A stretch of DNA of 64,000 nt. Source: Rhizobiales bacterium 62-17 (GTDB lineage Bacteria > Pseudomonadota > Alphaproteobacteria > Rhizobiales > Beijerinckiaceae). The stretch spans positions 486,752 to 550,751 of the forward strand of contig MKVW01000009.1 in the NCBI GenBank assembly GCA_001898965.1, given 5' to 3'. The notes below the pieces were generated by a model. It saw only the letters and a list, made by a program, of their open reading frames with translations, did not search any database and was not told the DNA's origin. The position numbers and the translations under genes were made by a program. The number at the start of each line of letters is the position of its first letter. Position 1 is the stretch's first letter. Positions 1-64,000 of this stretch are shown here, piece by piece.

Positions 1-560
1 GCATCCACGAGCTTGTCGATGAGCTGGCTGAAGGCTTGCGGATGGCGATAGGCGAAGAGCCGCGCCGGCGCCTGATCGGGCGTGCCACGCCCGGCGATCA
101 TATAGGTCGCCAAGGTCCAAGGTGCGCCACAGAAGCCAATCAGCGCCACGTCTGGGGCCAGGCTCGCCCGCACGCCCGCAATGGCTTTGTAGACCGGCGC
201 CAGATGATCAAGGTCGAGCGTACTGGCCAGGCCTTTCAATTGATCGGGGGTCTCGATGGCAGCAAGACGAGGCCCTTCACCGACTTCAAATCTGACGTCC
301 TGCCCCAGGGCATCAGGGATGACGAGAATGTCGCTGAAGATGATGGCGGCGTCGAAACCGAAGCGGCGGATCGGCTGCAAGGTCGCTTCGATCGCCAGAT
401 CTGAATTGTAGCAGAATTCCAGGAACGATTTCGTCCGGGCGCGGATTTCCAAATATTCGGGGAGGTAGCGTCCGGCCTGGCGCATCAACCAGATGGGCGG
501 TGGACTGGAGGTCTTTCCATCGAGAACCGTAAGAAGCTTGGGTGTCATTCCCGGCTTCAT
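1..560 (-). CDS. hemE: Uroporphyrinogen decarboxylase, N-terminal part (cut by window edge)
   Basis: Encodes the first 186 or so residues of cytoplasmic uroporphyrinogen III decarboxylase, which makes coproporphyrinogen III for heme; the C-terminal half lies beyond position 1. Seen: the URO-D signature [15 protein letters not shown] about residues 22-36, the catalytic-Asp segment [14 protein letters not shown], and the second signature [13 protein letters not shown]. The start is ATG at 560 ([10 protein letters not shown]); a second in-frame ATG lies four codons downstream. It is divergent from ppsR, an arrangement that marks the replication origin in several alphaproteobacteria (Caulobacter, Rickettsia, Sinorhizobium). 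The assignment is firm. Confidence 0.95.
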
Positions 561-999
561 TTCAGACCTAACCTCACCAGACAGTTTCGTCACTCGGTCG
601 CTCTTTAAGAAAATATATAGATTTGAAGAGTCTGTTTATTAGATTCCTAGCCAGGGGATAAGACTCATAAATTCTTAACCATGTTTCTTCCCCGCTCTCG
701 TCCACAGTCATCAGGCTGTTGCGAGGGAGCGTGCGCACGCCTGTGCGCAGCAAGGTTTCCGTTAGGATTTCATTAAGATACGTTAAGACCCCGCTGTGGA
801 TGGGGGCCATGTTTAATTTGCGTTAACGACTTGGGCTGCGGCACTTGGTCTTTTATCCCCAATGGGAGCGGCCCGGTGGAAACCGCCGGCTTTTCCCCGC
901 AGCCTTGCCGATAAGTCCGAAGCAACCAATTCTCGGTTAGTTGTCCACACCAACACACAGCGGTCCCAACCGCCGTCCGTCATTTTTGAGCGAGGCCTC
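561..999. other. oriC: Probable chromosomal replication origin (oriC), hemE/ppsR intergenic region
   Basis: A 439-bp non-coding gap between divergent hemE and ppsR. Seen: an AT-rich stretch about 601-680; three GANTC sites (CcrM methylation motif) within 39 bp at 628-632, 642-646 and 662-666; a CtrA-like TTAACCAT at 675-682; two TTAA-N6-TTAA units (773-786 and 813-826) exactly 40 bp apart; and DnaA-box-like 9-mers TTATCCCCA (853-861), TTGTCCACA (941-949), TCGTCCACA (698-706) and TGTGGATGG (795-803). Known: the hemE/RP001 gap is the origin in Caulobacter and its equivalent in other alphaproteobacteria. No box is a perfect TTATCCACA, so the call rests on synteny plus motif clustering. A 78-aa minus-strand ORF inside it is not believed. 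Confidence 0.75.
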
Positions 1000-1833
1000 G
1001 TGAACCGCAATTACTTCCATCTGCACCTCGTGTCGGACGCGACCGGCGAGACTCTTATTGCGGTTAGCCGTGCGGTCACCGCGCAGTTTCAGGGGATCTC
1101 GGCGATCGAGCACGTCTACCCTTTGATCCGCAATCGCGCGCAGCTCGATCGCGCCATGTCGGAACTGTCGGTCTCGCCGGGCATCGTGCTTTACACATTG
1201 GTCGACGAAGAATTGTCGACCGAACTCGAACGCGTCTGCGCGGAAACCGGCAGTCCTGCGCTGAATGTGTTGCAGCCGGTGTTGAACCTGTTCCAATCCT
1301 ATCTCGGCACCGCCTCGACCTCGCGGCCAGGCGCGCAGCACATGCTCAATGCGGAATATTTCAAACGCATCGACGCGTTGAATTTCACCATGATGCATGA
1401 CGACGGCCAATTGCCGGAAAATCTCGAGGATGCCGATGTCATCCTGCTGGGCGTCAGCCGCACGTCGAAAACGCCGACGAGCATTTATCTCGCCAACCGC
1501 GGCATCAAGACCGCCAACATTCCGCTGGTTCCCAATGTGCCGCCGCCCTATGCGCTGACCCAGGCGCGCAATCCTTTGATCGTTGGTCTGCTCGCTTCGC
1601 CCGAGCGCATCGTGCAGATTCGCCAGAACCGTCTGCTGACCTTGAACGCCGATCAGGAAACGCCCTATGTCGATCGCATGGCGGTGGCCGAAGAGATCAA
1701 CAACAGTCGCCGTCTGTTTCAGCAGAACGGCTGGCCGACCATCGACGTCACCCGCCGCTCGATCGAAGAAACCGCAGCCGCCATCATCGATCTTTATCGC
1801 GAGCATCGGCTGAAGTTCATTGCCGAGTCATAA
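1000..1833 (+). CDS. ppsR: PPSR-family pyruvate/PEP dikinase regulatory kinase-phosphorylase
   Basis: 277-aa member of the PSRP/DUF299 family: bifunctional ADP-dependent Ser/Thr kinase and Pi-dependent pyrophosphorylase that switches pyruvate phosphate dikinase or PEP synthase off and on. Seen: family N-terminus NYFHLHLVSDATGETL and the P-loop-like GVSRTSKTPTS at about residues 151-161. The start is placed at GTG 1000, preceded by GAGCGAGG and matching the family N-terminus; the reading frame stays open upstream to 862, but that extension lies in the putative origin. It is the RP001-like gene that sits beside the origin in alphaproteobacteria. Its target enzyme is not in this window. Confidence 0.88.
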   Translation: MNRNYFHLHLVSDATGETLIAVSRAVTAQFQGISAIEHVYPLIRNRAQLDRAMSELSVSPGIVLYTLVDEELSTELERVCAETGSPALNVLQPVLNLFQSYLGTASTSRPGAQHMLNAEYFKRIDALNFTMMHDDGQLPENLEDADVILLGVSRTSKTPTSIYLANRGIKTANIPLVPNVPPPYALTQARNPLIVGLLASPERIVQIRQNRLLTLNADQETPYVDRMAVAEEINNSRRLFQQNGWPTIDVTRRSIEETAAAIIDLYREHRLKFIAES

Positions 1834-1840
1834 CAAGGCG

Positions 1841-2479
1841 ATGGCTGCGGACATGCACGCGATGTTCTCGCTCTGGCAGGCGCAACAGCCGCTGGTGCTG
1901 GCGTCTGGCAGCGCCTCACGCGCCAAGATTTTGCGCGAAGCGCGCCTGCCCTTTGAAACCTTGAGCCCCGAGGTCGACGAGCGCGCGCTGGAAGAGGCCG
2001 TCGCCAGCGGTGCCGACCGTCCTTCCCGTATTGCCGCTGCCTTGGCGCGCGAGAAGGCGCTGGAGGTTTCGCGCCGCCTGCCTGGCCGTCTGGTGCTTGG
2101 CGGCGATCAATTGCTCGCTTTGGATGACGACATCATCCACAAGGCCAGCGATCTTACAGCCGCTCACGCCACCTTGCGGCGGCTTTCCGGCCACACCCAT
2201 CACCTCCATTGCGCCGCCTGTTTCGTCGATGACGGCAAAGTCGCGTTCGAAACTTTGTCGACGGCCCGCATGACCATGCACGCGCTGTCGGACGATTTCA
2301 TCACCCGTTATCTTGAGACCGTCGGCGAAGATGTTCTTGGCTCCGTCGGCTGCTATCACATCGAAGGCGCCGGCGTGCATCTGTTCGATCGCATCGCCGG
2401 CGACCATTGGACGATCCGCGGCCTGCCGCTCCTGCCCTTGCTCGCCTTCCTCAGGGAAAGCGGCTATTTGTGCCGCTGA
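1841..2479 (+). CDS. maf: Maf-like nucleoside triphosphate pyrophosphatase
   Basis: About 212 aa. The Maf/HAM1-like fold hydrolyses non-canonical or modified NTPs (dTTP/UTP or 7-methyl-GTP types) to NMP and PPi, cleaning the nucleotide pool. Seen: [12 protein letters not shown] near the N-terminus, the family's (L)ASxSxxR motif; then [16 protein letters not shown] and LVLGGDQ in the expected order. The frame is open from TTG 1820, overlapping ppsR; ATG 1841 is chosen, with ATG 1853 and 1862 possible. It follows ppsR directly and coaE follows within 12 bp, so the three are probably cotranscribed. aroE, usually found between maf and coaE in relatives, is absent here. Confidence 0.85.
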
Positions 2480-2490
2480 AGGGACAAGGC

Positions 2491-3075
2491 ATGATCGTCA
2501 TCGGACTGACCGGCTCGATCGGCATGGGAAAATCGGCGACGGCGCAGATGTTCCGCGACCGTGGCGTTCCCGTGCATGATTCCGACAGCGCCGTGCACGA
2601 ACTCTATCGCACCACCGCCGTGCCGGTCATCGATGCGGCCTTTCCCGGCACGGTCGTCGAGGGCGTGGTCGACCGGCAGAAGCTCGGCGCGGCCGTGATC
2701 AACAAGCCGGAGGCGATGAAACAGCTCGAAAGCCTGATTCACCCCCTGGTTGGCGCCCATCGCGATGCTTTCATGGCCGGCGCTCGGGCCCGGAATGCCC
2801 CGATCGTGGTTCTCGATATCCCGCTGCTGTTTGAAACCGGCGCCGATCGCGGCGTGGATGTCATCGTCGTCGTCAGCGCCAGTGCGCAGGTGCAGAAAGA
2901 GCGGGTTCTCGCCCGCCCCGGCATGACGCCCGAAAAATTCAGTGCAATTCTGGCTCGGCAGACTCCTGACACGACCAAGCGCGCGAAAGCCCATTATATT
3001 ATCGACACCGGCCATGGATTCGCCCATGCGGAGCGGCAGGTGGATGGCCTGCTCGCCGCCCTCGCCGGGCGGTAA
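2491..3075 (+). CDS. coaE: Dephospho-CoA kinase
   Basis: 194 aa, normal length. It catalyses the last step of coenzyme A synthesis, ATP-dependent phosphorylation of the 3'-OH of dephospho-CoA, in the cytoplasm. Seen: P-loop GSIGMGKS at residues 8-15, then the family segments [15 protein letters not shown], and [11 protein letters not shown]. The ATG at 2491 is preceded by GAAGGGACAAGG and gives the typical family start [15 protein letters not shown], so the longer frame from 2407 is discarded. It lies between maf and dnaQ, the usual alphaproteobacterial order. Two other CoA-pathway genes, coaA and coaBC, are also in this window. Confidence 0.93.
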
Positions 3076-3104
3076 GGCAGAACGAACGGCAGAAGAGGAT
3101 TTGG

Positions 3105-3797
3105 GTGTCGCAGCGCGAAATCGTTCTCGATACGGAAACCACCGGTCTTGATCCCACGACCGGCGACCGCCTGGTTGAAATCGGCTGTGTCGAGCTGATC
3201 AATCTCATTCCCAGCGGTCAGACGTTCCACGTCTATCTCGATCCGGAACGCGACATGCCCGAAGAGGCTTTTCGCGTTCACGGCCTGTCGGCCGACTTCC
3301 TCAAGGGCAAGCCGAAATTCGTCGAGGTCGCCGATCAGTTTCTGACCTTCGTCGGCAACGATCCGCTGGTCATTCACAACGCCGAATTCGACATCAAATT
3401 TCTCAATGCCGAATTGGGCCGCGTCGAGCGTCCGCTGCTCAAGATGGATCGCGTGGTCAACACGCTGTCCATGGCGCGGCGCAAACATCCCGGTGCCTCG
3501 AATTCTCTCGATGCTTTGTGCGCGCGCTATCGCATCGACAATTCACGCCGCACCAAGCACGGCGCTCTGCTCGACTCGGAAATTCTCGCCGAGGTCTATG
3601 CGGAATTGCTGGGCGGCCGTCAGTCGCATTTCGTTCTGGCCGAAAGTCAGACTGTGATCGTCGATCAGGCGATGGGCAATTTCATGCGCAAGCGCGAAAC
3701 CGCCCTGGCCTTGACGGTCACGCAAGGAGATCTCGCCGCCCATGCCAAATTGCTCGAAAAGCTCGGCGAAAAGGCGATCTGGCAGCGTTATCTTTGA
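3105..3797 (+). CDS. dnaQ: DNA polymerase III epsilon subunit (3'-5' proofreading exonuclease)
   Basis: 230 aa. DEDDh exonuclease that proofreads within the polymerase III core. Seen: ExoI DTETTG at residues 9-14 (D9, E11), ExoII in HNAEFDIKFLN, and ExoIII histidine and aspartate in KHGALLDSEIL; the C-terminal part is expected to bind the alpha subunit. The start is GTG 3105 with AGAAGAGG eight bases upstream. It sits 29 bp after coaE, as in many alphaproteobacteria, and is followed by a composite palindromic repeat that separates it from convergent secB. Confidence 0.93.
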   Translation: MSQREIVLDTETTGLDPTTGDRLVEIGCVELINLIPSGQTFHVYLDPERDMPEEAFRVHGLSADFLKGKPKFVEVADQFLTFVGNDPLVIHNAEFDIKFLNAELGRVERPLLKMDRVVNTLSMARRKHPGASNSLDALCARYRIDNSRRTKHGALLDSEILAEVYAELLGGRQSHFVLAESQTVIVDQAMGNFMRKRETALALTVTQGDLAAHAKLLEKLGEKAIWQRYL

Positions 3798-3833
3798 TTT
3801 CAGCGGCTGTCGCCGCGTCACACCGAAGCCTTG

Positions 3834-3982
3834 GTGTCATCCCGGACGCCGTAGGCGATCCGGGAACCAGGGGCGAGCGACGAATGTTTGCCGTCGCAAG
3901 TTATCCCTGCGCTATAGTCTCTTTTGCAATTCTACCACACGCTCTGGATCCCGGGTCGCCCGCTGGGCGCCCGGGATGACAC
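3834..3982. repeat. Composite palindromic intergenic repeat, copy R1
   Basis: Two palindromic arms. The left arm (3834-3873) begins GTGTCATCCCGGACG and reads through GATCCGGGAACCAGGGGC; the right arm (3941-3982) ends CGCCCGGGATGACAC, so the outer ends are inverted. The spacer between them is about 67 bp and has no ORF. It fills the gap between convergent dnaQ and secB and could act as a bidirectional terminator. At least seven more copies or half copies occur in this window. Confidence 0.8.
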
Positions 3983-3998
3983 GTAGGTACGATCGCGA

Positions 3999-4487
3999 TT
4001 ACGCCGTCGCGGCACCCGCCTGGAGCTGTTCCATGCGTTGGCGATAGAGCGCGACGAAATCGATCGGATCGAGCAGCAGCGGCGGGAAGCCGCCATTGCG
4101 CACCGCGTCGGCGACGATCTGCCGGGCGAACGGGAACAGCAGGCGCGGGCATTCGATCCACACCACCGGATGGATTTCGTTTTGCGGAATGTTCTGCAGC
4201 TTGAACACGCCACCATAGGTCAGTTCGAATTTGAACAGGACGTTGTTGCCTTCGCCGGCCGAACCTTCGAGCATCAGATTGACGTCGAAATCGGTGTCGT
4301 TGAGCTGGTTGGCGTTGACGTTCACCTGGATGGAAATGTTCGGCGGCTCGTTCTGCGGCGCCAGCGAATTCGGGGCGTTCGGGTTCTCGAACGACAAATC
4401 CTTCGTGTATTGGACCAGCACGTTGAGCTGCGGCAAAGCGCCGCCATTAGCCCCGTTCGCCGCGCCGTTCGACCCATTCTCCGCCAT
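3999..4487 (-). CDS. secB: Protein-export chaperone SecB
   Basis: 162 aa, normal length. A homotetrameric cytosolic chaperone that keeps preproteins unfolded and delivers them to SecA. Seen: the core [19 protein letters not shown], later FELTYGGVF and [14 protein letters not shown]. The Asn/Gly/Ala-rich N-terminal tail before residue 18 is commonly seen in alphaproteobacterial SecB. The start is ATG 4487. Convergent with dnaQ and separated from it by repeat R1. Its place downstream of the dnaQ cluster near hemE is typical for the class. Confidence 0.95.
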
Positions 4488-4592
4488 TGCTCAACCCTTG
4501 TCCGGTCTTGGAGGCAGCCGACGGGCGGCCTCAATTCATCGCGCTGCCGCCTAGCATGATTGCCGGGCCGGGACAAATGCGATCGGGCGAAC

Positions 4593-5060
4593 TTATTGAG
4601 GTGTCGTGTTGCGGTTGGACGACCATTCCTCAGGCCGCAGGTCGGTGACGCCGCTGCCCGTTTCGCGGATTGGCGAAGACGCCGGGCTGAAACGGTCGGG
4701 CAAAAATTTCAGCCCGAAGCTCGCCACGACCAGCAGCAGGCCGAGGAAATCGGTGAGGAAACCGGGCAGGATCAGCAGGATCGCGCCGGCGATCGACAGG
4801 CCGCCCGAAAACAGGCCGCCGAAGGAAAGCTGGACGATATTGCCACCGGCATTGGAAAAGACCCGGCCCATGTCCTGGCCGAGCCGGCTCAGCACCAGAA
4901 AACCGAGCGCCAGCGAACCGACGCCGATGCCAAGGGCGGTTCCCCAGCCCCATTCATCGATGACGGCGACATAGGTCGCAATTTCTGCAAGAAACAGCAA
5001 AAGAAAGGACAGAGTTCCTACTGAAAATCTGCGCATGCTGTTTTGTCCCATCTCCTTCAT
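4593..5060 (-). CDS. fxsA: FxsA-family inner-membrane protein
   Basis: Up to 155 aa. FxsA (F exclusion suppressor) is a small inner-membrane protein of unclear molecular role, first known for suppressing exclusion of phage T7 in E. coli. Seen: hydrophobic segments FLLLFLAEIATYVAVI, ALGIGVGSLALGFLVL, and GGLSIAGAILLILPGFL followed by FLGLLLVVASFGL, in the family order, with ILPGFLTD conserved. Start uncertain: ATG 5060, ATG 5048 or ATG 5036 (MRRFSVG). It is divergent from the Tim44-domain gene, the usual alphaproteobacterial arrangement. Confidence 0.82.
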   Translation of the reverse strand: MKEMGQNSMRRFSVGTLSFLLLFLAEIATYVAVIDEWGWGTALGIGVGSLALGFLVLSRLGQDMGRVFSNAGGNIVQLSFGGLFSGGLSIAGAILLILPGFLTDFLGLLLVVASFGLKFLPDRFSPASSPIRETGSGVTDLRPEEWSSNRNTTPQ

Positions 5061-5211
5061 CTGGTCGGAAAGTCATGTCACGCCAATATAGAGGCTAACC
5101 AATATATAGGGTACGCGCGGCGAAATTTTATGGTTGCGCAACACATGGCCCGGCAAGATAACGAGCCAGGGACTATTTTTAGAGACAGAAGAGATTAGGA
5201 AACAGGCCGGT

Positions 5212-5937
5212 ATGCAGGAGTCGTTCGACGTGACAACCATCGTTTTCGCGCTCCTGGCCATTTTCGTGGTCTGGAAACTGCGATCTGTGCTTGGGACGCG
5301 GACCGGCCACGAGAAGCGCCCCGATCGGGCGCCGCAGCCCAATGGCGCGGGTCCCAACCGCAATGGCAACGGCAATGATGGCGTCGTGGTGCGCCTGCCC
5401 GGCGCCGCCAATGATGCCGGTGCGCCGGCCGCCCCGGCCGAGTCCCGCGACCGTTGGACCGAACTGGCTGAGCCGGGCTCCAAGGTCTGGCTTGGCCTTG
5501 ACCAGATCGCCGCCGCCGACCGTACCTTCGACGGCAAGGATTTCATCGGCGGCGCCAAGTCCGCCTATGAGATGATTATCACCGCGTTCGCGGCCGGCGA
5601 CCGCCAGGCTTTGCGCGGCCTCTTGTCCAAGGATGTCTTCGACAGTTTCTCCCAGGCGATCACCGATCGCGAGAGCCGCGGCGAAAAGGTTGAAACCACT
5701 TTTGTGTCGATCGACAAGGCCTCGATGGTCGATGCGGTGCTGCGCGGCAAGGTGGCGCAGATCACCATGCGTTTCGTCAGCAAGCTCATCACCGCCACGC
5801 GCGACCGCAACGGCAATGTCATCGACGGCGATCCCGAGCATGTGTCCGACCTCGTCGACATTTGGACGTTCGAACGCGACACCAGCGCGCGTGATCCGAA
5901 CTGGCGGCTGGTGGTCGTCGCCGACGGCGACCGTTGA
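5212..5937 (+). CDS. Tim44/TimA-like membrane-anchored protein
   Basis: 241 aa. One N-terminal membrane segment (about residues 8-22, VTTIVFALLAIFVVWKL), a Pro/Gly/Asn-rich linker to about residue 80, then a Tim44-like lipid-binding domain (from about GAKSAYEMIITAFAAGDRQALRGLL to the C-terminus). The bacterial TimA/Tim44 relative in Caulobacter is a membrane protein related to the mitochondrial import-motor anchor; its bacterial role is not settled. ATG 5212 is chosen over the upstream frame from 5134 because AGGA precedes it and the membrane segment starts right after. It overlaps mltA, so the two are likely translated together. Confidence 0.82.
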   Translation: MQESFDVTTIVFALLAIFVVWKLRSVLGTRTGHEKRPDRAPQPNGAGPNRNGNGNDGVVVRLPGAANDAGAPAAPAESRDRWTELAEPGSKVWLGLDQIAAADRTFDGKDFIGGAKSAYEMIITAFAAGDRQALRGLLSKDVFDSFSQAITDRESRGEKVETTFVSIDKASMVDAVLRGKVAQITMRFVSKLITATRDRNGNVIDGDPEHVSDLVDIWTFERDTSARDPNWRLVVVADGDR

Positions 5938-7130
5938 ACGGCGCCTTTAGGATTGATCATAGATCGGTAGGGTTCGGCGTTGTATTTTCTGCCATGGTGA
6001 TCACCATGGCAGCCCCCGCTTCTCTCTCCGCCGAAAATCTTCCCTCGCCTGAATTGGCGGCGCGGGCGCGTTTGCATGAGATGACGTTCGACAAACTGCC
6101 GGGCTTTGCCGGCGACGATCATCTCGCCGCCTGGACCACGCTGCGCAAATCCTGCGAACGTTTGAGCGAGGCCGCGCCCTCTATCCGCATCGGCCAGGCG
6201 CCGACCTCAGCCTTTCAAGCCTTCTGTGCCGTCGCGCTCACGGCGAAACCGACAGATGCGCGTTCGGCGCGGGCCTTGATCGAACGCTATTTCGCGCCCT
6301 GGCGGATCGAACCCATCGCCGGCGCCGATCCTTACGATCGCGGCTTTCTCACCGGCTATTACGAGCCGGAAGTGGCGGGCAGCCTCGAGCGCAGCGAGGC
6401 CTTTCAAGAACCGATCCTCTCCTTGCCCGACGACATCGCCTATACCTCGTCCATCGCCAGCCAGCCGGTATTGCCGACACGCGAGGAGATCGACAAAGGC
6501 GCGCTGGCACAGCGCACGCGCCCTGTCGTGTGGGTGCGTGACGGCATCGAAGCCTTCATGATTCATGTGCAGGGCTCGGCGCGCATCCGCCTGCCGGACG
6601 GGCGTTTGTTGCGCCTCGCCTATGCCGGCCGCAACGGCCATCCCTATACGTCGATCGGCAAGATCCTCGTCGACACCGGCGCGATCGCCGCCGCCGACAT
6701 GTCGCTGGCGCGTTTGAAGCAATGGGTGCGCGACAATGGCCAAAGCGAAGGCGAGGCCGGCCGCACATTGCTGCGCAACAATCGCTCCTATGTCTTTTAC
6801 AAAGCCATCGACAATCTCGGAGAAGACCAAGGGCCGATCGGTGGCGAAGGCGTTGAACTGACGCCGCTGCGATCGATCGCCGTCGATCGCAGCCTCTGGC
6901 ATTATGGCTTGCCGTTCTGGATCGATGCGGATCTGCCCGATGCGCATGGCCGCAGCAAACCGTTTCGCCGTCTGATGATCGCCCAGGATACGGGCACCGC
7001 GATTGTTGGTGCCGCGCGCGCCGATATCTTCTATGGCACCGGCGACAAGGCCGGCGCCCTGGCGGGCGATATCAGGCACACCGGCGATTTCTATGTGCTG
7101 CTGCCGCGCACCGGCGTGGGAGCGCCGTGA
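5934..7130 (+). CDS. mltA: Membrane-bound lytic murein transglycosylase A
   Basis: 398 aa. It cleaves the MurNAc-GlcNAc glycosidic bond of peptidoglycan with formation of 1,6-anhydroMurNAc. Seen: signal peptide with h-region FGVVFSAMVITMAAPASLSA, MltA domain with FLTGYYEPEV and VWVRDGIEAFMIHVQGSARIRLPDG, and the C-terminal 3D domain with IAQDTGTAIVGAARADIFYG, which holds the catalytic Asp. No lipobox Cys is seen after the signal, so it may be periplasmic rather than a lipoprotein. The start is probably TTG 5934, overlapping the tim44 stop; ATG 5994 is the alternative and would shorten the signal peptide. Confidence 0.9.
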   Translation: MNGAFRIDHRSVGFGVVFSAMVITMAAPASLSAENLPSPELAARARLHEMTFDKLPGFAGDDHLAAWTTLRKSCERLSEAAPSIRIGQAPTSAFQAFCAVALTAKPTDARSARALIERYFAPWRIEPIAGADPYDRGFLTGYYEPEVAGSLERSEAFQEPILSLPDDIAYTSSIASQPVLPTREEIDKGALAQRTRPVVWVRDGIEAFMIHVQGSARIRLPDGRLLRLAYAGRNGHPYTSIGKILVDTGAIAAADMSLARLKQWVRDNGQSEGEAGRTLLRNNRSYVFYKAIDNLGEDQGPIGGEGVELTPLRSIAVDRSLWHYGLPFWIDADLPDAHGRSKPFRRLMIAQDTGTAIVGAARADIFYGTGDKAGALAGDIRHTGDFYVLLPRTGVGAP

Positions 7131-7756
7131 TGGCGAAAGAGATCGCGCGCAAGCGGAGCAAAGGACCACGTGCGCTCGAACCCCATGAAGCGGAACTCTG
7201 GAAGGTCGTGACGCGTCACGTCAGCCCGCTGCGCCGTCGCAAGCGCATGGCCGAGGCCGCAAAGATGGAAACCGTTGAAGCCGTCGCAGCGGAGGACGAG
7301 CCGAAGAAGCCGGCGAAGCTGGCCAAGGCCAAACCATCTCACACGCCGCCAGCGCCTCCCGCCGCCAAACCGGCCTTGCCGCCTCTGGCGCCGGTCGAGC
7401 GGCGCACGCGCCAAAGGCTGTCGCGCGGCCAGATCGAAATCGACGCGCGCATCGATCTGCACGGCATGCGTCAGGCGACGGCCCATGCACAATTGATCGC
7501 CTTTCTGCATCGCGCCCAGGCCGCGGGCGGCCGCACCGTCATCGTCGTCACCGGCAAGGGATCGACGCGCGTCGCCGACGATGAAATGCCTTATCGCGAA
7601 GCCGGCGTGCTCAAGCGCTCCGTGCCGATGTGGCTGTCGGCGCCGGAGCTGCGCACCGTCGTGCTCGGCTTCGAGGAGGCGTCGATCCGTCATGGCGGCA
7701 GCGGCGCGCTCTATGTGCGCCTGCGCAGCAAGCGGATGCGGATGGACGAAGCATGA
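7130..7756 (+). CDS. Smr-domain protein (MutS2 C-terminal type)
   Basis: 208 aa. Smr domains are nucleases or nucleic-acid binders; the role of stand-alone bacterial Smr proteins is poorly defined. Seen: a basic, Lys/Pro/Ala-rich N-terminal half (to about residue 95) that looks disordered, then the Smr core with IDARIDLHGMRQATAHAQL (LDLHG-type motif) and VIVVTGKGSTR (TGKG motif). The mltA stop and this ATG overlap (TGATG), and its own stop overlaps the next start, so it is the middle gene of an mltA-smr-HTH unit common in Hyphomicrobiales. Confidence 0.88.
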   Translation: MAKEIARKRSKGPRALEPHEAELWKVVTRHVSPLRRRKRMAEAAKMETVEAVAAEDEPKKPAKLAKAKPSHTPPAPPAAKPALPPLAPVERRTRQRLSRGQIEIDARIDLHGMRQATAHAQLIAFLHRAQAAGGRTVIVVTGKGSTRVADDEMPYREAGVLKRSVPMWLSAPELRTVVLGFEEASIRHGGSGALYVRLRSKRMRMDEA

Positions 7757-8127
7757 CGCCCTTCGGCCAGAAAATCCGGGATCTTCGCGAAGAGCGCGGC
7801 ATCACGCTCAAGACCATGGCCCATGCGCTCGGCGTTTCGCCGGCCTATCTGTCGGCGCTTGAACATGGCCGACGCGGCAAGCCCACCTGGTATCTGATCC
7901 AGCGCATCATCGTCTTCTTCAACGTCATCTGGGACGAGGCCGAGGAATTGGAGCGGCTGGCGGATCTCTCCGATCCCAATGTCACGCTGGCAACGGCTGG
8001 GATGAATCCCAAGGCGACGGAATTCGCCAATCGCCTCGCCAAGGAAATCGGTCATCTCGACAGCGAGGATCTGGTGCAGTTCCTGGAACTTCTGCGCAAG
8101 CGGCTGAAGGCCCGCCCGGGTTCCTGA
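7753..8127 (+). CDS. XRE-family helix-turn-helix regulator
   Basis: 124 aa. Seen: an N-terminal Cro/C1-type HTH (residues about 5-60: GQKIRDLREERGITLKTMAHALGVSPAYLSALEHGRRGKPT) followed by a short helical domain. The start ATG 7753 overlaps the smr stop as ATGA, which rules out the longer upstream frame. The gene is conserved with mltA-smr in related genomes; its target genes cannot be read from the sequence. DNA binding is supported by the HTH, function beyond that is not. Confidence 0.85.
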   Translation: MTPFGQKIRDLREERGITLKTMAHALGVSPAYLSALEHGRRGKPTWYLIQRIIVFFNVIWDEAEELERLADLSDPNVTLATAGMNPKATEFANRLAKEIGHLDSEDLVQFLELLRKRLKARPGS

Positions 8128-8204
8128 GGGCGCCGAAACTTGACGCAGCGGACCATGGATGCGACACGACCCCACCCAAATTTGCGAAGAGGGAATGCCG
8201 CACG

Positions 8205-9203
8205 ATGACGTCCCAATACGATGTGCTTGGTCTTGGTAACGCGATTGTCGACGTCATCAGCATGGTGGACGATGATCTGCTCGCCCGCGAGAAACTCGCC
8301 AAGGGCGGCATGATGCTGATCGACGAGGCCCGCACCGAGAGCCTCTACAAGCAGATGGGATCGACCTCGATCATCTCCGGCGGCTCTGCGGCCAATACGA
8401 TTGTCGGCGCGGCGTCCTTTGGCGCCAAGACGGCCTTCATCGGCAAGGTGAAAGCGGACGAGACCGGCAAGGCCTTCGCCCATGACATTCGCGCCATCGG
8501 CGTTGAATTCACCACCAAGCCGGCGCAGGACGGCCCGGCCACCGCGCGCTGCCTGATCTTCGTGACGCCCGATGGCGAGCGCACCATGAACACCTTCCTC
8601 GGTGCCTGCCAGAATCTCGGCCCCGACGATGTCGATGCCGATCTCGTGCGCGCTTCGGCCATCACCTATCTCGAAGGCTATCTGTGGGATCCGCCGGCCG
8701 CCAAACAGGCCTTCGTGCGCGCGTCCGAGATCGCCCATGCCGCCGGCCGCCGCGTCGCGCTCACCTTGTCGGATCAGTTCTGCGTCGATCGCTATCGCGC
8801 CGAATTCCTCGAACTCATCCGCAACAAGACCGTCGACATTCTCTTCGCCAACCAGCACGAATTGAAGTCGCTCTACGAAACCTCCGATTTCGATTCCGCC
8901 GTTGCCGCCTTGCGCAATGAAGACATTCTCGGCGCCGTCACCGTGTCGGAAAAGGGCTCGCTCGTCGTCACCCGTGGCGAGACGCTGGCCGTGCCGGCCT
9001 ATCCGATCCAGAAACTGGTCGACACCACCGGCGCCGGCGATCTCTATGCCGCCGGCTTCCTGGCCGGCCTGTCGCGCGATCAGGATCTGAAGACCTGCGC
9101 CCAGCTCGGTGCGCTCGCCGCCAGCGAAGTGATCCAGCACGTCGGCGCCCGCCCGCAGCGCAGCCTCGCCGCCATGGCCAGCGAGAACGGTCTGGGCGTC
9201 TGA
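8205..9203 (+). CDS. Adenosine kinase (PfkB/ribokinase family)
   Basis: 332 aa. It phosphorylates a nucleoside or sugar with ATP; the rhizobial members of this subgroup are adenosine kinases (adenosine to AMP, purine salvage). Seen: N-terminal DVLGLGNAIVDVI, the GG-rich substrate loop SIISGGSAANT, and the anion-hole/catalytic signature DTTGAGDLYAAGFLAGL near residues 271-287, with GAGD supplying the base Asp. A rho-independent terminator follows at 9228. Start ATG 8205 is preceded by GAAGAGGGA. Substrate is inferred from family likeness; another PfkB sugar kinase function is possible. Confidence 0.85.
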   Translation: MTSQYDVLGLGNAIVDVISMVDDDLLAREKLAKGGMMLIDEARTESLYKQMGSTSIISGGSAANTIVGAASFGAKTAFIGKVKADETGKAFAHDIRAIGVEFTTKPAQDGPATARCLIFVTPDGERTMNTFLGACQNLGPDDVDADLVRASAITYLEGYLWDPPAAKQAFVRASEIAHAAGRRVALTLSDQFCVDRYRAEFLELIRNKTVDILFANQHELKSLYETSDFDSAVAALRNEDILGAVTVSEKGSLVVTRGETLAVPAYPIQKLVDTTGAGDLYAAGFLAGLSRDQDLKTCAQLGALAASEVIQHVGARPQRSLAAMASENGLGV

Positions 9204-9227
9204 GGTTTTCAGGTTGCTTGTCCTAAA

Positions 9228-9258
9228 GGCGGCGGTCCATTGGGCCGCCGTTTGTTTT
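9228..9258 (+). terminator. Rho-independent terminator after the adenosine kinase gene
   Basis: A 9-bp GC-rich stem (9230-9238 with 9242-9250, one G-U pair) closed by a 3-nt loop and followed by TTTGTTTT. Confidence 0.85.
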
Positions 9259-9296
9259 AGAATGACGTCTAGATAGGCGCGCTACCAAGGCCCATT

Positions 9297-9746
9297 ATGC
9301 CGTTACGCATAAATGCCAAGTGGCCACGACTGCATAAAGCAGCCCTGCTGCTGTTTGCCCTGTGTTGCATGCTCATTCTGTGGCGGGCCTCGACGGGCGA
9401 TCAAGGACATTATTATCAGCCTTCCGGTATGGTCGTCGTTAGGCTTATTCAACTGATCATTGCGGTGCCGGCGTTCCTGACTCTCGGGCTCCCTTTTCAA
9501 ATTGCAGTCCTGATCATCTTTTCAATGATCTACGGATACAAAATATATGTCGTTTCAGACAGCCCAGGCCGCGCTGGTATAGGCGACTACATATCGCCAT
9601 TCTATGGTCGGTATTTTGATCACGACATGTTTTGGGACGATGTTGCGCTATGGTCGATCATTCTGTTGCTCCTATGCGATTTCATTGCGAGGTTAGCGGC
9701 TAAACTTGCGCAAATGATCGGACATAAGATCAATCCAAAGCTTTGA
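9297..9746 (+). CDS. Small membrane protein of unknown function, AT-richer than neighbours
   Basis: 149 aa, no family recognised. Seen: four hydrophobic stretches (about residues 14-31 KAALLLFALCCMLILW; 47-66 VVVRLIQLIIAVPAFL; 68-82 FQIAVLIIFSMIYGY; 115-131 LWSIILLLLCDFIARLA) and a short polar loop with HYYQPSG. AAGG lies 6 bp before ATG 9297. The codons are clearly AT-richer than in adjacent genes, and it stands alone between a terminator and a GNAT gene, which suggests recent acquisition. It could be an inner-membrane stress or immunity protein, but nothing in the sequence shows that. Coding status is likely, not certain. Confidence 0.6.
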   Translation: MPLRINAKWPRLHKAALLLFALCCMLILWRASTGDQGHYYQPSGMVVVRLIQLIIAVPAFLTLGLPFQIAVLIIFSMIYGYKIYVVSDSPGRAGIGDYISPFYGRYFDHDMFWDDVALWSIILLLLCDFIARLAAKLAQMIGHKINPKL

Positions 9747-9795
9747 AGATCGATATCTGCATCCGTTACGCGCGTGGCGCGAAAGAAGACCGTTC

Positions 9796-10371
9796 ATGAT
9801 CGATTTCCGCCCCGTGCTCACAAGCCAGCGCCTGCGACTGGCTCCTTTGGAAACAACGCATCGCGAAGCGCTGCTGGCCGCCGCCGCCGATGGCGAATTG
9901 TGGAATCTGCGCTTCACCGTCGTGCCCGGCCCCGACACCGTGGATGGCTACATCGAAACCGCTGTGCAGGGCCGCGCGGCGGGAACGGTCATTCCCTTCG
10001 TCACCGAGGTCGATGGCCGCGTCGTCGGCAGCACGCGGTTCTGGAAGATCGATCCCAACAATCGCACGCTTGAAATCGGTCACACCTGGCTGGCCGCCAG
10101 CCAGCAGCGCAGTTTCGTCAACACTGAAGCCAAATTTCTGTTGCTGCGCCATGCCTTCGAAGAACTGGCCTGCATCCGCGTGCAGTTCATGACCGATGAG
10201 ATCAACGCCGCCTCGCGCGCCGCCATTCTGCGGCTCGGCGCCATCGAGGAGGGCATGATCCGCCATGAACGGATCATGCCCGATGGCCGTCTTCGCAATT
10301 CGATGCTCTACAGCATCATCGACAGCGAATGGCCGCAGGTGAAGGCGCGCTTGATCGAGCGGCTGAAGTAA
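9796..10371 (+). CDS. GNAT acetyltransferase, RimJ/RimL-like
   Basis: 191 aa. Seen: N-terminal LTSQRLRLAPLETTHREALLAAA as in RimJ/RimL/YdaF-type enzymes, then WKIDPNNRTLEIGHTWLA, LLLRHAFEELACIRVQFMTDEINAASRAAILRLGAIEEG, the usual beta4-beta5 acetyl-CoA and neighbour-helix region. The group acetylates N-terminal amines or small molecules with acetyl-CoA; the substrate here is unknown. ATG 9796 is preceded by AAGAAG. It is convergent with the tctC-like gene, with only 26 bp between the stops. Confidence 0.85.
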   Translation: MIDFRPVLTSQRLRLAPLETTHREALLAAAADGELWNLRFTVVPGPDTVDGYIETAVQGRAAGTVIPFVTEVDGRVVGSTRFWKIDPNNRTLEIGHTWLAASQQRSFVNTEAKFLLLRHAFEELACIRVQFMTDEINAASRAAILRLGAIEEGMIRHERIMPDGRLRNSMLYSIIDSEWPQVKARLIERLK

Positions 10372-10397
10372 GTCCGATCAAGCGGGCCGTTTTCCCC

Positions 10398-11384
10398 TTA
10401 TTGCGGCACGATATTCGCGGCTTTGACGATGGGTGCCCATTTCTCGATGTCGGATTGGATGCGTGCCGCGACTTCCTTACCATTCTCATGGTGCGGAATG
10501 GCGCCGACCGTTTCGAGGAATTTCGCCGTCTCGGGCATTTTGCCGATGTCGATCAGCCAGCCGGCGAATTTGTCGACGATCGGCTGCGGCGTGCCCTTGG
10601 GGAAGAAGGCGCCCCACCACGGCGCGAATTCGTAGCCTTTGAAGCCGACCTCTTCCATCGTCGGAACACCGGGGAAAGAGGTCGAGCGCTCTTTCGTCGT
10701 GACGGCGAGGCATTTCAGCCGGCCGGCCCGAACTTGGCCCGCCGCGAAAGTGCCGTCCATGACCATGAAGTCGAGCGTGCCATTGACGACGTCTGGCAAG
10801 GCATCGGGCGCCGTACGGTAGGACACCGGCTCGGCTTTGACGCCGGCCATCGACTTGAACAGTTCGGCGGCCAGTTGCGCGGTCTGATTGGTGTAGCCGT
10901 ATTTGGCGCGATCGGTCGATTTCAGAAAGGCGGTCAGCTCGGTAACCGAATTATATTTGGAATCCGGCGCCACGACGATCGTGAACACGATCTGGGCAAA
11001 GGAGGCCGCCGGTGTGAAATCCGTCACCGTGTCGAACGGAAGGGACTTAAACAGATAGCGCGAGCCGGCCATGTTCGAGTTGGCGACCAACAGCACCGAA
11101 TAGCCGTCAGGCTTTGCCTTGGCGACCAGACCGACCGCGATATTGCTTGTCGCTCCGGGGCGATTTTCGACGATGATCGGCTTGGGCGAAATCTCGGCGA
11201 GCTTGTTGGTGAAATAGCGGCACAGAATATCCGCGCCGCTGCCCGCCGGAAAGCCGATATAGGTGTGAATCGGCTGTGCCGGATATTCGGTTTGACCGAA
11301 AGCGCCTGCCGGTACCGTCAGCGTCAAACCGGCGGCTCCAAGTCCTTTGACGATATCTCGCCGATCTAAATCCCGTCGCTTCAT
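10398..11384 (-). CDS. TctC/Bug-family periplasmic solute-binding protein
   Basis: 328 aa. Tripartite tricarboxylate transporter (TTT) receptor family; binds carboxylates or similar small acids in the periplasm. Seen: an N-terminus with twin arginines (RRDLDRRDIVKGLGAAG) that resembles a Tat signal, followed by the family core YIGFPAGSGADILCRYFTNKLAE, VENRPGATSNIAV and AKAKPDGYSVLLVANS. No tctA or tctB membrane genes are adjacent, which is common for Bug proteins. Substrate unknown; the nearby Rieske oxygenase hints at aromatic-acid metabolism, but the two are separated by a GNAT gene. Confidence 0.88.
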   Translation of the reverse strand: MKRRDLDRRDIVKGLGAAGLTLTVPAGAFGQTEYPAQPIHTYIGFPAGSGADILCRYFTNKLAEISPKPIIVENRPGATSNIAVGLVAKAKPDGYSVLLVANSNMAGSRYLFKSLPFDTVTDFTPAASFAQIVFTIVVAPDSKYNSVTELTAFLKSTDRAKYGYTNQTAQLAAELFKSMAGVKAEPVSYRTAPDALPDVVNGTLDFMVMDGTFAAGQVRAGRLKCLAVTTKERSTSFPGVPTMEEVGFKGYEFAPWWGAFFPKGTPQPIVDKFAGWLIDIGKMPETAKFLETVGAIPHHENGKEVAARIQSDIEKWAPIVKAANIVPQ

Positions 11385-11548
11385 GCGTCCCTCTCGTTAT
11401 GGCCCGCGCGATAGATGCGCGGGTTCGTTGCCCCGTCCTTAACCGGAGGCAGGCATCTCTCGCAAGACCAACAGCGCGAGATGATCCGTGCCGCAGTGAC
11501 GCGGGACAGGATTCTGGAGAGACGCTGTTGGGAGCTGGCCCGTGGCCG
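11385..11548. other. Intergenic gap upstream of the tctC-like gene
   Basis: About 160 bp between two minus-strand genes. It must hold the promoter of the tctC-like gene; no clear repeat, terminator or known RNA was recognised. Confidence 0.3.
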
Positions 11549-12010
11549 CTAAGCCAGATCGAGCTTGTAGCCGATATGCGAGGCCGTGAAGCCGAGGCGG
11601 TCATAGAAGCGATGCGCATCGACACGGCTTTTATCGGTCGTCAGTTGCACGAGCTTGCAGCCGCGTTCCCGGCATTGCGCGATCGCCCACCGGATCATCT
11701 GCTCGCCGATGCGCTGGCCGCGAAAGCTCGACGCGATCCGCACGGATTCGATCAGGCCGCGCCAAGCGCCGCGCCGGGACAGGCCGGGAATGAAGCTCAA
11801 CTGCAGCGTGCCGACGATCTGCCCGCCCGCTTCGACGATGGCAAGAAATTGGTTGGGATCGCGCTCCAGCGCCGCGAAGGCTTCCAGATAAACCGCCGGC
11901 AAAGGATCGGCGAATTCTTCACGGGCGGCACCAAGCGGGTCATCGGCCAGCATGGCGACGATGGCGGGCAGGTCGGCGCGTGTGGCCTTGCGGAAGGAGA
12001 GGTCGGTCAT
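11549..12010 (-). CDS. GNAT-family N-acetyltransferase
   Basis: 153 aa single-domain acetyltransferase. Seen: N-terminal SFRKATRADLPAIVAMLADD, core IVGTLQLSFIPGLSRRGAWRGLIESVRIASSFRGQRIGEQMIRWAI, where R-G-Q-R-I-G is the acetyl-CoA pyrophosphate loop (Q/RxxGxG/A type), then GCKLVQLTTDKSRVDAHRFYDRLGF. Uses acetyl-CoA; substrate unknown. It is a different subfamily from the GNAT at 9796 and sits alone on the minus strand between the tctC-like gene and the Rieske gene's terminator. Confidence 0.87.
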   Translation of the reverse strand: MTDLSFRKATRADLPAIVAMLADDPLGAAREEFADPLPAVYLEAFAALERDPNQFLAIVEAGGQIVGTLQLSFIPGLSRRGAWRGLIESVRIASSFRGQRIGEQMIRWAIAQCRERGCKLVQLTTDKSRVDAHRFYDRLGFTASHIGYKLDLA

Positions 12011-12095
12011 GGGATGTCCGTATCGGCTTATCGTCTGTCAGCACCACCTTTAGATCAAAGATAGGCCGAGGGCAGCCGCCGGTTCCGGGAAACAT

Positions 12096-12127
12096 AAAAC
12101 CCCGCCACCGGAGTGCCAGCAGCGGGG
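12096..12127 (-). terminator. Rho-independent terminator after the Rieske oxygenase gene
   Basis: On the minus strand CCCCGC (12127-12122 side) pairs with GCGGGG (12105-12100 side) and is followed by TTTTA. The loop is long (about 16 nt), so this is moderate evidence. Confidence 0.6.
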
Positions 12128-12149
12128 CCGCAGTCTCCGATCTCGATGC

Positions 12150-13217
12150 TCACTCCGCCGCTGACGGCATCAGCGCCCGTTCATCATCCAGCGCCTTTTG
12201 AAAAGCACGCCGCGCATGCGTCAAGGCATAGTCGGCCTTGATCGGCACCAGCGGGCGGTCGGGATCGGCGCTGAGGCGTTGCTGCTGCGCTTCCATGATC
12301 ACCACGTCCTCCAGGAAGGTCGGGTGGATCTCGTTATAGAGCGCTTCGGTGGCCTGCGGATCGTCCTGGCGATAGCCGTTGGCGGCCGACCAGAAATAAT
12401 GGGTGGTGCTCTCGGTTTCCGGCGTGATGCCATGGAAGAGATGCAGGTGGAAACCCTCCTGCTCTCGGTTTTCGACCGCACCCTGGCCGACATTGAGCGC
12501 GCCGGTCCATTGCTTGACGCTGCCGGGGATGACGTATTCGAAATCCATCCAGCGATCGATCTTGCCGGTGAAGCCGACGGCGCGCACATAGGTCGGCGGC
12601 GGCGCCACGTCGAGCAGCCAGCGGATGAGCCGTGCGCCCGTCTCGGTGCGCTCCGCCTGCATCTTGGCTTCGACGTGGATTTTCGGATTGCCGCCGATGG
12701 TCTTGGTGTGGACGTAACCCAGATGGGTCAGGTCCATGAGATTGTCGACCATCATCATGTAATTGGCTTTGATCGGCATCATCGCCTTGCGATGCGGATA
12801 TTTCTTCGGGTTGTCGTGATAGGGCCAGTCGACGAGCTTGTTTTCGTCGGCGAGCGCCGGATCGCCCATCCACACCCAGACGAATTCCTGCCGTTCGACG
12901 ACCGGATGCGCCTTCACTTTCGCCATCGGCGGAATGTTGTCCTGGCCGGGGATTTCGACGCACTTGCCGTTCACGTCGAAGACCAGGCCATGATAGCCGC
13001 ATTGCAAGCCGTTCTCGACGACCTTGCCGTGCGACAGCGGCGCGCCACGATGACAGCAGCGGTCTTCGACACAGCCGATCTTGCCATTGGCATCGCGAAA
13101 GAACAGCAATGGCTCGTTCATGATGGTGCGCGCCAGCATGCCGCCTTTCAGCTCGTCGCTCCACGCCGCCTGATACCAGGCATTGCGCAGAAATGGCGCG
13201 TTGACCCTATCGCTCAT
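12150..13217 (-). CDS. Rieske non-heme iron oxygenase, vanillate demethylase-like large subunit
   Basis: 355 aa. Seen: Rieske [2Fe-2S] ligands in CVEDRCCHRGAPLSHG (Cys and His) and LQCGYHGLVF (Cys and His), then the catalytic mononuclear iron motif in DNLMDLTHLGYVH (Asp, two His). Overall it resembles VanA/aromatic O-demethylase and phenylpropionate-dioxygenase-type oxygenases. The start ATG 13217 is chosen because GGAGGG lies 8 bp upstream and NAPFLRNAWYQAAW is the family N-terminus. No reductase or ferredoxin partner is encoded next to it, so electrons must come from elsewhere. The substrate cannot be read. Confidence 0.88.
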   Translation of the reverse strand: MSDRVNAPFLRNAWYQAAWSDELKGGMLARTIMNEPLLFFRDANGKIGCVEDRCCHRGAPLSHGKVVENGLQCGYHGLVFDVNGKCVEIPGQDNIPPMAKVKAHPVVERQEFVWVWMGDPALADENKLVDWPYHDNPKKYPHRKAMMPIKANYMMMVDNLMDLTHLGYVHTKTIGGNPKIHVEAKMQAERTETGARLIRWLLDVAPPPTYVRAVGFTGKIDRWMDFEYVIPGSVKQWTGALNVGQGAVENREQEGFHLHLFHGITPETESTTHYFWSAANGYRQDDPQATEALYNEIHPTFLEDVVIMEAQQQRLSADPDRPLVPIKADYALTHARRAFQKALDDERALMPSAAE

Positions 13218-13346
13218 GCCTTGACCCTCCAGCCGCATTCCGATGGGTCAGCGTACGAAGGGGTTCCCGCGCGCAGCAACGCGGTTTGAAATTATAAATG
13301 TAGTAAAGCCACTTATGAGTGCCGGCAGGCAGCTGATAATCGCTGC

Positions 13347-14303
13347 CTACAACTTGCGCAAGGCCACCTGCTCGATGCTGTGCGTCGCGCCCTTGGTGAG
13401 CACCAGGCTGGCGCGCGCCCGCGTCGGCAGGATGTTTTCATTGAGGTTGCGCAGGTTGATGCGCGTCCAGATGTCGATGGCGGTCTGGCGTGCTTCCTCG
13501 TCGGTGAGGTCGGCGTATTTCTTGAAGAAGGATCTGGGATCGCGGAAGGCCGTCTGGCGCAGGCGCATGAAGCGCGCCACGTACCATTTCAGAAGATCGT
13601 TCTCATTGGCGTCGAGATAGATCGAGAAATCGAAGAAGTCGGAGGCGAAAGCAATGTCGCTGTCGGGCCGCGACGGCTGCAACACATTGAGCCCTTCGAC
13701 GATGAGGATGTCGGGCCGGTCGACGGTGATGAACTTGTCCGGCACGATGTCATAGGTCAGATGCGAATAAACAGGCGCGTTGACATTGCCCTGCCCGGCC
13801 TTGATCTGTGACAGGAAGCGCACCAGCGCCGTGCCGTCATAGCTTTCCGGAAAGCCCTTCTTGTCCATCAGGTGATCGCGCACCAGGACTTCGTTGGGGA
13901 ATAGAAAGCCGTCGGTGGTGACGAGTTCCACCTTCGGCGTGTTGGGCCAGCGCGACAGCAGCGATTTCAGCACGCGCGCCGTGGTCGATTTGCCGACCGC
14001 GACGGAACCGGCAACGCCGATGATATAAGGCACTTTGCCGTCGGCGCCCAAAAAGCGCTGCGTCGCTTTGAACAGGCCCTGCGTCGCCGCCACATAGAGC
14101 GCCAGCAGGCGCGACAGCGGCAGATAGATGGCGATCACTTCTTCCAGCGAGATCGGATCGTTGATCGACTGCAGTTTGGCGAGATCTTCGCCGGTCAGGG
14201 TCAGCGGCGTGTCGGCGCGCAGCGCCGCCCATTCGGCGCGCGTGAAGTGCCGGTAGATCGAGAAGTCGCTGGGCAAGGTCGCCAGTCCGGAAATTTCGTC
14301 CAT
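13347..14303 (-). CDS. coaA: Pantothenate kinase, type I
   Basis: 318 aa, typical length. ATP-dependent phosphorylation of pantothenate, the first and regulated step of CoA synthesis; type I enzymes are inhibited by CoA. Seen: N-terminal [14 protein letters not shown]-loop [16 protein letters not shown] at about residues 94-109, [10 protein letters not shown], and the C-terminal region with [25 protein letters not shown]. It is the last gene of a hisB-to-hisE run on the minus strand, 34 bp after hisE, an order conserved in Hyphomicrobiales. Confidence 0.95.
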
Positions 14304-14337
14304 GGGGTACTCCGCCGCCGGATGCGGGTTACGAACT

Positions 14338-14664
14338 CTAGCCGCCGGAAGTGCGTGATGCCTTTTCCTGGTGGCCCGACTGTTGGGTCCGGGTTTCTAA
14401 CTCATTCAGCACGTCGGTGACAGAGATGCCGCGTGCCCGCAAGAGGACCAGCAAGTGATACAGCACATCGGCCGCTTCCGCTTTCACATCCGCGTCACTG
14501 CCATCGACCGTCGCCAATGCCAGTTCGACGGCTTCTTCACCGAATTTCTTCGCCACCCGATGCTTACCGGCATCGAGCAGGGACTTCGTATAGGACTTGT
14601 CGGCCGTTGATCCGGTGCGCTCAAGGATGATCGCGGCCAGATCCTGCAGGTTGAACGAACTCAA
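14338..14664 (-). CDS. hisE: Phosphoribosyl-ATP pyrophosphatase
   Basis: About 108 aa. MazG-like helical hydrolase for the second step of histidine synthesis, converting PR-ATP to PR-AMP. Seen: [43 protein letters not shown] (metal-binding acidic EEAVE), and [16 protein letters not shown] 14664 is chosen as start because GGAAAGG lies 7 bp upstream and the family begins with Phe-x-Leu-x-x-Leu; the frame is open from TTG 14700. hisI is not in this cluster and must be elsewhere. Confidence 0.9.
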
Positions 14665-14726
14665 ACGCCATGCCTTTCCGCGCTGCCCCTCGAGGGGCAA
14701 AAAGCCTGTGACAGTCAGTTAGTTGA

Positions 14727-15488
14727 TCAGTCGTTGCGGACCGCCAGCCCAGCCGCGGCCATATGGTCCTTGGCCTGTCGTATCGTAAACTCGCCAAAAT
14801 GGAAAATGGAGGCAGCCAGCACGGCGCTGGCATGGCCGTCGCGAATGCCGCCGACCAGATGGTCAAGATTGCCGACGCCGCCCGAGGCGATGAGCGGAAT
14901 CTTCACCGCATCGGCGATGGTGCGGGTCACGTCGATGTCGAAGCCGGAGCGGGTTCCATCGCGATCCATCGAGGTCAGAAGGATTTCGCCGGCGCCCAGC
15001 GCTTCCACTTCGCGCGCATAAGCCACCGCATCGATGCCCGTCGGCTTGCGGCCGCCATGGGTGAAGATTTCCCATTGGCCGTCGCCGACGCGCTTGGTGT
15101 CGATGGCGACGACGATGCACTGGCTGCCGAATTTCTCCGCCGCTTCGCGCACGAAATCGCGGTTGAACACGGCGGCCGTATTGATCGACACCTTGTCGGC
15201 GCCGGCCAGCAGCAGTTTCCTGATGTCGTCGGTGGTGCGTACGCCGCCGCCCACCGTCAGCGGCATGAAACAGGCTTCTGCCGTCCGCTGCACCACGTCG
15301 AGGATGGTGCCGCGATTTTCATGGCTGGCGGTGATGTCGAGAAAACACAATTCGTCGGCGCCCGCCGCGTCATAGGCGATGGCGGATTCCACTGGATCGC
15401 CGGCGTCGCGCAGATCGACGAAATTGACGCCTTTGACGACGCGCCCGTCCTTCACATCGAGACAGGGAATGACGCGGCACTTAAGCAA
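14727..15488 (-). CDS. hisF: Imidazole glycerol phosphate synthase, cyclase subunit
   Basis: 253 aa TIM barrel. It uses ammonia from HisH to turn PRFAR into imidazole glycerol phosphate and AICAR. Seen: N-terminal [22 protein letters not shown] with the catalytic Asp (D11), the second catalytic Asp in [13 protein letters not shown], and phosphate-binding LIASGGVGN. It overlaps hisA by 8 bp and precedes hisE by 62 bp in the minus-strand operon. Confidence 0.96.
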
Positions 15489-16227
15489 CCGATTTCTCCC
15501 GCGCCGCGCGGATCAGCGCCAAGGCCTCGGCCGCATCGAGACGGCCGTCGTACAGCGCGCGGCCGGTGATGGCGCCAGCCAGCGCCGCGCTATCGGGCTC
15601 GAGCAGACGTTTGACATCGTCGATGGAGGCCAGTCCCCCCGAGGCGATGACCGGAATGGTCAGCGCATTGGCGAGCGCCAGGGTCGCTTCCATGTTGAGG
15701 CCCTTCAGCACGCCGTCGCGCGAAATGTCGGTGTAGATGATGGCGGCGACGCCGGCATCCTCGAAGCGCTTGCCGATGTCGAGCGCCGAGAGTTGCGAGA
15801 CGCGCGCCCAGCCTTCGACGGCGACGAAACCGTCGCGCGCGTCGACGCCGACAGCGATACGGCCGGGATGCAGCCGCGCCGCTTCGCGCACGAAGCTCGG
15901 GTCCTTCACCGCCGCCGTGCCGATGATCGTGCGGCTGACGCCCTTTTCCAGCCAGCCTTCGACGGTGCGCATGTCGCGGATGCCGCCGCCGAGCTGCACG
16001 GGGATGTCGATCGCCTGCAGGATCGCATCGACGGCGCGGGCATTCTCCGGCTTGCCCGAGAAGGCGCCGTCGAGATCGACCACATGCAGATATTCAAAAC
16101 CCTGCTGTTCGAACGTGCGCGCCTGCGCGGCCGGATCGTCGTTGAAGACGGTGGCTTGCGCCATGTCGCCATGGATGAGGCGAACGCACTCCCCCTCTTT
16201 CAGATCGATCGCAGGAAACAGAATCAC
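15481..16227 (-). CDS. hisA: Phosphoribosylformimino-5-aminoimidazole carboxamide ribotide isomerase
   Basis: 248 aa TIM barrel, homologous to HisF. Amadori isomerisation of ProFAR to PRFAR. Seen: [21 protein letters not shown] with the catalytic Asp (D8), [14 protein letters not shown] with the second Asp, and the half-barrel phosphate sites [10 protein letters not shown] and VIASGGL. The start is GTG 16227, overlapping the hisH stop (GTGA), which discards a long upstream extension of the frame into hisH. Confidence 0.95.
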
Positions 16228-16886
16228 GGAGCCCACCTTAAAAAATTGCCGATCAGCCCGAGGCCCAGCTTCTGGCTCTTCTCGGGGTGAAATTGCGTAC
16301 CGATCATATTGTCGCGTCCGACCACCGCCGTAACGGTGCCGCCATAGTCCGCCGTCGCCAGCACCGAGGCCGGCGCGGCCGCGCTCAGGTGATAGGAGTG
16401 GACGAAATAGGCGTGCAGGCCTTTGTCGCCGGTGGCGAGACCGTCGAACACCGGATGCGGCCGGTTCAGCGTGATGGTGTTCCAGCCCATGTGCGGCACT
16501 TTCAACGCCGCGTCGCTGGGCTTGAGCGCCACCACATCGCCGCCGATCCAGTCGAGGCCTTGGGTCGTCACATGTTCCAGCCCGCGCGTGGCGAGCAATT
16601 GCATGCCGACGCAGATGCCCAGAAACGGCCGGCCCTTGGCGATCACCGCTTCCTGAAGCGCTTCGACCATGCCGGTCGTCGCATCGAGGCCGTGCCGGCA
16701 ATCGGCGAAGGCGCCGACGCCGGGCAGAACGATCCGGTCGGCCTTGGCGACCGCGTCGGGATCGGAGGTGACGGTGATGGTCGAACCGGCGCCGCTCTCC
16801 TGCGCCGCGCGCTCAAAGGCCTTGCGGGCGGAGTGCAGATTGCCGGAGCCGTAGTCGATGATCGCAACGGTGTTGGAAGCGCTCAT
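16224..16886 (-). CDS. hisH: Imidazole glycerol phosphate synthase, glutamine amidotransferase subunit
   Basis: 220 aa class I glutamine amidotransferase that feeds ammonia to HisF. Seen: [21 protein letters not shown], oxyanion strand [11 protein letters not shown], nucleophile Cys in [12 protein letters not shown], and catalytic His/Glu in [13 protein letters not shown] near the C-terminus. Stop overlaps the hisA start and its own start overlaps the DUF2628 stop, so translation is likely coupled through the operon. Confidence 0.96.
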
Positions 16887-17371
16887 GGCCGCGAACTCGG
16901 AACATCGGGAAACAAGCCGACCGGCGGCACGGCGCGCGCCGGATGGACGGCCACGGTCAGGGTTGGCGCAAGGGCGGATGCCGGCACCGTGGCCGACCGC
17001 CGACGGGCAAACCAGGTGATCTCCGCTTCGCGCAGATTTTCAGCGACGGCGATGTCCGACAGCGAAAAGCCGCGTCCGGCCAAAGCCGCGCGCCGCAAAA
17101 CGGGCGCTTCCAGGCCAAGAAGCAGGCCAACGCCGAAATAATAGGCGGGCATCAGAGCTGGGCTGAAGCCCAGCCGCCGAATGGCGAAGAAAACGCAGGC
17201 GAAGGCCAGAAACCATAGGCCGAAGGCGAGCCAGCGCCGGTTCCAGAGCAGCCACAGCGGTCCGAACAGGAAAGCCAGGCGGGAAAAGCCTTCGCGCACG
17301 AACACCGCCCCGGCGGCGGGATCGCCACCGGACGGGCTCGCGGAAGGCGTGTGAATGGTGAACACAGGCAT
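16883..17371 (-). CDS. DUF2628-family membrane protein in the his operon
   Basis: 162 aa. DUF2628 proteins have no known function but sit between hisH and hisB in many Hyphomicrobiales. Seen: N-terminal [24 protein letters not shown], which is the family core and starts the first membrane segment, then [18 protein letters not shown] and [18 protein letters not shown], and a Pro-rich, probably cytosolic tail. It overlaps hisH by 4 bp and starts 17 bp after hisB, so it is cotranscribed, though it is not known to act in histidine synthesis. Confidence 0.85.
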
Positions 17372-17388
17372 GCGAAACTCAAATGATA

Positions 17389-17982
17389 TCAGACCGACAA
17401 TGTTCCCTTGGTCGAGGGAACTTGATCGCTCTGGCGCGGATCGATCGTCGCCGCGGCCCGCAAGGCTCGGGCCACGCCCTTGAAGCAGGACTCCGCAATA
17501 TGGTGATCGTTGACGCCATAGGCAGTCTCGATATGCAAAGTCATGCCAGCATTCATGGCGAAGGCCTGGAAAAACTCGCGTACGAGCTGGGTGTCGAACG
17601 TGCCGATCTTCGGCGTCGAGAACTGGGTGCGAAACACCAGGAAGGCGCGGCCGGACAGGTCGACGGCCACCTGGGTCAGGGTCTCGTCCATCGGCAGGCG
17701 CACGTCGGCATAGCGGACGATACCGCGCATCTCGCCCAGGGCCTTGCGCAGCGCCTGGCCGATGGCAATGCCAGTATCTTCCACCGTGTGGTGATCGTCG
17801 ATGTGCAGGTCGCCGTCCGCCTTGACCGTGAGGTCGATCAGGCTGTGGCGGCCGAGCTGGTCCAACATATGGTCGAAAAAGCCGATTCCGGTCGAAATCG
17901 AGGTTTTTCCGGTGCCGTCCAGGTTGACGGTGACGGAAATGCTCGTCTCTTTCGTCTGGCGCGTGATGGTCGCGGTACGCAT
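17389..17982 (-). CDS. hisB: Imidazoleglycerol-phosphate dehydratase
   Basis: 197 aa, the stand-alone dehydratase. It makes imidazole acetol phosphate with manganese bound by conserved His/Glu. Seen: [46 protein letters not shown] in segments, with DHMLDQ, HIDDHH and ED; the duplicated second half carries ADVRLPMDE and HHIAES. ATG 17982 ([15 protein letters not shown]) with upstream GGAGAG is chosen; the longer frame from 18057 lacks family similarity. It is first in the his operon and divergent from hslV. Confidence 0.95.
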
Positions 17983-18123
17983 TCGGCTTCGCTCTCCAAG
18001 AGGATGGCGGGCTTCTAGCAACCCGCAGGCGGCTTTACCACCCTTGGCTGGGATCACCCTTACCAGCGGAATTCTACCATCGCATTCTTAACCTAGACTA
18101 TTAAGCCCGGCGCGGACAGGTCC

Positions 18124-18150
18124 CTTGCGCCGCCCGCCCCAGCGCCATAG
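18124..18150 (+). promoter_or_regulatory. Candidate heat-shock (RpoH/sigma-32-type) promoter for hslVU
   Basis: CTTGCG at 18124-18129 and CGCCATAG at 18143-18150 are 13 bp apart, near the sigma-32 consensus CTTGAA-N13/14-CCCCATNT. It lies about 60 bp before the hslV start. HslVU is a heat-shock operon in other proteobacteria. There are mismatches in both elements, so this is a candidate only. Confidence 0.4.
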
Positions 18151-18210
18151 ATGGACGGTCCTAACAGACATGCGCGCCGGCCGGTCCGGCTTCTTCCACG
18201 AGATTATATA

Positions 18211-18777
18211 ATGTCCCAGGACGATCATGCCGGCCCGGCGGTCTGGCACGCCACCACCATTCTGATGGTCCGCAAGGGGGGCAAGGTCGTCGTCGGCGGC
18301 GATGGCCAGGTCAGCCTCGGCCAGACGGTGGTCAAGGGCAATGCCCGCAAGGTGCGCCGCCTCGGCAAGGGCAATGTCATCGGCGGCTTCGCCGGCGCCA
18401 CGGCCGACGCCTTCACCCTGTTCGAGCGGCTCGAAGCCAAGATCGAGCAATATCCCGATCAATTGGTGCGCGCCTGCGTCGAGCTGGGCAAGGACTGGCG
18501 CACCGATCGTTATCTGCGCCGGCTCGAAGCCATGATGCTGGTCGCCGATCGCAACGCCTCGCTGCTGCTCAGCGGCAATGGCGACGTGCTCGAGCCCGAA
18601 CAGTCCGAACACGGCAGCGTCATGGCGGTGGGCTCCGGCGGCAATTATGCGCTGGCCGCCGCGCGCGCGCTGTTGCCGATGGAGCTCGATGCCGAAACCA
18701 TCGTCCGCCGCGCCATGGCCATCGCCGCCGAAATCTGCGTCTACACCAACACCAATCTGGTGATCGAAAGCATCTGA
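18211..18777 (+). CDS. hslV: ATP-dependent protease peptidase subunit HslV (ClpQ)
   Basis: 188 aa. Proteasome beta-like peptidase forming dodecamers capped by HslU. Seen: [26 protein letters not shown]; the N-terminal nucleophile is a Thr of the TT pair (T15/T16), so a short propeptide of about 14 residues has to be removed. Later [20 protein letters not shown] and [18 protein letters not shown] are typical. ATG 18211 is favoured over the upstream frame from 18151. hslU follows after 14 bp. Confidence 0.94.
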
Positions 18778-18791
18778 CGAGAGCATATGAA

Positions 18792-20099
18792 ATGACGGAT
18801 TTCTCGCCGCGCGAAATCGTATCCGAACTCGACCGCTATATCGTCGGACAGAAAGAGGCCAAGCGCGCCGTGGCCAATGCCATGCGCAACCGCTGGCGCC
18901 GGCTAAAACTTGAATCGCCGATGCGCGAGGAAGTGCTGCCCAAGAACATCCTGATGATCGGCCCCACCGGCTGCGGCAAGACCGAAATCGCCCGCCGTAT
19001 CGCCAAACTGGCCGGTGCGCCGTTCCTGAAAGTCGAAGCCACCAAGTTCACCGAGGTCGGCTATGTCGGCCGCGACGTCGAACAGATCGTGCGCGACTTG
19101 ATCGAAGTGGCGATCGCCATGGTGAAGGAGCGCAAGCGCAAGGATCTGCGCGCCAAGGCGCATCTCGCCGCCGAAGAGCGCGTGCTCGATGCACTGGTTG
19201 GCGCCACCGCTTCGCCCGCCACGCGCGAGAGTTTTCGCAAGAAGCTGCGCGCCGGCGAACTCGACGACAAGGAGATCGAAATCGAAGTGGCCTCCGCTGG
19301 CCCCACGACGCCGATGTTCGAACTGCCGAACATGCCGGGTGCTTCGGTCGGCGCGATTTCCCTGGGCGACCTGTTCGGAAAAGCCCTGGGCGGCAAGGCC
19401 AAACCGCGCCGCTCCACCGTGCGCGACATCTATGAACCGTTGATCGCCGAAGAGAGCGATAAGCTGCTCGATCAGGATCAGGTGGTGCAGGAAGCGATCC
19501 GCGAGACCGAAAGCAATGCCATCGTTTTCCTCGACGAGATCGACAAGATCTGTGCCCGTGAAAACCGCAGCGGCGCCGATGTGTCGCGCGAAGGCGTGCA
19601 GCGCGATCTGCTGCCGTTGATCGAAGGCACGACGGTCGCCACCAAGCACGGCGCGGTGAAGACCGACCACATCCTGTTCATCGCCTCGGGCGCCTTCCAC
19701 GTCAGCAAGCCGTCCGACCTGCTGCCGGAATTGCAGGGCCGCCTGCCGATCCGCGTCGAACTCGCCTCCCTCAACGAGGACGACCTGCGCCGCATCCTAC
19801 GCGAGCCGGAATCGAGCCTGGTCAAGCAATACGAAGCCCTGCTGCAGACCGAGGGCGTTCAGCTCGCCTTCACCGACGACGGCATCGAGGCCATCGCCAG
19901 GATCGCCGCCCAGGTCAACACCTCGGTCGAGAACATCGGCGCGCGCCGGTTGCAGACAATCATGGAGCGGGTCCTGGACAATATCGGCTTCACGGCGCCC
20001 GACCGTTCCGGCGAGACGATCACCGTCGATGCCGCCTTCGTCGAAGCCAATATCGGCGATCTCGCCCGCAACACCGACCTCAGCCGGTTTATTCTCTAA
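18792..20099 (+). CDS. hslU: ATPase subunit HslU (ClpY) of the HslVU protease
   Basis: 435 aa, normal length. AAA+ unfoldase that feeds substrates to HslV. Seen: [27 protein letters not shown], Walker A GPTGCGKT at about residues 57-64, pore motif GYVGRDVE, an intermediate domain around residues 110-230, Walker B IVFLDEID about residues 244-251, sensor region GRLPIRVEL, and the C-terminal DLSRFIL tail that docks into HslV. Only one start is plausible (ATG 18792). Confidence 0.97.
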
Positions 20100-20103
20100 G
20101 CTT

Positions 20104-20142
20104 TGTGTCACCCGGATCGCACCTACGGTGCGTCCGGGAAGC
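20104..20142. repeat. Palindromic intergenic repeat, half copy R2
   Basis: A single arm of the family: TGTGTCACCCGGATCGCACC then GGTGCGTCCGGGA, forming a hairpin. It begins 5 bp after the hslU stop. Confidence 0.65.
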
Positions 20143-20303
20143 TTCGATATGAACTATCTATCATCGCTGCGGGTGGGCAATGACAATCCGCAGTGCTGTA
20201 GCGCACTTGCATTCGAAACCGGCCATTGCCATAAACCGGGCCTTCCAAGTTTCGCGGGCACGTTTCTCGGGCAAGATTCACAGGCAGATTCACGGGTACG
20301 ACA

Positions 20304-21341
20304 ATGGCCGAATTTCCCCAGCTCGTTTTTTCCGGCGTGCAGCCGACCGGCAATCTTCATCTCGGAAACTACCTGGGCGCGATTAAACGTTTCGTCGAAT
20401 TGCAGACGACCCACGAATGCATCTATTGCGTGGTCGATCTGCACGCCATCACCATGCCGCAGGATCCCGTGGCGCTGAAGGCGCAGATCCGCGAAGTCAC
20501 TGCCGCCTTCATCGCCTGCGGCATCGATCCGAAGAAACATATCGTCTTCAACCAGAGCCAGGTGCCGCAGCATGCGGAGCTGGCCTGGATCTTCAATTGC
20601 GTCGCGCGCATCGGCTGGATGAATCGCATGACGCAGTTCAAGGAGAAGGCTGGCAAGGATCGCGAGAATGCTTCCGTCGGTCTCTATGCCTATCCGGTGC
20701 TGATGGCCTCCGACATTCTGATCTATCGCGCCACCCATGTGCCCGTCGGCGAGGATCAGAAACAGCATCTCGAACTGGCGCGCGACATCGCGCAAAAATT
20801 CAACAACGATTTCGCCACCTCGATCGCCGCCAACGGCTTCGGCGAAGCTTTCTTTCCGCAGCCCGAGCCTTTGATTCAAGGGCCGGCGACGCGCGTCATG
20901 AGCCTGCGCGACGGCTCGAAGAAAATGTCGAAGTCCGATGCCTCCGATTATTCGCGCATCAATCTCACCGACAGCGCCGACACGATCGCGCAGAAGGTGC
21001 GCAAGGCGAAGACCGATCCGGAGCCCTTGCCGTCCGAGCCGAAAGGCCTTGAGACGCGGCCGGAAGCCGACAATCTGGTCGGCATTTTTGCGGCGCTCTC
21101 CGACGGCAACAAGGCCGATGTGCTCAAGCAGTTCGGCGGCGGCAATTTCTCGACGTTCAAGAATGCGCTCGTCGATCTGTCGGTCGAAAAGCTCGCGCCG
21201 ATCGCCGACGAGATGCGTCGCCTGACCGGCGATCCCAGCCATATCGATAGCATCCTCAACGACGGCGCCGCGCGCGCCGAAGCGATTGCCGCGCGCAACA
21301 TGAACGCGGTGAAGGATATCGTCGGCTTCGTGCGCCGCTGA
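20304..21341 (+). CDS. trpS: Tryptophanyl-tRNA synthetase
   Basis: 345 aa class Ic synthetase. Charges tRNA-Trp. Seen: HIGH-equivalent TGNLHLGN at residues 15-22, KMSKS at about residues 207-211 in [14 protein letters not shown], and a typical [18 protein letters not shown] segment. The C-terminal part, [16 protein letters not shown] onward, is the anticodon-recognition helical region. ATG 20304 stands about 200 bp after hslU, the gap holding repeat R2. Confidence 0.96.
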
Positions 21342-21361
21342 CAAGATTGTCCTCGATCTCC

Positions 21362-21508
21362 GTGTCATCCCGGACGCATCGTAGGTGCGATCCGGGAACC
21401 AGGAGCGTGTGGGTGAATCTTGAACCGCCACTTTTGAACGCATCGCAATCAGCATTCATCATGTGGCCCCTGGATCCCGGATCACGCTGCGCGTGTTCGG
21501 GATGACAC
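21362..21508. repeat. Composite palindromic intergenic repeat, copy R3
   Basis: Left arm begins GTGTCATCCCGGACGCATCG at 21362 and reaches GATCCGGGAACCAGGAGC; right arm has CTGGATCCCGGATCACGCTG and ends GGGATGACAC at 21508. The spacer is about 60 bp. It starts 20 bp after the trpS stop and occupies half of the trpS-usp gap. Confidence 0.8.
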
Positions 21509-21627
21509 CGTGATGGATGATCGACAAAATTCTTTCATCTTTCGCCGCGTCGTCGTGCATTTGCCTCATCACCGTCCTGGTGGCACGATGACGGCGGCTC
21601 GCAATCGACTATTTTCGAGGAGCGCCA

Positions 21628-22122
21628 ATGGGCGGACGACGCAGTTCATATCAGACGGGACACAAGCCCAAATTTCTCGTCGTTATCGATGGCAGCGCGG
21701 AAAGTACGCAGGCGGTGGCCTTCGCCGCGCGGCGTGCGGCGCGCACCGGCGCCATCATGATGATGCTCGCCATCGTCGAAGTGGAACAGACGCAGGAATG
21801 GCTCGCCGTCAGCGAGATGATGCGCCAGGAGGGCGAGGATCGCGCCAACGATCAATTGGAACTCGCCGCCACCCGTGCCCGTGAACTGGTCGATGTCGAA
21901 GCCGAGCGCGTCGTTCGTTTCGGCCTCAAGCTCGAACAGATTTTGGGTCTGATCGAGGAAGATCCGGATATTTCGCTTCTGGTGCTCGCCGCTTCGAGCG
22001 GCCCGGAGGGGCCAGGGCCGCTGGTCACCTTGATGGCGGGCAAGGCGGCGGGAACCTTTCCCATCCCGGTGGTCATCGTGCCGGGCGCTTTAACCGACGA
22101 AGATATCGAGGCTTTGGCTTGA
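21628..22122 (+). CDS. Universal stress protein (UspA family)
   Basis: 164 aa, single Usp domain. Seen: KFLVVIDGSAESTQAVAFAARRAARTGAIMMMLAIVE at the N-terminus, and LLVLAASSGPEGPGPLVTLMAGKAAGTFPIPVVIVPG at the C-terminus; the latter resembles the ATP-binding G-2x-G-9x-G(S/T) motif but is not a clear match. ATG 21628 follows GAGGAG by 6 bp. Between trpS and the Nfu gene, as in many Hyphomicrobiales. Stress link is by family only. Confidence 0.88.
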   Translation: MGGRRSSYQTGHKPKFLVVIDGSAESTQAVAFAARRAARTGAIMMMLAIVEVEQTQEWLAVSEMMRQEGEDRANDQLELAATRARELVDVEAERVVRFGLKLEQILGLIEEDPDISLLVLAASSGPEGPGPLVTLMAGKAAGTFPIPVVIVPGALTDEDIEALA

Positions 22123-22194
22123 TCCAGCCGCGCGCCGGTTCCATATAGAGGGTAACTGGGCCGCCCTGGGGCGGTGTTATCCTGGAATTGCGCG

Positions 22195-22755
22195 ATGTTC
22201 ATCCAGACCGAAGCGACCCCAAACCCGTCGACCCTGAAGTTCCTGCCCGGCGAGACCGTGCTGGGCGAGGGCACCCGCGAATTCACCTCCTTCGACGCCG
22301 CCGGCGCCTCGCCGCTGGCTAGGGCCTTGTTTTCCATCGACAATGTGTCGAGCGTCATGTTCGGCCCGGATTTCGTCTCGGTGACCAAATCGGGCGGCGA
22401 ATGGCAGCATCTCAAGCCGTCGATCCTCGGCGCCATCATGGAACATTTCATGTCGGGTGCGCCGCTGCTCAACGACGGCGAGGCCCCGGTATTGGACGAC
22501 GAGGAAGAGTTCTTCGCCCCCGAGGACGCCGAAACCGTCGCCACGATCAAGGAACTGCTCGAAACCCGCGTCCGCCCGGCGGTCGCCGGCGATGGCGGCG
22601 ACATCACTTTCAAGGGCTTCAAGGACGGCACCTTGTACCTGACTATGAAGGGCGCCTGCTCCGGCTGCCCGTCATCCACGGCCACGCTCAAGCACGGCAT
22701 CCAGAACCTGATGACCCACTTCCTGCCGGAAGTGCGCGCCGTCGAACAGATCTGA
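22195..22755 (+). CDS. Nfu/NifU-like Fe-S cluster scaffold protein
   Basis: 186 aa with an N-terminal Nfu_N domain (MFIQTEATPNPSTLKFLPG, residues 1 to about 90) and a C-terminal NifU-like domain (about 105-180) with GDGGDITFKGF and the cluster-binding pair C155/C158 in GACSGC. It probably assembles or carries [4Fe-4S] clusters to client proteins; MiaB, encoded 2.3 kb downstream, would be one possible client. ATG 22195 fits the family start exactly; an ATG-like start further upstream (22174) is not supported. Confidence 0.92.
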   Translation: MFIQTEATPNPSTLKFLPGETVLGEGTREFTSFDAAGASPLARALFSIDNVSSVMFGPDFVSVTKSGGEWQHLKPSILGAIMEHFMSGAPLLNDGEAPVLDDEEEFFAPEDAETVATIKELLETRVRPAVAGDGGDITFKGFKDGTLYLTMKGACSGCPSSTATLKHGIQNLMTHFLPEVRAVEQI

Positions 22756-22761
22756 TTGATC

Positions 22762-22799
22762 GCTGTCAGCCCGGATAGCCTGCGGCTCCGGGATGACAT
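22762..22799. repeat. Palindromic intergenic repeat, degenerate half copy R4
   Basis: CTGTCAGCCCGGATAGCC and GGCTCCGGGATGACATG form a hairpin of the same family, packed between the nfu stop and the tsaB start. Being in a probable operon, it would lie inside the transcript. Confidence 0.6.
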
Positions 22800-22816
22800 G
22801 AAGGCCTCGGCCAGCT

Positions 22817-23536
22817 ATGCCAGAGACAATGATTCTGGCCTTAGATACCTCGATGTCAGCGGCTTCGGCTTGTGTCAGCCTCGCCGGCGCTGACGAGCCG
22901 ATCGCCAGCCGCAGCCTGCCCATGGACCGCGGCCATGCCGAAGCGCTGATGCCGCTTGTCGCCGAGGTGATGCAGGCCGCGCCCGGTGGCTTTCCCGCCC
23001 TCACGCGTGTCGCCGTCACCATCGGTCCGGGCTCTTTCACCGGCATTCGCGTCGGTGTTGCCGCCGCCCGCGCCATTGGTCTTGCCGGCAATATTCCGGT
23101 GATCGGCGTTTCCACCTTTTCGGCTTTCGCCGCGCCGTGGATCGGCAAGGAGCAAGGCCAGATCGTCGCCTGCGCCATCGATGCCCGGCATGGCAATGTC
23201 TATATCCAGGCCTTCGACTCCAGCGGCCATATCGTTCTGTCGCCGCGTTTGTCGACACCGCGCGAGGCGCTGCGCGCCATCGGTGCCGGCCCGCTCTGCC
23301 TTGTCGGCTCCGGCGCGGCATTATTGGCGGCGGAAGCCCAGACCATCGGTTCCAACACGGTCATCTGCGGTCCTGCCGCCGCGCCCGACATTCATCAGGT
23401 CGCTCGCCTCGGCCTAATCGCCGATCCGGCGACGGCGCCGGCCCGGCCGTACTATCTGAAACCGCCGGATGCCAAGCCTGTCCCCATCCGTCGCCTGCGG
23501 CAAGTCGAGACGGATCGCGCCGGGCTGCCGGAATGA
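22817..23536 (+). CDS. tsaB: tRNA threonylcarbamoyladenosine biosynthesis protein TsaB
   Basis: 239 aa, ASKHA fold. Partner of TsaD in making t6A37 of ANN-reading tRNAs. Seen: MILALDTSMSAASACV at the N-terminus, LMPLVAEVM, and VTIGPGSFTGIRVGVAAARAIG (family signature GPGSFTGxRxG). ATG 22817 with a short leader. The stop overlaps the rimI start (ATGA), giving the widespread tsaB-rimI pair. Confidence 0.94.
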   Translation: MPETMILALDTSMSAASACVSLAGADEPIASRSLPMDRGHAEALMPLVAEVMQAAPGGFPALTRVAVTIGPGSFTGIRVGVAAARAIGLAGNIPVIGVSTFSAFAAPWIGKEQGQIVACAIDARHGNVYIQAFDSSGHIVLSPRLSTPREALRAIGAGPLCLVGSGAALLAAEAQTIGSNTVICGPAAAPDIHQVARLGLIADPATAPARPYYLKPPDAKPVPIRRLRQVETDRAGLPE

Positions 23537-24015
23537 TCAGCTTTCTGCGCCGCACCTTGCAGACCGAGAGCCGCAGTCTCGAAGCCGCCGATGCCATGGC
23601 CTGCGCGCGTCTGCATAAGGATGGTTTCGCTTTTCCCTGGGATGTAAGCGAAATCGAACGCCTGATCTTGTCGGAGAATGTCATCGGCGATGGCATTTTC
23701 GACAGTGTCGGCGGCACCTTGCTCGGCTTCGTCCTGTCGCGGAAAGCCGCCAATGAAGCGGAGATTTTGACCATCGCGGTCGCCGCCGCCCATCGCCGCC
23801 GTGGCGTTGCGCGCGATCTCCTCATCAAACATGCCGAAACGCTTGGGCTGTTGCGCGTCAGCGCGCTGTTTCTCGAAGTGGCGCAGGATAACGAAGCGGC
23901 GCTGGCGCTCTATCGCCGTCATGGCTTCACGGAAGTCGGTCGTCGGCCGGGCTATTATCGTGCCGCCGATGGCGGTCGCACCGATGCGCTTGTCATGACA
24001 AAGCAATTGTTGTGA
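23533..24015 (+). CDS. rimI: Ribosomal-protein-alanine N-acetyltransferase RimI-like
   Basis: 160 aa GNAT. RimI acetylates the N-terminal Ala of ribosomal protein S18. Seen: CARLHKDGFAFPWDVSEIERLI, then FVLSRKAANEAEILTIAVAAAHRRRGVARDLLIKHAE (acetyl-CoA loop RRRGVA) and LEVAQDNEAALALYRRHGFTEVGRRPGYYR (RimI-type C-terminus with YY). ATG 23533 overlaps the tsaB stop; the longer frame that runs antisense-like through tsaB is not the gene. Palindrome 24021 follows the stop by 5 bp. Confidence 0.92.
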   Translation: MISFLRRTLQTESRSLEAADAMACARLHKDGFAFPWDVSEIERLILSENVIGDGIFDSVGGTLLGFVLSRKAANEAEILTIAVAAAHRRRGVARDLLIKHAETLGLLRVSALFLEVAQDNEAALALYRRHGFTEVGRRPGYYRAADGGRTDALVMTKQLL

Positions 24016-24020
24016 TTTAC

Positions 24021-24051
24021 GCAAATCGCGTTTCGATAGAAACCGATTTGC
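24021..24051. repeat. 31-bp palindrome, first of a pair flanking the acyltransferase gene
   Basis: GCAAATCG-CGTTTC-GATA-GAAAC-CGATTTGC: long near-perfect inverted repeat starting 5 bp after the rimI stop. No T-run follows it on the plus strand, so it is not a clear terminator. A related palindrome with the loop in the opposite orientation lies at 24946. Confidence 0.75.
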
Positions 24052-24099
24052 TTTCAGAGGTCGCTTTTCCATCTCTTAAGCTATGACGAAGGAACATTC

Positions 24100-24882
24100 G
24101 TGCCGGTTCTGCGCGCCGTGGCGCTTGTGCTGACAATCCTGCTGTTTCTCGTCGTTGTTAGCCCGCTCTATCTGTTGTTCATCCGCTTCCGGCCGTCGGC
24201 GCGCGCCGCCATGCCGCTGCTCTTCTGCCGCATCATGTGCCGCCTGCTGCGGGTGCGCGTGCGCCCGCGCGGCGAGATGGCGCGCGAGCGGCCTTTGCTG
24301 CTGGTGCCCAATCACATTTCCTGGGTCGATATCGTCGTGCTCGGCAGCACCGAATTCACCGCCTTCCTGGCCAAGAAGGAGGTGGCGGGCTGGCCGCTGC
24401 TCGGGCCGCTCGCCAAGGTGCAGGGCGCGCTGTTCGTCGATCGCGGCCGCCGCCGGCAGATTCCGGCGGTCAACAGGCAGATGGCCGAGCGCATGCAGGC
24501 CGGCGATCCGGTCATCCTCTTCGCCGAGGCGACCACCGGCGACGGCACCCATCTGTTGAAATTCCACACGCCCCATTTCGAGGCCTGCCGCGACCTGATG
24601 AAGGCTTTTCCGGAGGTGACGACGGTCTACGTCCAGCCCATCGTCATCGATTACAACCGCCGCGACGGCCTGGCATTGGGCCGCGCCGGTCGGGCCAATA
24701 TCGCTTGGTACGGGGATACCGGTTTCACGCCGCATCTGTGGAGCATGCTCAAATCCGGCCCCACCGAATGTCTGGTCGATTATTTGCCGCCCCGGCCTAT
24801 GGCGCTGGCCGACCATCGAAAAGCCATGGCGGCGATGATTCAGTCGGACATCCGCCAGAACCGCTGGAGACAGGTGCCGTGA
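24100..24882 (+). CDS. 1-acyl-glycerol-3-phosphate / lyso-ornithine lipid O-acyltransferase (PlsC family)
   Basis: 260 aa. Seen: an N-terminal membrane segment (ALVLTILLFLVVVSPLYLLF), catalytic HxxxxD as H72 and D77 in NHISWVD, a substrate loop in LFVDRGRRRQ, and FAEATTGDGTHLLKF in the position of the EGT(R/S) motif. It transfers acyl chains at the inner membrane. In relatives the gene between rimI and miaB is close to OlsA (lyso-ornithine lipid acyltransferase), but PlsC activity cannot be excluded. Start is GTG 24100 after GAAGGA. No olsB neighbour. Confidence 0.85.
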   Translation: MPVLRAVALVLTILLFLVVVSPLYLLFIRFRPSARAAMPLLFCRIMCRLLRVRVRPRGEMARERPLLLVPNHISWVDIVVLGSTEFTAFLAKKEVAGWPLLGPLAKVQGALFVDRGRRRQIPAVNRQMAERMQAGDPVILFAEATTGDGTHLLKFHTPHFEACRDLMKAFPEVTTVYVQPIVIDYNRRDGLALGRAGRANIAWYGDTGFTPHLWSMLKSGPTECLVDYLPPRPMALADHRKAMAAMIQSDIRQNRWRQVP

Positions 24883-24945
24883 GGTTCTCACCCCGGCGAT
24901 TTTCGCCTAAAAGGAACGAGAATTGCTGGCGGCCAGACTGCCAGA

Positions 24946-24978
24946 GCAAATTGCGTTTCTATCGAAACGTAATTTTGC
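24946..24978. repeat. 33-bp palindrome, second of the pair flanking the acyltransferase gene
   Basis: GCAAATTGCGTTTC-TATC-GAAACGTAATTTTGC; the core is the reverse complement of the core at 24021. It lies 63 bp after the acyltransferase stop and 16 bp before a 44-bp repeat. Confidence 0.7.
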
Positions 24979-24994
24979 CAACGGTCTCTGTTTT

Positions 24995-25038
24995 GACGCG
25001 TCTTTGTGGCGTTTGACGAAGTCAAACTGCAAAACGCT
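24995..25038 (+). repeat. 44-bp dispersed repeat, copy A (upstream of miaB)
   Basis: Begins GACGCGTCTTTG, has the inner palindrome GTTTGACGAAGTCAAAC, and ends GCAAAACGCT. It matches, on the opposite strand, the element at 59944-59987, with differences mainly in the loop and stem bases that stay paired. Confidence 0.7.
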
Positions 25039-25064
25039 TTGGGCGTGAAGGAATGATTTTGGGC

Positions 25065-26519
25065 ATGAACGAGGTGAAAACGTCAGAGGCGAGAGGGGCC
25101 ACGCCGGGCGTCGCGCCGCAGACTCGCAAGGTTTTCATCAAGTCGTTCGGATGCCAAATGAACGTCTATGACGCCACGCGCATGGGCGACATTCTCGAAG
25201 GCGAGGGCTATGGCCCGGCCGCTTCGCCGGAAGAAGCCGATCTCGTCGTTCTCAACACCTGTCACATCCGCGAACGCGCCTCGGAGAAAATCTTCTCCGA
25301 ACTCGGCAAATTGCGCGAGATGAAGGAAGAACGCGCGGCGAACGGCAAGACCATGCAGATCGCCGTCGCCGGGTGCGTCGCCCAGGCCGAAGGCGGTGAG
25401 ATCATCCGCCGCCAGAGTGCCGTCGATATCGTCGTTGGGCCGCAGAGCTATCATCGTTTCCCCGAATTGCTCGGCAAGGCCGGCAAAAACATCGACTTTC
25501 GCGGCGGCGGCGTGGTCGATACCGATTTTCCGGTGGTCGATAAGTTTCAGACCATGAAGGCGCCGTCGCCACAGCGTCTGCGCGGGCGCGGTTATGCCGC
25601 CTTCGTCACCGTGCAGGAAGGTTGCGATAAATTCTGCACTTTCTGTGTTGTGCCCTATACGCGCGGCGCCGAAATGTCGCGTCCGATCGCCTCCATTCTC
25701 GATGAAGTGCGCACGCTCGCCGAAGCCGGCGTGCGCGAGATCACGCTGATCGGCCAGAACGTCAATGCCTATCATGGCGACGATGCCGGCCGCGTCGCTT
25801 CGCTGGGCGATCTCATCGAACGGGTCGCCGCCATGCCCGGCGTCAACCGCATTCGCTATACGACAAGTCATCCCCGCGACATGGACGAGCGTCTGATCGC
25901 CGCCCATCGCGACATTCCCGAATTGATGCCTTATCTGCATCTGCCGGTGCAGGCGGGGTCGGATCGCATCCTGGCGGCGATGAACCGCAAGCATAAGGCG
26001 CGCGAATTCATCGACATCATCGGCCGCGTGCGCGCGGCGCGCCCTGACATCGCCCTGTCATCGGATTTCATCGTCGGCTTCCCGGGCGAAACCGATGTGG
26101 ATTTCCAGGCGACGATGGATCTTGTGCGCGAGATCGGCTTCGCCAGCGCCTATTCCTTCATGTATTCTGAACGCCCAGGGACACCGGCGGCCGAGATGGA
26201 CGGACAGGTCGAAGCGCATGTGAAGCAGGAGCGGCTCGCCGCGCTGCAAGCGCTGCTCGAAGAGCAGCGGCAGGCGTTCAACCGCGCGACGGTCGGCCGC
26301 GTTCTCCCGGTCCTGTTCGAGAAGAAGGGCCGCCACGCGAGCCAGGCCATCGGCCGCACGCCCTATCTGCAATCCGTTCACGTCGAAGATGCGGAAGCAT
26401 TGATCGGAACCATTGCTTCGATTTCGATTGAAGACACCTGGCCGAATTCGCTGAAGGGCCGGATCGTCACACCCGAAAGTTCAGCCGCTCACGGGAGCAT
26501 GCAGACATCGAATGCCTGA
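25065..26519 (+). CDS. miaB: tRNA-2-methylthio-N6-dimethylallyladenosine synthase
   Basis: 484 aa radical-SAM methylthiotransferase; adds ms2 to i6A37 in tRNA. Seen: UPF0004 domain with Cys in FGCQMN (C30), LNTCHIRE and VAGCVAQ for the auxiliary [4Fe-4S] cluster; radical [11 protein letters not shown] (C187, C191, C194); C-terminal TRAM domain with [27 protein letters not shown] 25065 (MNEVK) has AAGGAA 11 bp upstream and is preferred over ATG 25053. It overlaps phoH by 8 bp. Confidence 0.96.
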
Positions 26520-27594
26520 CAACGACAGTCGTACGGGCGCGCCGCCGTCCATCGAGAATGCTGCGGCAGGGCGAGAACTCAGAACGAAAGTTTTCGATCG
26601 CGAGCGATCGGAAGTCACATTCACCCTGGCCGACAATCGCGCCGCATCGGCCACCTTCGGTCAATACGATCAGAACCTCGCCAAGATCGAACGGCGCCTC
26701 GGTGTCTCCGTTCACGTCAACGGCAATCACGTCACCATCAAGGGTCCACCGGAGGCCTGCGCCCATGCGCAGCGCGCCATGACGGCGCTCTACGAACGCG
26801 CTCGCAAGGGCCAGAGCATCGGCCTTGGCGATATCGACGGCGCGCTGGCCGAAAGCATCGAGCAGGGCAGTCTGTTTCCCGAACAGGCGGCGGCCGCTGC
26901 CACCACGCCTTTCTCTTTCCAGCAGATCGCCACGCGTAAGAAAGGCGCCGTGCGGGCGCGCAATGCTTCCCAGCACGAATATCTGCACGCGCTGCGCCAA
27001 TACGAACTGGTCTTCGCCGAAGGTCCGGCGGGCACCGGCAAGACGTGGCTCGCGGTGGGCCATGCGGTGCTGCTGCTCGAACAGGGCATCGTTGAGCGGC
27101 TCGTGCTGTCGCGTCCCGCTGTGGAAGCGGGCGAACGCCTGGGCTTCCTGCCCGGCGACATGCGCGAAAAGGTCGATCCCTATCTGCGGCCGATCTTCGA
27201 CGCGCTGCATGACTTCATGGACAGCCGCATCGTCGAGCGTGGTCTGGCCACCGGCATGATCGAAGTGGCGCCGCTCGCCTTCATGCGCGGACGCACGCTC
27301 ACCAATGCCTGCATTCTGCTCGACGAGGCGCAGAACACGACGTCGATGCAGATGAAAATGTTCCTCACCCGTCTGGGCGAGGGCTCGCGCATGATCGTCA
27401 ACGGCGATCCGACGCAGATCGATCTGCCGCCCGGCCAAAAGTCGGGCTTGCAGGAAGCGGTGCGTCTGCTCTCCGGTGTCGAGGGCATCGGCCATATTGT
27501 GTTCAAGGATGCGGACGTGGTGCGTCACGACCTCGTGCGGCGCATCGTCACGGCCTATGAGAGTGCCGGCAAGAAAGCGCCCGGCGCCGAATGA
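26512..27594 (+). CDS. PhoH-family ATPase (YbeZ-like)
   Basis: 360 aa. PhoH/YbeZ proteins are predicted RNA-associated ATPases that partner YbeY. Seen: a short KH-like region (about residues 40-100: [23 protein letters not shown]), Walker A GPAGTGKT at residues 171-178, Walker [40 protein letters not shown]. Next to ybeY, whose start overlaps its stop by 4 bp, so the pair is translationally coupled as in E. coli ybeZ-ybeY. Confidence 0.93.
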
Positions 27595-28091
27595 ACGTCG
27601 TTGTCGATGTGCGTGACGAATTCGAAGGCTGGTCGACCGCCTGGGCCGACAAGGGCGCCGACATGCCGGATCTCGATGCCTTCACCGCGCGCGCCATCGC
27701 CACCGCGCTCGAAACGTCCAAGGTGAAACTCATGGACGGCGTCGAAGTCTCGGTGCTCTATTGCGGCGACGGCTTCATGCAGGAGCTGAACAAGCAATGG
27801 CGCGGCAAGGACCAGCCGACCAACGTGCTGTCCTTTCCGGCCGCCAGCGGCAAGGCCCTGCAACGCACGCCGACCCTGGGCGACATCATCGTCTCCTGCG
27901 ACACGGTGGTGCGCGAGGCCAAGGCCGAGAACAAAACCTTCGCCGATCATCTCGCCCACATGCTGGTGCACGGCAGCCTGCATCTCGTCGGCTTCGACCA
28001 TGAGGTCGATGACGAAGCGGAAGACATGGAGGCGCACGAGCGACAGGCGCTGGCCAAGCTCGGTATCGCCGACCCCTATGGTGAGAGCTGA
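27591..28091 (+). CDS. ybeY: Endoribonuclease YbeY (16S rRNA 3'-end maturation)
   Basis: 166 aa. Zn-dependent single-strand endonuclease used in rRNA maturation and ribosome quality control. Seen: zinc motif H127-G-S-L-H131-L-V-G-F-D-H137, and LNKQWRGKDQPTNVLSFP upstream, typical of the family. ATG 27591 overlaps the phoH stop. In relatives a CBS-domain corC gene usually follows; here lnt follows directly after 60 bp. Confidence 0.95.
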   Translation: MNVVVDVRDEFEGWSTAWADKGADMPDLDAFTARAIATALETSKVKLMDGVEVSVLYCGDGFMQELNKQWRGKDQPTNVLSFPAASGKALQRTPTLGDIIVSCDTVVREAKAENKTFADHLAHMLVHGSLHLVGFDHEVDDEAEDMEAHERQALAKLGIADPYGES

Positions 28092-28151
28092 AAACATCAC
28101 GCGGCGCGTGTATCTGTTGAGGGCACTGATTCGCGGATAAAGCCGAGCCCC

Positions 28152-29825
28152 ATGACAACAGCGGCGATCACCAGAACAGCCGATCGTTTTGTTCTCTCCG
28201 CCGGCTGGACGCGCGCCTTTCTGGCTTTCGTCTGTGGCGCGGCGGGCGCTCTGGCGATGCCGCCGGTGTCGCTCTTTCCCTTTCTCTGCATTTCCATGGT
28301 CGCCGCCGTCTGGCTGATCGACGGATCGGCGGCGCAGGTCCGCGACGGCGTGCCCGCTTCGGCCTTCGCCCATGGGCTGGATGCTGCCAAGGTCGGCTGG
28401 TGGCTGGGCTTTGGCTATCATGTCGCGGGTCTGTGGTGGCTTGGCGCGGCCTTTCTGGTCGAGGCCGATCAATTCGCCTGGGCGCTGCCCTTGGGCGTCA
28501 TCGGCCTGCCGGCGGGCCTAGCTTTCTTCACCGCCTTCGGCTTCTTCCTGGCGCGACTGTGCTGGACCACGGGACCGAGCCGCATTCTGGTTCTCGCTCT
28601 CGCACTCACTTTATCGGAATGGCTGCGCGGCACCCTGCTCACCGGCTTCCCGTGGAATGATTTCGGCATGGCTTTCGGCGCCAATCTCATGCTGGCGCAG
28701 ATGGCTTCTCTCGTCGGTCTCTATGGCCTCACCTTTATCGCCGTCTTCATCTGCGCCGCGCCGGCGGTGCTGGCCGATCGCCCGGCACGCGGACGGCGCG
28801 GCCCATGGCCGGTCTTCGCGGCGCTGATCCTGCTCGTTGTCATGGTGGCCTTCGGCTTCTGGCGCTCGTCGGCGCCGGCCGTCGCCATGCAGCCGAATGT
28901 GAAGCTGCGCATCATGCAGCCTAATCTGCCGCAGGACGAGAAATTCCGCGCCGACAATAAGGAAGCGATCCTCAAGCGCTATTTCGAAATCTCCGATCGC
29001 GCCACGTCGCCGCAGACCGCTGGTGTCGCCGATGCCACCCATCTGATCTGGCCGGAGTCGGCCTTTCCCTTCATTCTGTCGCGCGATCCCGCCGCCTTGC
29101 GCGAGATCGGCACCTTCCTGCCCGCGTCCACCATATTGGTGACGGGCGCGGCGCGCTTCGAACAGCTCGATCGCACCGCCGGTTCCCGCCGCCCGGCCGG
29201 CCGCTATTACAATTCGATCCAGGCCGTGCTGCCGGGCGGCGCCATCGTCGCCACTTATGACAAAGTGCATCTGGTGCCTTTCGGCGAATATCTGCCGCTC
29301 GGCTGGCTGCTCGATAAAGTGGGTTTGCGCCAGTTCGTACATATTCCCGGCGGCTTCGAGCCGGGGGCGCGTCGCACTTTGCTGCGTCTGCCAGGCTTGC
29401 CGGCCACCGCGCCGCTCGTCTGCTACGAGGCGATCTTCCCCGGCGAGGTCATGCCGCAGGATGGATCGGCGGAGCGGCCGGAATTCATGTTGAATGTCAC
29501 CAACGATGGCTGGTTCGGCGAGACTTCGGGGCCGTATCAGCATCTCGCGCAGGCGCGGTTGCGCAGCATTGAAGAAGGCATGCCGCTGGTGCGGGCGGCC
29601 AATACGGGCATTTCGGCGGTCATCGATCCTTACGGTCGTATCCTCAAACAATTGCCGCTTGGCGTCGATGGCGTGATCGACAGCACCCTGCCCAAGCCGA
29701 TTGCTGCACCTTTTTTTGCGCAGCATTCCCAATCGGCGCCCGCCGGTTTGTGGTTCGCCGCCCTCATTTTGGCCCTCGTCCTGAGAGCATGGGAAAAGCG
29801 CAGGTCTACCTACACCTCTACCTAA
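28152..29825 (+). CDS. lnt: Apolipoprotein N-acyltransferase
   Basis: 557 aa. Inner-membrane enzyme that adds the third acyl chain to lipoproteins. Seen: six or so hydrophobic segments in residues 10-245 (for example FLAFVCGAAGALAMPPVSLFPFL and GPWPVFAALILLVVMVAFGF), then a nitrilase-like periplasmic domain with catalytic triad E302 (WPES), K371 (YDKVHLVPFGE), C424 (VCYEAIFPG), and a last membrane helix AGLWFAALILALVLRAW. Length is normal (about 520-560). Confidence 0.95.
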   Translation: MTTAAITRTADRFVLSAGWTRAFLAFVCGAAGALAMPPVSLFPFLCISMVAAVWLIDGSAAQVRDGVPASAFAHGLDAAKVGWWLGFGYHVAGLWWLGAAFLVEADQFAWALPLGVIGLPAGLAFFTAFGFFLARLCWTTGPSRILVLALALTLSEWLRGTLLTGFPWNDFGMAFGANLMLAQMASLVGLYGLTFIAVFICAAPAVLADRPARGRRGPWPVFAALILLVVMVAFGFWRSSAPAVAMQPNVKLRIMQPNLPQDEKFRADNKEAILKRYFEISDRATSPQTAGVADATHLIWPESAFPFILSRDPAALREIGTFLPASTILVTGAARFEQLDRTAGSRRPAGRYYNSIQAVLPGGAIVATYDKVHLVPFGEYLPLGWLLDKVGLRQFVHIPGGFEPGARRTLLRLPGLPATAPLVCYEAIFPGEVMPQDGSAERPEFMLNVTNDGWFGETSGPYQHLAQARLRSIEEGMPLVRAANTGISAVIDPYGRILKQLPLGVDGVIDSTLPKPIAAPFFAQHSQSAPAGLWFAALILALVLRAWEKRRSTYTST

Positions 29826-29931
29826 TAGCCGTTGCAGGGCCGGGTCGATGCGCGTAAGACGCGGGGTGTTCGATCCCCTCAGGGTTTCGAGCGGAAGAGA
29901 CCTTATTCCTCCTCTGAGTTTCGAGGGTCGC

Positions 29932-30381
29932 ATGGCGAAGGTCCCGAACCCCATCGACAAGCATGTTGGCAGCCGCGTGCGACTGCGCCGGGTGCTGCTG
30001 GGCCTGAGCCAGGAAAAACTTGGCGACGCGCTGGGGCTGACGTTCCAGCAGGTGCAGAAATATGAAAAGGGCGCCAATCGCATCGGCGCCAGTCGGTTGC
30101 AGGAAATTTCCAAGATCCTCGACGTGCCGCCGTCCTATTTCTTCGAAGGCGCGCCGGCCGGTTCCTCGCAGGCGCAGGCCGATGCCGGCGAAGTGGTCTC
30201 CTCCGCTCTCGTCACCGACTTCATCGCGACTTCCGAAGGCATTCAACTGAACAAGGCCTTCGTGCGCATCAAGAGCCAGCAGGTGCGCAAGCGCATCATC
30301 GATCTCGTCGTCTCATTGGCGGCCGATCATGATCATGATGCACGCGATGAGAGCGAAAGCGGGAACCCTCCCAAAAGCTGA
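29932..30381 (+). CDS. XRE-family transcriptional regulator upstream of metK
   Basis: 149 aa. Seen: HTH at about residues 10-65 (GSRVRLRRVLLGLSQEKLGDALGLTFQQVQKYEKGANRIGASRL), then SKILDVPPSYFFEG and a C-terminal helix. This group (PF01381) precedes metK in many Hyphomicrobiales and resembles the SinR-like regulators of Rhizobium. ATG 29932 has GAGGG upstream; a further-upstream frame is open from 29848 but lacks similarity. Targets not visible. Confidence 0.88.
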   Translation: MAKVPNPIDKHVGSRVRLRRVLLGLSQEKLGDALGLTFQQVQKYEKGANRIGASRLQEISKILDVPPSYFFEGAPAGSSQAQADAGEVVSSALVTDFIATSEGIQLNKAFVRIKSQQVRKRIIDLVVSLAADHDHDARDESESGNPPKS

Positions 30382-30576
30382 CACCGTGGTAATACGGCCC
30401 ATGGGAACGTGCCCGTGTTCGCTTTATAGAACAAAACCCCCAATAACGCTTGACCAAACGAACGCTCGCTGCCAAAAAGACGCGCCCTTTGGCATAGGGA
30501 GAGGAATCCTGCGTTAAACGGCGGCCGCCACAACGGTCCACACATCACGCAACCACTCAGCCTCGGAGAACGCCTC
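30382..30576. other. metK leader region
   Basis: 195 bp between the HTH stop and metK. Seen: TGCCAAA (30470-30476) and TTTGGCA (30488-30494) forming a hairpin with an 11-nt loop, a direct repeat AACGCT about 15 bp apart, and the palindrome GGCGGCCGCC about 30521-30530. No SAM-II or other known SAM riboswitch could be matched by eye. It must contain the metK promoter. Confidence 0.35.
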
Positions 30577-31764
30577 GTGGCCCGTAAGAATTATCTTTTC
30601 ACCAGTGAGTCTGTGTCGGAAGGTCATCCGGACAAGGTCTGTGACAGGATTTCGGACGAAGTCGTTGATCTGTTCTTCCGTGAAGGCGCCAAGGCGAAGC
30701 TCGACCCCTATCAGATCCGCGTGGCCTGCGAGACCCTGGCGACGACCAATCGCGTCGTGATCGCCGGCGAAGTCCGCGGCCCGAACATTTCCAAGGACCA
30801 GATCATCGCGGCGGCGCGCAACGCCATCAAGGACATCGGCTACGAGCAGGATGGCTTCCATCATGCCAATGCCGAGATCGAAGTGCTGCTGCACGCCCAG
30901 TCGGCCGACATCGCCCAGGGCGTTGACGCCTCCGGCAACAAGGACGAAGGCGCCGGCGACCAGGGCATCATGTTCGGTTACGCCTGCCGCGAGACGCCCG
31001 AGCTGATGCCGGCACCGCTGTATTACTCGCACAAGATCCTGCACCTGATCTCGCAGGCCCGGCACGCCGGCACGGAAAAGGGCCTCGGCCCGGATTCCAA
31101 GAGCCAGGTCACCGTCCGCTACGAGAACGGCAAGCCGGTCGGCGCCACCCAGATCGTCGTGTCGCACCAGCACACCATCGAGGACCTGACCTCCAAGCAG
31201 ATCCACGACCTGGTCGAGCCCTATGTCCGCAAGGCCCTGCCGGAAGGCTGGATCACCAAGGACACCGTTTGGCACATCAACCCGACCGGCAAGTTCTACA
31301 TCGGCGGTCCGGACGGCGACTGCGGCCTGACCGGCCGTAAGATCATCGTCGACACCTATGGTGGCGCGGCCCCGCACGGCGGTGGCGCCTTCTCCGGTAA
31401 GGATCCGACCAAGGTTGACCGTTCGGCCGCCTATGCGGCGCGCTATCTGGCCAAGAACGTCGTCGCCGCCGGCCTCGCCGACCGCTGCACGATCCAGCTC
31501 GCTTACGCCATCGGCGTTGCCAAGCCGCTGTCGATCTATGCCGACCTGCACGACACCGGCAAGGTTGACCCCGACAAGCTCGAGAACGTTCTGATGGAAA
31601 TCATGAACCTCTCGCCGCGCGGCATCCGCGAGCACCTGCAGCTCAACAAGCCGATCTACGCCCGCACGTCCTCCTACGGCCACTTCGGCCGCACGCCGGA
31701 CAGCGACGGCGGCTTCTCCTGGGAGAAGACCGACCTGGCCGATCAGCTCAAGAAGCAGTTCTGA
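30577..31764 (+). CDS. metK: S-adenosylmethionine synthetase
   Basis: 395 aa, normal length. Makes SAM from methionine and ATP. Seen: [24 protein letters not shown], the signature [13 protein letters not shown]-loop-like [27 protein letters not shown]. The start is GTG 30577 with GGAGAA upstream. Codon use is biased to C-ending codons more strongly than in its neighbours, as expected for a highly expressed gene. A strong terminator follows. Confidence 0.97.
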
Positions 31765-31789
31765 TTCTCCGCAAGAGACGTTTGTTTCG

Positions 31790-31820
31790 GAGGGGCGCCC
31801 TGGGGCGCCCCTCTTTGTTT
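31790..31820 (+). terminator. Rho-independent terminator after metK
   Basis: GAGGGGCGCC (from 31790) pairs with GGCGCCCCTC (to 31813), 10 bp or more, closed by a short loop and followed by TTTGTTT. One of the clearest terminators in the window. Confidence 0.92.
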
Positions 31821-31899
31821 GAAGCGATCCCTTGACGGGAGCGCCGGCTCGGATCAAACCGCGCGGAAGTTTGACGAGCCGATGTTTGATGAAGAAGCC

Positions 31900-32601
31900 A
31901 TGACCGACCGCATGCCGCCGGGAGAGCGCCAGCGCCCGACCCTTTACGGACGCCGCAAGGGCAAGAAGCTGCGCACCCATCACAGCCTGCTGGTGGAAGA
32001 GCTGCTGCCGCAGATGACCGTTGCGCCCGAGGCGCTGGCGTCCAGTCCGCGCGACGTCTTCGCGCGCGCCCTCGATGATCTATGGCTGGAGGTCGGTTTC
32101 GGCGGCGGCGAACATCTGGCGCATGATGCCGGGCGCCATCGCGATATCGGCTTCATCGGCTGCGAGCCCTTCCTCAATGGCGTCGCCAAACTGCTGGCGC
32201 TCATCGAGGAGAATGATCTCGACAACATCCGCATCCACGGCGGCGATGCGCTCGACGTGCTGAAAGCTTTGCCCGACGCCAGCCTCGGCCGCGTCACCAT
32301 TCTCTATCCCGATCCCTGGCCAAAGACCTATCAGAAGAAGCGCCGCTTCATCTCCGATACGTCGGTGGAGGAAATGGCGCGCGCACTGCGCCCCGGCTGC
32401 GAACTGCATTTCGCCACCGACATCGACGATTACAGCGCCTGGGCCCTGGCGCGCATCCTACGTTCGAATCGGTTCGACTGGCGGGCCTCGACGGCGAGCG
32501 ATTGGACGACGCCTTGGGCGCAGTGGCTCGGCACGCGCTACGAAGCCAAGGCCATCGCCGCTGGCCGCAAGCCGGTCTATCTGACCTTCGTGAAGCGCTG
32601 A
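31900..32601 (+). CDS. trmB: tRNA (guanine-N7-)-methyltransferase
   Basis: About 233 aa, SAM-dependent; makes m7G46 in the variable loop. Seen: LYGRRKGKKLRTHHSLLVEELL, SAM-binding WLEVGFGGGEHLAHDA, GCEPFLNGV, and the family signature ILYPDPWPKTYQKKRRFIS. The start is uncertain: ATG 31900 (after GAAGAAG), ATG 31882 or TTG 31819. The last would overlap the metK terminator and is unlikely. Confidence 0.92.
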   Translation: MTDRMPPGERQRPTLYGRRKGKKLRTHHSLLVEELLPQMTVAPEALASSPRDVFARALDDLWLEVGFGGGEHLAHDAGRHRDIGFIGCEPFLNGVAKLLALIEENDLDNIRIHGGDALDVLKALPDASLGRVTILYPDPWPKTYQKKRRFISDTSVEEMARALRPGCELHFATDIDDYSAWALARILRSNRFDWRASTASDWTTPWAQWLGTRYEAKAIAAGRKPVYLTFVKR

Positions 32602-32618
32602 TCTTTTGCAGCCGCTTC

Positions 32619-32660
32619 TGTGTCACCCCGGACGCGCGCAGCGCGATCCGGTATGACACA
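32619..32660. repeat. Palindromic intergenic repeat, half copy R5
   Basis: TGTGTCACCCCGGACGCGCG followed by CGCGATCCGGTATGACACA forms a hairpin with GACAC ends. It fills the gap between convergent trmB and the YgjP-like gene. Confidence 0.75.
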
Positions 32661-32683
32661 GCGTCATCGAAGAAGAAGAAACC

Positions 32684-33451
32684 TCACTCCGCCTTCTGGC
32701 CGTAGCGATGCAACTGCGTGCCGTGCGCGTCGAGCCAGGCTTCGGCGCGATCGGTCTCGGCGCACAGGCGGCGCGTCAGCGTCCAGAATTTCGGCGAGTG
32801 ATTGAGGTGCACCATATGCGCCACTTCATGGGCGGCGAGATAGTCGAGCACGAAGGCTGGTGCCAGCACGATGCGCCAGGAAAAATTCAGTGAGCCATCG
32901 GCGGAGCAGGAGCCCCAGCGGGTTTTCGAATCGCGAATCGAAATGCGCTTTGGCGTCAGCCCGAGCTTGCCGGCATAGGCACCCGCCGCGACATTGAGAT
33001 CGGCCAGCGCTTGCGTGCGAAGATAATCTTGCACGCGCCGTCCCAGATGTTCGGCCTTGCCGGCGACGCAGAGCGCCAAGGCCGGACCCCCTGCCGTCGT
33101 CACGCCTTCCACCCACACCGTGCCACGCGCGCCGGGACGATGCTGGATGATGTGCGGAATGCCGCGCAGCGGAATGATGCAGCCGTCGACGAAGGGCAAA
33201 GGATGCGGCAGCTTCTGCAAGCGCTCGCCAATCCATGCCGCATGTTTCTCGGCAAAGTCGCGCGCTTCGATGATCGAGGCGCGCTGCGGAATCGTCAGCA
33301 CCACATCGCGCGTCGCATTGCGCACGCGCAAGGTGAAGCGTCGCGTCGTCGCCGTGCGCTTCAAGGTGACGACATAGGTCGCGCTCTTGTCCGCGATGCG
33401 CATTTGCGTCGCGGCTGGAGGTGCAGAGGAGCGATTCGAAAAGAGCGCCAT
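32684..33451 (-). CDS. YgjP-like (DUF45/M48-type) metal-dependent hydrolase
   Basis: About 255 aa. The family (PF01863, SprT-like zincin) is a predicted metallopeptidase of unknown substrate. Seen: VTLKRTATTRRFTLRVRNATRDVVLTIP, IRDSKTRWGSCSADGSLNFSWRIVLAP, and the zinc site HEVAHMVHLNHSPKFW (HExxH plus third His). ATG 33451 chosen; TTG 33469 also opens the frame. Alone on the minus strand, downstream of phaZ by about 65 bp, so possibly cotranscribed with it. Confidence 0.87.
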   Translation of the reverse strand: MALFSNRSSAPPAATQMRIADKSATYVVTLKRTATTRRFTLRVRNATRDVVLTIPQRASIIEARDFAEKHAAWIGERLQKLPHPLPFVDGCIIPLRGIPHIIQHRPGARGTVWVEGVTTAGGPALALCVAGKAEHLGRRVQDYLRTQALADLNVAAGAYAGKLGLTPKRISIRDSKTRWGSCSADGSLNFSWRIVLAPAFVLDYLAAHEVAHMVHLNHSPKFWTLTRRLCAETDRAEAWLDAHGTQLHRYGQKAE

Positions 33452-33516
33452 GACCGGATGATACCGCAAGAATCGTCCGGCGCGCTACTTTCCTATTTCG
33501 AACAGATTTGTTCGTC

Positions 33517-34785
33517 TTAGCTGGACTTGTTCCAGCGTTCCATGGCGCGGGTGAAGGTCTTGATTCGCGGCGCGATGTCACGACGGAAGCGCGAGCCGTT
33601 GAACACGCCATAGTGACCGACATGTTCCTGCAAATGGTGCAGCTTGCGGTCTTCGGGAATGTTCGGGCATAGCGCATGGGTCGCCTGTGTCTGGCCGACG
33701 CCGGAAATGTCGTCGTTCTCGCCTTCGACGGTCATCAAGGCAACGCGCTTGATCGCCTTCAAATCGACAAGTTGTCCGCGATGCTTCATCTCGCCCTTCG
33801 GCAGGTCGTGTCGGACGAAGACGGTTTCGACGGTCTGCAGATAATAGGCTGCGTCGAGATCCATCACGGCCATATATTCGTCGTAGAACTCTTCCTGCTT
33901 CTCGTAGGTGTCGCCATCGCCTTTGACGAGATTGCGGAACATCTCCACATGCGCATTGAAGTGGCGATCGAAGTTCATCGCCATGAAGCCGGTCAATTGT
34001 AGGAAGCCTGGATAAACTTCGCGACCAAAGCCCGGATAGGGGAAGGGAACGGTGTGAATGCAGTTACGCCGGAACCAGTCGGTGCCGCGCTGCTCAGCCA
34101 GGGTGTTGACCGCTGTCGGACTACGGCGCGTATCGATCGGGCCGCCCATCAGGATCATGGAGTCCGGATAGTAAGGCTTTCCCGCGGCTTCAAGCAAGGC
34201 GACCGAGACGACCACCGGCACGGCCGGCTGGCACACCGCCAGCACATGCACGGGCGTGTGCGGATCGGCCTCGTGCAGATGTTTGAAGATGGCGGTGACA
34301 TAGTCGATGTAGTCGTCGAGATCGAAACGGCCCGCTGACAGCGGCACCATGCGCCCGTCGGCCCAGTCGGTGATGTAGACGTCGAAGTCAGGCAGGAAGG
34401 CTTCCACCGTGCCGCGCAACAAAGTGGCATAGTGGCCCGACATTGGCGCGACGATGAGCAGCCGCGTGCGCGCCGCCTTAGGAATATTGCCCTGCCGTTC
34501 GAAATGGATGAGCCCGCAATAGGGCCGCTCCCAGACGATCTCTTCGCGCACGGGAACGGTCTTGCCTTCGATGACGGTCGTGTCGAGACCGAAAGCCGGC
34601 TTGCCATAGCGCCGCGTCAAACGCTCGAACAATTCGGCGGAGGCGGCGATGTTGCGGCCCAGATAAGTATGCGCCAACGGATTGAGCGGGTTCTTGAAAG
34701 CAAGCCGCGTTGCATCCGAAACAAAACGTGCCGGCGCGAACGACAGATGCGCCATTTCGTAAAGCTGATAAGACAATCGGTTCAT
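33517..34785 (-). CDS. phaZ: Intracellular polyhydroxyalkanoate (PHB) depolymerase
   Basis: About 422 aa. Alpha/beta hydrolase that degrades native PHB granules. Seen: YQLYEMAHLSFAPAR at the N-terminus, APMSGHYATLLRGTVE, nucleophile C185 in AVCQPAVP (family uses Cys in place of the lipase Ser), GGPIDTRRSPTAVN, and the C-terminal catalytic His in EHVGHYGVFNG. ATG 34785 is preferred to the upstream TTG 34791. It shows that the organism makes PHA storage polymer. Divergent from regB. Confidence 0.94.
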   Translation of the reverse strand: MNRLSYQLYEMAHLSFAPARFVSDATRLAFKNPLNPLAHTYLGRNIAASAELFERLTRRYGKPAFGLDTTVIEGKTVPVREEIVWERPYCGLIHFERQGNIPKAARTRLLIVAPMSGHYATLLRGTVEAFLPDFDVYITDWADGRMVPLSAGRFDLDDYIDYVTAIFKHLHEADPHTPVHVLAVCQPAVPVVVSVALLEAAGKPYYPDSMILMGGPIDTRRSPTAVNTLAEQRGTDWFRRNCIHTVPFPYPGFGREVYPGFLQLTGFMAMNFDRHFNAHVEMFRNLVKGDGDTYEKQEEFYDEYMAVMDLDAAYYLQTVETVFVRHDLPKGEMKHRGQLVDLKAIKRVALMTVEGENDDISGVGQTQATHALCPNIPEDRKLHHLQEHVGHYGVFNGSRFRRDIAPRIKTFTRAMERWNKSS

Positions 34786-34911
34786 GAGCAACCTACTTCA
34801 GCCTAATAGCCAAGCTATATTGCGGTGCAAAATAGCCTATTTATACGGCAGGGACAATCTGCCGCTGATTCGCGCCTGTCGCCCCCCGAGAACTACTTAT
34901 GATCCGGGCGA

Positions 34912-36291
34912 ATGGTTAGCGAACTGTCCCACGGCCCTCCCGTCCCGGCAATCGCGCCCATGACCCTGGTTGCCCCTCCGGAATCCTCAGGCCGGATCCG
35001 CGTCGATACTCTTATTCGCCTGCGCTGGCTGGCGATCGGCGGCCAAACGGCGGCTTTGCTGATCATCGCCTTCGGCCTCGGCTTCCCTTTGCCGATCGCC
35101 TGGTGCGTCACGGCGGTTGCCGCTTCCGTCTGGCTCAACATCGGGTTGCGTCTGCGCTATCCGGTGACGCATCGCCTCGCCGAGCGCGAGGCCACGCTTC
35201 TGCTCGCCTTCGATATGTTGCAGCTCACCGCGCTGCTCTATCTCACCGGCGGTCTCGAAAATCCGTTCTCGATTCTGTTTCTCGCGCCGGTGATGATCTC
35301 GGCCGTATCGCTGTCGGTGACGCGCACTGTCGCGCTCGTCGTATTGATGGTGGCTTGCGCCACCTTCCTCGGCTTCTTCCAGCGGCCGCTGCCCTGGTAT
35401 CCGGGCATCGTTCTGCAACTGCCCTATCTCTATAAGATCGGCGTCTGGATCGCGTTGGTGCTCGGCGCCGTCTTCATCACCATCTATGCGTTTCGCGTCG
35501 CCGAGGAAGCGCGCCGCCTGTCCGACGCGCTTACCGCGACCGAACTTGTCCTTGCGCGAGAGCAGCATTTGACACAGCTCGACGGTCTGGCCGCCGCCGC
35601 CGCGCATGAACTGGGCACGCCGCTCGCCACCATTACCCTGGTGGTGAAAGAAATGCGCAAGCAATTGTCGGCCGATGCCACGATCGCCGAAGATCTCGAT
35701 TTGCTGACGACGGAATTGCAGCGCTGCCGCACCATCCTTGGCAAGCTCACCTCGCTCGGCAATGAACCGGCACAGCATTGGGACGTGCTATCGCTGCCGC
35801 AACTGCTCGAGGAGACGGTGGAGCCGTCACGCGACTTCGGTGTCGAGTTGAAACCGGAAATCCAGGGCGAGGGCACGCCGCCGAATTGCCGGCGCAATCC
35901 CGGCCTGCTCTATGGCCTCGGCAATCTCGTCGAGAACGCGGTCGACTTCGCCAAGGCCGAGGTCCGCATCAGGGCCAATTGGACCAAGGATCAGGTCGGC
36001 ATCACCATCGAGGACGACGGCCCGGGTTTTTCCGCCGACGTGCTGACCAAGATCGGCGATCCCTACATCACCACCCGGGGCGGCCACGACGAGCGGCGGG
36101 CGAAGTCCGAGCCCGGCTCCGGGCTTGGCCTTGGCCTTTTTATCGCCAAAACCCTGCTCGAGCGCACCGGGGCGACGATTTCGATGGGCAACGCGGTGGC
36201 GCCGAAGGCCGGCGCGCGCATCTCAATCCGTTGGTCTCGCGAGGATTTTGAGCGCGGCACGATGTCCGACGGCCCTGTTCATGCTGATTGA
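34912..36291 (+). CDS. regB: RegB/PrrB/ActS redox-sensing histidine kinase
   Basis: 459 aa inner-membrane sensor. Seen: six hydrophobic segments within about residues 28-195, including the ubiquinone-binding motif of RegB, GGLENPF, at residues 113-119; H-box AAHELGTPLATI with H232; N-box GNLVENAVDFA; G-boxes DDGPGFS and GSGLGLGLFIAKTLLE. In RegB the membrane domain reads the quinone pool and controls energy, carbon and nitrogen metabolism. Partner regA follows after 88 bp. Called actS in Sinorhizobium. Confidence 0.93.
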   Translation: MVSELSHGPPVPAIAPMTLVAPPESSGRIRVDTLIRLRWLAIGGQTAALLIIAFGLGFPLPIAWCVTAVAASVWLNIGLRLRYPVTHRLAEREATLLLAFDMLQLTALLYLTGGLENPFSILFLAPVMISAVSLSVTRTVALVVLMVACATFLGFFQRPLPWYPGIVLQLPYLYKIGVWIALVLGAVFITIYAFRVAEEARRLSDALTATELVLAREQHLTQLDGLAAAAAHELGTPLATITLVVKEMRKQLSADATIAEDLDLLTTELQRCRTILGKLTSLGNEPAQHWDVLSLPQLLEETVEPSRDFGVELKPEIQGEGTPPNCRRNPGLLYGLGNLVENAVDFAKAEVRIRANWTKDQVGITIEDDGPGFSADVLTKIGDPYITTRGGHDERRAKSEPGSGLGLGLFIAKTLLERTGATISMGNAVAPKAGARISIRWSREDFERGTMSDGPVHAD

Positions 36292-36379
36292 ACGTGCAAT
36301 TGCTGCCCCATTTCGGCTAAATTCCAGCCGATCACAGGCCAAACCAATCCCTGGCTAAAAATCAGGAACCGAACGCAAA

Positions 36380-36928
36380 ATGACCACGCCGGAAACCGAG
36401 TCTGACGATAAATCCCTTCTGATCGTCGATGACGACAAGCCCTTCCTGACCCGCCTGTGCCGGGCCATGGAAGCGCGCGGATTTACCGTCGCGGTGGCCG
36501 AAACCGTGGCCGAGGGCATTGAGGCGATCAAGGTGCATCCGCCGGCCTTCGCCATCATCGACCTCAGGCTCACCGATGGCAGCGGCCTTGATGTCATTTC
36601 GCTGCTCAAGGAACGCCGGCCGGAAGCGCGCGGCATCATCTTGACCGGCTATGGCAACATCGCCACCGCCGTCACCGCCGTGAAGCTTGGCGCTTTCGAC
36701 TATCTCGCCAAGCCCGCCGATGCGGACGAGATTTACAACGCGCTGATGGCCATCACCCATGACAAGGCGCAGCTTCCCGAAAATCCGATGTCGGCCGATC
36801 GCGTGCGTTGGGAACATATCCAGCGCATCTACGAATTGTGCGGCCGCAACGTCTCCGAAACGGCCCGCCGTCTGAGCATGCATCGCCGCACCCTGCAGCG
36901 TATTCTCGCCAAGCGCGCGCCGCGCTGA
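36380..36928 (+). CDS. regA: RegA/PrrA/ActR response regulator
   Basis: 182 aa. Receiver domain (about residues 12-125) with acidic pocket IVDDDKPF, phosphoacceptor D61 in AIIDLRLTDG, T in ILTGYG and K in LAKPAD; then a linker of Pro-rich type and a Fis-type HTH in RVRWEHIQRIYELCGRNVSETARRLSMHRRTLQRILAKRAP, the near-invariant RegA DNA-binding region. Cognate of RegB upstream. No target gene in this window is obvious from sequence. Confidence 0.96.
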   Translation: MTTPETESDDKSLLIVDDDKPFLTRLCRAMEARGFTVAVAETVAEGIEAIKVHPPAFAIIDLRLTDGSGLDVISLLKERRPEARGIILTGYGNIATAVTAVKLGAFDYLAKPADADEIYNALMAITHDKAQLPENPMSADRVRWEHIQRIYELCGRNVSETARRLSMHRRTLQRILAKRAPR

Positions 36929-36935
36929 ACGTTCC

Positions 36936-37085
36936 GTGTCGTTCCCGACAGCCGCATAGCGGCTGAGCGGGAATCCAGAGCGTGCGACGCATGTATCTTG
37001 CGATGAGGCGTCGAAGCGATATGTGCTCGAACGCTCTACCACTCGCCCCTGGTTCCCGGATCGCCTGCGGTGTCCGGGATGACAC
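36936..37085. repeat. Composite palindromic intergenic repeat, copy R6
   Basis: Left arm from GTGTCGTTCCCGACAGCC at 36936 (diverged), right arm CTGGTTCCCGGATCGCCTGC ending CCGGGATGACAC at 37085. Starts 8 bp after the regA stop and separates it from convergent lysR. Confidence 0.75.
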
Positions 37086-37105
37086 CGAGGTGTCAGAACA
37101 TGCGT

Positions 37106-38035
37106 TCACCGCCGCCGTGCGGTGAGACGATCGAGATCGTCGAAGTAAACCGCGAAATAGCGCAAGGCGAGAATCGAAGCGGCCGACAATTGTCGTTCCG
37201 CCGCCGCGAACAATGTCAGCGATGCGGGAGAAATGCCTCTGTCGCTGAGCTCGGCGTAGGAAAAGCCCGGGGCCTTCGCATCGGCTTCCGCGCCGAGCGA
37301 CGTGACGAAACCAATGCCACGGCCCTGCGCCACCATTAAGCGAATGAAGCTCAGATTGTTCGCCGTCAGCATCGGTTTCAGCAATACCTTCGCGCGCAGC
37401 GCCAGTTTCTCGATGGCTTCGCGCAGATAGCCGATCGAGTCGGGAATGATCAGCGGATATTGCGCGCAATGGCTGAACGATATTTCCCGTTGGCCGGCGA
37501 GCTTGTGATCGCGCGGCACGAGCGCGCCAAAGCGAAAGCGTGCTTGCCGTTCGATGCGCAATGCTGGCGTCACTTGCGGGTCGAAGGCCAGGCCGAAGTC
37601 GGCTTGCCCGTCGAGGACGAGTTGTCGGATGCGATCGGGCTCGGCGACGGTCACGTGCAGATTGATGCGCGGATGGTCCTGCATGAAGCTCGCCAATGCA
37701 TTGGGCACGAAATCGAACGTCGCCTCCTCAACGACGGCGAGCTTCACTTCGCCGCGCCGCAGGCCGCGCAATTCCTCGATCTCGAATTTGATGCGCGACA
37801 GATCCTGCTGCCAGCGCCGAAAGCCGTAGATCAGGATTTCACCGGCGGCGGTGAGGCGTACGCCGCGCGGCAGGCGCTCGAACAGCGCCACGCCGAATTC
37901 TTCTTCCGCCAGCAGCAACTGCCGGTCGATCGCCGAGGCCGAGACGTTCAATTCCTCGGCGGCGCGGCGGATTGAGCCGAGTCGGGCCACTTCCTCGAAA
38001 TAGCGGGCGAAGCGGGAAAACACGAACCGGCTCAT
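37106..38035 (-). CDS. LysR-family transcriptional regulator
   Basis: 309 aa. Seen: N-terminal winged HTH RYFEEVARLGSIRRAAEELNVSASAIDRQLLLAEEEFGVALFERLPRGVRLTAAGE (about residues 8-65), then a periplasmic-binding-like effector domain starting KLAVVEEATFDF. It is divergent from the SLOG/ECF/PRTase operon at 38199, which is the usual arrangement for a LysR regulator and its target. Ligand unknown; it may be the compound transported or salvaged by that operon. Confidence 0.9.
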   Translation of the reverse strand: MSRFVFSRFARYFEEVARLGSIRRAAEELNVSASAIDRQLLLAEEEFGVALFERLPRGVRLTAAGEILIYGFRRWQQDLSRIKFEIEELRGLRRGEVKLAVVEEATFDFVPNALASFMQDHPRINLHVTVAEPDRIRQLVLDGQADFGLAFDPQVTPALRIERQARFRFGALVPRDHKLAGQREISFSHCAQYPLIIPDSIGYLREAIEKLALRAKVLLKPMLTANNLSFIRLMVAQGRGIGFVTSLGAEADAKAPGFSYAELSDRGISPASLTLFAAAERQLSAASILALRYFAVYFDDLDRLTARRR

Positions 38036-38198
38036 CGGCGCCTCAAGCGTTCTAAAAAATGCAACGGTAAGCCCAAAAAACGATGATTGTCAGCAGGTGT
38101 GCCGACGGCTCGATTGAGGCCCGCCAGCCAGTGCTACCGCCACAACGGGCGAGAGGCATGGCTTGGAATTTGCAAAGATCAGCCTCAGGAGCGGTGAC

Positions 38199-38795
38199 GT
38201 GCGCAAACCGAAGAGACCCCAACTGCCGGTGGTCGGCCTGATCGGCCCGACCAATCTGCGACGTATTTCCGAAGCCAGCGGCATTCCGGAGCGGACTTAT
38301 CGCGATTTGGCCTATGAAGCGGGCCGAACCATCGCCGAATGCGGGGCCATGCTCGCTGTCGTGCCCGATCGCGGCATCGCCGTGACGGGGATGCGCGGCT
38401 ACCGCGATGCACACGGTCCCTGGACCATCGGCCTGGTGCCCGACGGCGGTCCCTCAGACACTGTGGCGACGCCCAATTGCGTCGAAAACGCCGCCGCCTG
38501 TGACGAAATACTGGACGGTTTCACCTGGCATCATCAGCACGCGGCGATCTGCGAACTGTCGAATTTGCTGCTCTGCGTCGGACTTTCCTGTGGAACGATG
38601 GCCGAGATCGCCTGGACAAAATGGGTCCATGGGCCGCGTGTTCTAGTCCTGCGTGAGACCATCAGCCTGATCCCCAAGGAGATCCTCGCGGAAACCGACG
38701 TGGTGTTCATCGATGATCTGAAGGCGCTCAAGGGTGCGGTCCAAGCGGCGTTGACGGGTCCCAAATCACTTCAAAACAAGCCTGTGGGAGCGTGA
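38199..38795 (+). CDS. SLOG/LOG-like nucleotide-binding protein (TIGR00725-like)
   Basis: 198 aa Rossmann-like protein. Seen: VVGLIGPTNLRRISEASG (N-terminal glycine-rich strand), GLVPDGGPSDT, and a C-terminal GLSCGTMAEIAW, where G132-T133 and E136 match the GT-x-x-E part of the LOG PGGxGTxxE motif, although the preceding PGG is replaced. LOG enzymes release a nucleobase from a nucleoside 5'-monophosphate; SLOG relatives may only bind nucleotide-derived ligands. GTG 38199 chosen because AGGAG lies 7 bp upstream. First gene of the ECF cluster. Confidence 0.72.
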   Translation: MRKPKRPQLPVVGLIGPTNLRRISEASGIPERTYRDLAYEAGRTIAECGAMLAVVPDRGIAVTGMRGYRDAHGPWTIGLVPDGGPSDTVATPNCVENAAACDEILDGFTWHHQHAAICELSNLLLCVGLSCGTMAEIAWTKWVHGPRVLVLRETISLIPKEILAETDVVFIDDLKALKGAVQAALTGPKSLQNKPVGA

Positions 38796-38796
38796 G

Positions 38797-39378
38797 ATGA
38801 GCATGGAAATCTCCTATAACGACAAGCAGTCGACAGCCCTTTTCCCGATCGTCCTCGCCGTCATTTGTGGCGTCGCGACGGGGGTTTTGTGGGCCTACGC
38901 CAATCCGATCCAGCTCGTGCCCGGTGTCATCCAGTGGCGCATCTTCGCCTTCCTGCCGCCCTTGGTCGGCCTGCTGCTTGGGCCGCGCTCCGGCTTCATC
39001 TGCGGCTATGTCGGCACCGTCGTCTGGTCGCTGCTCGCCGGCACCTTCATCCCGCTGCATTCGCTGGTGATTGACGGCATCATGGTCGGTGCGACGGGCG
39101 CCATACCGCCGCTCCTGGTCAATCTGCGCAAGACCAATTTCGATCTGTCCATGCCGGTCCTGGTCAAGGTGGCTTTGATCTGCGCCGTGGTCGGCATCGT
39201 CATGGTGGCGGCGGTTTCGGCCAGCCTCGCCTATCTCGGCATTTTCCCCTTCTGGTACGCGATGCTTTACATCGGCCTTTCCGATATTGTTCCGATGGTG
39301 ATCGGCACGCCGCTGCTGCTGCGCCCGGCCGTGCGTATTCTGGCTGGCATCAGCCGCGGGACGCTCCATCGCTTCTGA
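38797..39378 (+). CDS. ECF transporter S component (substrate-binding membrane protein)
   Basis: 193 aa, five to six membrane segments (ALFPIVLAVICGVATGVLWAY; IFAFLPPLVGLLLGP; GFICGYVGTVVWSLLAGTF; IMVGATGAIPPLLV; VALICAVVGIVMVAAVSASLAYL; AMLYIGLSDIVPMVIGTPLLL). Size, topology and position before ecfA and ecfT identify it as the substrate-binding S component. No known S family (BioY, ThiT, RibU, FolT and so on) was matched by eye. The vitamin or base it binds is unknown; the SLOG and phosphoribosyltransferase neighbours suggest a nucleobase-like compound. Confidence 0.78.
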   Translation: MSMEISYNDKQSTALFPIVLAVICGVATGVLWAYANPIQLVPGVIQWRIFAFLPPLVGLLLGPRSGFICGYVGTVVWSLLAGTFIPLHSLVIDGIMVGATGAIPPLLVNLRKTNFDLSMPVLVKVALICAVVGIVMVAAVSASLAYLGIFPFWYAMLYIGLSDIVPMVIGTPLLLRPAVRILAGISRGTLHRF

Positions 39379-39391
39379 CCGGACAGGTGAA

Positions 39392-40939
39392 ATGTTGCGT
39401 TTAGAAGGATTGACGGTCGGCTTTCGAGCCGACCGGGACGTAATCAGTTCGATCGATCTGTCGATTGAAGCCGGCAGCACGGTGATCATCACCGGCGCCG
39501 CCGGATGCGGAAAATCCACGCTGCTCGCCGCCATGAGCGGCATCATTCCGAAATTGCTGCATCCGTTGCGCATGCAAGGCGCCGTGACCTTGCAGGGCAC
39601 CGATTATCGCGCCTTGAAGCCCGCCGATGTCTTCCGTCAGGTTGGCGTCGTCTTGCAGGCGGTGGAGGATCAGACCTGGGACCTGACGGTCGAGGATCTC
39701 GTCGCCTTCCCGCTCGAAAATCGTGGCGTGCCGCAGGCGGAAGTGCGCACGCGCGTCGCCGCCGCCGTCGAGAAAATGGGTCTGGTCGAATTGCTCGGCC
39801 GCAAAGTCCGCACCCTGTCGGGTGGCGAACGCCGCCGTGTCGCCCTGGCCTCCGCCCTCGTCTGGCAGCCGGCCCTGCTGGTGCTCGATGAGCCGACCAC
39901 CGGCCTCGATCCCGATGCGCGCCGCCGCATGATCGTCCTGCTGCAGGAGTTGCGCGCCGAAAACCTCACCATCGTCATCGCCGAACAGGACCTCGCCTGG
40001 TTTGATGGCTTGGCCGATCGCGTCGTCTTCCTGGCTGACGGCAAGGTCATCGCCGATCAGCCGTGGAGCGAAGCGATCAGGAACACGGCTGCCTTCGACA
40101 CGGTCGGCATCGAAGCGCCGTTCCTGGCGCATCAAAGCTGCGTGCCGACGGTTCCGACGCAAGAGCCGCAGCGGCTCAAGGTCGAGGCGCTGACCTCCGA
40201 TCTCTGCCGCGCCGACAAACAGCCCGTGCTGCGCTCCATCCATCTCACCGTCGGTCAAGGCGAAGTCGTCGGCCTGATCGGCTGCAACGGCGCCGGCAAG
40301 ACCACGCTCATGCGCGCGTTGCTGGGCCTCCAGACCTCCTCGCGCGGCACCATCGCCATCGATGGCGAGCCCTGTCGCGACTGGTCGATCGCGCAGCGCG
40401 CGCGCCGCATCGGCTATGTGCCGCAAAACCTGCGGCGCATGTTCTTTCAGCTCTCCGTGCTCGACGAAATTGTGTTCTCGCTTTCCGGCGGCCAGAGCGG
40501 TGCCAAACAGGTCGAGCAGCACAAGGCCGCTGCTCTGGACCTGCTCGGCCGCGTCGGCCTTACCGCCAAATCGGCGGAATCGCCGTTCTCGCTCTCCAAT
40601 CGCGAACAGCTTCTTCTCGCCATCGCCTGCGTCGAGGCGACTGAGCCGTCGCTGATCATTCTCGACGAACCCTTGATCGCCCGCGACAAGCAGTGGCGCG
40701 GCGAGCTGATGGCCTTCTTCGCCCGCTGCCGGCAAGCTGGTCGCGGTGTGCTGCTCGTCTCGCACGATCTGCCCTTGATCGACATGGCGGCGGATCGGGT
40801 GTTGATCCTCGCCTCCGGTGAAATCGAATTCGATGGCGCCACGCCTTCGGCCTGGACGTCGCAAGCCTTCGTTCGCCTCGGCTGGCCGAGCCCGCTCAAC
40901 CATCCGCAGTCCACGGAGCCACGTCATGCACTGGCTTGA
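39392..40939 (+). CDS. ECF transporter fused A components (two ABC ATPase domains)
   Basis: 515 aa. Domain 1 (1-235): Walker A GAAGCGKST (G35-T43), signature LSGGERRRVALASAL, Walker B LLVLDEPTTGLDP. Domain 2 (about 262-505): Walker A GCNGAGKTT (G297-T305), signature FSLSNREQLLLAIACVEAT, Walker B LIILDEPLIARD. The second signature (LSNREQ) departs from LSGGQ, and its D-loop lacks the usual GLD. Domain 1 therefore looks canonical and domain 2 partly degenerate, suggesting asymmetric ATP sites. Fused EcfA-EcfA' proteins are found in several bacteria. ATP drives uptake at the inner membrane. Confidence 0.85.
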   Translation: MLRLEGLTVGFRADRDVISSIDLSIEAGSTVIITGAAGCGKSTLLAAMSGIIPKLLHPLRMQGAVTLQGTDYRALKPADVFRQVGVVLQAVEDQTWDLTVEDLVAFPLENRGVPQAEVRTRVAAAVEKMGLVELLGRKVRTLSGGERRRVALASALVWQPALLVLDEPTTGLDPDARRRMIVLLQELRAENLTIVIAEQDLAWFDGLADRVVFLADGKVIADQPWSEAIRNTAAFDTVGIEAPFLAHQSCVPTVPTQEPQRLKVEALTSDLCRADKQPVLRSIHLTVGQGEVVGLIGCNGAGKTTLMRALLGLQTSSRGTIAIDGEPCRDWSIAQRARRIGYVPQNLRRMFFQLSVLDEIVFSLSGGQSGAKQVEQHKAAALDLLGRVGLTAKSAESPFSLSNREQLLLAIACVEATEPSLIILDEPLIARDKQWRGELMAFFARCRQAGRGVLLVSHDLPLIDMAADRVLILASGEIEFDGATPSAWTSQAFVRLGWPSPLNHPQSTEPRHALA

Positions 40940-41594
40940 TCGGATCAATCCTTTCCTCAAGCTCGCCATCGCCGCCCTGGTGACGGCAGCAAGCTGGCTC
41001 GCGCCCAATGCCATCGTCGCGATGGCTTTGGCGGCGGCGGTCCTGCTGTTCATGCTCTATTGCCGGTTGCCGGCGGCATCGGGTTATTTCAAGATCATCG
41101 GCCTCGTCGCCGTCCTCGTCACGGCGAGCTGGGCGCTGACCTTCATCAGCCGAGGCATGGCCTATGACGCGGCCATCGCCGAGGCGATCAGGCTTGCCTG
41201 CCGTCTCATCGTCACGACAGGCAGTTTCTTCATCGCCATCGAAACCACCTCCGCCGGCGTGCTGCTCGCCGCCTGCGGCAAGGCCCGCCTGCCGGGCACA
41301 TTCACTCTGGTACTCTTCCTCGTCGTCGGCATGATTCCGCTGATGCGCGAGGAATTCCAGGCGATCGGCGATGTGCAGCGGGCGCGCGGCCTCGAACTCG
41401 ATCGCGGCCCCATCCTGCGGCGCGTGCTGCACACCTTGGCGCGTGGCGTACCGCTGATGGTGCAGACCTATCGCATGGCGGAAGCCATTTCCCTCACCTT
41501 GTCGCTCTATGGTTTCGACCCGGGCGTCAAACGCACCTCCTGGCGCGATGTCGGTTTGATCGCCGTCCAGAACAATTTTTCTCTGAGATCGTGA
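40926..41594 (+). CDS. ECF transporter T component
   Basis: 222 aa. Transmembrane scaffold that couples the A domains to the S component. Seen: NPFLKLAIAALVTAASWLAPN, FMLYCRLPAASGYFKIIGLVAVLVTASWALTFIS, VLFLVVGMIPLMREEFQAIGDVQRARGLEL with the first coupling RARG motif; a second signature near the C-terminus is ISLTLSLYGFDPG, less typical. The ATG 40926 overlaps the EcfA stop by 14 bp; the upstream frame from 40818 is antisense-like and is not real. Translational coupling is likely. Confidence 0.82.
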   Translation: MHWLDRINPFLKLAIAALVTAASWLAPNAIVAMALAAAVLLFMLYCRLPAASGYFKIIGLVAVLVTASWALTFISRGMAYDAAIAEAIRLACRLIVTTGSFFIAIETTSAGVLLAACGKARLPGTFTLVLFLVVGMIPLMREEFQAIGDVQRARGLELDRGPILRRVLHTLARGVPLMVQTYRMAEAISLTLSLYGFDPGVKRTSWRDVGLIAVQNNFSLRS

Positions 41595-41606
41595 GCCGTT
41601 GAAAAG

Positions 41607-42245
41607 ATGACCGAACTTTTCCCGAAGACCCACACTGTCGATATTGCCGGCGAGAAGATCGCCCTGCCGATCGTCAAGATCCACGATACGCTCGCCATCT
41701 CATTGTTGATGGTGATCGACATGGGCGTGAAGTTCGGCGAGCGCATCGGCGCCGCGATGGCCAAGCGCTTCGCCGCGAAACAGCCCGACATCGTTGTCGG
41801 CAGCGCCACTTTGGGCATTCCCGTCGCCATCGAACTGTCGCGCCATCTCGGCCTCGATCAATACGTGATCTTGCAGAAGTCGCCGAAAATCCATCTGGGT
41901 GACGCGCTGGTCGAACAGGTGAAGTCGGTGACTTCAGCCGGGTCGCAGCGCCTGCTGCTCGACCGTCAGGCCATCAAATTGCTCAAGGGCAAGCGCGTCG
42001 TCATTGTCGATGACGTGGTGGCGACGGGATCGAGCATGGCGGCGGCCGTTCGTCTCGTCCGCCAGGCCGGCGGCGACATCGTCGGCATCGGCGTTATCCT
42101 GACCGAAGGCCACGACTGGCGGCCGGTGCTTGGCGACGATGCCAAGCTGGTCACCGGTCTTGGCCACATTCCGCAGTTCAAGATCGCCAACGGCATCGCC
42201 ACGCCCGATCCGGCGACCGAAGCGGATGCCGTACCTGCGCATTAA
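41607..42245 (+). CDS. Phosphoribosyltransferase (purine PRTase-like)
   Basis: 212 aa. Seen: PRPP-binding loop VVIVDDVVATGSSMAAAVRLVRQAGG (the VDDxxATG[S/T] motif), and QPDIVVGSATLGIPVAIELSRHLG. Resembles adenine/xanthine phosphoribosyltransferases but with an unusual N-terminus. It joins a base to PRPP to give a nucleotide. Being last in the ECF cluster, 12 bp after ecfT, it may trap the imported base as its nucleotide. Actual substrate unknown. Confidence 0.82.
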   Translation: MTELFPKTHTVDIAGEKIALPIVKIHDTLAISLLMVIDMGVKFGERIGAAMAKRFAAKQPDIVVGSATLGIPVAIELSRHLGLDQYVILQKSPKIHLGDALVEQVKSVTSAGSQRLLLDRQAIKLLKGKRVVIVDDVVATGSSMAAAVRLVRQAGGDIVGIGVILTEGHDWRPVLGDDAKLVTGLGHIPQFKIANGIATPDPATEADAVPAH

Positions 42246-42293
42246 GGGTTCAGGGTCGAAGCCTCCCCGGACACAAAGATCGCAGACCTATTC

Positions 42294-42767
42294 CTATCCA
42301 ATCGGATCGCGCGTCGGATCGTAAAGCAGGTGCAGACGGCTCGCTGCCTGCTGGCCGAAGGCGATCAGCATCGCCTTGCGCCGCGCCGCGTTGAGCACAT
42401 GCTCCGATGGCGGGCGAATAATCTCGGCGCCGAATTTGTCGGCGACGATCAGCCCGCATTCCTTCGGAAAAATCTCCAGCGGCACGTCCGCATGGGTGGC
42501 GAAGGAGAAGTGATCGCAATAGTCGCGATATTCATGCCATTTCTTGTCGGTACGAAAATCGATGACGCTCGATTTCACCTCAACGATATGAAAGCGCCCG
42601 TCACCGCCAAGCCCGATCACATCGGCACGCCGGCCATTGTTCAGCGGCATTTCGACAAGCGATTCCAGCCGATGCGCGCGCATCAATCGCTGCACGCCGC
42701 GCATCACCATGGCCGCATGCGCGGACTGGCGTTTGTCTTCGGGCGGAATGGGTGATTCGGTATTCAT
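42294..42767 (-). CDS. mmcB: MmcB-family DNA repair nuclease-like protein
   Basis: 157 aa. MmcB (PF06319) is an alphaproteobacterial protein that in Caulobacter is induced by mitomycin C damage independently of SOS. Seen: PLNNGRRADVIGLGGDGRFHIVEVKSS, resembling a PD-(D/E)xK nuclease core (D, then E-x-K), and YCDHFSFATHADVPLEIFPKECGLIVADKFGAEIIR. ATG 42767. Located 14 bp downstream of btuD on the same strand, so it may share the B12 transcript, although the function is unrelated. Confidence 0.85.
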   Translation of the reverse strand: MNTESPIPPEDKRQSAHAAMVMRGVQRLMRAHRLESLVEMPLNNGRRADVIGLGGDGRFHIVEVKSSVIDFRTDKKWHEYRDYCDHFSFATHADVPLEIFPKECGLIVADKFGAEIIRPPSEHVLNAARRKAMLIAFGQQAASRLHLLYDPTRDPIG

Positions 42768-42781
42768 CTAGGGCTTCTTGA

Positions 42782-43570
42782 TCAGCCCCGATCTAAATCC
42801 CGATGCGGCCGCATGGCAAGAATGGGTCCGTCCAGCGTTTGCACCTGTGCCACCGCCACGCCGAAAATATCGCTCAACTGGTCTGTTTTCAGGAGGTCTT
42901 GCGGCGGGCCATCGGCCACAAGGCGCCCGTCCTTGAAGGCGAGCAGGCGCGTCGCATAGCGCACGGCGAAGTCGATGTCGTGAATGACGGCGATGACGAG
43001 CGCGCCCGATTCGGCGCGCTGGCGGAACAGCGCCATCACCCGCAATTGATGCGCCGGATCGAGTGAATTCAGGGGTTCGTCGAGCAGAACGATCGGTTGC
43101 GGCCCGACCATCGCCCGGGCCAGCAGCGCGCGCATGCGTTCGCCGCCGGATATCCGGTCGACGCCGCGCTCGGCCAAAGCCACGAGATCGAAATCCTGCA
43201 ATTGCCGCTCGACCGCCGGATCATCGCCGGCAGCCTGTGCATCGAACGGCATCAGGCCCAAGGCCACGATGTCGCGCACCGGCACCGGCCAGATCGGTTG
43301 GCGCATGTCTTGCGGCAGATAGGACAGGGCTTTGGCCTTCTGCGGCAGCGACAGACGTTCGATCGTCGTGCCATTGATCGCGATCGTGCCGGTGATCGTC
43401 ATCTGGCCGGCGAGTGCCCGCAGGAACGTCGTCTTGCCCGAACCATTGGGGCCGATCACCGCGACGAACTGGCCGCCATCAAGCGATACGCTCACATCCT
43501 CGATGATCGCACGGCCGGCGAGCGACACGCTTAGGCGATCGATGCGGAGCTGGGTGGTTGCGGCACTCAT
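42782..43570 (-). CDS. btuD: Vitamin B12 (cobalamin) ABC transporter ATP-binding protein
   Basis: 262 aa. Seen: Walker A GPNGSGKTT, Q-loop YLPQDM, signature ISGGERMRALLARAM, Walker B PIVLLDEPLNSLDP, and switch HDIDF. A FecE/HmuV-type ATPase. B12 is inferred from the riboswitch-controlled btuB upstream and the divergent btuF and cobP; the ATPase alone would also fit ferric siderophore uptake. Start ATG 43570 overlaps the btuC stop. Confidence 0.87.
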   Translation of the reverse strand: MSAATTQLRIDRLSVSLAGRAIIEDVSVSLDGGQFVAVIGPNGSGKTTFLRALAGQMTITGTIAINGTTIERLSLPQKAKALSYLPQDMRQPIWPVPVRDIVALGLMPFDAQAAGDDPAVERQLQDFDLVALAERGVDRISGGERMRALLARAMVGPQPIVLLDEPLNSLDPAHQLRVMALFRQRAESGALVIAVIHDIDFAVRYATRLLAFKDGRLVADGPPQDLLKTDQLSDIFGVAVAQVQTLDGPILAMRPHRDLDRG

Positions 43571-44619
43571 GCGCGATCATCCAGCCGATAGGGGCGGGCG
43601 ATGACGAGATAGAGGAAACACGGCGCGCCGATCACCGCCATCAAGGCGCCGACGCGAATTTCGCTCGTCGCCGGAATGAGCTTCACCAACACGTCGGCCG
43701 CCGTGGTCAGAATGGCGCCAGCCAGAGCCGAAGGCAGCAGCACCGCTTGCGCGTCGGAACGCACGAAGGGCCGCACCATATGCGGCGCCAGCAGGCCGAC
43801 GAAACCGATGGCGCCGGAAACCGCCGTGCCGGCGCCGACGCCGAGCGCGATGCCGGCGCTGGTGATCAGCGACACCCGCCAGATGTCGAAGCCCAGCGAT
43901 GTCGCTGTCTCTTCGCCAAGCGTCAGCGCCTTATAGGCCGGGCCGCACCAGAACAGCGCGGCCGCGCCGACGATGATGAAGGGCAGCGACAAAACCACAT
44001 GCCACATCGAACGGTCGGTGAACGAGCCCATCAGCCAGAAGACGATCTCCGTCACGGCGTAAGGGTTCGAGGAGAGCGACAGGATCAGTGAAATGGCGGC
44101 GGCGGCGAGGCTGCCGATCATCAGGCCGATGAGCAGAAGTGAAATCACGCCGCCGACCCGGCGCACGACCAGCAAAGTCGCCAGCATGGCCAGCAGCGCG
44201 CCGACGATGGCGGCCAGCGGCAAAGCCAGCGAGAAGGCATCGGCGAGGCCGGAATAGATCATCAGCACGGCGCCGAGCGCCGCCGCCTGCGGCGTACCCA
44301 AAACGGCCGGCTCGGCCAGCGGATTGCGGCTCAACCCCTGCACGGCCGCGCCGGCGAGGCCCAGCATGCCGCCGATGGAGAGCGAGAGAATGAGGCGCGG
44401 CAGCCGGATTTCGCGCAGGATGATCGCGGCGGTCTCGCTTTGCCCCGTCAGGCCGAGAAAGAGTTCGGACAGCGACAGATGCGCCGGCCCCAGCATCAAG
44501 GACAGAACGGCGACGACGACCAGCGCGATGGTGAGCAGAAGCAGAAAGGCTCCGGAGGCGGCCGCAGCGCTCCGGAGCCTGGGTCGTTCAGCAGACGTGA
44601 CGTTCGTCGAACCTACCAT
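43567..44619 (-). CDS. btuC: Vitamin B12 ABC transporter permease
   Basis: 350 aa FecCD/BtuC-type permease with about ten hydrophobic segments. Seen: family motif SIGGMLGLAGAAVQGLSRNPLAEPAVLGT near residues 86-114 and SGAIGFVGLLAPHMVRPFV near 265-283, which contacts the ATPase. It lies between btuB (7-bp overlap) and btuD (4-bp overlap), so the three are one operon on the minus strand. Specificity inferred from the cobalamin riboswitch. Confidence 0.88.
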   Translation of the reverse strand: MVGSTNVTSAERPRLRSAAAASGAFLLLLTIALVVVAVLSLMLGPAHLSLSELFLGLTGQSETAAIILREIRLPRLILSLSIGGMLGLAGAAVQGLSRNPLAEPAVLGTPQAAALGAVLMIYSGLADAFSLALPLAAIVGALLAMLATLLVVRRVGGVISLLLIGLMIGSLAAAAISLILSLSSNPYAVTEIVFWLMGSFTDRSMWHVVLSLPFIIVGAAALFWCGPAYKALTLGEETATSLGFDIWRVSLITSAGIALGVGAGTAVSGAIGFVGLLAPHMVRPFVRSDAQAVLLPSALAGAILTTAADVLVKLIPATSEIRVGALMAVIGAPCFLYLVIARPYRLDDRA

Positions 44620-46625
44620 GTCACCTTCAAGCCGGCGTAGATGGCGCGGCCGGTCACGCCATAATCCCGGATCTCTTGATAGCGCGCATTGGTGATGTTT
44701 TCGAGCCGGGCGTAAGCGGTGATGTAATCGTTGAACTTATAGCTGGCGCGCAGATCGGCCCGGCCATATTGCGGCAGGGTCACGCGGCCATAGGGGAAGT
44801 CGTTGCTGACGTCGGTGCGGGTCGAGGCGGCGTAGATGCGGCCTTCCACTTCCAGGTTCGGGATGCCGGTATAGATGAGCGACAGGCTGCCCTGCTGGCG
44901 CGGCCGGCGTAAAAGGCCGATCTGCTTGTCCTCGTCGACGGCGGTCATGCCGGTAAAGGTGGCGCGGGCCCGCCAGGTGTCGGGAACGATGACCGCATCG
45001 ATCGAAGCTTCGACGCCGCGAATGCGGGCATGACCGACGTTGTAATATTGGCCGATGAAGAAATTGGCCGCCGGATTGAAGTCGATCAGGTTGCGATACC
45101 AGCTATCGAACAGGGTCACCGAGGCTTTCACGCGACCGTCGAGTAAGGTCTGGTCGATGCCCGCTTCATAAGAGAAGTTCTGTTCCGGCCGCAGGCTTGG
45201 CAGACCATAGATGCTGAAGCGCTGATAGAGCGAAGCGGCATGGGCGCCGGTGCCGGCGCTGACGCGCAGTCGCGTGCCGGTTTCCTCGATGCGATAGGCG
45301 GCGGTGGCACGCCAGGTCGGGAACACGGTCTTGTTGTCGATCGCATCGATGCGCCCGCCCAAGGTCAGGTCGAGCCGGTCGAGCAGCGTGATGCTATGCT
45401 GGGCGAACACCGAATTGGTGACCTGTGTGCCCCAGAACGGCATCGAAACCGTATAGGGCGCCTGCAGCCAGTTCTCGCGCGTCGAAGCGGTTTCGCGCTC
45501 CGACTTGGCGCCGAAGATGAACTGGCCATAGGTGCCGAGATTGGCCGTGCCCTGATATTCGACGCCGAGGCGACGCGAACGGAAGGTCGTGTCGCAATTG
45601 TAGCTGTTGAAGAACGTGTCGAAACACGACTGCTCCAGCCGGTTGAACCGTTCGATGAGGCTCGAATAGATGGTCAGCGAATTCTTCAGCACGCCGCCGA
45701 ACGGATCGAAATTGGCGCGCACGAACGCGGTGGTGACGAACTGCCGCCCCTTGTTGAAGCGCGTGTCCTTGTCGGCCGGCATGAAGGCGCCAGGATTGTC
45801 GAAGCGGGCGAAATCGGCGAAGCGCGTCAGTCCGACATCGACGGAGAAACTGTCGGACGGCGTGAAGGTCACCCGCGCCGAACCGGCGAATTTGTCGGTC
45901 TTGTCGTTTTCCAGCGGCTGCGTCAGCGTGCTGGTGATGCGACCGATGCGATAGCCGTAGCGCGAGAAACCGTCGCTGTGAAAGCCGGTCAGCGAGAAGG
46001 CATAGGACACTTTGTCGGTCGCGCCCGACACGGCGCCGGTCGCCGAAATCGTGCCATAGCTGCCCGCTTCCACCTGCACGCTGCGGCGCATCGCGCGCTC
46101 GCCCTTGCGGGTGAGGACATTGATCACGCCGCCCATGGCATCGGAGCCATAGAGCGCCGATTGCGGGCCGCGTACGATTTCGATGCGGTCGATGTCGACG
46201 GCCGACAATGCGCCGAAGTCGAGCGCGCCATCGGTGCTGGACGCATCGCCGACGCGAATGCCGTCGATCAGCACGAGCGTCTGGCCGGGCGTGGACCCAC
46301 GCAGCGAGACATTCGACAGGGAACCGGGGCCGCCGCTTTCCGTGAAATTGAGGCCGGGCGTGCCGCGCAGCACGTCGGCAAGGCTCTTGGTGCCGTAGTT
46401 CTGAATCTCTTCGGCCGGAATGACCGTCACGCTTGCACCCAGCCGTTCGATCGGCAGCGGCGTGCGATTGGCGGTGACGACCAGCGTCGGCAGCGGCACA
46501 TAGCCTGGCGTGGTGATCTGCCCTGGGTTAGCGTCCTGCGCCTGCGCCGCCTGCGGCAGAAACGGTGCGGACAAACAAAAAACGCCAGCCACGATGGCGG
46601 CGTTGCCAGGGAAACGATGCGTCAC
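44613..46625 (-). CDS. btuB: TonB-dependent vitamin B12 outer-membrane receptor (BtuB-like)
   Basis: About 670 aa. Seen: signal peptide (AAIVAGVFCLSAPFLPQAAQA), TonB box TLVVTANR, plug domain (IPAEEIQNYGTKSLADVLRGTPGL, RIEIVRGPQSALYGSDAMGGVINVLTRKG), and a C-terminal barrel strand ending in GRAIYAGLKVTW with the final aromatic. The start is GTG 46625 preceded by AGGAGG 6 bp upstream; the earlier frame start at 46730 would lie in the riboswitch. Regulated by the cobalamin riboswitch at 46665-46836. Confidence 0.92.
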   Translation of the reverse strand: MTHRFPGNAAIVAGVFCLSAPFLPQAAQAQDANPGQITTPGYVPLPTLVVTANRTPLPIERLGASVTVIPAEEIQNYGTKSLADVLRGTPGLNFTESGGPGSLSNVSLRGSTPGQTLVLIDGIRVGDASSTDGALDFGALSAVDIDRIEIVRGPQSALYGSDAMGGVINVLTRKGERAMRRSVQVEAGSYGTISATGAVSGATDKVSYAFSLTGFHSDGFSRYGYRIGRITSTLTQPLENDKTDKFAGSARVTFTPSDSFSVDVGLTRFADFARFDNPGAFMPADKDTRFNKGRQFVTTAFVRANFDPFGGVLKNSLTIYSSLIERFNRLEQSCFDTFFNSYNCDTTFRSRRLGVEYQGTANLGTYGQFIFGAKSERETASTRENWLQAPYTVSMPFWGTQVTNSVFAQHSITLLDRLDLTLGGRIDAIDNKTVFPTWRATAAYRIEETGTRLRVSAGTGAHAASLYQRFSIYGLPSLRPEQNFSYEAGIDQTLLDGRVKASVTLFDSWYRNLIDFNPAANFFIGQYYNVGHARIRGVEASIDAVIVPDTWRARATFTGMTAVDEDKQIGLLRRPRQQGSLSLIYTGIPNLEVEGRIYAASTRTDVSNDFPYGRVTLPQYGRADLRASYKFNDYITAYARLENITNARYQEIRDYGVTGRAIYAGLKVTW

Positions 46626-46664
46626 AATAGACCTCCTGCCATCCCACCGACGGCGCGAGAAAAA

Positions 46665-46836
46665 CTGGGATGTTGGCCGGTCTCCTGGCTTGCGGATCAT
46701 CGCTGGCTTCGCGTCTTCCCGGGCGATCACCCAGTGACTTGGTACGAAGTCAGCTCATCGCTTACAGTTGCGGGGGCAGCTACGGCATCGGTTTCCCTCA
46801 CCGTATTCCCGTTTCACCCCATCGCTGGGGCACCAA
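46665..46836 (-). ncRNA. Cobalamin riboswitch (adenosylcobalamin-type) upstream of btuB
   Basis: Minus strand reads GGTGCC near 46834, GGGAATACGGTGAGGGAAACC in two parts (46810-46790), the B12 box GCCCCCGCAACTGTAA (46777-46762) and GCCAGGAGACCGGCC (46689-46675), in the canonical order. After it, CATCCCA (on the minus strand at 46672-46666) can pair with TGGGATG (46646-46640) just before the AGGAGG site of btuB, a plausible expression platform for blocking translation. Boundaries are approximate. Confidence 0.93.
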
Positions 46837-46867
46837 CGATTGTGACCCTATAGAGGCGTTTTTGCGA

Positions 46868-47731
46868 ATGCAAGGTGGCAAGGCCCACAGGTTAGGACGA
46901 AGAACGGCGCTGCTGGCGGCCATGCTTGTCACGTCAAGCCTGGCGCAAGGGCAGCAGTCCGCGCCACATCCCTCGATTGTCTCTGCCAATCTCTGCGCCG
47001 ATCAGCTCGTGCTGGCGCTGGCCGATCGCCAGCAGATCGTCTCCCTCAGTCCCTTTGCCAGGGATGCGAATATCTCGTTTCTCGCCCATGAGGCCGCGGG
47101 GGTGCCGCGGAATACCGGCGCCGCCGAGGAATTGATCCGTCTCTCCGCCGATCTCATCGTGCTTGGCCGCTACGATAACAGGCTGACGCGGGATTTCCTC
47201 ACGACCAAGGAACGGCCCTTCGCCATGGTCGATTCCTGGGTCAGTCTCGACGAGACCCGGCAGGAGATCGCCGGCCTGGCCGCCCGCTTCGGCCATGCCG
47301 AGCGCGGCGCGGCTTTGATCGCCACCATCGATGCAAGCACCGGCGCGCTGGAAGCCCTGGCGAGCAAGGTGCCGCAGCGCAGCTTCCTCATCCTGCATCG
47401 GCGCGGCTATGTCCTGCATGCCGGGCTGGCCGGCGATCTCGCCGTCAAGGCAGGCTTGCGCAATGCCGCCGGCGACGTGGGGCTGCGGGCCAACGGCTTC
47501 GTCGATCTGGAACGGGTGGTCGCGGCCAGGCCTGATTACCTGATGGTGGCGGAAAGCGCCGACCGTCCGGAAGACCAGGGCGAGGCCTTGCTCGAACATC
47601 CGGCCCTGCGCCGGCTTTATCCGCCCGCCCGGCGCCTGGTCGTGCCCGACCTGCTCACCATATGCCCCGGTCCCGCCATCCCCGCCCTGGCGGCGAGATT
47701 GGCCCAGGAAATCACTGCCAAGGTGCGGTGA
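46868..47731 (+). CDS. btuF: Periplasmic vitamin B12-binding protein BtuF-like
   Basis: About 287 aa. Seen: signal peptide (RRTALLAAMLVTSSLAQG), periplasmic-binding-type core SIVSANLCADQLVLALADRQQIVSLSPFARDANISFL, and VDSWVSLDETRQEIAGLAARFGH. ATG 46868 chosen because the upstream open frame (from 46670) runs antisense through the riboswitch. It is divergent from the btuBCD operon; its promoter must lie in or next to the 40 bp between the riboswitch and the start. B12 is inferred from context. Confidence 0.82.
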   Translation: MQGGKAHRLGRRTALLAAMLVTSSLAQGQQSAPHPSIVSANLCADQLVLALADRQQIVSLSPFARDANISFLAHEAAGVPRNTGAAEELIRLSADLIVLGRYDNRLTRDFLTTKERPFAMVDSWVSLDETRQEIAGLAARFGHAERGAALIATIDASTGALEALASKVPQRSFLILHRRGYVLHAGLAGDLAVKAGLRNAAGDVGLRANGFVDLERVVAARPDYLMVAESADRPEDQGEALLEHPALRRLYPPARRLVVPDLLTICPGPAIPALAARLAQEITAKVR

Positions 47732-47894
47732 AGCCGCGTCAAAAGGTTCCGGCCATTTCGACACTCATGTCGCCGATTGCGCCATGGCGGAAACAGCCGT
47801 TTGAGCTAGACTGTTCGCCGATCGCCGGTCGGTACAGAAAAACTCCAGCGCGACATGGATCCCGCCGGCCGATCTCGCACATTGGGAGAGAAAC

Positions 47895-48380
47895 ATGGCC
47901 GCTGAGACCGTCACCGCGCAAATCCCCGCCGAGGAACTGGAAGCGCGGCACCTGGAAGCCGAGAAAAGATATGGCAACTTCCGCTACCAGAAGCCGGAAG
48001 GTGTCAGTGCGGGAAAGGGCTTTGTCGCGCTGCACCGGACCGATCTGTTCAAGGCCGTCGTGCAAATCGTCAAAAAGGGCGGCGGCGAAAACAACCTTCA
48101 CTATCATTCAAGGGTCGATACGTTCTGGATGGTGATCAAGGGCCGCGTCCGCTTCTACGGACCCAATGACGTGCTGATCGGCGAATTCGGTCCCAACGAA
48201 GGCACGGTGACGCCGCGCTTTTCGCGCTACTGGTTTGAAAGCGCCGGCGACGAAGAACTCGAGCTTCTGCAAGTCGCCGCCTATGCGCCACACGCCAAGG
48301 ACGGCGGCCGCACGGACGTCTCCGCGCAACGCTTCGTACCGGGAACGGGCGAGCTCTATTCCGCTGCGGAGAAGAAATAG
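47895..48380 (+). CDS. Cupin-domain protein of unknown function
   Basis: 161 aa. Seen: a single cupin barrel with NNLHYHSRVDTFWMVIKGRVRFYG, where H-x-H and the following residues match cupin motif 1, and a weaker second motif RYWFESAGDEELELLQV. Such proteins bind a metal and may be dioxygenases, isomerases or sensors. ATG 47895 follows GGAGAG. Stands between btuF and convergent cobP; no operon partner is clear. Confidence 0.82.
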   Translation: MAAETVTAQIPAEELEARHLEAEKRYGNFRYQKPEGVSAGKGFVALHRTDLFKAVVQIVKKGGGENNLHYHSRVDTFWMVIKGRVRFYGPNDVLIGEFGPNEGTVTPRFSRYWFESAGDEELELLQVAAYAPHAKDGGRTDVSAQRFVPGTGELYSAAEKK

Positions 48381-48416
48381 GTGGAAGACGAGGCTTTACC
48401 TGCACAGACACGCGCG

Positions 48417-48437
48417 GCGTGATCCGGAGCCAGGGGC
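48417..48437. repeat. Fragment of the composite palindromic repeat (R9)
   Basis: GCGTGATCCGGAGCCAGGGGC resembles the right part of the left arm of the family (GCGATCCGGGAACCAGGGGC in R1 and R7), with the rest missing. It sits between the convergent cupin and cobP stops. Confidence 0.45.
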
Positions 48438-48441
48438 AGCC

Positions 48442-48957
48442 CTATCCCTTGATCCACAGCGGCAGCCCCGCCACCACCAGCACCACTTTGACAGCGGTGG
48501 CGGCCACCGCCTGATTGAGCCGCCCCTGAGCGTCGCGGAAGGCGCGGCCGAGCGCGTTCTCCGGCACGATGCCGAACCCCACCTCGTTGCTGACCAGGAT
48601 GAGCGGATGTGGGCAGGCGGCGACGGCTTCCGTCAGCGCCTGGCTCTGGGCCGTAACGTCCTGCCCGGCCAGCATCACGTTGGCGAGCCACAGCGTCAGG
48701 CAGTCGACGACGACGGTCACGTCATCAGCGGCGGCCGCCGCGATCGCCTCGGGCAGCGCCAGCGGCGCCTCGATGGTCGTCCAGTCAGCGCCTCGCTCCG
48801 CCCGGTGGTGGGCGATACGCGCGGTCATTTCGGCATCGCCAGCCGTGGCGGTGACGATGATCCGCTTCCGCAAACGGGCGCTTTCGGCCAATTGCTGCGC
48901 GAAACGGCTCTTGCCGGAGCGGGCGCCGCCTAAAATCAGGGTTGTTTGAGCCGCCAT
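48442..48957 (-). CDS. cobP: Adenosylcobinamide kinase / adenosylcobinamide-phosphate guanylyltransferase
   Basis: 171 aa (CobU/CobP family). It phosphorylates adenosylcobinamide and attaches GMP, as part of nucleotide-loop assembly or of salvage. Seen: P-loop GGARSGKSRFAQQLA at about residues 10-24, TATAGDAEMTARIAHHRAERG, and VVVDCLTLWLANVML. Next to the B12 uptake genes; no other cob genes are in the window. Presumably supports salvage of imported corrinoids. Confidence 0.93.
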   Translation of the reverse strand: MAAQTTLILGGARSGKSRFAQQLAESARLRKRIIVTATAGDAEMTARIAHHRAERGADWTTIEAPLALPEAIAAAAADDVTVVVDCLTLWLANVMLAGQDVTAQSQALTEAVAACPHPLILVSNEVGFGIVPENALGRAFRDAQGRLNQAVAATAVKVVLVVAGLPLWIKG

Positions 48958-49034
48958 CCGCTCCGTTTCCTTTTCCGTAGCGCTGCCTATGCTAGCAATT
49001 CCTCACATCGTCCAGGGCTGCCTTAGAACTCGCA

Positions 49035-50201
49035 ATGAATCCCATTCTCGCTGATCTGCCGACCACCATTTTCGACGTCATGTCCGGGCTTGCCCGCGAT
49101 CTCAATGCCATCAATCTCGGCCAGGGCTTTCCGGACGATCCGGGGCCCGAAGATGTGCGCCGCGCCGCCGCAGATGCGGTGCTGAACGGCTACAACCAAT
49201 ATCCGCCGATGATGGGTCTGCCGGAACTGCGCCAGGCGATCGCGGCGCATTACCGCCATTTCCAGGGCCTGGAGCTCGATCCGATGACCGAGGTCATGGT
49301 GACATCGGGCGCCACCGAGGCTTTGGCCGGGGCGCTGATGGCGGTGATCGAGCCGGGCGACGAGGTCGTGCTGTTCCAGCCGATGTATGACGCCTATCTG
49401 CCGCTGGTGCAGCGCGCCGGCGGCGTGCCGAAATTCGTCAATCTGCGCCCGCCGTCCTGGACCATGGCACGCGAGGATCTGGAGCGCGCCTTCGGCCCCA
49501 AGACCAAGGCGGTCGTCTTCAACAATCCGCACAATCCCTGCGGCGTCGTCTATGAGCGCGAGCAGCTCGAACTGCTGGCGGAATTCTGCGTCAAACACGA
49601 TGTCGTCGCCATCTGCGACGAGGTCTGGGAACATCTCGTCTTCGACGGCCGCAAGCATATCCCGCTGATGAGCCTGCCTGGCATGCGCGAACGCACGGTC
49701 AAGATTGGCTCGGCCGGCAAGATCTTTTCGCTCACCGGCTGGAAGGTTGGCCTCGTCGCGGCGGCGCCCGCTGTCATGAAAGGCCTGTCCAAGGCGCATC
49801 AATTCATCACCTTCACCACGCCGCCGAACCTGCAGATTGGCGTCGCGCATGGCTTGCTGAAAGACGACGCCTATTTCTCCACCATGCGCCAGACGTTCCA
49901 GGCGAGCCGCGATCGCTTCACCGCCGGCCTCAAGGATGTCGGTTTCAAGGTGATCCCGAGCCAGGGCACCTATTTCGTGACCATCGATATCAGTGAACTC
50001 GCCATTTCCGACGATGTGACCTTCGCGCAAAAGCTGGTGCGCGAATTCGGTGTGGCGACCATACCGGTGTCGGCTTTCTATGCGGAGAATGTCTATCGCA
50101 GTGCGGTGCGGTTCTGCTTCGCCAAAAAGGACGATACGCAGGACCGAGCCCTCGAACGCTTGCACAAGGCCGCCCCTGCCTTCGGACTTCCAGGAAAATA
50201 A
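49035..50201 (+). CDS. Class I/II PLP-dependent aminotransferase (YbdL/KAT-like)
   Basis: 388 aa. Seen: LGQGFPDDPGPEDVRRAA, YNQYPPMMGLPELRQAIAAHY, VTSGATEAL, NNPHNPCGVVY, CDEVWEHLVF, and the PLP lysine K229 in SAGKIFSLTGWKVG, the order expected for the methionine/kynurenine/glutamine transaminase group. ATG 49035. Followed by a PotF-like protein after 20 bp, so the two may be cotranscribed. Exact substrate unknown; an alpha-ketoglutarate- or pyruvate-linked transamination is likely. Confidence 0.87.
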   Translation: MNPILADLPTTIFDVMSGLARDLNAINLGQGFPDDPGPEDVRRAAADAVLNGYNQYPPMMGLPELRQAIAAHYRHFQGLELDPMTEVMVTSGATEALAGALMAVIEPGDEVVLFQPMYDAYLPLVQRAGGVPKFVNLRPPSWTMAREDLERAFGPKTKAVVFNNPHNPCGVVYEREQLELLAEFCVKHDVVAICDEVWEHLVFDGRKHIPLMSLPGMRERTVKIGSAGKIFSLTGWKVGLVAAAPAVMKGLSKAHQFITFTTPPNLQIGVAHGLLKDDAYFSTMRQTFQASRDRFTAGLKDVGFKVIPSQGTYFVTIDISELAISDDVTFAQKLVREFGVATIPVSAFYAENVYRSAVRFCFAKKDDTQDRALERLHKAAPAFGLPGK

Positions 50202-50220
50202 GAAAAGCAAGGACTAAGAA

Positions 50221-51306
50221 ATGCGGAAACTCGTCACCTCTTTTGTCGCGCTGCTGGCTCTTGCCGCGCCTGCTCTGGCTCAGACCAAAGTGGTGAACGT
50301 CTTCAACTGGTCCGACTATATCGACCAAAAACTTCTCGACGAATTCACCAAGCAGACCGGCATCAAGGTCGTTTACGACACCTATGATTCCAACGAGACC
50401 CTGGAAACGCGCTTGCTCGCCGGCAAGAGCGGTTATGACGTGGTGGTGCCGTCGGGCACTTTCCTGCAGCGGCAGATCAAGGCGGGCATCTATCAAAAGC
50501 TCGACCGCGCGAAACTGCCGAACCTGTCGGAAATCTGGCCGGAGATCGCCACGCGGCTGTCGGCCTATGATCCCGGCAACGAATATTCCGTCAACTATAT
50601 GTGGTTCACCACCGGCATTGCCTTCAACGTGGAGAAAGTGAAGGCGCGTCTCGGCGAGCGGGCGATCGACTCCTGGGACATGATTTTCAAGCCGGAGAAT
50701 CTCAAGAAAGTCGCCGACTGCGGCGTCTATATGCTCGACAGTCCCGAGGATATTCTGGCGGTCGCGCTGCGTTATCTCGGCCTCAATCCGGAAACGCGCA
50801 ACCAGACCGAGATCAAGCGGGCGGCCGATCTCGTCATGCAGGTCAAACCCTATATCCGCAAATTCCACTCGTCCGAATATATCAATGCGCTCGCCAACGG
50901 CGATATCTGCATGGCGGTGGGCTGGGCCGGCGACAGTTTTCAGGCGCGCAACCGGGCGCGCGAGGCCGGCAATGGCATCGTCATCGACTATGTGATCCCC
51001 AAGGAGGGCACGCTGATGTCGATGGACAATCTCGCCATCCCCAAGGATGCCGAACATGTCGACGAGGCCTATGCCTTCATCAACTTCTTGCTGCGGCCGG
51101 AGGTCGCCGCCCGCAACAGCACGGTGACCAATTTCGCCAGCGGCGTCTTGAAAGCCAAGGCTTTGCTCGCGCCCGAGATCGCCGACAACAAGTCGATCTA
51201 TCCCGACGAGGCGACCATGCGCCGCCTCTTCACCGTCACGCCGTATGACCAGACCTTGCAGCGTTACGTGACGCGCGAATGGACGCGGATCAAGACGGCG
51301 CGGTGA
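50221..51306 (+). CDS. Polyamine-type periplasmic binding protein (PotD/PotF family)
   Basis: 361 aa. Seen: signal peptide ending ALAAPALA-QT, then NVFNWSDYIDQKLLDEFTKQTGIKVVYDTYDSNETLETRLLAGKSGYDVVVPSG, the PotD/PotF family N-domain with the usual polyamine-contact residues. Known members bind putrescine or spermidine for an ABC importer. The ATPase and permease genes are not nearby, so the partner must be encoded elsewhere. A putrescine aminotransferase role for the gene upstream is conceivable but not shown. Confidence 0.87.
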   Translation: MRKLVTSFVALLALAAPALAQTKVVNVFNWSDYIDQKLLDEFTKQTGIKVVYDTYDSNETLETRLLAGKSGYDVVVPSGTFLQRQIKAGIYQKLDRAKLPNLSEIWPEIATRLSAYDPGNEYSVNYMWFTTGIAFNVEKVKARLGERAIDSWDMIFKPENLKKVADCGVYMLDSPEDILAVALRYLGLNPETRNQTEIKRAADLVMQVKPYIRKFHSSEYINALANGDICMAVGWAGDSFQARNRAREAGNGIVIDYVIPKEGTLMSMDNLAIPKDAEHVDEAYAFINFLLRPEVAARNSTVTNFASGVLKAKALLAPEIADNKSIYPDEATMRRLFTVTPYDQTLQRYVTREWTRIKTAR

Positions 51307-51339
51307 GCGTGAAGTTGGTGGGCGCTTGCGCGCATCTTG

Positions 51340-51459
51340 GTGTCATCCCGGACGCACCATAGGTGCGATCCGGGAACCAGGGGCAAAAGCTCCAGCCATT
51401 CCACATTCTACAACACGCCCCTGGCCCCCGGATCACGCTGCGCCTGTCCGGAGTGACAC
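51340..51459. repeat. Composite palindromic intergenic repeat, copy R7
   Basis: GTGTCATCCCGGACGCACC at 51340, GATCCGGGAACCAGGGGC, a shorter spacer, then CCCCGGATCACGCTGC and GGAGTGACAC ending at 51459. Total 120 bp. Confidence 0.78.
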
Positions 51460-51535
51460 GAAGGTCGAGGCCGTCAACAAGTCTTCCGCCTGCGCTCAAA
51501 TCTTTGATCGTCACCGCCGGCTGTTTGCAAAACAT

Positions 51536-51565
51536 TCATCCCGGAACGCGGGCTGCGTCCGGGAT
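51536..51565. repeat. Palindromic repeat half copy R8, downstream of dnaA
   Basis: CATCCCGGAACGCGGGC and GCGTCCGGGATG form a hairpin. It lies 36 bp after the dnaA stop on the minus strand and could terminate dnaA, but no T-run follows. Confidence 0.65.
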
Positions 51566-51600
51566 GATATTCGACATCGTTATGGGAAAGCGCGAAACCC

Positions 51601-53124
51601 TTACTCGGTCAGCATGCGCTTGAGCAGTTCGAGCTCTTCCGACAGCGGATTGTCGGACTTCGACAAGGCTTCGATCTTGCGCACCGCATGCAACACGGTG
51701 GTGTGATCGCGTCCGCCGAAGCGGCGGCCGATCTCCGGCAGCGAGCGCAGGGTGAGAACCTTGGCCAGATACATGGCGATCTGGCGCGGGCGCACCACGG
51801 TTGCCGTGCGGCGCGACGACAAGATATCGGATTTTGAGACGTTGTAGTGGCTGGCAACGAGCTTCTGAATATCTTCGATGCGCACGCGCTTCGGTTCGCT
51901 GGTGCGCACCAGATCGCGAATGGCGCTTTCGGCCATTTCCACCGTCAGCGGCGCGCCGGCCAAGGTCGAATGGGCGATCAGGCGATTGATGGCGCCGTCG
52001 AGATCGCGGCCATTGGTCTGAATGGCATTGGCGACATATTTGAAGACGCTTTCTGGCACGTTGAACGCCGGATGGGCCGCTTTGGCGGTGGCAACGAGCG
52101 ATTCCACCATCTTGAGCCGCAGGCTTTCGTCGAACGGGCGCATCTGCACGCACAGACCGCCCGACAAGCGCGAACGGGTGCGCTCGTCGATGTTCTCGAG
52201 ATCGGACGGCGGCCGGTCGGCGGCGATCACCACCTGGCGGCGTGCATCGATCAGCGCGTTCAGCGTGTGGCAGAACTCCTGCGGAATCGATTTGCCACGC
52301 AGGAATTGCACGTCGTCGATCACGAGCGTGTCGATGCCGCGCAGCTTCTCTTTGAATTGAATGGCGGTCTGCGTGCGCAGGGCCGCGACGAAGCTATACA
52401 TGAAGCGCTCGGCCGTCAGATAGATGACCTTCTGCCCGTTGGCGGCGGCTGCATGGGCGATCGCCTGCAACAGATGCGTCTTGCCGAGGCCGACCGAGGA
52501 AAAGATGTAGAGCGGATTGAACTGTGTCGGTTCATCGCGTGTGCCGCGGGATACTTTCATCGCCGCCGCATGGGCGAGCTGGTTCGGGCCACCGACGATG
52601 AAGGAATCGAAGGTGAAGTGTTTGTCGAGCGGCGCGCCGGCGAAAGCATCGTTCGGTTCCACATCGGTCGGCATAACATCGGCCTTGCGCGCGGCCGGCG
52701 CGAGAACGGCGCTCGCGCGAACCGGCGATGCTTCGTGATGCGATTCACCCGCGCTGCTCACGGCATTTTGCGGCTGCCCGACGAGAACGGGGCGTCGCAC
52801 GCTGGAGCGCACGTCGACGATGACATGGGTGGCGCCGGAGAATTCAGCGGCGACCGCGAACGTCAGGCGCTCAAGATAATGCGACTGAATCCAGCTTTTG
52901 AGGAACTTCGTGGGAACCGAACAGAACAACGTCGTTCCGTTCATGCGCTCGAATTCGAGCCGCGCGAACCACGAGCTGTAAACGTCCTTGCCGACTTCGC
53001 TACGCAGACGCTGACAGACCCGTTCCCAAGCGACATTCATTTCGTTGCGCTGCGCTGTGTCCGCGCCAGCTGAGGCCGGGCGCAGTTCGTGATGGTCTGA
53101 AGCGGGTTGCGAGTTGAATGTCAT
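51601..53124 (-). CDS. dnaA: Chromosomal replication initiator protein DnaA
   Basis: About 507 aa. Seen: domain I ([26 protein letters not shown]), a long linker, AAA+ domain with Walker [18 protein letters not shown], Walker [14 protein letters not shown] and R-finger region, and domain IV with the DnaA box-binding signature [18 protein letters not shown]. The ATG 53124 ([12 protein letters not shown]) is preferred; TTG 53136 is possible. It lies about 52 kb from the putative oriC, unlike Caulobacter where it is close by. Confidence 0.97.
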
Positions 53125-53729
53125 GGCAATGTCCAAAGAATAACCGTCCGTCGTCTGGCATGGCCAAACGGCAACGCACGGAGATGATGAGTGGTTTCTG
53201 TGCTGAAATTGAGCCTGATCAGCTATGAACAGCGATCGATGTCAAGGCCCGACAGAGCGCGAACTCGGCAAAGCGGAAAAAACAATTCTTTCGAAACAAT
53301 CGATGATGAAATTGAGATCCGCCGCCATGTCCCCGTCTCCGTTTGCAGTTGTTCTGCATCTTGCTTGGCCTCTGTCATCGAGCTTGTCCCCAGTCGACAA
53401 CAGCAATCACTTGCACGTTCCAACGACACGCACCTGCCTCGTTCATTCTTTCTGAAAATGTTTAAACGCTACCGCGAGAGAACATGTTTCTCGTGCGGCA
53501 AGCCCGCGCCGTCAGATCAACTTATTCACTGCTGTGAACAACGTGCAACACAAAGCGCAAGCGCGGCTCGAAATAAATATTCACGCGTGTGCGGCTTTTC
53601 GATTGACGCGGATAAATGGCTGATTCCGCGCGACAAGAAATTTACGCATTTTCGTCGCAATTGACGCTCTAAAACATTGGAGGCGATGCGACGACGTCAG
53701 AGTCACGATTGAACATGGCTTGCACGCAG

Positions 53730-53758
53730 AGCGTTTTAAGCTTGCCCTGCAAAACGCT
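53730..53758. repeat. 29-bp palindromic element related to the 44-bp repeat
   Basis: AGCGTTTT at 53730 and CAAAACGCT ending at 53758 are inverted around a 12-nt middle. The ends match the ends of the 44-bp repeats at 24995 and 59944, but the centre differs. Confidence 0.5.
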
Positions 53759-53835
53759 GATTCATTGAAGGATTATTTGCTCGGTAAAATTCGCTGCACG
53801 AATGCTGCGTGACGACGAAGTGACAATCACAAAAC

Positions 53836-53866
53836 AAAAAGCCCGGATCGATCGATCCGGGCTTTT
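53836..53866 (-). terminator. Bidirectional-type terminator after rpsT
   Basis: A perfect palindrome of GCCCGGATCG and its complement flanked by AAAA and TTTT on either side; works in both directions. For the minus-strand rpsT gene, it lies 38 bp after the stop. Confidence 0.9.
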
Positions 53867-53903
53867 AGATTCAGTTCAATGACAAAGCGTTTGCGCTCTA
53901 AAA

Positions 53904-54164
53904 TCAGAGAGCCTTCACGCGATGAGCAAGACGCGAAACCTTACGCGACGCGGTGTTCTTGTGCAGGATGCCCTTCTGTGCCGCGCGCATGATGATCGGC
54001 GCAGCGGTGTCGAAAGCCGACTTGGCAGCAGCGGCATCACCGGAAGCGATGGCCTCTTCGAGCTTGCGAACATAAGTGCGCATCGCGCTGCGGCGCGAGC
54101 GGTTGACCGCGGTGCGACGCGCGATCTTTCTGACAGCCTTGCGGGCCGACGTTGTGTTAGCCAT
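53904..54164 (-). CDS. rpsT: 30S ribosomal protein S20
   Basis: 86 aa, basic. Binds 16S rRNA during early assembly of the 30S subunit. Seen: [30 protein letters not shown] (in parts) and the Lys-rich C-terminus [22 protein letters not shown], typical for S20. ATG 54164 with GAGGA upstream; the frame is open to 54191 but the extension is not S20. A hairpin plus T-run sits directly upstream of its RBS. The rpsT-dnaA order is common in alphaproteobacteria. Confidence 0.97.
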
Positions 54165-54176
54165 GTGTTGTCCTCG

Positions 54177-54200
54177 AAAAATGCCGGGCATCAGCCCGGC
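54177..54200 (-). terminator. Hairpin with T-run in front of rpsT
   Basis: On the minus strand GCCGGGC (54200-54194) pairs with GCCCGGC (54189-54183) around a 4-nt loop, followed by TTTTT (54181-54177) and then the rpsT ribosome binding site. It can terminate the cysK transcript or attenuate rpsT. Confidence 0.75.
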
Positions 54201-54224
54201 AAGAATTTCAGCGACTGGCCAGAC

Positions 54225-54251
54225 AAGGGCCCGTCATGAGGGGGCCCTTTT
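54225..54251. repeat. Inverted repeat between cysK and rpsT
   Basis: AAGGGCCC (54225-54232) and GGGCCCTT (54242-54249) form an 8-bp stem; TTTT follows on the plus strand and AAAA on the minus. No plus-strand gene ends here, so on the minus strand it may be part of the rpsT leader. Confidence 0.55.
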
Positions 54252-54279
54252 AGGCGTAATAGCCCGCCGCGTCAACGTA

Positions 54280-55260
54280 TCAGAGTCCGTCAAAGAGCGC
54301 GGTCGAGAGATAGCGTTCGGCGAAGTCGGGCAGGATGGCAACGATATTTTTACCTTCCATGCCGGGCCGCGCCCCGATCTCCAGGGCTGCCGCCACGGCG
54401 GCGCCCGCCGAAATGCCGACCGGGACACCTTCCAGCCGGGCCAGTTTCCGGGAGGTGTCGAAAGCGGTCTGATTGCCGACGGTCACCACTTCGTCGATGA
54501 CCGTACGGTCAAGGATGGCGGGGACGAAACCGGCGCCAATACCCTGGATCTTGTGCGGGCCGGGCTGGCCGCCCGACAGGACCGGGGAATCCTCGGGCTC
54601 CACGGCGACGATCTTGAGACCCGGCCGGCGCGGCTTCAGCACCTGGCCGACGCCGGTGATGGTGCCGCCCGTGCCGACGCCGGAAATGATGACATCGACC
54701 TCGCCCTTGGTGTCGTTCCAGATCTCTTCGGCCGTAGTTTTGCGATGAATCTCTGGATTGGCGGGGTTTTCGAACTGTTGCGGGATGATGGCGCCCGGCG
54801 TCGCGGCGACGATCTCGTTGGCCTTGGCAATCGCGCCCTTCATGCCCTGGGCGGCCGGCGTCAGCACCAGTTCGGCGCCCAGAAGCGCCAGCATCTTGCG
54901 TCGTTCGATCGACATCGATTCCGGCATTACCAGCATGAGTTTATAGCCGCGCGCCGCCGCAACGAAAGCGAGTGCGATGCCCGTATTGCCCGAGGTCGGC
55001 TCGACCAGGGTGGATTTGCCCGGCTGGATTTTGCCGGCCGCTTCCAGCGCGTTGATCATGGCGACGCCGATGCGGTCCTTGACGCTGGAGATCGGGTTGA
55101 AGAACTCGAGCTTGGCCAGGATATTGGCTTTTACGCCGGCATCATCGGCAATGCGCTTGAGACGGATGATCGGCGTATTGCCGATGGTGTCGGTGATGGA
55201 GTCGTAAACTCCGCCGCGGCCGGGCGCCTTCGTGGTCTGGCCTGATTTTGCTTCCGCCAT
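54280..55260 (-). CDS. cysK: Cysteine synthase A (O-acetylserine sulfhydrylase)
   Basis: 326 aa PLP enzyme; forms cysteine from O-acetylserine and sulfide. Seen: [16 protein letters not shown] lysine K61 in [14 protein letters not shown] phosphate loop [13 protein letters not shown], and [10 protein letters not shown]. Slightly longer N-terminus than E. coli CysK. It is downstream of an Rrf2-family regulator (57-bp gap with an AT-rich palindromic stretch) that may control it, like CymR in Gram-positives. Confidence 0.95.
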
Positions 55261-55317
55261 GGGAGCCCTCCTTCGGAATTACCATACAAAAATTGTCTAA
55301 ATAGTAGAATACCAAGC

Positions 55318-55770
55318 CTAGATCGTAAAATCAATCGTGGCCTTGGCATCGCTGACCGCCGCGGCGGTCTCCGCCTGCCGGCACAAATCCTCCACCGTGG
55401 AACGGTCGAGGATGGCCAAAAGCTCCTTGCTGGCATCGGCGATCAGCGGAACGATCACCTTGTCCACCAGTGGCGAGGCCGTCCGGTCCTCGCCCTGATC
55501 GTCAAAACTTTCCGACATGGCCGCCCGGACGATCTCGCCCACCGAGATGCGGCGGCGTTCGCGCGCCAGTTCATAGCCGCCGCGTGGTCCCCGTACGCCT
55601 TTCAGGATATTGGCATGGACCAGCGCCTGGAGCAGTGTTTCAAGGTGCCGGGGCGGCAATTGATGCCGTCCGGCCAGGGTTTTGGCAGCCACGGGCGAGG
55701 GGCGCGCATGCAGCGCGATGTCAACGACGGCCGCAATGGCCAGGACAGCCCGACGCGATAACAGGATCAT
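55318..55770 (-). CDS. Rrf2-family transcriptional regulator
   Basis: 150 aa. Seen: [83 protein letters not shown] in parts, the winged HTH with the recognition wing GPRGGYEL. Only one Cys is present (in DLCRQAE), so it lacks the three Cys of IscR and does not look like a Fe-S sensor. More like CymR or other cysteine regulators; likely target is cysK. Overlaps the dut stop by 4 bp. Confidence 0.87.
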
Positions 55771-56237
55771 TTCTCGCCATCCCGCCGGCCCGTCGATCCG
55801 AAACCGCCGGCGCCGCGCGCCGAACTGGCCAGGGTCGATGTCTCTTCGAATTCGAGCTGGCTGACTGGGGCGATCACCATTTGCGCAATGCGATCGCCAC
55901 GCGCAATGACAAAGGGCTCCTCGCCCAAATTGATCAGGATCACTCCAATTTCCCCCCGGTAATCACTGTCAACCGTACCCGGAGCATTCAGCACCGTCAC
56001 CCCATTTTTAAGGGCAAGGCCAGAGCGGGGGCGAACCTGGGCTTCATAGCCATCCGGCAAGGCGATCGACAGGCCCGTCGGCACCAGGCGGCGCTGGCCG
56101 GGCGCCAGCGATACCGGTTCGTCGGCTGCGACGGCTGCGACGAGATCGAGCCCGGCTGCGCCGGTACTCTGATAACGCGGCAGATCGAGACCTTCACCAT
56201 GGGGCAGGCGGACCACGGGAACACGCACCATATTCAT
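55767..56237 (-). CDS. dut: Deoxyuridine 5'-triphosphate nucleotidohydrolase (dUTPase)
   Basis: 156 aa trimeric dUTPase; removes dUTP and gives dUMP. Seen: motif 1 AGLDLVAA, motif 2 PRSGLALK, motif 3 [17 protein letters not shown], motif 4 [10 protein letters not shown], and the C-terminal motif 5 [13 protein letters not shown] 56237 overlaps the coaBC stop (ATGA); the frame open from 56312 belongs to the antisense-like reading of coaBC. Translationally coupled with coaBC and with the Rrf2 gene. Confidence 0.96.
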
Positions 56238-57469
56238 GCGTCGGCCTCGAGACGTTGGGCCAATAAAGCGATGAGTTTCACTGCAACTTCGTCCTTCTTC
56301 ATCTTCGGCCACGTTTCTATGCCGGCCGCCGTGACGATGTGAACTGTATTTTCGTCGCCCCCCATGACGCCGGTCGCGGGACTGACGTCATTGGCAACGA
56401 TCATGTCGCATTTCTTGCGCGCGAGCTTCTGGCGCGCATAGTCCTCGACATTCTGCGTCTCGGCGGCGAAGCCGACGACAAGCTTGGGCCGCTGCTGTTT
56501 CAACGTCGAAACGGTGGCGAGGATGTCCGGATTTTCGGCGAAGGTCAGCACCGGCGCGTCCTTGCCCTTCTTGATCTTGTTGTCGCTCGTCTGCGCCACA
56601 CGCCAATCGGCGACGGCGGCGGCGGCGATGAAGAGATCGGCCGGCAGCGCCTGGCGCGTAGCCTCCAGCATCTCTTGCGCGGTCTCCACATGCACGGTCG
56701 TCACGTCTCTTGGATCGGGCAGTGTCACCGGCCCGCTGATCAAGGTCACTTTCGCGCCGGCCGCCGCGACGGCTGCCGCGATCGCATGTCCCTGTCGTCC
56801 CGACGAGCGATTGGCGATGTAACGCACCGGATCGATCGGCTCGTGCGTCGGTCCCGACGTGATCACCACATGCTTGCCGCGCAGTGCATTCGCCGTTTCG
56901 CCATTCGGCAGAGCGATGACGGTAGAATGTTTGAGCATCTCTTCGATGCCACCGACGATTTCGAGCGGCTCGCTCATCCGTCCTGGCCCGAATTCGCCGC
57001 AGGCCATCGATCCATCAACGGGACCAACGAAGACGACGCCGTCGTCCCGCAGCCGTTGCACATTGCGTTGCGTCGCCGGATGCAGCCACATGCGCAGGTT
57101 CATTGCGGGCGCGACGAGCGTGCGCTTGTCGGTGGCCAGCAGCAGTGTTGAAGCCAGATCGTTCGCCAGACCATTTGCCATTTTAGCAAGCAGGTCGGCG
57201 GTGGCGGGCACGACGACGAGCAGATCGGCATCGCGCGACAATTCGATATGGCCCATCTCGGCTTCGTCGGTCAGCGAGAACAGGTCTTCATTGACCTTCT
57301 CTCCCGACAAGGCAGCGACCGACAGCGGCGTGACGAAATGGGCGGCGGCCGGCGTCAGCACGGCACGCACACTGGCGCCGCGTTCGCGCAGCCGTCGGAT
57401 CAGGTCGAGCGCCTTATAGGCGGCGATGCCGCCACCGATTACCAGGAGAATCCGCTTGCCTGTCAGCAT
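56234..57469 (-). CDS. coaBC: Phosphopantothenoylcysteine decarboxylase / synthetase
   Basis: 411 aa bifunctional CoA enzyme. N-terminal CoaC (about residues 1-190): [30 protein letters not shown], catalytic His in [34 protein letters not shown], and the APAMN-type [12 protein letters not shown]-terminal CoaB (from about 205): [32 protein letters not shown] and NDV. ATG 57469. Cotranscribed with dut, between ubiB and dut, as is common in alphaproteobacteria. Confidence 0.96.
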
Positions 57470-57511
57470 GTTCCCACCACGGGCGCCAGAGGATGGCGCA
57501 AAGGCCAGAGA

Positions 57512-59065
57512 CTATCGCAGCATGAGCGCGACCGCCAGAAGGGCGGCGATCGCCCATGGGGCCAGCCATTTCCAGGTCTCGCCGGCCGGCGGCGCCTGTT
57601 TCTGCGCCCGCTCGCTGTCGAAGATGAAATGCTCGTCGCTGATCCGCCGCGCCACCGCTTCGGCGCGGTCGAGCAGATCAGGCAGTTGGAAGGCGATCTT
57701 GCCGAGATTGGCGACGCCGCGTCCCGCTTCCTGGATGATGCCGGCGGGGCCGAGCTTTTCCTTGATCCACTCGCCGATGACGGGTTCCGCCGTCTTCCAC
57801 ATGTCGAGGCGCGGATCGAGCGAACGCGCCACGCCTTCGACGACCACCATGGTCTTTTGCAGCATCACCAGTTCGGTGCGCGTCTTCATCTCGAACAGAG
57901 CGGTGATCTCGAACAGCAAGGTCAACAGTTTCGCCATCGAGATTTCATCGGCCTTGCGCGAATGGATCGGCTCGCCGATGGCGCGGATGGCTTGGGCGAA
58001 ATCGGCGACGCGCTGCGACGAGGGCACATAGCCCGCCTCGAAATGCACTTCGGCGACGCGCTGATAGTTGCGCGTGATGAAGCCGAACAGGATTTCGGCG
58101 AGAAAGCGCCGCTCCTTCGGACCCAGGCGCCCCATGATGCCGAAGTCGACGGCGACGAGCCGGCCCTCGCGATCGACGAACAGATTGCCCTGGTGCATGT
58201 CGGCGTGAAACAGGCCGTCGCGCACCGCGTGGGTGAGGAAGGATTGGATGACGATACGGCCGAGCTTTTCGCGATCGAAACCGCCGCGCTCCAAGGCGGC
58301 GATATCCGACAGTGGCACGCCATCGATCCATTCGAGCGTCAGCACATCCTTGGCGGTGAGGTTCCAATCGACATTGGGCACGCGAAAATCGCGATCCGCG
58401 GCGACATTCTCGCCGAATTCCGATGCGGCCGCCGCTTCCAGGCGAAAGTCCATCTCCATGCGCACGGTGCGCGCCAGGGTTTCGACGATACCGATGAAAC
58501 GCAATCGTTGCGCTTCCGTCGACCAGCGTTCGGCCAGGCGCGCGGCAAAAAACATGTCGCTCAGATCGCGCGCGAAGCGCCGTTCGATGCCGGGCCGCAG
58601 CACTTTCACGGCCACTTCGCGGGTGCCGTCGCCATCCGAAACCGTCGCTTTATGCACTTGCGCGATGGAGGCGGCGGCCACCGGTTCGCTGAAGGTGGAG
58701 TAGATCTCGGCGAGCTTCTTATCGAACGATCGTTCGATGACCTTGACTGCCTCGTCGCGCGGGAACGCCGGCATCCGGTCCTGCAAAGCTTCCAGCTCGC
58801 GTGCCGAATTCATGCCGACGATGTCGGGCCGCGTCGCCAGAAACTGGCCGAGCTTCACATAAGAAGGACCAAGCCGCGCCATGGCGCGCGTCAGGCGCGA
58901 GCCGGTGCCACCCGTCGTGCGCCGCGCGATCAATTTGGCAAGTGCCAAGGGCGCGCGCGCCGGCGGCGGCAGCATGCCGGCATCGACATTTGAAAACACG
59001 CCCTCGCGCGCCATCACGAAAGAGGCGTGCGCCAGGCGAAAGATATGACCGACCGCTTGAAACAA
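57512..59065 (-). CDS. ubiB: UbiB-family atypical kinase for ubiquinone biosynthesis
   Basis: 517 aa. ATPase/kinase-like partner required for aerobic ubiquinone formation. Seen: KxGQ motif LGPSYVKLGQFLATRPDIVG, AAASIAQVHKAT (Ala-rich loop), VLTLEWIDGVP, and DLHQGN-equivalent FHADMHQGNLFVDREGRLVAVDFGIMGRL with Asp residues for metal binding; a C-terminal membrane helix LAPWAIAALLAVALML. 9 bp downstream of ubiE. ATG 59065. Confidence 0.95.
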   Translation of the reverse strand: MFQAVGHIFRLAHASFVMAREGVFSNVDAGMLPPPARAPLALAKLIARRTTGGTGSRLTRAMARLGPSYVKLGQFLATRPDIVGMNSARELEALQDRMPAFPRDEAVKVIERSFDKKLAEIYSTFSEPVAAASIAQVHKATVSDGDGTREVAVKVLRPGIERRFARDLSDMFFAARLAERWSTEAQRLRFIGIVETLARTVRMEMDFRLEAAAASEFGENVAADRDFRVPNVDWNLTAKDVLTLEWIDGVPLSDIAALERGGFDREKLGRIVIQSFLTHAVRDGLFHADMHQGNLFVDREGRLVAVDFGIMGRLGPKERRFLAEILFGFITRNYQRVAEVHFEAGYVPSSQRVADFAQAIRAIGEPIHSRKADEISMAKLLTLLFEITALFEMKTRTELVMLQKTMVVVEGVARSLDPRLDMWKTAEPVIGEWIKEKLGPAGIIQEAGRGVANLGKIAFQLPDLLDRAEAVARRISDEHFIFDSERAQKQAPPAGETWKWLAPWAIAALLAVALMLR

Positions 59066-59074
59066 GGAGGGTTC

Positions 59075-59854
59075 CTACAGCTTCCAGCCGGAGTGAATGG
59101 CCACTATGCCGCCGCTCAGACGTTGAAAGCGGGCGCGCTGGAAGCCGGCCTCTTCCACCATCTGGCGGAAGGTTTCCGGCGGCGGGAACTGCGCGATCGA
59201 TTCCACCAGATAGCGGTAAGGCTGGCCGTCGCCGGTCACCACCTTGCCGATCGCTGGGATCGCGGTGAAGGAATAGGCGCGATAGATCTTGTCGAGCACC
59301 GGCATGTCGACTTCGGAAAATTCCAGGCATTGGAAATGCCCGCCCCGGCGCAGCACGCGCCAGGCTTCGCGCAAGGCCTTGTCGCGGCGCGGCACGTTGC
59401 GGATGCCGAAGGCGATCGTATAGCCGTCGAAGGAATTGTCCTCGAAGGGCAACTCCTCCGCATTGGCTTCGACGAAATCCACTTGGCCGTCGAGATGCCG
59501 CTTGATGGCGCGTTCGCGGCCGACATCGAGCATGGCGCCGTTGATGTCGGCGACCGTCACGCGCGTATCAGCCCCGCCCGCCTCGGCGATGCGGAAGGCG
59601 ACGTCGCCGGTGCCGCCGGCCACGTCGAGATGGCGGAAGGCGCGGTGGCGGCTCAGGCCGATGCGCGCCACCAGAATGTCCTTCCAGACCCGGTGCAGAC
59701 CCGCCGACATCAGATCGTTCATCAGGTCGTAGCGGCCGGCCACCTTATGGAAGACGTCGTTGACCAGCCCCTGCTTTTCGCCGAGTTGAACGCGCGAAAA
59801 ACCGAAATCGATGTCGGAATCGGTGGTTTCGGCTGGTTTTTGATCGGTTTGCAT
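59075..59854 (-). CDS. ubiE: Ubiquinone/menaquinone C-methyltransferase UbiE
   Basis: 259 aa class I SAM methyltransferase. Seen: [44 protein letters not shown], motif [29 protein letters not shown], and family signature [29 protein letters not shown] in parts. ATG 59854 with GGAGATC upstream; the longer frame from 59920 is not needed. First gene of the ubiE-ubiB-coaBC-dut run and divergent from mutM. Confidence 0.96.
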
Positions 59855-59943
59855 GATGATCTCCGGCGGGACAGACCATAGCGCGCCTGCCGCCCGGAGG
59901 CTATGTAAGTCAATGGACACTTGAAGTCATCGTGAACATCCAT

Positions 59944-59987
59944 AGCGTTTTGCCGTTTGGCGGAGCCAAACGTCGCAAAGACGCGTC
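59944..59987 (-). repeat. 44-bp dispersed repeat, copy B (upstream of mutM)
   Basis: Plus-strand ends AGCGTTTTGCC and GACGCGTC, with the inner palindrome GTTTGGCGGAGCCAAAC. It is the reverse complement of copy A at 24995. It lies in the ubiE/mutM divergent promoter gap, 29 bp before the mutM start. Confidence 0.7.
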
Positions 59988-60016
59988 AAACGAAAACCAA
60001 CGCGCCCCGGACCGCT

Positions 60017-60898
60017 ATGCCTGAACTGCCCGAAGTCGAAACCGTCCGCCGCGGCCTTGAGCCGCATATGACCGGCGCGACCTTCGCCGCCGTCGAACAG
60101 CGGCGTCCCGATCTGCGCTTTCCCTTTCCCGAACGTTTCGTCGAACGTCTTGAGGGCCGCCAGCTCGTCGGTCTCGGCCGCCGCGCCAAATATCTTGTCG
60201 GCGATCTCGATGACGGCACCACGCTGGTCATGCATCTGGGCATGAGCGGGTCCTTCCGCATCGAGCGCGACGGCGAGGAAGCGACGCCGGGTGTCTTCCA
60301 ATACGATCGCTCCAAGGCGGCGGCGCATGATCATGTGACGTTCAAAATGTCGAATGGCGCGCGCATCATCTATAATGACCCGCGCCGTTTCGGCTTCATG
60401 CAACTCATCGCCCGCAGCGAGCTTGCGGCGCATCCGTATTTTGCCGAGATGGGCATCGAGCCTCTGGGCAACGAGCTTGACGGCGCCCATATCGCGGCGA
60501 TCTTCGCCGGCAAGAAAACTCCTCTGAAAGCGGCACTTCTCGATCAGCGGCTGATCGCCGGGCTTGGCAATATCTATGTCAGCGAAGCGCTGCACCGCTC
60601 CGGTCTGTCGCCGCGCCGCGCCGCCGGTACGCTCGCCAAGAACAAAGGCCTCACCGCCGGCAAGGCCGATCTTCTGGCGGTCTCGATCCGCGATGTGCTG
60701 ATGGAAGCGGTGGCGGCCGGCGGTTCATCCCTGCGCGATCATCGCCAGACCGATGGCACGCTGGGTTATTTCCAGCATTCCTTCCGGGTCTATGATCGCG
60801 AAGGCATCCCCTGCCCGACGCCGAAATGCACCGGCACCATTCAGCGCATCGTGCAATCGTGCCGCTCGACCTTCTTCTGCGGCAAATGTCAGCGGTGA
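60017..60898 (+). CDS. mutM: Formamidopyrimidine-DNA glycosylase (Fpg)
   Basis: 293 aa. Bifunctional DNA glycosylase/AP lyase for 8-oxoguanine and FapyG. Seen: catalytic [13 protein letters not shown] right after Met (P2, E3), [11 protein letters not shown], and a C-terminal zinc finger with four Cys in [28 protein letters not shown] (in parts). ATG 60017 gives the invariant N-terminal Pro after processing; the frame from 59957 is discarded. Divergent from ubiE, as widely in alphaproteobacteria. Confidence 0.96.
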
Positions 60899-60902
60899 GC
60901 GA

Positions 60903-61193
60903 TCAGTCTTCGCGCTTATAGATCAGCGAAAACATCTGTTCGGCCGATTGCAGCCAGGCCTGGCGCTTGGCCTGGCTCCAGGTGACGCCGGGCGGCGGCA
61001 GGGTCGCCCACAGCGTCTGCATGAGCTGCTGCGCGGCTTCGTTCGAGGGCGCATGGTCGGCTGGGGGCGGTACTTCCGGCTGGATGTCCGCATCCGCCGG
61101 CTCGTCGCCGATGCCGATGCGCATGCGCTCCAGCAAGGCTTCCTGCCGGGCAAGGGCATTGCGCCGCTTGTTGGGGTTAATCGTGAAAGCCAT
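60903..61193 (-). CDS. Small hypothetical protein
   Basis: 96 aa, no family recognised. Seen: N-terminal basic helix NPNKRRNALARQEALLERMRIGI, a Pro/Asp-rich middle, and a C-terminal amphipathic helix SQAKRQAWLQSAEQMFSLIYK. No signal peptide or membrane segment. ATG 61193. It is convergent with mutM (5 bp between stops). Coding status is likely because codon use resembles the neighbours, but no function can be suggested. Confidence 0.5.
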   Translation of the reverse strand: MAFTINPNKRRNALARQEALLERMRIGIGDEPADADIQPEVPPPADHAPSNEAAQQLMQTLWATLPPPGVTWSQAKRQAWLQSAEQMFSLIYKRED

Positions 61194-61337
61194 GCGAGCC
61201 GTCCCAGCGCCGAGTGCGAAAAGGCAAGCTAGAACAAGAACCTTGCTACCCGGTTAAGTCGTAATACGGCGCCAGTTGGCGCCCCAACCGCGCCGCAATC
61301 GCCATCGAAGCTCCGACATCTTTCTCGGACTGCCCTC

Positions 61338-62057
61338 ATGTCTAGAATGCGTGATCTGATCAAAACCGCCGTCGGCGCTTTCGCGCTCATGCTGGTGATG
61401 CGCTCCCTCGCCTTCGCCACCTATCATGTGCCGAGCGAAAGCATGGTCCCGACCCTGGAGGTCGGCGATCGGTTCGCCGCGCTCAAGTTTCCCTTCGGCT
61501 ATAGCCGTTTCTCCGTCGTCGGCGGCGATTATCTGCCGCGCTTTCCAGGCGCGAGTGGTCGCATCCCGGCCATCCTGCCCAAGCACGGCGACGTGGTTGT
61601 GTTCCGACATCCGTCCGATGGCGACGACATGGTCAAGCGCGTCATCGGCCTGCCCGGCGACCGGGTCGCGATCAAAGCGGGGCGGCTGTGGTTGAACGGC
61701 GCCGAAGTGCCGCTCGTGCGCTCCGGTCGTTGGACCTATCGCGATCCGTCGGGATATCTCGTAGCGGTGACTGCCTATCAGGAACGGCTGCCGGGCGCGC
61801 AACCGCATACGATCCTGCTGCGCGACAGGCGCAGTCTTGATGGCGACATGGATGAAAAGGTGGTGCCCGAGGGCCGTCTGTTCATGCTCGGCGACAACCG
61901 CGACAATTCCGCCGACAGCCGCTTCGCCGAAATGGGCTTCGTGCCGCTTGAGAATTTGATCGGCCGTGCCGATGCGATTCTCTATTCCCTGGCGAGTTGC
62001 AGCGGCGAGCAAGGTCTGCGCTGCCCGCCACGGCGCCTGTTGGAGCGCATCGAGTAA
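61338..62057 (+). CDS. lepB: Signal peptidase I
   Basis: 239 aa. Cleaves signal peptides at the outer face of the inner membrane. Seen: a single N-terminal membrane segment (AVGAFALMLVMRSLAFA), nucleophile S35 in PSESMVPTL, general base K100 in DDMVKRVIGLPGDRV, and GDNRDNSADSRFAEMGFVP near the C-terminus. E. coli LepB has two membrane segments; one is typical in alphaproteobacteria. ATG 61338 preceded by a weak RBS. Convergent with typA. Confidence 0.93.
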   Translation: MSRMRDLIKTAVGAFALMLVMRSLAFATYHVPSESMVPTLEVGDRFAALKFPFGYSRFSVVGGDYLPRFPGASGRIPAILPKHGDVVVFRHPSDGDDMVKRVIGLPGDRVAIKAGRLWLNGAEVPLVRSGRWTYRDPSGYLVAVTAYQERLPGAQPHTILLRDRRSLDGDMDEKVVPEGRLFMLGDNRDNSADSRFAEMGFVPLENLIGRADAILYSLASCSGEQGLRCPPRRLLERIE

Positions 62058-62105
62058 CGCCTTGTCGCGTCTTGCCACGCGACAAGGCTGTCTTGGAAAG
62101 CGCGG

Positions 62106-63929
62106 TTAAGCCACCGCTTCCTTCGAACGTTCGGCTTTCTTGCGATCGTTCGGATCGAGGATCGCCTTGCGCAGACGGATCGACTTCGGCGTCACTTCCA
62201 CGCGCTCGTCGTCCTCGATATAGGCCAGCGCCTTTTCAAGGGTCATGCGGATCGGCGGCGTCAGGCGCACCGCTTCGTCCTTGCTCTGCGTGCGGATGTT
62301 GGTGAGCTGCTTGCCCTTCAGCACGTTGATCTCAAGGTCGTTGTCGCGGGTGTGCTCGCCGACGATCATGCCGCGATACACTTTCCAGCCCGGCTCGATC
62401 ATCATCGGGCCGCGATCTTCCAGCTTCCACAGCGCATAGGCGACAGCCTCACCCGCTTCGTTGGAGATCAGCACGCCATTGCGACGGCCCTGGATGTCGC
62501 CCTTGAAGGGCGCATAGTCGTGGAACAGGCGGTTCATGATCGCCGTGCCACGCGTATCGGTGAGCAGTTCACCCTGATAGCCGATAAGGCCACGCGTCGG
62601 CGCATGGAACACCAGACGCAGGCGATTGCCGCCGGACGGGCGCATTTCGATCATTTCGGCTTTGCGCTCGGCCATCTTCTGCACGACCACGCCGGAATGT
62701 TCCTCGTCGACGTCGATGACGACTTCTTCGATCGGTTCGAGCACCTGGCCGTCTTCGTCGCGCTGATAGACGACGCGCGGCCGCGAGATCGACAGTTCGA
62801 AGCCTTCGCGACGCATGGTCTCGATGAGAATGGCGAGCTGCAATTCACCACGGCCCGAGACGATATAGGCATCGGAATTCGGTGCCGGCTCGATGCGCAG
62901 CGCCACATTGCCTTCCGCTTCGCGGAACAGACGGTCGCGGATGACGCGGCTCGTCACCTTGTCGCCTTCGGTGCCGGCGAGCGGCGAGTCGTTGACCATG
63001 AAGGTCATCGACAGGGTCGGCGGATCGATCGGCTGCGCCTGCAGCGGCTCGGTGACGTCAGGCGTGCACAGCGTGTCGGCGACGTTGTATTTTTCCAGGC
63101 CCGCGATGGCGACAATGTCGCCGGCTTCCGCCTCTTCGATCGGCTGGCGCTCGATGCCGCGGAAGGCGAGGATTTTCGAGACGCGGCCGGTCTCCACCAC
63201 CTTGCCGGTGCGGTCCAAAACCTTGACCGCCTGGTTCGGCTTGATGTTGCCGGAAAAAACACGGCCGGTGATGACCCGGCCGAGATAGGGATTGGCTTCC
63301 AGAAGGGTGCCGAGCATGCGGAACGCGCCTTCTTCGATCTTCGGTTCCGGAACATGGCGCAGAACGAGGTCGAACAAGGCGGCCATGCCCTGATCGGTGG
63401 GACCTTCCGGGGACTCCGCCATCCAGCCTTGTTTGGCCGAACCGTAGATGATCGGGAAGTCGAGCTGTTCGTCGGTCGCGTCGAGCGCGGCGAACAGGTC
63501 GAACACTTCATTGACCACTTCGTTGACGCGCGCGTCCGGGCGATCGACCTTGTTGATGGCGACGATCGGCTTCAAACCGATCTTGAGCGCCTTGCCGACG
63601 ACGAATTTCGTCTGCGGCATCGGCCCTTCGGCCGCGTCGACGAGCACGATGGCGCTGTCGACCATGGACAGGATGCGCTCGACCTCACCGCCGAAATCGG
63701 CGTGGCCTGGCGTGTCGACAATGTTGACGCGCACGTCCTTCCACACCACCGAGGTCGCCTTGGCGAGAATGGTGATGCCGCGTTCCTTTTCGAGATCGTT
63801 CGAATCCATGACGCGTTCGGCGACGCGCTGATTCTCGCGGAAGGAGCCGGACTGTTGCAGCAGGCGGTCGACGAGCGTGGTTTTGCCGTGATCGACGTGC
63901 GCGATGATGGCGATGTTTCGCAGTTTCAT
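62106..63929 (-). CDS. typA: Ribosome-associated GTPase TypA/BipA
   Basis: 607 aa translational GTPase with EF-G-like domains; helps 50S assembly under stress or cold. Seen: G1 AHVDHGKTT, effector region [10 protein letters not shown]3 [17 protein letters not shown]4 NKVDRPD, and C-terminal [28 protein letters not shown] 63929 matches the family start [18 protein letters not shown]; the longer frame to 63974 is not used. Codons C- and G-rich, as in neighbours. The promoter lies beyond 63930. Confidence 0.96.
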
Positions 63930-64000
63930 TGGTCGTGTGTCTCGTTGGAGATGCCGCTTTCCAGCGTCGGACACGCGAAAACGGACGCGCCGCGAAGCAG

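Follow-up and report, generated by a model that had tools for sequence, protein, structure and literature searches.

What does an ECF-type transporter carry when its operon also encodes a phosphoribosyltransferase (PRTase), and what becomes of the cargo inside the cell? This question is raised by a locus in a window of 64,000 nucleotides from Rhizobiales bacterium 62-17 (contig MKVW01000009.1). A sequence-only reading of the window had proposed that the operon imports a purine- or cytokinin-like base and traps it as a nucleotide, with a LOG-like protein of the SLOG class acting as hydrolase or ligand sensor. We found partial support for this interpretation: the pairing of ECF genes with a PRTase and an S unit scoring under known family cut-offs both held up, while the SLOG protein did not hold up as a hydrolase or as a core part of the system. 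Judged from sequence comparison, it is on balance probable, if only somewhat so, that the cassette encodes a divergent ECF-type importer for a nucleobase or base-like ring, with the cargo trapped via phosphoribosylation.

Organization of the locus and its control region

The locus consists of a LysR-type regulator gene on the minus strand and five plus-strand genes that encode, in order, the SLOG protein, the S unit, a fused double ATPase (AA), the T unit and the PRTase. All six genes lie where the sequence-only reading had placed them, and the tight packing that it described is confirmed by spacings of +1, +13, -14 and +12 bp between successive plus-strand genes. We placed the start of the SLOG gene at a GTG behind AGGAG, read by eye; the mechanical open reading frame starts earlier, with a TTG at 38163.

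The regulator (37106..38035, minus strand) matches both HTH_1 (PF00126, 67.6 bits) and LysR_substrate (PF03466, 126.7 bits) in a profile search. A relative of it heads the cassette divergently in 12 of the 19 loci that we compared, the window included, as well as in all four further Rhizobium plasmid records, and we propose that the operon would be under its control. The divergent intergenic control region (38036..38198) has conserved blocks among the Rhizobium relatives, of which the window shares little. Comparison of the palindrome lists of the control regions revealed no common site as a LysR box, and no sigma-70-like site was found in the control region. A promoter scan returned 0 promoter-like sites (0.9 in shuffles), and a terminator scan returned one terminator-like site, inside AA (3.4 in shuffles). 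An Rfam scan of 37900-42400 gave nothing credible, and no riboswitch was found near the cassette in the 8 of the 19 loci that were scanned. The one cobalamin riboswitch in the window stands ahead of genes other than the cassette, and we rejected the possibility of naming the ligand from a riboswitch.

The PRTase is a constant partner of the ECF genes

A search led by the S unit found the S-AA-T-PRTase core at 12 of 12 places, comprising six plasmid records (two from one strain) and six genomes, the window's own included. The same order was present at all 19 compared loci, with genes in the relatives called mechanically by our own procedure, and in four further plasmid records; this conservation is beyond chance. 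In Rhizobium tropici CIAT 899 the cassette takes the form LysR-PRT1-S-AA-T-PRT2. Among 397 genomes of the order, the PRTase occurs in 6 of 6 genomes with the S unit versus 3 of 391 without it. The relatives search kept the best 80 of at least 250 confirmed relatives, and the tblastn locus listings omit AA matches below 35% identity and everything above E 1e-4. As the genes flanking the cassette vary between the loci scanned, the PRTase is the constant partner of the ECF genes. Within the samples searched, this cassette class was seen only in Alphaproteobacteria.

The S unit scores under the cut-offs of known families

The second plus-strand gene (38797..39378) is predicted to encode the S unit, a substrate-binding membrane protein; this role is suggested by weak profile matches together with operon position. 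The earlier remark that the protein did not match known families by eye was borne out by profile scores. The window S unit scored under the cut-offs of PF12822 (E 7e-4, 20.0 bits, cut-off 30.7), PF07155, PRK13661 and TIGR04518. Its relatives are 60-81% identical, with a mean column identity of 84%. Of 12 S rows compared with Pfam, 7 hit DUF2232, the most frequent match (best E 0.0015), and 5 hit PF12822; the best E-value among the rows was 3.3e-4, for PF07155, with rows 2-12 judged by E-value alone. A PDB sequence search with the S unit returned no match at E up to 1. With scores below each cut-off, relatives weak by E-value and no PDB match, we did not assign the window S unit to a known S family. 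The weak matches that exist point to riboflavin and folate S profiles. The S gene of R. etli is annotated 'aminotriazole resistance protein', an unverified label; the papers found to use this phrase appear to concern fungi or yeast.

An asymmetric energy-coupling module

The fused double ABC ATPase (A-A', 39392..40939, plus strand) matches PF00005 above cut-off in two stretches, and the T unit (40926..41594, plus strand) passes the CbiQ family test (PF02361, 61.3 bits, cut-off 25). The module is asymmetric at 19 of 19 loci, the set to which the motif counts for the ATPase and the T unit refer. Walker A and B are present in both ATPase halves, while the His-loop His of NBD1 is replaced by Gln and the LSGGQ of NBD2 by LSxR at every locus, and the full motif set (Walker A/B, LSGGQ and His in two ABC domains) is incomplete in the fused ATPase. 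One composite site would be degenerate, with ATP hydrolysis occurring chiefly at a single competent site formed by the Walker motifs and His-loop of NBD2 with the LSGGE of NBD1.

The T unit also departs from expectation. ECF T units carry two Arg-centred signatures, according to the ARG consensus given in passages of PMC3246461. The first is retained at all 19 loci, but the second lacks its Arg at all of them (Tyr in 17, Asn in 1, Ser in 1), and the alignment with EcfT of 4hzu is gap-free across both. The second-signature Arg is present in 5 of 5 control T units, whose reading frames were chosen by eye; these remained once 6 members of the present cassette family were set aside from 11 matches to PF02361, which came from 7 of the 10 genomes. 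By homology the protein probably functions as an ECF T unit, yet it departs from the two-Arg rule.

In overall composition the cassette resembles ECF vitamin transporters such as BioMNY, with a membrane-embedded S unit, a pair of ABC ATPase domains, a CbiQ-type T unit and an operon without a binding-protein gene. It differs from them in an S unit under known family cut-offs, in the PRTase as a constant partner, in one degenerate ATP site and in the loss of the second T-signature Arg (19/19). This asymmetry across 19 loci would make the cassette a natural experiment on whether an ECF transporter can do without one of its ATP sites and one of its T-unit arginines.

The SLOG protein is an optional member of the cassette

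The first plus-strand gene (38199..38795) encodes a LOG-like Rossmann protein that matches PF18306, 'SLOG cluster4' (30.4 bits, cut-off 26.3). Relatives (E up to 1e-10) occur in 3 of the 397 genomes of the order, all three at such loci, and the protein is present in 3 of the 19 cassette loci and missing from 16. SLOG is an optional member. Of the co-occurrence of SLOG, ECF and PRTase genes that had been put forward for checking, the ECF-PRTase half stands and the SLOG half does not.

The GT-x-x-E motif that had been noted in this protein is indeed there, as GTMAE, and like the LOG cytokinin-activating phosphoribohydrolases, whose class it shares by profile, it retains the GT and the catalytic Glu (E136) of PGGxGTxxE. 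Unlike them, all three SLOG members have Gln (Gln113) at the position of the catalytic Arg, in an alignment with the host's own LOG, and GLS in place of PGG (GLSCGTMAE, GLSCGTMAE and GLSCGTLTE). The first glycine loop is changed as well; the LOG catalytic residues were taken from passages of PMC4979012. With the catalytic Arg and the PGG replaced, LOG hydrolysis appears unlikely and ligand binding likelier.

We consider it improbable that the protein is nonetheless a working LOG phosphoribohydrolase, by which an imported cytokinin-like base would be shuttled back and forth between its free and nucleotide forms, or erroneous nucleotides produced by the PRTase would be cleared. Such a role would fit the retained E136, a pyrE-like ORF that lies 20 bp from a LOG-like ORF elsewhere in the same genome, and a report, in the excerpt of PMC5940212, that overexpressed yeast LOG1 guards against toxic base analogues. 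It would also recall angustmycin synthesis, in which AgmA (LOG family) and AgmE (APRTase activity), encoded in one cluster, cooperate (PMC8599513, in part). The same excerpt describes that cluster as biosynthetic, with MFS transporters as proposed exporters, and makes no mention of an ECF importer. Against hydrolysis stand the substitutions in all three members and the 16 loci that manage without SLOG. We instead favor a protein with an altered active site that, in this genome and two relatives, would bind the nucleotide produced by the cassette, or the corresponding base, and act in sensing, as a chaperone or in repair. The cassette is also a concrete place for learning the ligands of catalytically altered SLOG proteins.

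The PRTase and the fate of the cargo

The last gene (41607..42245, plus strand) encodes a type I PRTase of an APRT-like subfamily (PF00156, 71.9 bits, cut-off 26.3). It contains VVIVDDVVATGSS, which we take to be the PRPP-binding stretch of such enzymes. Its best NCBIfam model is PRK07322 (129.8 bits, below the cut-off of 143), and its score against apt (TIGR01090) is 48.2 bits, short of 185.85. PDB relatives are 5zgo, 6fsp and 7f06, under the names adenine PRTase, adenine/guanine PRTase and adenine phosphopsicosyltransferase. The cassette PRTase thus resembles adenine-type enzymes of the PRK07322 kind (5zgo, 6fsp) and 7f06 across most of its length, the presumed PRPP-binding stretch included, but differs from the PRK07322 kind in lying below both cut-offs. 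We rejected it as the host's canonical apt, as a separate one was found elsewhere in the genome at 222.3 bits; the cassette PRTase is therefore an extra one, serving another need.

The Pur operon repressors 1p4a and 1o57 also match the PRTase, and two PRTases flank the ECF genes in 10 of the 19 loci. Both observations would suit a PurR- or XPRT-like sensor, rather than an enzyme, that controls the importer post-translationally or transcriptionally. We give this idea little credence, since a profile search found no DNA-binding domain in the 212 aa protein, the cassette already has a LysR regulator, and close PRTase relatives occur in genomes without the importer. The S unit was absent from 7 of 7 tested genomes with a close PRTase, so the PRTase is independent of the importer.

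Ten close PRTases sit outside ECF loci, and two of these (L014 and L128) have genes for an ABC importer and a nucleoside hydrolase in their vicinity, which hints at base salvage. The hydrolases score far below equivalog cut-offs, and that of L128 lies ~6 kb from the PRTase. For the ABC genes of L128, the best NCBIfam models are subunits of a 'putative B6 ABC transporter', with scores far under the cut-off, and the ABC genes of L014 have best names that are mostly sulfonate-, taurine- or nitrate-type. At the other eight loci, no base- or nucleoside-specific gene was found among the scanned neighbors, which cover the surroundings in part, with L011 and L018 contributing none. L016 and L127 contain kinases of the broad PfkB family, and most other non-ECF loci have sugar, dehydrogenase and signalling genes as neighbors. 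The ten loci are non-independent, L011 and L012 looking similar to each other, as do L018 and L020. The purine or cytokinin substrate that had been suggested would be at most a candidate: the PRTase has relatives of the adenine type, while the neighbor hints, though weak, lean toward pyrimidines.

These comparisons also bear on a different cargo. The importer might carry a vitamin- or cofactor-like ring other than a nucleobase (imidazole, triazole, pyrimidine or pyridine), to which the PRTase adds ribose phosphate. ECF S units usually bind vitamins, according to passages of PMC6609329 and PMC3246461, and the riboflavin and folate leanings of the S unit, the B6 names at L128 and the unverified R. 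etli label point the same way. We nevertheless regard this cargo as rather unlikely, given a PRTase of the PF00156 class that is nearest to adenine-type PRTases and the nucleoside hydrolases near 2 of the 10 related PRTases.

In the nucleobase importer that we favor, the S unit would bind a nucleobase or base-like ring on the outer side of the membrane. Inward release of the ring would be powered by the T unit together with the fused double ATPase, and the PRTase would couple the ring to PRPP, yielding a nucleotide unable to leak out. A broader proposal, which we advance tentatively and rate a little short of even, is an ECF class that scavenges trace nucleobases or analogues by means of one competent ATP site, one Arg coupling signature and a dedicated PRTase, with a repurposed SLOG protein reading the product in some members. 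Among the papers listed by our literature searches, none described an ECF transporter together with a nucleobase PRTase. Should the substrate prove to be a base, the range of ECF cargoes would widen from vitamins and cofactors to bases, and uptake would be tied to salvage.

A tree of the PRTases (44 rows) places PRT2 in one starred group with those S-adjacent PRTases that lack the LysR relative (L002 excepted) and with three Ancylobacter PRTases. Rows from Firmicutes, Chloroflexi and Saezia are distant, on long branches. The window PRTase lies outside the starred PRT2 group and in no starred set, and its nearest rows by path are L096 and L002.

Gene content and proposed role of the cassette

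The sequence-only reading described a six-gene cassette, and all six genes were located where it had placed them (sequence and Pfam searches): a LysR gene (37106-38035, minus strand) and, on the plus strand, genes for a SLOG protein (38199-38795), a candidate membrane substrate-binding unit (S, 38797-39378), a fused double ABC ATPase (AA, 39392-40939), a CbiQ-type unit (T, 40926-41594) and a phosphoribosyltransferase (PRTase, 41607-42245), with spacings of +1, +13, -14 and +12 bp between the last five. We lean slightly towards an ECF-type importer with a dedicated PRTase, in which the importer would bring in a nucleobase-like ring and the PRTase would phosphoribosylate it, trapping it. The transporter and PRTase classes are already known; what sets this variant apart is the S family, the ECF/PRTase pairing and the asymmetry of the importer. 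A literature search, with most subscription journals outside its scope, found no paper on such a pairing.

The LysR, the SLOG cluster4 protein, the double ABC ATPase, the CbiQ-type T unit and the Pribosyltran enzyme scored above the Pfam cut-off; the S gene was nearest S-unit profiles but below cut-off (PF12822, 20.0 bits vs 30.7). By E-value, used to compare 12 S rows (bit scores being for the window row only), nine rows matched the NCBIfam folate S family (best E 0.013); among Pfam profiles, DUF2232 had matches in seven rows (best E 0.0015), PF07155 in four (best E 3.3e-4) and PF12822 in five. In line with the sequence-only impression that S matches no known family by eye, the window S stayed below the profile cut-offs. 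Because these matches are weak, the assigned role leans on operon position beside the T and A units. The S gene of Rhizobium etli 8C-3 (L082, 7998-8570) is annotated "aminotriazole resistance protein", a label whose source did not emerge from the literature search.

Distribution and layouts

In a PRTase-led search of genome contigs, we compared the best 80 of at least 250 related loci. Among these, 19 (L002-L020) shared 59% identity or more with the window PRTase, and all 12 loci with an S unit inside were among them; the remaining 61 were 33-40% identical, and no S was detected in them (tblastn, 1e-4). A second search was led by S to avoid the bias of the first. It returned six plasmid records, two of them from one strain, and found S in 6/397 genomes of the order, with the order S, AA, T, PRTase at all 12 places (one genome, G247, being read through locus L005). 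Only the window's own genome matched in the class sample (1/385) and the phylum sample (1/398), and over both searches the named matches judged to lie outside the order were a Geminicoccaceae plasmid and Celeribacter; the cassette is therefore rare and patchy in Alphaproteobacteria.

The sequence-only reading had raised co-occurrence of SLOG, ECF and PRTase genes as a check. Within the order, the PRTase (E up to 1e-40) occurred in 9/397 genomes, including all six with S (Fisher p 1.6e-11), and SLOG in 3/397, all three with S (p 1.9e-6); these p values are only a guide, as the genomes are not independent. The three 397-genome samples share the same handles and were taken as the same draw. The pairing of S with the PRTase was thus borne out, but SLOG was found in only 3 of 19 distinct loci (the window, L002-L010, L013, L015, L017, L082, L083 and L093-L096).

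The layout varied among these 19. The window and L096 read LysR-SLOG-S-AA-T-PRT; L005 has a further PRTase upstream of S (LysR-SLOG-PRT1-S-AA-T-PRT2); nine loci (L003, L004, L006-L010, L013, L017) read LysR-PRT1-S-AA-T-PRT2, and four more Rhizobium plasmid records, outside the 19, also have the PRT1/PRT2 form; and seven (L002, L015, L082, L083, L093, L094, L095) read S-AA-T-PRT, with no relative of the window LysR or SLOG detected, L095 having a different LysR-family gene ~0.9 kb upstream. An adjacent relative of the window LysR was thus present in 12/19 loci and a second PRTase in 10/19. Since flanking genes vary between the scanned loci, the PRTase stands out as the importer's constant partner.

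An asymmetric ATPase and T unit

An ABC ATP site combines the Walker and His motifs of one half with the signature of the other. Walker A and B were retained in both halves of AA (NBD1 and NBD2) across the 19 loci. In all 19, NBD1 carried LSGGE, with E/DQD replacing the His-loop, and NBD2 carried SHD, with LS[A/N/S/T/V]R replacing LSGGQ. Because each site draws on both halves, the two losses fall on the same composite ATP site. The T unit kept its first signature in 19/19 loci (ARG or SRG), while the second was without Arg in 19/19 (Tyr in 17, Asn in 1, Ser in 1); this stretch aligned gap-free to EARGY of EcfT 4hzu, and the Arg was retained in 5/5 other PF02361 T units from genomes of the same order. 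According to PMC3246461, no feature of T components is better conserved than the two signatures, and LSGGQ and His are typical of A units. Judged by its motifs, the putative importer departs from two textbook ECF features: its AA lacks one LSGGQ and one His-loop His, and its T unit lacks the second Arg.

The SLOG protein

LOG enzymes use a PGGxGTxxE motif, and both a Glu and an Arg are catalytic (PMC4979012). Aligned with a LOG encoded elsewhere in the same genome (L107), the window SLOG and two relatives read GLSCGTMAE, GLSCGTMAE and GLSCGTLTE at the motif; the Glu was kept and the Arg position was Gln in 3/3. The first glycine loop of LOG, GGGSHGLMG, is VPDRGIAVTG in the window protein. Against the molybdenum cofactor carrier protein 2iz5, to which the alignment was weak (E 0.02), the Arg position would be His. 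The catalytic Arg is absent under either alignment, which favours a protein that would bind a ligand over one with LOG-type hydrolysis; the hydrolase option of the sequence-only reading fares poorly, with Arg changed to Gln and PGG to GLS in all three proteins. SLOG proteins are described as nucleotide or ligand binders, one YpsA branch being paired with PRTases (PMC6459960). The window protein may also sanitise, as has been proposed for yeast LOG1 (PMC5940212). A second PRTase/LOG-class neighbour pair lies outside the window in the same genome (L141, 1040-2394), where 20 bp separate a PRTase ORF, pyrE-like by eye, from a LOG-like ORF downstream.

Relatives and possible substrate of the PRTase

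The closest NCBIfam model was PRK07322, "adenine PRTase" (129.8 vs cut-off 143), and the score against the canonical apt model was far below cut-off (48.2 vs 185.85). A canonical apt is separately encoded in the genome (222.3 bits), which has eight PF00156 matches, the cassette PRTase included. By name, the best PDB relatives were adenine PRTase (5zgo), adenine/guanine PRTase (6fsp) and adenine phosphopsicosyltransferase (7f06). We infer that the last is AgmE of the angustmycin pathway, which, according to PMC8599513, has APRTase activity and acts beside the LOG family enzyme AgmA.

Ten close PRTases, not independent of one another, lie outside ECF loci: those of L011, L012, L014, L016 and L018-L020, with S absent from 7/7 genomes, and those of genomes G250, G293 and G058, without S in the search of 397 genomes of the order. 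At the Ferrovibrio locus L014, the PRTase ORF shares 8 bp with the gene for an NMT1-type binding protein (mechanical starts). Genes nearby encode an ABC ATPase and permease, a dehydrogenase of the DHO_dh type and its electron-transfer partner, a hydrolase of the hydantoinase/carbamoylase family, and a nucleoside hydrolase whose closest model is UriH (259.8 bits vs cut-off 450). In G293 (L128), the last gene of a divergent Bmp-type ABC operon, ~6 kb from the PRTase, encodes a hydrolase nearest RihA (225.0 vs cut-off 433), RihC and UriH. These two of ten loci give only a hint of a pyrimidine nucleoside link, because the hydrolases score below cut-off and the ABC genes are best named mostly as sulfonate/taurine/nitrate class in L014 and as "putative B6 ABC transporter" subunits, far under cut-off, in G293. 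Among the neighbours scanned at the other eight loci (those of L011 and L018 being outside the scan), no base- or nucleoside-specific gene was found, and PfkB kinases near the PRTases of L016 and L127 were uninformative. The Ancylobacter PRTases (L018, L019 and L020) fall inside the tree group of PRTases from S-carrying loci, yet their genomes are without S; the importer may have been lost from them.

Surroundings of the window cassette

The stretch next to the cassette, 42782-46852, carries a TonB-receptor-like gene as well as ABC genes resembling BtuCD (all named by eye), with a strong cobalamin riboswitch ahead of them (RF00174, 128.1 bits, minus strand, 46658-46852). Just beyond the LysR gene, sensor kinase-like and response-regulator-like genes occupy 34912-36928 (ORF list only).
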